Origin: a virus | DNA length: 24,323 nt | Virus record (IMG/VR): IMGVR_UViG_3300024262_000232 | Location: 1-24,323 of that record | Reading direction: 5' to 3' (one strand) | Shown here: piece by piece, positions 1 to 24,323 of the stretch | How the letters are laid out: every line of letters begins with the position of its first letter | Numbering within the stretch: position 1 is the stretch's first letter | The notes under the pieces: generated by a model | What the model was told of the DNA's origin: nothing | Databases searched by the model: none | Seen by the model: only the letters and a program-made list of their open reading frames with translations | Translations under genes and position numbers: made by a program

Positions 1-654
1 CTACGATCCTATTTCCAAGAACAAGCCGACCGATTCCCAACCCTATACGGCAACGACCACCGAGCCTGGATCAGAGCAGCAATCTGTACAATGCTCACCA
101 ATGGCAATGGGTTCGAATGGCGAAATGGGGAATTCGTCAATAGATTCCCAGGCGAACCAGAACATTCTCCGCCCGATATCGCCAAAGATCGATTAGATGA
201 GATCACTGAAATCTTAATCCGCGAAACCAATGATCGCTGCCCCCAAATTTCAGCTGACCACTTGCCAGGAGAATGGTGCGGTCTCTACCACACCCCCGAG
301 AACGTCACCGACGAATGGCTCGAACTAGTCCTATTCGTCTTCAACTACATCTTCAAAGCCAGCCGATACCACTTCTACTTCCACCGCCACGGAATGGACG
401 GACAAGTCGAACCAACCTACATCTACAACCACACATCCGAACGAAAAGTCAAACACCACTTCTGGACCATGTACCAAGGGCTCCGAGAACGTTGTTCTCG
501 CATTCCAGAAATCGAAGAGCCTCAGAATGCCTACTACCCGTTCGACACCAGGGAAGACAGAGAAAAGCAGGCAGAGATAGTGCGACAGATCATGAACGAA
601 ATCTTCCAAGAAGAAGTGGGCGAAGACCGATACACGGACCAATCAGAAGTCTAA
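1..654 (+). CDS. Hypothetical protein, 5' end outside the window
   Basis: I do not recognise this protein. The frame is open from the first base of the window, so the Met at base 91 is probably internal and the true start lies upstream. The visible part is 217 residues, soluble and mixed in charge, rich in Trp, Tyr and His in the middle (for example YHFYFHRHGMDG), with an acidic C-terminus. No membrane segment or known motif is visible. It is the only gene read rightward. Its TAA stop interlocks with the stop of the leftward membrane-protein gene, sharing the bases CTAA at 651-654, so the two are tail-to-tail. The minus-strand frames opposite it look like shadows. Confidence 0.75.
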   Translation, partial: LRSYFQEQADRFPTLYGNDHRAWIRAAICTMLTNGNGFEWRNGEFVNRFPGEPEHSPPDIAKDRLDEITEILIRETNDRCPQISADHLPGEWCGLYHTPENVTDEWLELVLFVFNYIFKASRYHFYFHRHGMDGQVEPTYIYNHTSERKVKHHFWTMYQGLRERCSRIPEIEEPQNAYYPFDTREDREKQAEIVRQIMNEIFQEEVGEDRYTDQSEV

Positions 655-932
655 TCCAATTCTCTCCGACAATTCTCACACAAATGATGCCCCTTAATCC
701 AATTACCCTTGGGGACAAACCCAAGGAAATGGACCATCAAACCACCAACAATCATCCCAAAGAATGAAATAAGCAATGGATGGGCTCTGAACACAGAATA
801 AGAACTCAGTATATCGCTGATAGTAGCCTCATCAAGTGCGATATACAGATAAAGATCTATTAGAACAATAGATCCAGCGGTCATAAGAATAAAGGCAGCG
901 ACCAAACTACCGAATTTCTTTTTAAGCCTCAT
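651..932 (-). CDS. Small two-helix membrane protein, hypothetical
   Basis: The product is 93 residues from the ATG at 932. A TTG at 947 would add five residues, but the GGGGA nine bases before the ATG favours 932. A basic start (MRLKKKF) precedes two hydrophobic stretches, at about residues 8-33 and 50-72. A short polar tail follows with one CxxC (CENC) near the end. The arrangement suggests an inner-membrane protein with both ends on one side. It is the last gene of the leftward run that starts at about 3.6 kb. Phages often encode such small membrane proteins for host takeover or lysis control, but nothing here shows the role. Confidence 0.65.
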   Translation of the reverse strand: MRLKKKFGSLVAAFILMTAGSIVLIDLYLYIALDEATISDILSSYSVFRAHPLLISFFGMIVGGLMVHFLGFVPKGNWIKGHHLCENCRRELD

Positions 933-965
933 AATCAAGTCCCCCAACTTGATTTTATCTTTTAC

Positions 966-1394
966 CTAAAGCTTAAACCAACGAGGACGACGAATCCCAG
1001 GATTCCAAACACCAAGCTTCTTCTCGTACTCTTCTAAATCCTCAACAACCGTCGACATTGGATCAACGAGATACATCACATCTCGTTCAAGACTCTCCAA
1101 AGCCGAAAATTCACCTATAGTAATACCAGCTTTCTTAGCCTTATCCTTTCGACTAAGATCCTGATGTTGTTGATCAAGACCCTGACATTCTTGAGTCCCA
1201 GGAGCCGCAAGCATCTTCTGTGAGATACTAGAAACACAACCAAGATAACCAGCAGTAATAGACCTCCCATTGTCATCATCGCCCAAGCCCTCAGACTTAA
1301 GCTCAATAGCAAAAGAATTCAAAGCCACATGCAAAGTCGTCAATTCAGCTTGCGACAACTTTACACCGTTAATAATAATTTCAAGATTGTTCAT
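966..1394 (-). CDS. Hypothetical protein, 142 aa
   Basis: I do not recognise this protein. It is soluble and starts MNNLEIIINGVKLSQAELTT, a pattern seen in small phage proteins with a beta strand followed by a helix. A middle segment rich in Gln and Lys (about residues 75-95) looks disordered, and the C-terminal third (LESLERDVMYLVD onward) looks helical before a basic end. The start is ATG with AAAGAAA just upstream. It overlaps the upstream gene by 14 bases, so the two are probably translationally coupled. Confidence 0.65.
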   Translation of the reverse strand: MNNLEIIINGVKLSQAELTTLHVALNSFAIELKSEGLGDDDNGRSITAGYLGCVSSISQKMLAAPGTQECQGLDQQHQDLSRKDKAKKAGITIGEFSALESLERDVMYLVDPMSTVVEDLEEYEKKLGVWNPGIRRPRWFKL

Positions 1395-1656
1395 GCGATT
1401 TCTTTACAAGAATTTCCAATTTCACAACTTCGACAAGTTGATCACCCTTGATACCACGAATAGTACCAGAATTCAAATTGATCACTGGGAAATACCCAGA
1501 ATTATACCCACCGTTCGTATACTCCGACTCGAACTTTTTCACAGTTCGATAATACTTACCGTCATACTTGACAGCATCAGCATTCCGAGCCCAAGCATCA
1601 GACATAGAACAAACAGAAGCCCCGGTCTGATCAACAATCTTAATACAATTACTCAT
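1381..1656 (-). CDS. Hypothetical protein, 91 aa
   Basis: This is a small soluble protein of unknown function. It has the look of a compact beta-rich domain (for example KYDGKYYRTVKKFESEYT, then NGGYNSGYFPVINLNSG). The ATG at 1656 is preceded by GAGGG at a good ribosome-binding distance, inside the end of the previous gene. It overlaps the next gene by 14 bases. The position in a tight leftward run and the plausible composition support a real gene. Confidence 0.65.
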   Translation of the reverse strand: MSNCIKIVDQTGASVCSMSDAWARNADAVKYDGKYYRTVKKFESEYTNGGYNSGYFPVINLNSGTIRGIKGDQLVEVVKLEILVKKSHEQS

Positions 1657-1667
1657 TTATCAATCCC

Positions 1668-2042
1668 TCAATAACAAAACCAACCACCACACTTAGAACA
1701 CTTAACACCACTAAAATTCTGCATATCCATCTCATGTTCACAATCAGGATCAGCACTGTATAATGCACCATCCTTCAAATACTCAACCATCGCAGCCCGA
1801 GCCTTAACCTTATTCGCAGCCCGAGTCCGAGCCTTTCGTAGACCATCAGCGGATTCAGCAATTTTAATAAGACAATCATCACAAGCACGGAAAGCTAAAC
1901 CTCCGCCAGTGATCTCTGTCACCTTCTCGGTCTCACGATTATTACAGAAATTGCAAGAGCCAAGCTTAAGACGATCATCACGTCTAGTATAAATACTACC
2001 AAGATCTTGACATTGCCCGTAAACAGTTGGTCGCGTATTCAT
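1668..2042 (-). CDS. Hypothetical protein with two Cys pairs (zinc-binding-like)
   Basis: The product is 124 residues. CNFC at about residues 30-33 and CDDC about 25 residues later could form one zinc site. CEHE and CSKCGGWFC at the C-terminus could form a second. A basic, Ala-rich helix (about residues 65-90) lies between them. The fold could be a zinc-ribbon nucleic-acid or protein-binding adaptor, but I see no specific family. The start is ATG at 2042, nine bases after GAGG. It overlaps the previous stop as TGATG, so translation is likely coupled. A TTG at 2045 is the alternative start. Confidence 0.65.
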   Translation of the reverse strand: MNTRPTVYGQCQDLGSIYTRRDDRLKLGSCNFCNNRETEKVTEITGGGLAFRACDDCLIKIAESADGLRKARTRAANKVKARAAMVEYLKDGALYSADPDCEHEMDMQNFSGVKCSKCGGWFCY

Positions 2043-2509
2043 CAATCGTCCTCAGCCTCTTCCAAATCCACACAAGCATTACAATACAACTCAACCTCAT
2101 CCTCGTCTGTCATCTCCTCACCACACTCACAACAGCAATGAAGACCACTAATCGGTTCAGCAACCGCACGACGAGTTATCAAAGCCCTCACAGACTTATA
2201 AAAAGTATAAGACGCCGGATAAAGAGGACCTGATTCATAGGTGGCAGACTCATACTTAACACCCCACCCTTCAGCACGATAAATCTTCTCAACATCAAGC
2301 CAAGAACGATCGAAAATCTCTTTCCTCTCACACTTCAATTTACTCTGAATCAATTCAACCACAGCATCCTGCTCAAAATGTGATGCCTTGCTACTAGGAC
2401 TCCAATGTTTAACAATTAATTCATTGAAAGACGCAAGCACCTCATCAGGAATCGACTCCCCAGCAATCTTCCCAACCTCACCAGGCTTAATCGGCTTCAC
2501 CTTACGCAT
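2042..2509 (-). CDS. Hypothetical protein with C-terminal zinc-ribbon-like motif
   Basis: The product is 155 residues from the ATG at 2509. A TTG at 2515 overlaps the previous stop and is possible. The N-terminal two thirds are soluble and helical, with no family I can name. The last 35 residues hold CCCECGEEM followed about 15 residues later by CNAC and an acidic tail, which reads as a four-cysteine knuckle. It sits between two other genes with CxxC pairs, with overlapping stop and start codons on both sides, so the three probably form one operon. Confidence 0.65.
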   Translation of the reverse strand: MRKVKPIKPGEVGKIAGESIPDEVLASFNELIVKHWSPSSKASHFEQDAVVELIQSKLKCERKEIFDRSWLDVEKIYRAEGWGVKYESATYESGPLYPASYTFYKSVRALITRRAVAEPISGLHCCCECGEEMTDEDEVELYCNACVDLEEAEDD

Positions 2510-2511
2510 AA

Positions 2512-3270
2512 TCAACTTTCACAATCACCGTCACAACCACCAGGACCCTCGAAATTACCACAATACGTACAAAAATCATCATCCGGCTGAATCGGCTGAA
2601 GATCCGAACCATCCGGAACCACAACCAAAGGATCAAGACTAAAAACATACTGTCGAGATGAATTATACGCCAAACGAGAAAACCGCCGTCTCACCCCATC
2701 CATCACAATATGATCTTCATCGACCAACTCAATTGCACCACCATCATCCGGCACACAGAAAATCACCCGATCAACATCAAGCATGTTGACAATCTTAAAC
2801 TTGGCACCAACATCAACCGACAACTCAGCAGGCTGCATCCCAGTCAACCTAACAGGAACCCTCCGAACATACTCACTCGTACGCACCGGATGAATACCAT
2901 CAGACACTTCACCAAGAACACGAGGCTCCTGAATCACCGGTTTCACCACCTTAAGCGTAACAGGCACTGAATTCCGTATCATATCAAGTGCAAGAAGAGT
3001 CTTCGGAACAGACAAAATACGACTCTCACCCAATTTGGGCTTCTCACTACGGACACCCCGCAACAAATCGACAACAACATCAAGCTCATAAGACTCTTCA
3101 AAAGTGCAATTGTCCATCCTTAGAGCAAAACCATTCTGAGTAACCCAACCCTCACGACCAGATGGATCAGATAAGCCAATGGGAGCCCCCCACTTAACAA
3201 TCTCCCAATTAGGTAAAGCATCAGACTTCCAAGAACACAACACTAAGTAAGATCGGCCATCTTTAATCAT
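2512..3270 (-). CDS. Hypothetical protein with C-terminal Cys cluster, 252 aa
   Basis: I do not recognise this protein. It is the longest of the left-hand run and looks beta-rich, with many Val/Asp-rich strands and no membrane segment. The last 20 residues contain CTYC and, after a Gly-rich turn, CDGDC, a likely metal site like those at the ends of its neighbours. The start is ATG at 3270, just after the previous stop. The stop lies next to the start of the following gene. The product may work with the neighbouring Cys-containing proteins, but that is inference from position only. Confidence 0.7.
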   Translation of the reverse strand: MIKDGRSYLVLCSWKSDALPNWEIVKWGAPIGLSDPSGREGWVTQNGFALRMDNCTFEESYELDVVVDLLRGVRSEKPKLGESRILSVPKTLLALDMIRNSVPVTLKVVKPVIQEPRVLGEVSDGIHPVRTSEYVRRVPVRLTGMQPAELSVDVGAKFKIVNMLDVDRVIFCVPDDGGAIELVDEDHIVMDGVRRRFSRLAYNSSRQYVFSLDPLVVVPDGSDLQPIQPDDDFCTYCGNFEGPGGCDGDCES

Positions 3271-3276
3271 TTTACA

Positions 3277-3603
3277 TCAATCCAAAGGACAAGGCAAACT
3301 ACAAAGAACATCCCGAACCTCAGTCCGAAACTCACTATCCACAACACGCCCAGTCAACTCCCCAATCCGACACAAAGCCCCCTCATACAATTCAGGCGAC
3401 AAAGCACCCACCCCACCAAGAACAGAAACAACCGCAGCCCGAAGACCCACAAAACCACCAAGCTCCTCATTAAGAGCCTCGTAAACACCCGGAGGATTAT
3501 GAGCAGTTTCATCAACCACTGGCCAGACTCTAACCCGAGTGCCGCGAACCTCATTCTCACTTATAAAGGGAGAACTCTCCTCAGTCGAGTCTTTATGTTT
3601 CAT
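3277..3603 (-). CDS. Hypothetical protein, 108 aa
   Basis: This is a small soluble protein of unknown function. The N-terminus is polar (MKHKDSTEESSPF). The middle is rich in Val, Gly and Leu (VGLRAAVVSVLGGVGALS) and could form a buried helix, but it is probably too short and interrupted for a secure membrane call. The ATG at 3603 is clear, and the gene sits six bases from the next one. A TATAAT-like box, CGTATAATTC, lies about 40 bases upstream in the end of the primase gene and might start the short-gene operon. Confidence 0.6.
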   Translation of the reverse strand: MKHKDSTEESSPFISENEVRGTRVRVWPVVDETAHNPPGVYEALNEELGGFVGLRAAVVSVLGGVGALSPELYEGALCRIGELTGRVVDSEFRTEVRDVLCSLPCPLD

Positions 3604-3634
3604 AGCTTCACATTAATGCGTAAGTGTCGATCTT

Positions 3635-3997
3635 TTAAACACTGATAGAATTATACGGTAGTTTTCTGGACAAAGAATTGCTCGCAACAGCTTGATTATA
3701 CGCTTTTACGCCGTTCTTAATCTTGCCTGCTAAATCATCCATATCAAACTCGAACAATTCGACAGCCCCACACCCAGCATCTTTATTAACAGTTGAAAAA
3801 ATAGGCCAACCCATGAGTAAATGGGCCGTCATCGCACCACACCAACCATGAAAATCATTATCAAGACATAACTTAATATTAGAGAATTTACGAGCAAGAC
3901 AAGCTAACTGAAAAGGAGAAGGTAAAGCACTACCAATAGCCACAGCATTAAACCCCGCAGAACGTAACGCCACAGCATCAAAAACACCTTCTACCAC
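3635..3997 (-). CDS. TOPRIM primase-like protein, C-terminal part (downstream of frameshift)
   Basis: This is the TOPRIM half of a DnaG-type primase-like protein. It opens with VVEGVFDAVALRSAG, the TOPRIM glutamate motif, followed by VAIGSAL and LCLDNDFHGW. The last supplies the acidic pair, although the usual DxD is DND here. In the family these residues bind the metal ions for primer synthesis or strand cleavage. The only nearby start is a GTG inside the conserved core, so this is not an independent gene. It continues the frame at 3991-4512 after a one-base shift near 4056-4060. Read through, the two halves give about 292 residues, without the helicase-binding domain of bacterial DnaG. Confidence 0.7.
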   Translation of the reverse strand: MVEGVFDAVALRSAGFNAVAIGSALPSPFQLACLARKFSNIKLCLDNDFHGWCGAMTAHLLMGWPIFSTVNKDAGCGAVELFEFDMDDLAGKIKNGVKAYNQAVASNSLSRKLPYNSISV

Positions 3998-4512
3998 ATA
4001 GATCTCATCAGTAGCAAGATAATCATCAAAACCAAAAGAAACAACCCATAATTCGAAAAAGTGAATTTAGCGACTGCTACCCATTCAAGATCAGTCGAAA
4101 CGTTTCTAACACCAATCCCAACCAAACGACCATCACGATAGTCACAAAACGCTGGACCATCGATAACTCTGTAGCCATAACGGTCCAAAATATGGTCCCC
4201 AGGATACAAAAACAAGTCAAAAAGATCCTGCTCAGACAACAAATCAAAATCAATCCCGCAAAAATCATCAACAGGACAACCACGAGCCTCTAACCACTTA
4301 CCATGACGACATGGAACCAAAGCTGACTCTAATCTTTCCAGAAGTTCTGGAGTTTGTAGATTACGTGTGTTGTGGTTTAGTGCTAGAATTGGCTCGGGAT
4401 TAGCTACGCCAAAATCGATCTTGTCGAAAGTTGTAGCAATATTAGCACAAAGAAGATAATCGAAATCGTATAATGATAAATCGACTGTTTGGCACAAAAT
4501 GTTAGAGATCAT
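3991..4512 (-). CDS. TOPRIM primase-like protein, N-terminal part (frameshifted)
   Basis: The product is the N-terminal half of a DnaG/TOPRIM-type primase-like protein. Residues about 75-145 (HGKWLEARGCPVDDF ... AFCDYRDGRLVGIGVRN) match the pattern of the DnaG core just before TOPRIM, where a segment of the type 'FPIRDxxGRVIGFGGR' leads to VVEG. After VAKFTF the frame runs into an implausible hydrophobic tail (LFLLVLMIILLLM). The -1 frame instead reads FELWVVSFGFDDYLATDEIYV and joins smoothly to the TOPRIM motif. The break is at a run of five T (mRNA sense; A run at 4056-4060). The ATG at 4512 overlaps the previous stop as ATGA. No zinc-binding domain is visible. Confidence 0.7.
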   Translation of the reverse strand: MISNILCQTVDLSLYDFDYLLCANIATTFDKIDFGVANPEPILALNHNTRNLQTPELLERLESALVPCRHGKWLEARGCPVDDFCGIDFDLLSEQDLFDLFLYPGDHILDRYGYRVIDGPAFCDYRDGRLVGIGVRNVSTDLEWVAVAKFTFSNYGLFLLVLMIILLLMRSMW

Positions 4513-5246
4513 CCGAATATTGCTGATAAGGCTTTTTCAAGTTTAGATTCAAAAGGCTGATGCATCTTAGCATTATTATATTTAGCATCATTGTCTCGAT
4601 CCTTTCTCCTCTTCAGATCCTCCTTCCTCTTCTGATCCCTTTCCATCGCCTCCTGATCAGCTTGTATTTCCATTTGACGCATCTCCGAATTTATCTCAAA
4701 AGCCTTCCTCTTAATACTAGAGGGCACACTAATACCAATTTTTTCTAAAGCTTGGATGCCATTAGCAGCCATTTTACCTTCAGCCTCCGCATAAGCACCA
4801 TGGTAAATATCGCTATTGGTCAAAGCATCAAATAATCCACGCTTCGTATCATACCCAACCTTCTCAAGATACTTCTTCATCATTTCCAACGAAGTATCTT
4901 TTGCCATATACTGAACGCCATAGATCACGACCTTCATAAGCTTATTTGTCAATTCTCCGTCGACATCATAATCATTACGAGCCAGGATTTTCAATAAACG
5001 TGTAGAAGGAATCAAATTGATCCAATCTTTCTCAGGCATGTCGATTATTTCATCATCAGAAATATGAGCTAAAGGATCAGACCCACCAACCTCACCCATA
5101 GCCATCTTAGCAATAGCCCCCACAGGACCACCACCAGTAGCAATCGATCCACCAATTTGACCCATCTTTTTCAAAAAACTACGGCGATCGGCCTCGGATA
5201 TTAAACCAAGAGCACAATCGATGCGATATTCAAGAATAGTATACAT
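4509..5246 (-). CDS. Hypothetical protein with RRSFLK motif and coiled-coil end
   Basis: This 245-residue protein is unknown. Near the start GLISEADRRSFLKKMGQIGG combines an IxE sequence, the type cut by T4 prohead protease, with a twin-arginine-like RRSFLK and a Gly/Ala-rich stretch. That stretch is only weakly hydrophobic. The middle (about residues 55-185) is a soluble helical domain. Residues about 190-230 are strongly charged (MRQMEIQADQEAMERDQKRK) and likely form a coiled coil. The ATG at 5246 is favoured over the TTG at 5249. It could be a head-internal or structural protein processed by gp21, which is inference from the IxE site alone. Confidence 0.65.
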   Translation of the reverse strand: MYTILEYRIDCALGLISEADRRSFLKKMGQIGGSIATGGGPVGAIAKMAMGEVGGSDPLAHISDDEIIDMPEKDWINLIPSTRLLKILARNDYDVDGELTNKLMKVVIYGVQYMAKDTSLEMMKKYLEKVGYDTKRGLFDALTNSDIYHGAYAEAEGKMAANGIQALEKIGISVPSSIKRKAFEINSEMRQMEIQADQEAMERDQKRKEDLKRRKDRDNDAKYNNAKMHQPFESKLEKALSAIFG

Positions 5247-5297
5247 CAAGAACCTATTTCAAAAACGTGACACTTGGTCTATAAGAATATTTTTGTT

Positions 5298-6131
5298 TCA
5301 ATAATCGGCAACACCGACTTGGCTAATATCCGTCGAATGAAGATGTTGTGCCAATTTTTCTTTAGCCTTATCAATTATATTCTTCACAGCCACACCAGAC
5401 ACACCCCCAAGCTCCTGTCCAATCTGTTTAAAAGCCATACCAGATATCACACCACCATCAGCTTTCGGACCAGTATAAGGAGTAGATCGATACTTGGGAT
5501 TATTACCAACACCACCCAACGACAACTTCAAAGCCTTAGCCTCACGAGGAGTCAACAAAGAATTATCAATCTTAATCTTCTGCCCATTACGAATGTAAAA
5601 ACCACGTCTAACTTCAAGAGACTGAGGTTGACGATCCATAGTAAACTGATCAATAATATCAAACAATCTAGCAGGAGACTGATTAAGAAAATCCTCATTA
5701 GAACCAGGCTCAAATTGAGCCCCTGGAAAGTCACCTCTAGTCGTATCACCATGACCTTTAACAGACTTATTGTGCTTATCCATCAAACGAACTATACGAA
5801 GTCGAATAAGTCTCCAAAAATAAGCAACATTATGCCCAAAATCTTTTTTCGCCCTTAAGAAATACTCAGCAGTATCCTGAATCGCAGATTCCAAATCGAC
5901 CGACTCAATAGCATAATCACCATAAGCCAACTTCATCCTTCTCTCGATCATATCCTTACGATCAATGAAATAAGTATAAAATACCCCAAAATCATTCATA
6001 TCCCCAGATTTCAAGAACTTGTTATATGCCTCATTTGCATCATTACTGCTCACCGCTTCTAGAATAAGCCCCTCAGTCAACAATTTGATACGGAGTGCCA
6101 CAAAAGAAGAGTGAATCGACGACAATTTCAT
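5298..6131 (-). CDS. Sigma-factor-like protein with region 2-like and region 4-like domains
   Basis: The product is 277 residues from the ATG at 6131, which has GAGG six bases upstream. A longer TTG frame from 6179 would read through the putative promoter. Residues about 79-117 (DLESAIQDTAEYFLRAKKDF, then a Trp/Arg-rich helix) resemble sigma-70 region 2. Residues about 192-262 start LTPREAKALKL and contain FKQIGQELGGVSGVAVKNII, which reads like the region 4 helix-turn-helix. In the family such proteins direct RNA polymerase to promoters, so this may be a second phage sigma factor or a DNA-binding regulator. Its C-terminal half is duplicated in the next gene upstream. Confidence 0.6.
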   Translation of the reverse strand: MKLSSIHSSFVALRIKLLTEGLILEAVSSNDANEAYNKFLKSGDMNDFGVFYTYFIDRKDMIERRMKLAYGDYAIESVDLESAIQDTAEYFLRAKKDFGHNVAYFWRLIRLRIVRLMDKHNKSVKGHGDTTRGDFPGAQFEPGSNEDFLNQSPARLFDIIDQFTMDRQPQSLEVRRGFYIRNGQKIKIDNSLLTPREAKALKLSLGGVGNNPKYRSTPYTGPKADGGVISGMAFKQIGQELGGVSGVAVKNIIDKAKEKLAQHLHSTDISQVGVADY

Positions 6132-6155
6132 GACGAGCCTCAATAGAAAAATGTT

Positions 6156-6170
6156 CCAATTATATTTGGC
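6156..6170 (-). promoter_or_regulatory. Putative late promoter motif
   Basis: Minus-strand GCCAAATATAATTGG lies 25 bases before the ATG at 6131. It shares the core CAAATATA(A/G)T with the sites at 7818-7831 and 16688-16701. It recalls the AT-rich -10-only late promoters of T4-like phages but is not the T4 TATAAATA. The call is by comparison within this window only. Confidence 0.45.
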
Positions 6171-6224
6171 TCTCAACACCTACAAAAAAGCCTGACCATT
6201 TCTGACCGAGGATACCCAACGACT

Positions 6225-7790
6225 TTATTTTAAAACCCACCAATCATTCTTTTTAACCGCAACATCACGAAACTTCTTATCATACAAAGCTTTAAGATAC
6301 TTCATGTTAGGCTTCTCTCCGACACTTCGCCAAAATCGACCTAATTTCCTAGCAGTCGGAAATCTAATAACCCCCAACCCTTTCTGATCGGCATACCTTC
6401 TGATCATTTGGATCAACTCATCTTGCCAATTGCTAAAAGAAGAAAGAATCCTCCTGTTAATATCAGATTGTTCGGCCAACGCACCACGAATAAGATCAGA
6501 CTGAATCTCAATAACAACCAAAGTCTCATAACCTTCAAATTCGAAACCAGCCGCCCAACCAATCGCCTTAGAACCAAGCTTATGCTCCGGCTTAGTCAAC
6601 TTATCATAAACATCACGACCAAACTCATCATCAGCATCATGCAACTCAATCATAAAAGGCTCACCGTCGTACTTCTGAGCCTCCAAGTGAAGCCCATGTT
6701 TCGCATCACTATACCAAGGAGCAAAATCATCAGAATATTTAACACCGTAACGCCCAGACACCTCATCGAATTTGGGCAACAAAGCATCTACAACAGCTTG
6801 TACAAATGGTCTATCAGAAGAAGCAGCAACCTTTTGAATTGTTTCTTTATCAGCATTAACCAATTGATTAATCAAAGTACGATAATCAAGAGATTCAACA
6901 CTTTCGGTGATACTCCCACTCATGAAATCCTTTTCTGATGAGTCTGCTTCCTGATCCCACCTAGAATCAACACCACTATCATAAGCATCCTCTAGATCAC
7001 CAGTTTCAACATTCATACCAACCTTAAACGTCGCACGACCCCTATCAAGCTCCCAACCATAATAAAGATACTCCTCCAGATCGAAATATTCATTAACAAA
7101 ATCAACAATATCACCAACAACACTAGCCAAATCACCACCAACTTTTACACCCCGTTTACTAAGCCCCTCCCACTTAGAACCAGCATCTATAAAAGGTATC
7201 ATCAAAGGCTCACCATCCTCAACATCCGCAAGATAATCATCAATATCTTCAACAGGCTCAGCATAATTATTCAACTTGGTATAATCATTCCATATCTGAA
7301 CCACCATCTTAGCAGCCTTAATAACCGACTCAGTGTCATCTGATTCACCCGACTCACCAATAACATCATCAAAGCTGCTGCCCGACTGCAAATTAATCTC
7401 AAGCTTGCGTTTCGCAGAAGCAAGCAACGTCCTAACCATAGGATCATTGACACCCAAAGCACGACTAATCTCAGATAAATTGCTACCAGACAGCTCCCCA
7501 ACATCATCATTGTTATAAGGATTACTCCTATAAGCCTGATTCCTCGTCGGCCCACCCAAAAACAACTTCAAAGCCTTAGCCTCACTAGGGCTCAAAAAAT
7601 CATTATCAATCTCCACACCATCCCTATAAACCCCACGATTACGCTCCATACGACTAGGATCACGAGGCAAAGTAATCTTATCAATCAAATCAAACAATCT
7701 AGCAGGAGACTTACCCAACAAATCATGAACAGAATCAACATTATGATAAGCTGGACCATGATCCGACTCACTGATAAAAGAAAGTTTCAT
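6225..7790 (-). CDS. Fusion of sigma region 4-like domain and EIQSD polyvalent-protein domain
   Basis: The product is 521 residues from the ATG at 7790 (GGAG upstream; a GTG at 7802 is the alternative). Residues 22-135 are closely related to the C-terminal half of the next gene's product: SPARLFD, EAKALKL, YRS, and a helix-turn-helix at about 101-131 (NLSEISRALGVNDPMV). Residues about 150-290 are acidic and unassigned. Residues about 345-490 contain VVIEIQSDLI and a following GLGVIRFPTARKLGRFW, resembling a domain of very large phage and mobile-element 'polyvalent' proteins, whose activity I cannot state. The N-terminus MKLSFISES and an internal SITES look like prohead-protease sites, so it may be packaged and cut. 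Confidence 0.6.
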   Translation of the reverse strand: MKLSFISESDHGPAYHNVDSVHDLLGKSPARLFDLIDKITLPRDPSRMERNRGVYRDGVEIDNDFLSPSEAKALKLFLGGPTRNQAYRSNPYNNDDVGELSGSNLSEISRALGVNDPMVRTLLASAKRKLEINLQSGSSFDDVIGESGESDDTESVIKAAKMVVQIWNDYTKLNNYAEPVEDIDDYLADVEDGEPLMIPFIDAGSKWEGLSKRGVKVGGDLASVVGDIVDFVNEYFDLEEYLYYGWELDRGRATFKVGMNVETGDLEDAYDSGVDSRWDQEADSSEKDFMSGSITESVESLDYRTLINQLVNADKETIQKVAASSDRPFVQAVVDALLPKFDEVSGRYGVKYSDDFAPWYSDAKHGLHLEAQKYDGEPFMIELHDADDEFGRDVYDKLTKPEHKLGSKAIGWAAGFEFEGYETLVVIEIQSDLIRGALAEQSDINRRILSSFSNWQDELIQMIRRYADQKGLGVIRFPTARKLGRFWRSVGEKPNMKYLKALYDKKFRDVAVKKNDWWVLK

Positions 7791-7817
7791 AATAAACTCC
7801 ACACAAATTGACCAAAC

Positions 7818-7831
7818 CCACTATATTTGTC
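7818..7831 (-). promoter_or_regulatory. Putative late promoter motif
   Basis: Minus-strand GACAAATATAGTGG lies 28 bases before the ATG at 7790, just after the terminator at 7844-7879. Its surroundings (TTTTTGTGGGTGTGGAGAGA) align with those of the site at 6156-6170, so leader and gene domain seem to have been duplicated together. Confidence 0.45.
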
Positions 7832-7843
7832 TCTCCACACCCA

Positions 7844-7879
7844 CAAAAAGAGCCCGACGAATCTCTTCACCGGGCTCTT
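7844..7879 (-). terminator. Rho-independent terminator of the endonuclease-methyltransferase gene
   Basis: On the minus strand, AAGAGCCCG pairs perfectly with CGGGCTCTT across a 14-base loop and runs straight into a T tract (TTTTTGTGG). It ends the transcript coming from 9909 and separates it from the promoter-like motif of the next gene. Confidence 0.75.
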
Positions 7880-7903
7880 CGTTATTCAATGAAAGAAAAT
7901 CAG

Positions 7904-8080
7904 CTAAGTTCCTACCTCATCGCACAATTTATCAACGATCACTTGACCAAAAGCCTTATTACTCACACCCTCACCAGAAGGCAAAGAATTTACAACTCTC
8001 TTACAACGCTCCCGAGCAAAAGATTCAAAGAAACCAAGGATCGACTCATTCGAATGATGCCGCTTCGCAAGATTTACCTT
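7904..8080 (-). pseudogene. Start-less coding remnant behind the methyltransferase
   Basis: The 271 bases between the methyltransferase stop and the next gene contain a 58-codon open stretch with protein-like composition (for example ESILGFFESFARERCKRVVN). It has no ATG, and the first TTG or GTG comes only after codon 30. It lies in the -1 frame relative to the methyltransferase and starts exactly where that gene ends: one added base in the GAAAGG at 8077-8082 would fuse it to the methyltransferase as a C-terminal extension. It may be a frameshifted tail, a sequencing error, or a relic of a gene broken by insertion. I recognise no family. Confidence 0.45.
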
Positions 8081-9909
8081 TCAAACAAAACAAAAAATTC
8101 TTTAGAACTTTTAGAACGGCTCGGAATAATCAATTGGTGCGGTACTCCGCCTAATTTCATTAGATATTCGGCCATCCGTTCATCCGTGTGAAACAACACT
8201 TTCTCAGATTGATTCAATGATTTCTCTGTCAATGGTTTCAAAAAACCATCACACCAATCATCGAACTTTCCATATTCAGTGCCGTCTAAATAGTCTTCCT
8301 TATTATAAAACGGCGGACTAGTCAAAACAAAATCACTCTTTTGCCAAGCTGCTTCTTGCCATGGCAATTTTTGTAGATCGGCAAAATTGTCTAATTTGTC
8401 ATTTAAATATTCAAGGCCAGAAAAAGAAATACCTGGATCACAGGCTGAATATGGAATATTCAAATAATAAGCAGCTAACAATCTATTCCCCCACCCTGCA
8501 CATGGGTCAAACCATGAACCTGACAATTTAAAGTGTCTAACTGCTCTGATAATGGTACCAGCACTCAACAAGCTCGCCCTACAAAAACCAACAAATTTCA
8601 TCTCTCTAACAAGACGTTCAGGATTCAAAGATCCTCTTTCTAAGAAAGCCTGCACGCCTCTCCTAACCCTGCCCGGTTTGGTTCTAAAATCCGCTATTGG
8701 CGTCGAATTCCCAAGTTTAATCCAATTGATCCAAGGTTGGCAATGTTCAAACAATGCATTATCAGGATTGTTAGAAGCGATTTTCAACTCGTCATCTATA
8801 ATAGCATCTAGAGAATCAATTGTCTTTTCTAACAATGGTGTGAACGAATCTCTCTTAGTCTTCCACCCAGTTCTCAAGAGACATTCTGTAAATTGATCAA
8901 CTATAGAAAGACGATCGACACCACGAGGGATATAAAAATCATGAATCGTTTTCATAAAAAATGGATACATATCATTCAAAATGTCAAATCGGACCTTTTT
9001 CCTATCAAGGAACAATTCTTCAACATCTTGATAGATATACTCTCCTAAAGATCTGACATTGGACTTATTGCTGAACAACAATGTAAAAATAGTAGTTCGT
9101 TCTTTAACTTTCCATGTAGCAATTGGAAGTCTAGACCCAATTGCTCGCAGGTGGTTTTCGAATTTACAAACAATCGATGCCGTCCAATGCATTTTATGGC
9201 CTTTAAGACCACTCTTTAATCTAATACGTTGATAAGATATACTACCATCACCGTCAAAATATCCACGAACGAAATGATGGAATAAGTAATCCGGGATACT
9301 GTCAAGTATTACTTGACTTGTTCCATCTTTCCAATCGTCAAATCCTTTATCTCTAAGATCCTTTCCCATCTTTTTTGATTGAAAATTAAACATTGCTTTG
9401 GGGTGACGTCGTGGACTTGACCACAAGTTAGGATCATCACATCCTACAAATGATGCAAATCGTTTGAGTAAAATATCATCATACTTTGCTAATGATATTT
9501 GTATCCCAGACTTTGACGATAAATGTCCATCAGCTAATAAGAACCCAACCCAATAAGCTTTTTCTGGAGTGTCGATACACTCAAACACATTTTCATTAAG
9601 AACATAGGTACGTATACCTGGATGAATAATAGTGACTTCGTGGCTCTTAAGAATTCTTCTGATGGTACGATAGTCAACTTTCAATTCAATCGATATTGAA
9701 CGAGCCGACTCGCCGTTTTTATATCTTTCGACCACCGCCGTTTCATCAAGCTCTTTTTTCTGCTTAGTGATCAAATGACCAAGGCCAAGCTTTTTGATTC
9801 TGTTGGTGACGGTTGTTGTACTAACACCATATTCACGACCTATTTGGCCAGATGTTTTTGATACAAGTTCTAATATTAATTGATCGATTGTTAAATTGAA
9901 TTTTGCCAT
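8074..9909 (-). CDS. LAGLIDADG homing endonuclease fused to DNA methyltransferase
   Basis: This is a 611-residue fusion. Residues 1-95 hold two helix-turn-helix units (SGQIGREYGVSTTTVTNRIK; ESARSISIELKVDYRTIRRI), typical DNA-recognition modules. Residues 119-130 (YWVGFLLADGHL) and 213-223 (FVRGYFDGDGS) are the two LAGLIDADG helices with their catalytic acidic residues. From about 319 a different protein follows: FDPCAGWGNRL at 467-477 is an AdoMet-binding motif I, and LTSPPFYN at 529-536 is a motif IV, as in N4-cytosine or N6-adenine methylases. Met319 (MKTIHDFYIPRG) may be the original methyltransferase start. The endonuclease would cut a recipient genome. The methylase could protect DNA. 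The gene stands alone between terminators. Confidence 0.85.
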   Translation of the reverse strand: MAKFNLTIDQLILELVSKTSGQIGREYGVSTTTVTNRIKKLGLGHLITKQKKELDETAVVERYKNGESARSISIELKVDYRTIRRILKSHEVTIIHPGIRTYVLNENVFECIDTPEKAYWVGFLLADGHLSSKSGIQISLAKYDDILLKRFASFVGCDDPNLWSSPRRHPKAMFNFQSKKMGKDLRDKGFDDWKDGTSQVILDSIPDYLFHHFVRGYFDGDGSISYQRIRLKSGLKGHKMHWTASIVCKFENHLRAIGSRLPIATWKVKERTTIFTLLFSNKSNVRSLGEYIYQDVEELFLDRKKVRFDILNDMYPFFMKTIHDFYIPRGVDRLSIVDQFTECLLRTGWKTKRDSFTPLLEKTIDSLDAIIDDELKIASNNPDNALFEHCQPWINWIKLGNSTPIADFRTKPGRVRRGVQAFLERGSLNPERLVREMKFVGFCRASLLSAGTIIRAVRHFKLSGSWFDPCAGWGNRLLAAYYLNIPYSACDPGISFSGLEYLNDKLDNFADLQKLPWQEAAWQKSDFVLTSPPFYNKEDYLDGTEYGKFDDWCDGFLKPLTEKSLNQSEKVLFHTDERMAEYLMKLGGVPHQLIIPSRSKSSKEFFVLFER

Positions 9910-9933
9910 GTTTTTCCATCATGCGATTATTGT

Positions 9934-9993
9934 TTCTAAATATAACACATATCAAATTATGTTTGAGCGATTTGATATGTGTTATATTTAGAA
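9934..9993. repeat. Perfect 24-bp inverted repeat with 12-base spacer
   Basis: Bases 9934-9957 and 9970-9993 are exact reverse complements. Each arm contains TAAATATAAC in one orientation, resembling the core of the putative late promoter, so the site carries the motif on both strands. It lies 25-84 bases upstream of the endonuclease-methyltransferase ATG. It could be an operator or promoter, a cruciform or RNA hairpin, or a scar of the endonuclease insertion. The arms are too AT-rich for a typical terminator. Confidence 0.8.
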
Positions 9994-10027
9994 CAAGAAA
10001 CATAACATTAGATGAATATGGCATATA

Positions 10028-10059
10028 TAAAAAGAAAGCCCGGCGTTAACCGGGCTTTC
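10028..10059 (-). terminator. Strong rho-independent terminator after the major capsid gene
   Basis: A 10-bp perfect stem (GAAAGCCCGG with CCGGGCTTTC) with a six-base loop is followed on the minus strand by TTTTTATAT. It lies about 35 bases past the major capsid stop and closes the head-gene transcript before the homing-endonuclease gene. Confidence 0.85.
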
Positions 10060-10093
10060 TCGTATCGTTTTCGTTTTAACGGGTTAATCTCGT

Positions 10094-11644
10094 TTAGAGA
10101 TTTGTCACGTTAAGGGGAGCATAGAAGAGACCACCATCTTCCAAAAGCTTCTTGCCATACCTAGTCATCACTCCCTTCGATGGGACGAAGGAATCTGGAT
10201 TCATGACGGTCGGAGTGGAGAGAAGTGGTACATATGGTGCGTAGATGTACCCCGTGTCGAGAGCCGTTGGTCCCTTGAATCCCATGAGGATTTTACAGTT
10301 GGGGAACAATGGGTCTTTGTACAGCTTCATGCGGCTTTGGAGTTGTCCGACGTTGAGGATTCCGAGGTTTACGCCTTCGGTGGCGAATGCGTCGGATGCT
10401 CGGAAGTCGTTCAGTTGCTCGAACTTGCTGCTCAAGTCAGCTGAGGTGACCATCCAGTTGGCTGGTCCACGTAGTGTGGTTCGGTGGATGATGTTACTCA
10501 TCTCAAGAACCTTGTACATGAGGGCCAAGTTTCGGTCGCTGAAGTTGACGGAGGCACCGGCTGCGGTTGCGAAGTTGTGGGTCGATCGGATTGCTGCAGC
10601 GACCAGGAGGTCGTTGAGGATTTCGCGGTCGACTTCGGCAACTACTTCGTCAGCCATGAGGTTGAGGAGGGTGTCTTCGGCGTCCATGTCGTAGACTGCC
10701 TTCATGTCTTGAGCTGCTTCAAGGGACCAGCTGGTCTTCAATCGGCGAGTTGTGGCAGCAACTGAGTCGCTGTCGATGCTCAAGGTTACTTCTGGCTGAA
10801 GTGGGTTGGCTTCGAGGTCGTACTCGTAGTTAACGCGGGCTACTGCGTCGACTGGAAATGATCCAGAGGATAGAGTAACGGTGACTTGGCCACTGGTGTG
10901 GTCGAAGACGGTTGCGTTTGGAGTGATGAGGTCGACTGCGATTGCGGTGGTGAAGTCGGTGCAGTCACCGATTGCAACACCGTCTGGGTCGCCGTTGCTG
11001 TCGAAGGTGATTCGCAAGCATGGTACGGCGTCGTCGCATTGTGGGTTGGCGTCTGCAGCGTTGCTGAAGACTTCGACCATTACTGAGCCTGCGAGAACTG
11101 GACGGTGTGCCAGGGTTCCGCTTACTACTGTGCTGCCACCGCCGATGGTGAGGTCTTCACCTCGAACTTCCTGGCTGGAGTAGTATGGGTCGATCGCCCA
11201 GCCGTTGTAGCGGCTGAAGGATTGTGATGTGTTCTGACGCATGATTTGGGTGCCAGCTTGTGTTTGGCCCTTGGTCAGTGCGTAGCGGTATCGGATGTAG
11301 AAGATCAACGAGGCTGGTTGGCTCATTGGCTGTACGCCGACCAAGTTGTCGCTGATGAGCTTGGCGTAGCTCTTGCGGATCATTGGGAGGGCGAAGCGGG
11401 TGAAGTCGGCCAGGTTGTTGGTTGTGGTTACATCTTCAGTGATGAGTCCGAAACCGTTGCCGTTGCCTCGGCCTTCCATGATCTTGTACTGGTTGTCCAG
11501 TACGCGAGCGAAGGTTGGGAGGCGGTGCTTTGGAATCTCGGGGCACTTTTTGATGACCGAAGCCCACTTTTTAACGAGGCTGTGGCTTTCTTCGGTGATG
11601 ACGCGGTAGTCTTTGTGTTCTGCTGGGTTTGGTGTGGCTAACAT
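10094..11644 (-). CDS. 23: Major capsid protein (T4 gp23-like)
   Basis: This 516-residue protein forms the hexameric head lattice. The strongest evidence is residues 84-110, where LPMIRKSYAKLISDN leads to LVGVQPMSQP, the conserved gp23 motif. Length (T4 gp23 has 521) and position after protease and scaffold agree. GLITE at 66-70 followed by DVTTTNN fits the prohead-protease consensus (I/L-x-E), so mature protein should start at Asp71, close to the cut at residue 65 in T4. The start is ATG at 11644 with AGAGGT eight bases upstream, a strong ribosome site. The coding sequence is GC-richer than the genes to its left, which fits high expression. Confidence 0.93.
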   Translation of the reverse strand: MLATPNPAEHKDYRVITEESHSLVKKWASVIKKCPEIPKHRLPTFARVLDNQYKIMEGRGNGNGFGLITEDVTTTNNLADFTRFALPMIRKSYAKLISDNLVGVQPMSQPASLIFYIRYRYALTKGQTQAGTQIMRQNTSQSFSRYNGWAIDPYYSSQEVRGEDLTIGGGSTVVSGTLAHRPVLAGSVMVEVFSNAADANPQCDDAVPCLRITFDSNGDPDGVAIGDCTDFTTAIAVDLITPNATVFDHTSGQVTVTLSSGSFPVDAVARVNYEYDLEANPLQPEVTLSIDSDSVAATTRRLKTSWSLEAAQDMKAVYDMDAEDTLLNLMADEVVAEVDREILNDLLVAAAIRSTHNFATAAGASVNFSDRNLALMYKVLEMSNIIHRTTLRGPANWMVTSADLSSKFEQLNDFRASDAFATEGVNLGILNVGQLQSRMKLYKDPLFPNCKILMGFKGPTALDTGYIYAPYVPLLSTPTVMNPDSFVPSKGVMTRYGKKLLEDGGLFYAPLNVTNL

Positions 11645-11693
11645 TATTGTTACCTCTAAGAGTCAGTTTGTTTAGGTTTTGGTTTCGTGTGTT

Positions 11694-11712
11694 GAGATAA
11701 CTGGGTTATCTC
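11694..11712. other. Hairpin at the end of the scaffold gene
   Basis: GAGATAAC and GTTATCTC form an 8-bp stem with a three-base loop overlapping the scaffold stop codon. No T tract follows on the minus strand, so it is unlikely to be a full terminator. It may be an RNA processing or stability element ahead of the major capsid gene. Confidence 0.45.
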
Positions 11713-12515
11713 ATTCGAGCGGCAATTGCGTCGATTGGGTTCGTTGTTGTGTTGTTAGTTTTGGGTGCTAGTGCACTTTCGGTAACGACTTGTTCTGTAA
11801 CTGCTCGTTTGCGGGCAGGTACTACGATTCCTGGTTCGGTCGCGGTTGCCTTGGTGTCCTTTCCTTCTTGAATCAGTTTTCCACCTTGGAGATTTTTGTT
11901 CTCCTTGATGAGTTTTTGATTCTTCTCCATGACGCTCTCTGCGATGCGTGCTGAACGCTCAGCTTGGGCTTTGGTGGCTTGTAGCTGTTTGCCCAGACGA
12001 CCTAGTTGATTTTTAGCATCTGCGAGCTGTGCTGTGAGTTGGCTGTTTGGCTTGCCGTTCAAGTTGATTCCCTCTAGGAGGGCGTAGACTTTGGTTAGTT
12101 TGGCTTTTGCCTCAGTTTCACCTGCAGCGGATTTTCGCATCAATTGCTGTTCAATCGTCTGACTCTTGCTTTCGCAGAACAATTGGACTCGGCGTGCCAA
12201 GTCTGTCTTGTACGATTCGACTTCTTCGAGAACTACGGTTTTAGCTGCCTTGACTTTCGCGGCCAGCTCTTGCTGAGATTCGGCTACCACGGTAGCTTTA
12301 TACTCTTCCATCGACTCAACGATTTGGGTGGCGAGTTCTTTCGAAACGCCTGATTTGGCGAGCAAGGATTTGATTTTGTCAAGGGCCATCTGGATAACTC
12401 CCGGATTGTCTTCTGATAATAGTGTTTGCTTAAGATTACTTATGTAATTTTCAATCAAGGTCGAAGAATCGATTGATTTCTTTGACGAGGATTCGTTCGT
12501 ATGCTTGACGTCCAA
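11706..12515 (-). CDS. 22: Prohead scaffold/core protein (T4 gp22-like)
   Basis: The product is the internal scaffold around which the prohead assembles. It is then degraded by the prohead protease. The sequence is almost entirely helical and charged, with coiled-coil character from about residue 60 to 210 (for example LAAKVKAAKTVVLEEVESYK, QLGRLGKQLQATKAQAERSA). It ends DAIAARMR, similar to the VYAKVASRF end of T4 gp22. Length (269 as called) matches T4 gp22, and it lies exactly between protease and capsid genes. There is no early ATG: the listed start is TTG at 12515, overlapping the protease by 65 bases. A second TTG at 12458, next to the protease stop, is equally possible. Confidence 0.82.
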   Translation of the reverse strand: MDVKHTNESSSKKSIDSSTLIENYISNLKQTLLSEDNPGVIQMALDKIKSLLAKSGVSKELATQIVESMEEYKATVVAESQQELAAKVKAAKTVVLEEVESYKTDLARRVQLFCESKSQTIEQQLMRKSAAGETEAKAKLTKVYALLEGINLNGKPNSQLTAQLADAKNQLGRLGKQLQATKAQAERSARIAESVMEKNQKLIKENKNLQGGKLIQEGKDTKATATEPGIVVPARKRAVTEQVVTESALAPKTNNTTTNPIDAIAARMR

Positions 12516-13161
12516 TTTGTTTGACCAATTTGGGCGATTGCCGTGTGATTGGTTTCAATTTGTATTCCAAGCTTTCTGCAATTTGTAGAATTGCGTCTGA
12601 TACACTTGGTTTTGCTACCACGTCCCAGGTGATGAAGCGGAATCCTTCGTTCACTAGGATGATGGGAGTGCCTTCAACTGTGGTTTCGGAGAGTTGTCCT
12701 GCTCCACGTGAGCTGATTCCGACTTTTACATCGTGCTCAAGTAGGCCGCGTAGTGCGGCTCCGTGTGGAGTACGGTGTAGGATTTCGGCGGTGCCGTAGA
12801 CTTCTTTGCCGTCTACCCAGATGTTGGTCATTAGGTGGCTGACGCGATCAAGGTTGACTTTTAGGGAGTCTGGGTGATCGAATTCGCCCATTACGGTTCG
12901 GCTGAAGATGTCTTCTTTGATTTGTTCTACGGCTGGAGTGAGGATGGTGTCCATGTCGTAGTAGCGGGTGTTTTCGTTTACTGCGTTGCCACGTTGCAGT
13001 AGGGATTCGATACGTAGAGCTTTTTCTTCTCTACCATCGATTCCTTCGACGATTACGTTTTCTTTTTTGATTACCCGCATTGATGTGGTATCGCGGATAA
13101 TGGTACACCCAGACGGGATTTTTCCGGTCTGGGCGATTGTGTTACGATTGAACGCGACCAT
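12451..13161 (-). CDS. 21: Prohead protease (T4 gp21-like)
   Basis: This serine protease cuts scaffold and capsid proteins after I/L-x-E during head maturation. Characteristic stretches are VMGEFDHPDSLKVNLDRVSHL (His96) and VKVGISSRG with Ser150/Ser151, followed by the conserved FITWDVVAKPSVSDA. The length of 236 residues is close to T4 gp21 (212). The ATG at 13161 overlaps the stop of the acidic protein by one base (TAATG), with GGAGAG upstream, so translation is coupled. It extends 65 bases into the scaffold frame. The end of the protein (IAESLEYKLKPITR) has its own possible self-cleavage-like sequence. Confidence 0.9.
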   Translation of the reverse strand: MVAFNRNTIAQTGKIPSGCTIIRDTTSMRVIKKENVIVEGIDGREEKALRIESLLQRGNAVNENTRYYDMDTILTPAVEQIKEDIFSRTVMGEFDHPDSLKVNLDRVSHLMTNIWVDGKEVYGTAEILHRTPHGAALRGLLEHDVKVGISSRGAGQLSETTVEGTPIILVNEGFRFITWDVVAKPSVSDAILQIAESLEYKLKPITRQSPKLVKQIGRQAYERILVKEINRFFDLD

Positions 13162-16100
13162 TAGTATTGTCTCTCCGCAGCCCAGGAGCCAAGATCGTCG
13201 TCCATTTCAGCAGCTAGTGCTCGGACAACATCTTGACCTAGTGGGATTTCTTTTTTGGTTCCGTCTGGTAAATCCAATTTAACTTTGGCACCAGTAATTC
13301 GGGCAGATCGATCATCGAATGGTGCTTCGGCTTGATCGATTGGTCCGCTCATGTCACCACGGAAAGATTCGCCTTCGTAGTCGATGTCGAGTCCGATTGC
13401 GAATATCAATTGATCAGAGTCGATTTGGCCTTTGGCGACTTGGTTGGTTATACCCAATTTAGCTGCGAGTTGTTGGATAACAGCAGGAGCTGGTTGATCG
13501 ACCATTGATTGAACTGGACCATCTCCTACATACCATGCATTTTGATACCAATAAAGTCCGAGTTCGGCGTCATAAGATTCTTGTGTGTAATCGTATGGGC
13601 CTTCTTCGATTGGTTCGTCTTTTTTGCCTTTTTTATCGGCGATTTTCTTGTCGATGAAGTCCGGGCGTCCGTTTCCGTCTTTATCCTTTGATTCTTTTAG
13701 GAAGGCTGGTTTGTCGTCGGAATCGTCCGATTCTTCGGAATCTTCTTCTTCTCCAGCATCATCTTCCTCATCTTCTCCCGATTCTTCTTCGTCATCGGAG
13801 TCGTCATCGTCTCCATCTTCTGAATCGTCGTCTCCGTCGTCGGAGTCATCGGAGTCTTTTTTGAATTGCGGTGGGACAGGAGACCCCGAATCAGAGCCGC
13901 TTCCGTCATCGCCACCGTCTGAGTCTTCATCGTCCTCGGAGCCTTCGTCGTCTCCATCATCATCTGATCTATCATCATCTGATCCTTCGAAGTTGTCGTC
14001 TGCATCTTCATCATCTCCTGAAGTTTCTTCACCAGTTGGTACAAGTGTTCCATCAGGTCGAGCTGCAACGTTGACTTCTTCGCCAGTTTCAGTGTGGACC
14101 ATTTTCAATTCGTACATGTCATCCATTCCGTAATCATCTTCATCCCCAGGGGCTGAATAAACGGAAAGCATGTCATCATCGTCATCGGTTTGATCAATAG
14201 CATCATCCAAATCATCATCTTCAAGCTCGGTTAGAGGTTGAATTGATTCGACGATTTGACCAACCCACTTATGAAATGGTTTAGCACTAGTATCGGCAAG
14301 GTTCAAACTACCCAGTGCACTCTCACAAAGTGGAGTGGGAACTGGGACAGTCACAGAGCCATCAATGGAACGTAATTCCATCTTATCTAGTGCTGAATGA
14401 CCCAGAATAAACTTGGTGTTTTCGCAAATACCATGGCTTACACCATTTCCAACATTCGACCATTCAACAACAGGATCTTTATTATCACTGTTGTTGATGC
14501 CTAATGGGTTTGTGTTTGGGCCGCGAAGTTGTTCTTCTTCGACTTTTTCTTCGTCATCTGATTCTTCATCGGCCTCTTCGCCAAGATTGACGATACGGGC
14601 GTGGACGGGATTGCGACCAGATTGCAGTTGATAATTTGGATCGTCTGCGTCTTCTGCAACGGCTTCCATATCAGCTGATTCATAGGCAGCAACAGCTTCT
14701 TGCACTACTTGCCATTGTGAAGCTTTCGGATAAGAAATCTTCAGGACCTTCAGTGCTGAACCAGCCGCTTCTTGAATATTGTCTTGGCCAGCTAACACTA
14801 AAGAGTGCATTGTGGACAAAACGTCATCAATCAAGCCGCCTTGCTGTAGGAGTTTTTGGCCATAAGTGTTGACCGATTCGCTGATTTTGAAACCGCGTTT
14901 TGGGAAAGATGTCGGAGGCATATCGTCCTCAGAACCCGATTTCATCTCATAATGAACGGGGCTTTGGACACTTTCACCGAAAGGGCTTGGTTGAGCGTTT
15001 TCGTCCTCGTCTTCTTCGTCGGTGCCATCAAGGTCGAAATCGAAGGTGTCTTCGTCGTCGACTCCGCCAACTGCCAAAGGATCAGTTTGTTGTCCTTCTT
15101 CGCCGCCAAGATCGCCCATTCCATCAGCTTCGTCAGTGTCTGCTAAATCGACATCAAGAGCGTCTGGGTCGACGTCGAGGTCATTGCCCATTGCTCCATC
15201 GAGGTCTGCTTCGGCACCATCGTCTGGTGTTCCGCTATCGCCACCGATTTGGATAAGTGGACTATTGATGGTAATTGTAGTTCCACCCTTGCCATCATCT
15301 TGGACCATGCTGTCGCCAGTAGCATCAGCAGCTTCGTCATCCATATTGGATAGATCGAATTCTTCGTCACCACCGCCACCGATTGCATCGAAGTCATCGA
15401 GTGTTTCAGTGTCTTGGAGTTCATCTCCAACAGCTGCTACCACGTCTTCAGCTTCGAATAGAGTCGCTTCATCAACTTGGTCATTCTTAAGGCGACCAAT
15501 CAATGATTGCATTTTCTCATTGAGGTTGGGATCTTTGGCGATTCCTGGGATGTCATTGGACATCTTCTCAAGAGTAGTGCGAAGCATCAAGATTTTGGTA
15601 TCGCGACCGCCAGAATCCTCGAACAAGATGTAGAGGAATTTGGATAATGCTGAATCAAAATTCGAGGCATTTTCAAGACGATGGACATTTTCAAGCAGAA
15701 CAGTTGATCCAGCTTTCTTAGCTGTTTTACGCCATTCTCTAACGATCGTTCCACGATTCAACTTGAGGTTAAGTTGATGGGCCATGACACCAAGATCGCT
15801 AGCCAGTTTATCATTGAAAATTGCTTCTGTGGCTAGACAATTAGCGACAACACCAATCATTTGGCCTTCACTCAAAAGAGTGAATTCTTCGTCTTTTTGC
15901 AAGGCTCGACCGATGGTCTTTGCGGATTCCTCGTTTTTACCTTCAGCCAAAAGGCTTGCGGATTCGAGCACTGCACGACGGAATTGTTGATTGGCGTGGC
16001 CATCGATTGCTACTTGTCGCAGGCTACGTGCCCGTACAGCGTATGGCAATAATGGGTCAATCCGGAGTTTATTACCCGAACCGTTGTAGGCAACGATTTT

Positions 16101-16640
16101 GCCTTCTTGGATGACTACACCACTTGAGTAGTGGGTCTTGGCTTCTTTGAGGATTTGGCCGATTTCTACAGCGTTGAAAGTGGCGTTTTCATTGACTGGC
16201 AGTTCATAGATACTGCCGTCTTTGCAACGGACTCTTTTGCTTTCTGGGATGATTCGGCTTGAGAATCGATGCAAACTCATCCGATTAAAGGCTGAATTTA
16301 CGGCCTTTTTGTCTTCTGATTCGACGGCTTCGACGAGTAATTTACATGCGTCTGCGAATTCGTCTTGCTTACCTTCGTCGACAATCTCGATCGGGGTAAT
16401 GTTGCTCAGTTTTGGCGTTGGTTTAGAAGTGTACTTGGCGAGAATGTACTGGTCAGATGTAGCGTCTTCAAATAGTAACTCTGTACCATTTAAAGCCACC
16501 AACTTCCAATCGCGGTTTACCTTCTTACCAGCTTTGCGGACACAACCAGCAGCTTCGTTAAGCTGAGTATTGAATCCACTGTTGATAAGACGGATAAACT
16601 TTCGCACATCGAGTTGTTGAGGCTTTGTGTAGGCCGACAT
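13161..16640 (-). CDS. Giant acidic head-associated protein, hypothetical
   Basis: A 1159-residue protein of unknown family lies between portal and prohead protease, where T4 has only the small core genes 67 and 68. The N-terminal 390 residues look folded, with an early beta-rich part and then helices. Residues about 404-556 are rich in Asp and Gly, and about 865-985 are almost pure Asp/Glu/Ser. DKDGNGRPDFIDKK (about 984-997) resembles a calcium-binding loop, and a folded C-terminal domain of about 160 residues follows. Sequences such as FKISES and SPFGES could be gp21 cut sites. It may be an oversized core protein. The ATG at 16640 (AGGA upstream) is preferred to the TTG at 16664. Confidence 0.85.
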   Translation of the reverse strand: MSAYTKPQQLDVRKFIRLINSGFNTQLNEAAGCVRKAGKKVNRDWKLVALNGTELLFEDATSDQYILAKYTSKPTPKLSNITPIEIVDEGKQDEFADACKLLVEAVESEDKKAVNSAFNRMSLHRFSSRIIPESKRVRCKDGSIYELPVNENATFNAVEIGQILKEAKTHYSSGVVIQEGKIVAYNGSGNKLRIDPLLPYAVRARSLRQVAIDGHANQQFRRAVLESASLLAEGKNEESAKTIGRALQKDEEFTLLSEGQMIGVVANCLATEAIFNDKLASDLGVMAHQLNLKLNRGTIVREWRKTAKKAGSTVLLENVHRLENASNFDSALSKFLYILFEDSGGRDTKILMLRTTLEKMSNDIPGIAKDPNLNEKMQSLIGRLKNDQVDEATLFEAEDVVAAVGDELQDTETLDDFDAIGGGGDEEFDLSNMDDEAADATGDSMVQDDGKGGTTITINSPLIQIGGDSGTPDDGAEADLDGAMGNDLDVDPDALDVDLADTDEADGMGDLGGEEGQQTDPLAVGGVDDEDTFDFDLDGTDEEDEDENAQPSPFGESVQSPVHYEMKSGSEDDMPPTSFPKRGFKISESVNTYGQKLLQQGGLIDDVLSTMHSLVLAGQDNIQEAAGSALKVLKISYPKASQWQVVQEAVAAYESADMEAVAEDADDPNYQLQSGRNPVHARIVNLGEEADEESDDEEKVEEEQLRGPNTNPLGINNSDNKDPVVEWSNVGNGVSHGICENTKFILGHSALDKMELRSIDGSVTVPVPTPLCESALGSLNLADTSAKPFHKWVGQIVESIQPLTELEDDDLDDAIDQTDDDDDMLSVYSAPGDEDDYGMDDMYELKMVHTETGEEVNVAARPDGTLVPTGEETSGDDEDADDNFEGSDDDRSDDDGDDEGSEDDEDSDGGDDGSGSDSGSPVPPQFKKDSDDSDDGDDDSEDGDDDDSDDEEESGEDEEDDAGEEEDSEESDDSDDKPAFLKESKDKDGNGRPDFIDKKIADKKGKKDEPIEEGPYDYTQESYDAELGLYWYQNAWYVGDGPVQSMVDQPAPAVIQQLAAKLGITNQVAKGQIDSDQLIFAIGLDIDYEGESFRGDMSGPIDQAEAPFDDRSARITGAKVKLDLPDGTKKEIPLGQDVVRALAAEMDDDLGSWAAERQY

Positions 16641-16687
16641 TGGCGTAAGTATCCTATAAAACAAACGTTAGACAGATGTTAAATGCT

Positions 16688-16701
16688 GGATTATATTTGT
16701 C
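16688..16701 (-). promoter_or_regulatory. Putative late promoter motif
   Basis: Minus-strand GACAAATATAATCC lies in the gap between portal and the acidic-protein gene, 48 bases before the ATG at 16640. It matches GACAAATATAGTGG at 7818-7831 in 11 of 14 positions, including the first ten. A start here would give extra transcripts for core, protease, scaffold and capsid. Confidence 0.45.
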
Positions 16702-16712
16702 GAGAAGACGTA

Positions 16713-18803
16713 TTAACCATACACAGCGGCATTCACGTCATCTTGAGTAATTTTACCAGTCGCTTCGTGATGTTCAAGTGCCACGATGGCATTTTCGCGA
16801 TCAATATCAAGAAGTAACTGCTCACGTTTGATCGTGTGTTCAGCAGCTTCTTGAATAATTTTTTGATCAGGTACTTCACCGAATATTTTTTGAGAAGCTT
16901 CATCTGGATCATAATATTCCAACGTATACTTCTCTCGAATCTCGTCGATACCTTCTAAAACCAATTCATCACTTTTCTTATTACTATTTTGTGTTCCGAC
17001 CGGAACCCCAAGTAATTCATTAGATTCAATAATCGCAGAACAAATTGAATTGTCGCGTTTATTCTTACCCAAAAGAATGAGAGATTGAAGCTGGGATATT
17101 TTACCTCTTACAACAGCTTGTTTTTCTAGAATAGCGTTTTGTTGCTCTAATTTTTGGAGCCTATAATCAAGGGATTCACCAAACATTGATTCTTCGTCGT
17201 CTTCGCCTCCGCCAACGGCGTCTAACAATGCACCACCGCCCAGATCTCCACCGCCACCTAGATCATCGCCACCTAGATCATCGCCGCCTAAATCATCGCC
17301 GCCCAGATCATCGCCGCCCAAATCATCAGCTGCATCTTCACCACCAAACATATCAGCACCGCCGCCACCAAGACCGCCGCCGCCACCAAGACCGCCGCCG
17401 CCAAGTTCTGGAGCAGCCTCATCACCCATGTCTGTGTTGCCCTTGAGCATCATTTGTTCAATTTCGTCTGGGCTCAAATCGGTGAAGTGTGATAGAATCC
17501 ATTCTTTAGGGAACCATCCCAATTCGCGAAGGTCGGCCATAATATTGACACGAGTTTGCCATGTCTCAATTCGATACAATTCTTCCATTGCCGAATTGAC
17601 CATCATAGTGGTCCAGAAAGAATTCATCTCATCACGAGAGTAACCCTTTAATGCCAAATGCACAAGAGCAATTTTAGTCAGACCAACAGCCATGACTTGT
17701 TGAATCCAACCAACATTCTTGGCGAAATCACTACTAGTCTGACTTAATGGTTTCCCATCTTCACCACCGGTCTTGTCACCAATACCAAGTCTGGATGGGG
17801 GGATTTTGGTGGGAGCTATCATTTTCTTGAGGAAGTATTCAATATCCTCAATTTGTCCGAGATTGTCAGCACCTTGGAGAGTCTCAATATCAGGCCCTGA
17901 ACCATCTGGGCGTTTTGGTAGAAAGAAATCGTCTTCTTGGGTCAATGGTGCATATCGTTCATCGAATTGACCATTAGATGGGTTATAGAATCTTTTGTTC
18001 TTAAATCCAGCTGCGATTTTACGCAAGTATTCAGGAACCTGAGTGCTGGGAATATTACCAACTGGAATGGTGAATTTCCTCTTTTGGGGGGCACGAGTCA
18101 ATCGATAGATGACAGCCGCACTTTCCATCAGAATCAGTTGTTTGAAAGCTTTCCGCCCACCTTCGATAACTGACTTACCATAAGGGTGGTATTTGGCTTC
18201 AAAATTCGTCAAGCGGAAGTGGACGACTTCCCACGGGTGTAAGAAGTATGATTGATTGAGTTCAGGGTCGGCATAATGGAATGCAACAAGATCACCAGTT
18301 GACGTTTCGACTCTGGTAAAGTTGTAGACATCGAGCCTTTTAATACCGATAACGCCGGTTCTGGTCTTGTCGAGGATGATTCGAAATGCACAATCGCCGT
18401 ACTTGCAGAGATAGCGGACCATTGATCGACATTGGTGATCGATCATCAAAGTCTTGTTGAAGAGATCTTGGACTTCTTTTTTGACTCTGGTACTTTCGCC
18501 GTAAACTTGGACGATGTGGCCGGTTTCTGGATTGACTACACATGATTCGTCAGCGTACATGTCTAGGGCGAGAGAGATCTCACCCATTTCATCCATCTTG
18601 TCGTAGTCTTTGTATCTCTCACGTCGGAAATAGTTGACTTGAATACTTTGGATAATTGCCGATTGTAGCCCGTTTCGCTCGGGACCGGCACTAGTGAGAG
18701 TATCCAGTGAGGGCTGGTCTTGGAGAATGTTTTCATGGCGATATAGACCAGAGCCACTAATATAGGCTCGTAATCTATCGAACGCCAGCCAATTACTAGG
18801 CAT
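16713..18803 (-). CDS. 20: Portal protein (T4 gp20-like)
   Basis: This 696-residue protein forms the dodecameric ring through which DNA enters the head and on which the prohead nucleates. Residues 232-340 carry the gp20 signature: IYRLTRAPQKRKF, VGNIP, YLRKIAAGFKNK, EDDFFLPKR, ETLQGADNLGQIEDIEYFLKK and PPSRL. It is about 170 residues longer than T4 gp20. The extra length is a C-terminal Gly/Asp-rich linker with GGDDL repeats (about 460-535) and a helical tail with a coiled-coil-like stretch (DYRLQKLEQQNAILEKQ). The ATG at 18803 overlaps the terminase stop by eight bases, so packaging motor and portal are translated together. Confidence 0.92.
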   Translation of the reverse strand: MPSNWLAFDRLRAYISGSGLYRHENILQDQPSLDTLTSAGPERNGLQSAIIQSIQVNYFRRERYKDYDKMDEMGEISLALDMYADESCVVNPETGHIVQVYGESTRVKKEVQDLFNKTLMIDHQCRSMVRYLCKYGDCAFRIILDKTRTGVIGIKRLDVYNFTRVETSTGDLVAFHYADPELNQSYFLHPWEVVHFRLTNFEAKYHPYGKSVIEGGRKAFKQLILMESAAVIYRLTRAPQKRKFTIPVGNIPSTQVPEYLRKIAAGFKNKRFYNPSNGQFDERYAPLTQEDDFFLPKRPDGSGPDIETLQGADNLGQIEDIEYFLKKMIAPTKIPPSRLGIGDKTGGEDGKPLSQTSSDFAKNVGWIQQVMAVGLTKIALVHLALKGYSRDEMNSFWTTMMVNSAMEELYRIETWQTRVNIMADLRELGWFPKEWILSHFTDLSPDEIEQMMLKGNTDMGDEAAPELGGGGLGGGGGLGGGGADMFGGEDAADDLGGDDLGGDDLGGDDLGGDDLGGGGDLGGGALLDAVGGGEDDEESMFGESLDYRLQKLEQQNAILEKQAVVRGKISQLQSLILLGKNKRDNSICSAIIESNELLGVPVGTQNSNKKSDELVLEGIDEIREKYTLEYYDPDEASQKIFGEVPDQKIIQEAAEHTIKREQLLLDIDRENAIVALEHHEATGKITQDDVNAAVYG
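17252..17326. repeat. Five tandem 15-bp units in the portal gene
   Basis: Units starting at 17252, 17267, 17282, 17297 and 17312 read CGCC(A/G)CC(T/C)A(G/A)ATCAT on the plus strand and encode GGDDL five times. The array sits in a wider Gly-rich linker at about 17215-17415, whose copy number could vary by slippage. Confidence 0.9.
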
Positions 18804-21800
18804 AATATGATTTTCTCTTTACAACAGCTTGATCGATTGTTTTCCTATCGCCTAACCACAAGTCTCTAGCAAAGCCAGCTACTTGGTCTTCATAAGAGGT
18901 AGATTCTTCGCCAGTATCGGGATGGTCGACCGAAACTGGGCCGACTAAACTCGGATCATGTGCCATGATAGTAGCATCGGGTGATTCACCCATGAAACTA
19001 ATATCCAAATCTCTCTTGAACGGCAATACTTTACTTTTATCTGGATCAGGATTACTTACCAATGCCACTAATCCAAGACCAGCACCTAAACAAAGGTCGT
19101 CGTGACAACCGACTTCAGCTCCGGTTTTCCCGGTTGGCCGACCACCACGATCACGATGATTAATATATGTGCATAATTGATCATGCAATCGTGAACTATA
19201 AACCTTCACACAACCTGGAGATCCCAACAAGTCAACCATCAACTTATTAAGCCCGATTTTAGTAATGTCAGTTGTGAAGTGTCCATAAGGGTCAAGCTTT
19301 GGTTTCATACCAGCTTTATCAGGAATCCGAATTCTTCGCCAGAGATTGGGATAACCATACTCAAGACGAAGTTCATCGATAACTCCATCACCACCGTTAT
19401 TGCGTTCCACATTAACCATTGCATTATTGTAGAATCGACCTAACATGTCAATATAAGGACAAAGCATCTTAGGGATACATCGCATCATCATTTCTGCGAC
19501 TTGTTCACCCGTCTCAAGACAAAAAACTTCCAAACCATGAAAGTCATTGCCACGACCAGTCATCGTATCAACACCCAAAGTATAAGTGTAACCTTGGGGA
19601 GCATCAGGATGTTGGCGAACCGGCATTTCCCAAAACCAGAGCCCTTGGTTACCCTCAAAATCGAAGTCGAGAACAATTGGTTCTCGCTTGATAGGATGCA
19701 TATATTGATGAATACCCTTGGCGATTTTAATGGGTTTACGGATCATTCCATCAATAGTATCGAGGTTCACAGGTGGGAGAACTGTCTTACCAGAACTAAC
19801 AACCCGAGCCAAGATTTCCTGATCGAATTTCCAAGTTTCTCCTTCTTCAGCCAGAGCATTGTATTGCTGTTCTAACCAAGGAGACCAATATGGACCATAC
19901 TTTTCTCGTTCATCAGCAGTTTGGCACTCACGAATTCCATCACATGGAGCGATTCGAACCTGCTCATTAGTACCCTTGTCTTTGTATTCAATTTCCCAAT
20001 CCATGTCGTACCAGTTGATCTCAATCAGATTGAAACCATTAGTGCCTTGCTCAGCTCCTTTGAGCATTTTGTAGTACCAGTCACCCATACCGTTTAATGT
20101 GCTCACCACGATGACACGTCCACCGTGCTGAAGCGTGTTGTGACTTACAAGGCTGTTGGAAATGTAACAATGTTTCTCGGGGACTTGGATATCGAATGTT
20201 TCTCGAATGTCCTCTTCTACTTTGACAATTCGATCGACGAAAAGCTTGTTTTTGACTAGCCAGCTGTTAATATCGCCCACATTGAAACGCAGCAGACCAC
20301 GAATATCATTATATCGAATGCGACCGTAAGAACCACATCGACTAATCGTTTCATCGGTTGGATTCTCCCTAATTAAAGTATTACATTCTTGTTCAAATAA
20401 ATGAACTAGCACTGGATGATCTGTGTTGTATGATTGTCCAGATTCAGCACAAAGACGAAGATCATGTCTGGTAGAATAAAAATGATCTAAAAAGACATTG
20501 CCCAAATCGGAATCGACTACAATTAATCGATGTTGTTCTGTCGAAGTGGTTGTAACAGAAATTGGAAATCCAAAATCGAACATCAGATTTTGAATATCAT
20601 TAACCAATTGTTTGCTATCGAAGATAGCACCAATCCTTTTGCCGCTCGCACTTTGAGCGTCGATTATTCCACACAAGACGTGATAATATTGATCACGGCC
20701 AAGGGCGAAAATTTCATCACTAATTGAACGTTCATCTAATGGAGTAGTCAATTGAAAACCATACTTCTCGGCAAGTTCGAAAACTTTAGGTGAAGTGATT
20801 TTCAGTTGTCTTTTGTTGATAACATAGCCATTGGGTCCGAAGACAGCTTCACAAGCCTCTGCGAATTCTTTAGTTTGCAATTGGCTGTTGAATTTGGTGT
20901 GCACGTCTTTACCGACTTTGGTAGCTCTTGGGTATAAGATACCAGCCATGTATAATTCGTGATTGATCTTTTGTTTTGTCGGTAGATCACCAAGCCTGGT
21001 AACGATGTATTCACCAGGGGTGACATTGTTGACATATTGCCAAACGTAGTCGCCGTTCGGGCTTATTACTCTGATTCGATGGTTTGGAGTAGCTGTTATT
21101 TCTAAGCCTAGTTCTGTCGTGATCTTGCGTACGGGTGCTACGCCGGATAGATAGACTTTATCGGCTGAGAAAATACCTTCGTCTGTTTGGATATCGATAT
21201 TGATATCTTGCCAACGTTCTTTACCTTTTGGCAATGAACCCATACGGATTAAACCACTGCTGGTTGTCAACAGTGTTTCGGCTACAACACAAGAATATCC
21301 TGATGCCCACATACGGTCCATACTCGGTATAAAAGCGGCTTCGTCAATAATATTTAGTGAGGCAGAGTGAGATCGGAGCACTTCTGGACTACTGGTCAAT
21401 GATTTGATGCTTGATCCGTTGGGGAATACAATTTCGTGCTCATTGCGTTTGGTCGGTTCCCAGAGTTTCTGCATCCATTCTGGGAGGTTATCAAACAAGA
21501 AAGTGATGTTACGTCGCAAGAAATTTTTAGCGTCGTCTTCTTTCTTAGAGATAATTAGAATGGTTTGATAAGGGAAGAACATTCCTTGGTGCAAAGCATA
21601 AGCACCTGAGATTTGGGAAATTCCACACTGTCGGCATTTTCGGACGATATTAAAACGGTGCGAGTCGAATGAATCTAGGGCTTTGAGCTGATATTTAAAT
21701 GGAACAAATGGAACGATACCAGCAGATGGGTGTTGGATACTGCAATGTTCAGATAAGAAATAAGCTATAGATTTCTGGCATTTTAATATTTCTTTTTCGA

Positions 21801-21810
21801 GTTCGCCCAT
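18796..21810 (-). CDS. 17: Large terminase subunit (T4 gp17-like) with intein
   Basis: This is the DNA-packaging ATPase and nuclease. The 1004-residue precursor holds a 385-residue intein (residues 174-558). The joined exteins have 619 residues, close to T4 gp17 (610). The ATPase has a deviant Walker A, RKCRQCGISQ (58-67), with Lys displaced from the classical place as in many phage terminases. LNIIDEAAF (152-160) is Walker B and VVSTLNG (568-574) the coupling motif. The nuclease has acidic residues Asp748 (LGVDTMTGRG), Glu801 (NVERNN) and Asp904/905 (GCHDDLCLG). The start is ATG at 21810, just after the probable small terminase. Confidence 0.95.
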   Translation of the reverse strand: MGELEKEILKCQKSIAYFLSEHCSIQHPSAGIVPFVPFKYQLKALDSFDSHRFNIVRKCRQCGISQISGAYALHQGMFFPYQTILIISKKEDDAKNFLRRNITFLFDNLPEWMQKLWEPTKRNEHEIVFPNGSSIKSLTSSPEVLRSHSASLNIIDEAAFIPSMDRMWASGYSCVVAETLLTTSSGLIRMGSLPKGKERWQDINIDIQTDEGIFSADKVYLSGVAPVRKITTELGLEITATPNHRIRVISPNGDYVWQYVNNVTPGEYIVTRLGDLPTKQKINHELYMAGILYPRATKVGKDVHTKFNSQLQTKEFAEACEAVFGPNGYVINKRQLKITSPKVFELAEKYGFQLTTPLDERSISDEIFALGRDQYYHVLCGIIDAQSASGKRIGAIFDSKQLVNDIQNLMFDFGFPISVTTTSTEQHRLIVVDSDLGNVFLDHFYSTRHDLRLCAESGQSYNTDHPVLVHLFEQECNTLIRENPTDETISRCGSYGRIRYNDIRGLLRFNVGDINSWLVKNKLFVDRIVKVEEDIRETFDIQVPEKHCYISNSLVSHNTLQHGGRVIVVSTLNGMGDWYYKMLKGAEQGTNGFNLIEINWYDMDWEIEYKDKGTNEQVRIAPCDGIRECQTADEREKYGPYWSPWLEQQYNALAEEGETWKFDQEILARVVSSGKTVLPPVNLDTIDGMIRKPIKIAKGIHQYMHPIKREPIVLDFDFEGNQGLWFWEMPVRQHPDAPQGYTYTLGVDTMTGRGNDFHGLEVFCLETGEQVAEMMMRCIPKMLCPYIDMLGRFYNNAMVNVERNNGGDGVIDELRLEYGYPNLWRRIRIPDKAGMKPKLDPYGHFTTDITKIGLNKLMVDLLGSPGCVKVYSSRLHDQLCTYINHRDRGGRPTGKTGAEVGCHDDLCLGAGLGLVALVSNPDPDKSKVLPFKRDLDISFMGESPDATIMAHDPSLVGPVSVDHPDTGEESTSYEDQVAGFARDLWLGDRKTIDQAVVKRKSYYA
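20137..21291 (-). mobile_element. Intein in the large terminase, with degenerate LAGLIDADG region
   Basis: Splicing motifs are complete. Cys1 opens CVVAETLLTTSSG. Block B is TATPNHRIRV with its His at intein residue 71. Block F is TFDIQVPEKHCYISN. The end is LVSHN, followed by extein Thr. Removal joins WASGYS to TLQHGGRVIVV, between Walker B and the coupling motif. The middle has two LAGLIDADG-like helices, LYMAGILYPRAT (113-124) and VLCGIIDAQSASG (205-217). The first lacks the catalytic acid, so the endonuclease is probably weak or dead while splicing should still work. Confidence 0.92.
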
Positions 21811-21820
21811 GCGAGTATTC

Positions 21821-22372
21821 CTAATTTGTCTTGGCTTTCATGCCAGCTTCTAGGATGCTGATCAGTGATGAACTACCGACCGCAGTATTGTTATTATTGG
21901 TTATTTGTTTTGTGGGTCCCTTTCGAGCTGACAAGATTTTAGCTTGTGATTCAAGGGCTTTCACGATGGTCATGTTGATACTAGATCTGGTATCAATAGC
22001 TTGAATTAATCTCGATATCGTGCCGCCATGAACTACTCTATCCTGGCTTGTGATCAAGTCTTTGATTAATTGGATGGCAGCCGTGGCCTCATTACGATCT
22101 TCCTCACAGTTGGATAGAACGAGTTCAGTGAGGGTACGGGCCTTTTCGATGACGAATTCTTCGAATTCGTCTGTAATTTCTTCATCCTCTGGTTGATCGT
22201 TTTTGAGGATGCTTTGGCTTATGACTTGTGGACCAGGATTCCGTTCTGGTTCAATCACCAATTCACCGTTCACCTGAGGTGATTCAAGTGTAGAATCTAA
22301 CTCAGAGAGCATAGCCTCCATTTCTTCAAGAGGATTTTGCATCTCTTTGTTGTTGTTCGGTTGATTTGTCAT
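21821..22372 (-). CDS. Probable small terminase subunit
   Basis: The product is 183 residues from the ATG at 22372, with AGAGG 11 bases upstream. A longer GTG frame from 22456 lies inside the previous gene. The call rests on position, ten bases before the large terminase, and on the layout: an acidic N-terminus, a helical middle (about residues 75-165, with EEFVIEKARTLTELVL and SINMTIVKALESQAKIL) and a polar C-terminus. T4 gp16 (164 residues) has a similar helical core. No clear residue-level match is visible by eye. In the family this protein recognises viral DNA and stimulates gp17. Confidence 0.6.
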   Translation of the reverse strand: MTNQPNNNKEMQNPLEEMEAMLSELDSTLESPQVNGELVIEPERNPGPQVISQSILKNDQPEDEEITDEFEEFVIEKARTLTELVLSNCEEDRNEATAAIQLIKDLITSQDRVVHGGTISRLIQAIDTRSSINMTIVKALESQAKILSARKGPTKQITNNNNTAVGSSSLISILEAGMKAKTN

Positions 22373-22775
22373 GTCCGTGTTCACCTCTACCGTGATCTTG
22401 AGTGTGGCCGCTTCTCTTGCGTTTTGGAGTGACTCGTCCTGACATTCGTTCACCACCCAGCTTCTGACGGCCCCCGTGAGTTATATGGCCTTTGGTGGCA
22501 CTTTTCCGGACTCGACGGAGTATTCGTTCTCGCACAGCGTCACCGACATCTTCTAGAAGCATGTTGACATCTTCAAGAGTAGCGGTAGATTCAGCGATTT
22601 TGACGAAAACGGGATCAATGTCTGGAGTGAGATTATTCTCTTTACAGGCAATAATATAATCCCGAGGCGTAATTTTTACGCCTTTTTCTTCGAGGATTTC
22701 TTGGACTTTTTCGAACGACGGGGCTTGCTTGGTGCAGACGCTGAGGACCCATTCGAACTTGTTCGTTTCAGCCAT
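22326..22775 (-). CDS. Hypothetical protein with basic C-terminal tail
   Basis: The 149-residue product is unknown. Residues 1-80 look like a compact helical domain (FEWVLSVCTKQAPSFEKVQE; NLTPDIDPVFVKIAES). The last 60 are strongly basic and His-rich (GRVTPKRKRSGHTQDHGRG), suggesting nucleic-acid contact. The ATG at 22775 has AAGGA about ten bases upstream. The gene overlaps both neighbours, by 100 bases upstream and 47 downstream. Position next to the terminase suggests a packaging or head-completion role, but that is inference. Confidence 0.6.
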   Translation of the reverse strand: MAETNKFEWVLSVCTKQAPSFEKVQEILEEKGVKITPRDYIIACKENNLTPDIDPVFVKIAESTATLEDVNMLLEDVGDAVRERILRRVRKSATKGHITHGGRQKLGGERMSGRVTPKRKRSGHTQDHGRGEHGHDKSTEQQQRDAKSS

Positions 22776-22867
22776 CTATCTCGTTCCTTGGGGTCAACAA
22801 ATGAACTGACACGATCTCCCCACGCATAAGGAAAGAACGCACCATCACTAACATATTTTAACTGCAT
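22676..22867 (-). CDS. Small hypothetical protein with Lys-rich tail
   Basis: This is a 63-residue frame. The first 35 residues (MQLKYVSDGAFFPYAWGDRV and on) look like a real protein, and the rest is Ser/Lys-rich (KPRRSKKSKKSSKKKA). Its ATG overlaps the end of the sigma-like gene by ten bases, as expected for coupled translation. The last 100 bases are shared in another frame with the next gene, whose protein there looks well ordered. It may be a true overlapping gene or a shortened one. No family is recognised. Confidence 0.45.
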   Translation of the reverse strand: MQLKYVSDGAFFPYAWGDRVSSFVDPKERDRWLKRTSSNGSSASAPSKPRRSKKSKKSSKKKA

Positions 22868-23766
22868 CGTAATTCTTTTGCATTGAAATTCTCTGCATGT
22901 AATTCTAACATCACTTGCAGTACGATCAAAGCATGATCCACAGTTTTACGTTCGACTCCAGAGATGGTACACAGTTTCTTCTTGAAATTCTTATCCGGAT
23001 CAGACTCACTTGAAAGTTCAACCAAAGCATCTACCACAGCACAATACTCAGGATTAAACCACATTTCGGCTTTAGCCTGCATCAAAGCACTGACATATTG
23101 TTCATTATTGCCGCTAGAATGCTTGCGATTAATAAACTCAGTATAATTATCGCCATTACGCACATCACGAGTGTCTTTCTTGACATAAGCCAAAATGACA
23201 GTACGAGCAACCTGCGACCACATGTTAAAGACTTTAGACATTCCACGATATAGAATGTCATAAGTCCCACCATACAATCCTTGAGAAGGCTCAATGTAAG
23301 CGTCAGCTTTAAGCACCGCCCCACAATGTGGGCACTTTGGATGCATTTTCACTAAACGTTCAGGGGGCGTGATCCCAAATTCAAATTGAGCAGGCTCATA
23401 CAGAATACTAGCATTCGGTCGATCCCAAGAGAAACAACTTCGACAATGAGGTCGGGCTCGATACTTGTAGAGGGTGCGTTCGATTTGCATGTAAGCAACA
23501 TGCACTAATTCGTTCAACGCACTGGGGTCATGGCCCCTATAGATGTTGTACAATCCTTGCTTGCGAATAAGTTGAATGATCAATTCATTCGCATGTTCCA
23601 TGATAGAATTTCGATATTCCACACTGGTGGTACCAGTCCAGATGTATCTAGTCAGCTTCCATTCCACTATCTCGTTGATGAAATAGTGTTTCTTTTTGAG
23701 TTCCTCCGCGTCCGGTCTTAGGTCTGGCCGGAGGACGGAAGTTTCGGGAAATGAGTGACGGGCCAT
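22858..23766 (-). CDS. 55: Late sigma factor (T4 gp55-like) with zinc-ribbon insert
   Basis: This 302-residue protein probably directs host RNA polymerase to late promoters. FINEIVEWKLTRYIW (29-43) matches the start of gp55 (ELLQAIIDWK). SALNELVHVAYMQIERTLYK (82-101) and KVFNMWSQVARTVILAYVKK (178-197) look like the two halves of sigma region 2 (gp55 ...GLHNF... AYITQACFNAFVQRIKKE). Between them lie about 75 residues with Cys108, Cys111, Cys145 and Cys148 (CRSC, CPHC), a probable zinc ribbon absent from T4 gp55. A C-terminal helical part follows. The ATG at 23766 overlaps the helicase end by 119 bases. No clear ribosome site is seen. Confidence 0.65.
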   Translation of the reverse strand: MARHSFPETSVLRPDLRPDAEELKKKHYFINEIVEWKLTRYIWTGTTSVEYRNSIMEHANELIIQLIRKQGLYNIYRGHDPSALNELVHVAYMQIERTLYKYRARPHCRSCFSWDRPNASILYEPAQFEFGITPPERLVKMHPKCPHCGAVLKADAYIEPSQGLYGGTYDILYRGMSKVFNMWSQVARTVILAYVKKDTRDVRNGDNYTEFINRKHSSGNNEQYVSALMQAKAEMWFNPEYCAVVDALVELSSESDPDKNFKKKLCTISGVERKTVDHALIVLQVMLELHAENFNAKELRCS

Positions 23767-24323
23767 CTATTGTTGTATATCCAAAATTCACTGCTGAATC
23801 GTATTCTGCATCAACAATTGTCTGCAGACGAGCCTTGGCGTGTTCATAAAGGTAATGATTGCAACGGAACAGCACATCATAGACGTAACTGTAACCTCTA
23901 TTATTTACCCTTAAAGCACGTCCAATCTTCTGCAAGAAGTCCGAACGTAGCTTACCGCCAGCCGCCATGATGAGATTATCAACCCCACCTTTGACGTCAA
24001 GCCCTCTATTAACTATTTTCCCTCCAATTAGAACATCTAATTCACCAGCAGCAAAAGAGTCAATAATATCGTTTCTTTCTTGCTTGGCAGTCTTACCGTA
24101 AATAAAGGCTGCTTTGAGACCAATAGATTGGGCACGAGCAAGCAAATTCTCACCAAGCGGAATTCTGTCAACAAGAATCATATTTTTCTCGCCAGCATGG
24201 TGTTTAACAATCCCAAACACCATATCATGCAACCGCTCATTGTCGACCAAAAACATATTGGTCGCCTCATCAAGAGCAATCTTATTGTGAAGTTCATATA
24301 TTGGGTCTTCATAAACCAACATA
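23648..24323 (-). CDS. SF2 helicase, C-terminal part (UvsW-like), cut by window end
   Basis: Only the C-terminal 224 or so residues are visible; the frame is open to the last base. MILVDRIPLGENLLARA, then a gap to DVLIGGKIVNRGLDVKG (motif V), then LIMAAGGKLRSDFLQKIGRALR (motif VI with its arginine finger) are those of the second RecA domain of DNA/RNA helicases. The AAGGK...QKIGRALR form and the T4-like setting suggest UvsW, which unwinds branched DNA in recombination-dependent replication. Walker A and B lie outside the window. The last 40 residues are polar and overlap the sigma-factor start in another frame. Confidence 0.8.
   Translation of the reverse strand, partial: MLVYEDPIYELHNKIALDEATNMFLVDNERLHDMVFGIVKHHAGEKNMILVDRIPLGENLLARAQSIGLKAAFIYGKTAKQERNDIIDSFAAGELDVLIGGKIVNRGLDVKGGVDNLIMAAGGKLRSDFLQKIGRALRVNNRGYSYVYDVLFRCNHYLYEHAKARLQTIVDAEYDSAVNFGYTTIDGPSLISRNFRPPARPKTGRGGTQKETLFHQRDSGMEAD

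Follow-up and report, generated by a model that had tools for sequence, protein, structure and literature searches.

A LAGLIDADG endonuclease joined to a putative DNA methyltransferase behind a phage major capsid gene: a candidate homing element with built-in protection

Introduction

Homing endonucleases usually escape their own cut in that insertion or recoding removes the site. The DNA analysed here (the window: 24,323 nucleotides, positions 1 to 24,323 of IMG/VR record IMGVR_UViG_3300024262_000232), which belongs to a virus of bacteria, carries next to the major capsid protein (MCP) gene a single reading frame in which a nuclease of the homing type is followed by a putative DNA methyltransferase (MTase). 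What does a modification domain do at the end of such a nuclease, and why does the gene lie where it does?

Results and discussion

The in-frame join is genuine

Exploring the sequence, we found that the gene opens with an ATG at 9909 and closes with a TAA at 8076-8074, that it has no internal stop codon and that the plus strand of 8074-9909 is full of stops. The 611-codon minus-strand frame described in a first-pass annotation of this DNA is therefore real and uninterrupted. Residues 1-311 hold two helix-turn-helix (HTH) units and a two-motif LAGLIDADG nuclease, and residues ~330-611 the MTase (Table 1). A 116-kb contig (IMGVR_UViG_3300009149_000014) that is 99.9% identical carries the same fusion gene. 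Over 19.9 kb, 15 substitutions and one indel separate it from the window, none of them at 8940-8970, where the two halves meet. The same in-frame fusion occurs in 10 further viral proteins of 31-40% identity (L004-L011, L037 and L074; L006 and L009 are near-copies of each other), and homology runs unbroken across the nuclease-MTase join in all ten. Because an independent contig and ten relatives show the same join, a faulty assembly or a recent chance read-through of neighbouring genes, for which only the general risk in metagenome contigs speaks, is refuted and has practically no probability left. Separate genes for the two halves, which the first-pass annotation had named as counter-evidence if carried by close relatives, were found in one relative of another phage lineage (L210), where nuclease and then MTase are encoded by two overlapping genes, whereas the ten near relatives are fused. 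The proposal that Met319 marks the old start of the methylase was rejected, since the relatives have W, F or others at this position, which is thus not an ancient start codon; it also lacks a clear ribosome-binding site ahead. Divergence of the two halves is correlated (Mantel r 0.74, p 2e-4), and dN/dS was ~0.12-0.16 in each half between L006 and L009, a pair with few changes. Judged from these comparisons, the fusion is old and common to the relatives. Among 50,697 phage records none covered 80% of the fusion protein, and a PDB sequence search with the protein as a single query gave nothing useful.

Table 1. Features of the fusion gene and its surroundings (window coordinates)
Feature	Position	Strand	Basis or remark
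Fusion gene, 611 aa, HTH-HTH-LAGLIDADG nuclease and putative DNA-type amino-methyltransferase	8074..9909	minus	
First HTH unit, residues 8-47	9769..9888	minus	AlphaFold2 helices 8-17, 20-27, 31-40
Second HTH unit, residues 56-89	9643..9744	minus	helices 56-64, 69-76, 80-89
LAGLIDADG motif 1, YWVGFLLADG, predicted catalytic D127	9526..9555	minus	kept in 10/11 aligned fusions
LAGLIDADG motif 2, FVRGYFDGDG, predicted catalytic D221	9244..9273	minus	kept in 10/11 aligned fusions
Helical N-terminal part of MTase unit, residues 330-440	8590..8922	minus	
MTase motif I, FDPCAGWGNRL, residues 467-477, predicted SAM site	8479..8511	minus	DP..G.G.R invariant in 22 divergent sequences
MTase motif IV, TSPPF, residues 530-534, predicted catalytic	8308..8322	minus	TSxP invariant in 22 sequences
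HNH homing endonuclease gene remnant at the 3' junction of the fusion	8012..8077	minus	match to L062 HNH protein
Long inverted repeat (RNA hairpin) directly 5' of the fusion start	9934..9993	minus	folding
Terminator-like hairpin of the capsid gene	10032..10061	minus	
MCP gene, T4 gp23-like, neighbour of the fusion	10094..11644	minus	phrog_138 major head protein, E 1.5e-72

A homing-type nuclease half and an amino-methyltransferase half

The two N-terminal HTH units and the complete-looking LAGLIDADG enzyme noted at first reading were borne out by several lines of evidence. AlphaFold2, run on an 11-row alignment (pLDDT 83.9, pTM 0.70), placed two three-helix HTH units ahead of a LAGLIDADG domain. 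Residues 18-309 matched the endonuclease family phrog_4645 (E 1.8e-45), Pfam LAGLIDADG_3 matched with E 7.5e-6 and covered residues 213-233 at motif 2, the first HTH unit gave weak profile matches to HTH_11 and NCBIfam HTH_Cbp1 and the second matched HTH_23 (E 4.7e-5). Foldseek matched the fold to 3uvf, 3eh8 (I-AniI), 1mow (E-DreI) and 3qqy (I-OnuI) at E ~1e-6, and both catalytic acids are present. By these features the nuclease half is a two-motif LAGLIDADG homing endonuclease with intact active-site residues and is predicted to cut. I-MsaII of Staphylococcus phage MSA6, of the intron-encoded type, and phrog_4645 share the HTH and LAGLIDADG arrangement with 27-31% identity, but these matches stop at the nuclease end and leave the MTase half outside. 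An intein-encoded nuclease was rejected, as the fusion protein has no Intein_splicing match in a library that detects one in the terminase (TerL), and an intron-encoded one was rejected for want of any Rfam match at the gathering threshold; weak microRNA-type Rfam matches near the fusion correspond to the inverted repeat and were judged to be chance. Membership of a known defence system was also rejected, PADLOC giving only a weak HTH/CARF match to the fusion protein. The inverted-repeat region folds with -69.7 kcal/mol (z -11). Hairpins are known ahead of homing-nuclease genes in T4-like phages (PMC2988022), and by analogy with the T4 homing nucleases this one possibly controls translation or transcript stability.

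The methylase motifs FDPCAGWGNRL and TSPPF were both found in the C-terminal half, as claimed. This half alone had no significant Pfam match (N6_N4_Mtase, 0.078). A profile of 22 MTase sequences matched DNA cytosine-N4 MTases (8s9n, E 1.2e-7) and aligned to these and to DpnA as two pieces in reversed order. Like the N4-cytosine and DpnA-type enzymes (8s9n, 2zie, 5hek), the fusion MTase has motifs I and IV, the latter of the xPPF/Y kind, but its motif I precedes motif IV whereas theirs follows it, a circular permutation. On this sequence evidence the C-terminal half is an xPPF amino-methyltransferase with motif order I-to-IV. A class I MTase fold was recognised by Foldseek in the homologous domain of L013 (E ~1e-7), with RNA and protein amino-MTases (Trm11, METTL5, PrmA) as the best matches; because of these matches, DNA as the substrate is something that we infer, from the profile match to DNA MTases and from the fusion to DNA nucleases. 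The helical N-terminal part is apparently common to stand-alone members of the family too. Searching genome contigs with the C-terminal half alone returned no relative by close match, and the MTase profile found scattered MAG contigs only; cultured phage records contained mostly stand-alone MTases, plus two megaphage fusions (LR745208 and LR756508).

A nuclease slot behind the major capsid gene

All ten related fusions sit directly downstream of a T4-type MCP gene, except that an HNH gene intervenes in L010 and L011, and T4 segD occupies the same place, between capsid genes 23 and 24 (PMC2988022). We then collected 46 distinct slots by MCP alone. A nuclease was present in 33 of them, an MTase in 18 and neither in 13. 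Nuclease domains numbered 29 within the first kb downstream of MCP versus 5 in the whole 8 kb upstream, counted with search models that were made from slot proteins and thus favour the slot. Every MTase-bearing slot (18/18) had a nuclease, encoded either by the MTase gene itself or by its neighbour, and no nuclease-free slot had an MTase (0/13; Fisher 3.7e-4, indicative since the phages are related). LAGLIDADG and MTase likewise adjoin the capsid gene in a second group of phages, whose capsid belongs to a different family (phrog_2522; L210, L223, L249, L251). From gene content and position, the slot that follows MCP is a hotspot of homing nucleases, and the MCP gene is the probable target locus of the fusion. 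In many slots an HNH nuclease stands without any recognised modification domain, indicating that protection is not required by every homing gene there.

L011 (5173-9028) has two MTase fusions in tandem behind MCP with an HNH gene ahead, that is, stacked elements: a LAGLIDADG fusion that has lost both catalytic acids, then a PD-(D/E)XK fusion. In the L074/L076 phage, another locus carries a further, divergent LAGLIDADG-MTase gene (L190, L191), behind a 575-aa ORF that has no PHROG match.

The same plan is built from different parts

The MTase domain was found joined to LAGLIDADG_3, LAGLIDADG_2 (PF03161), TnsA-like PD-(D/E)XK (PF08722), HNH and Vsr (PF03852) nucleases, and to another PD-(D/E)XK type identified by motif only. 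At the MCP slot its partners, fused or adjacent, are LAGLIDADG, HNH, TnsA-like and other PD-(D/E)XK nucleases (in L068, L082 and L087 HNH-HNH genes adjoin HTH-MTase genes); the Vsr-MTase and LAGLIDADG_2-MTase fusions are located outside it. The label of L013 rests on a PDF...VEIKP motif, and among the Foldseek matches listed for its model, filled by MTase matches, no nuclease appeared. In a quick tree of 102 MTase domains the nuclease labels require 22 changes, at least 3 of them, for LAGLIDADG_3, on well supported branches. In or close to the slot, nucleases of the Vsr-like MTES_1575 type instead have Mom as their C-terminal domain (PF25680; eight proteins, E 1e-14 to 1e-19). Mom of phage Mu modifies DNA by a chemistry unrelated to methylation. 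Because Mom replaces the MTase beside these nucleases, the recurring theme is nuclease plus DNA modification and no single domain. The cut-and-protect idea of the first-pass annotation thereby gains strong comparative support, as several unrelated nucleases and two unrelated modifiers appear to have met at one hotspot.

The HTH, MTES_1575 and Mom fusions comprise L004 (7035-8894), L034 and L054, and, 3-5 kb upstream of MCP, L006, L007, L048, L050 and L074. Loss of the nuclease with the MTase kept was seen in L011, described above, and in L098 (nuclease core deleted), and a possibly weakened MTase motif with the nuclease present in L007 (TSTPF) and L095 (TSIPY); both sets are too few for a test. 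In L162, L185 and L186 the MTase domain is joined to DUF7487 (PF24308), which, by analogy with the nuclease partners of this domain, may be a nuclease. Long zinc-finger proteins (L114, L124, L129, L136, L171, L176) end in the same MTase and have a middle of ~400 residues with no Pfam match, which is perhaps an undescribed nuclease.

Traces of movement

The closest relatives have different genes in the slot, L013 (93% MCP identity) a PD-(D/E)XK-MTase and L062 (88%) an HNH nuclease alone. At the 3' junction of the window's fusion we detected 22 amino acids that are 82% identical to residues 203-224 of the L062 HNH protein (E 6e-7; 66 nt at 77%, E 3e-9), and the TAA stop of the fusion is formed at the edge of this remnant. 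As read from these matches, the fusion overwrote an earlier HNH gene. Comparison of L006 with L009 revealed a step in identity: the last ~170 nt of MCP are 98-100% identical and the fusion 95-100%, upstream the two differ strongly, and MCP is a mosaic. This step is as expected of transfer with co-conversion, although an assembly chimera may explain it, since the L006 contig ends at the fusion. Displaced MCP ends were absent from the window and were found, among the relatives, only in L101, with a 52-nt copy (51/52) of the MCP 3' end beyond its PD-(D/E)XK-MTase gene, and in L004, where two fragments of 41 nt and 29 nt from a different MCP 3' end lie past the LAGLIDADG-MTase gene. From these displaced or duplicated ends, insertion seems to enter the MCP 3' end and to restore the reading frame. 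The upstream MCP end of L004 has 8 synonymous differences in 10 codons, a recoding that could by itself confer immunity; within the duplicated stretch of L101 recoding cannot do so, because both copies are nearly identical.

A cut-and-protect homing element and its alternatives

We regard the fusion as probably a free-standing homing endonuclease gene in the slot behind MCP, equipped with a built-in DNA methyltransferase for cutting and protecting. From its place and the traces of transfer, its mobility as a homing element is very likely; that the modification protects the element's own target has a somewhat better than even chance. The HTH and LAGLIDADG half would recognise a long site within the capsid 3' end and cut genomes in which this site is unmodified; when the break is repaired from the carrier genome, the fusion gene would be copied along with that 3' end. 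An insertion next to MCP would restore the capsid frame; the target, if it lies there, would therefore survive in the carrier, and the tethered MTase half would methylate the carrier's own site and so prevent cutting. The exact target, the cutting, the action on DNA and the protection are steps that we infer.

The strongest competitor, which we consider unlikely, is a single-chain restriction-modification enzyme for phage-phage exclusion that modifies its own genome at short sites and cuts rivals, homing being secondary. Type IIC/IIG enzymes combine the same two activities (PMC4081073), and Mom and MTase are both classic genome-modifying enzymes; yet the fusions lie mostly in the slot behind the capsid gene with signs of locus-specific transfer, LAGLIDADG enzymes recognise long sites and the usual specificity domain was not seen in the AlphaFold2 model. 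Still less probable is anti-restriction or general modification of phage DNA by an MTase that met nucleases only through a shared exchangeable slot. Stand-alone MTases do occur in other phages away from annotated homing-type nucleases (Alsa_2, Vibrio 2.058.O), for example in replication or nucleotide-metabolism clusters, but the nuclease that accompanies the MTase in all 18 slots, the repeated independent fusions, the correlated divergence of nuclease and MTase halves and the parallel fusions with Mom argue against a chance meeting. Catalytic motifs kept across very divergent members, a sequence profile that fits DNA N4-cytosine MTases best and the unrelated DNA modifier Mom in the same place make it improbable that the MTase-like half serves in DNA docking or regulation, or methylates RNA, and leaves the target unprotected, even though its best structural matches include tRNA and rRNA amino-MTases and the window's MTase has no visible large target-recognition domain.

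Returning to the homing element with its own protection, we give about even chances to a broader reading. In it, such genes form an undescribed class of homing elements with their own immunity, in which any homing nuclease (LAGLIDADG, HNH, Vsr-like or PD-(D/E)XK) is combined with a DNA-modification domain (MTase or Mom); these elements would escape suicide by modifying themselves rather than by destroying or recoding the target, and would thus be able to target essential, highly conserved capsid sequence. If true, tethering a modifier to the nuclease would give immunity although the target is left intact, and homing endonucleases and restriction-modification would be joined in one mechanism, a direct and testable bridge between these two forms of selfish DNA. 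At one place behind the capsid gene, nucleases of several folds occur with modifiers of two chemistries, which points to strong, repeated selection; the arrangement would also explain why modification enzymes turn up among phage structural genes and offers new site-specific nuclease-modifier enzymes.

Comparison with known systems

The free-standing Seg and Mob genes of T4-like phages resemble the fusion in that a nuclease gene lies beside the MCP gene, with occupants often swapped and a stem-loop upstream, but Seg enzymes are GIY-YIG rather than LAGLIDADG nucleases and segD is in the opposite orientation (PMC2988022); the text of this review of T4 homing endonucleases has 0 occurrences of 'methyl'. 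Type IIC/IIG enzymes likewise place a nuclease N-terminal to a methyltransferase in one chain, built from a PD-(D/E)XK nuclease, a gamma-class NPPY MTase and a specificity module (PMC4081073), whereas the fusion combines LAGLIDADG with a compact SPPF MTase and lies in a phage homing hotspot. The window's nuclease is thus of another kind, though some slot relatives have PD-(D/E)XK motifs, and its MTase has TSPPF and only 144 residues from motif I to the end, which leaves no room for a C-terminal specificity module. 'ShiLan' HNH insertions in phage methylase genes also bring a homing nuclease and a methylase to one locus, but in that case the methylase gene is the target, which the nuclease enters out of frame, whereas the fusion is one in-frame protein (PMC11855218). 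A homing nuclease fused to an MTase or to Mom was not found in the open-access literature searched.

Other features of the window

The terminase large subunit (18796-21810, minus strand) contains, within residues ~186-558, an intein (PF14890, E 2.8e-11) whose LAGLIDADG-like motifs are degenerate. Two overlapping ORFs lie at 3635-4512 (minus), the shorter with a Toprim domain; one gene appears to be split here, because the window differs from the sister contig by one base (4037). The neighbouring proteins encoded at 5298-6179 and 6225-7802 (minus) share a 123-residue segment of 46% identity, which by this similarity is a diverged duplication.
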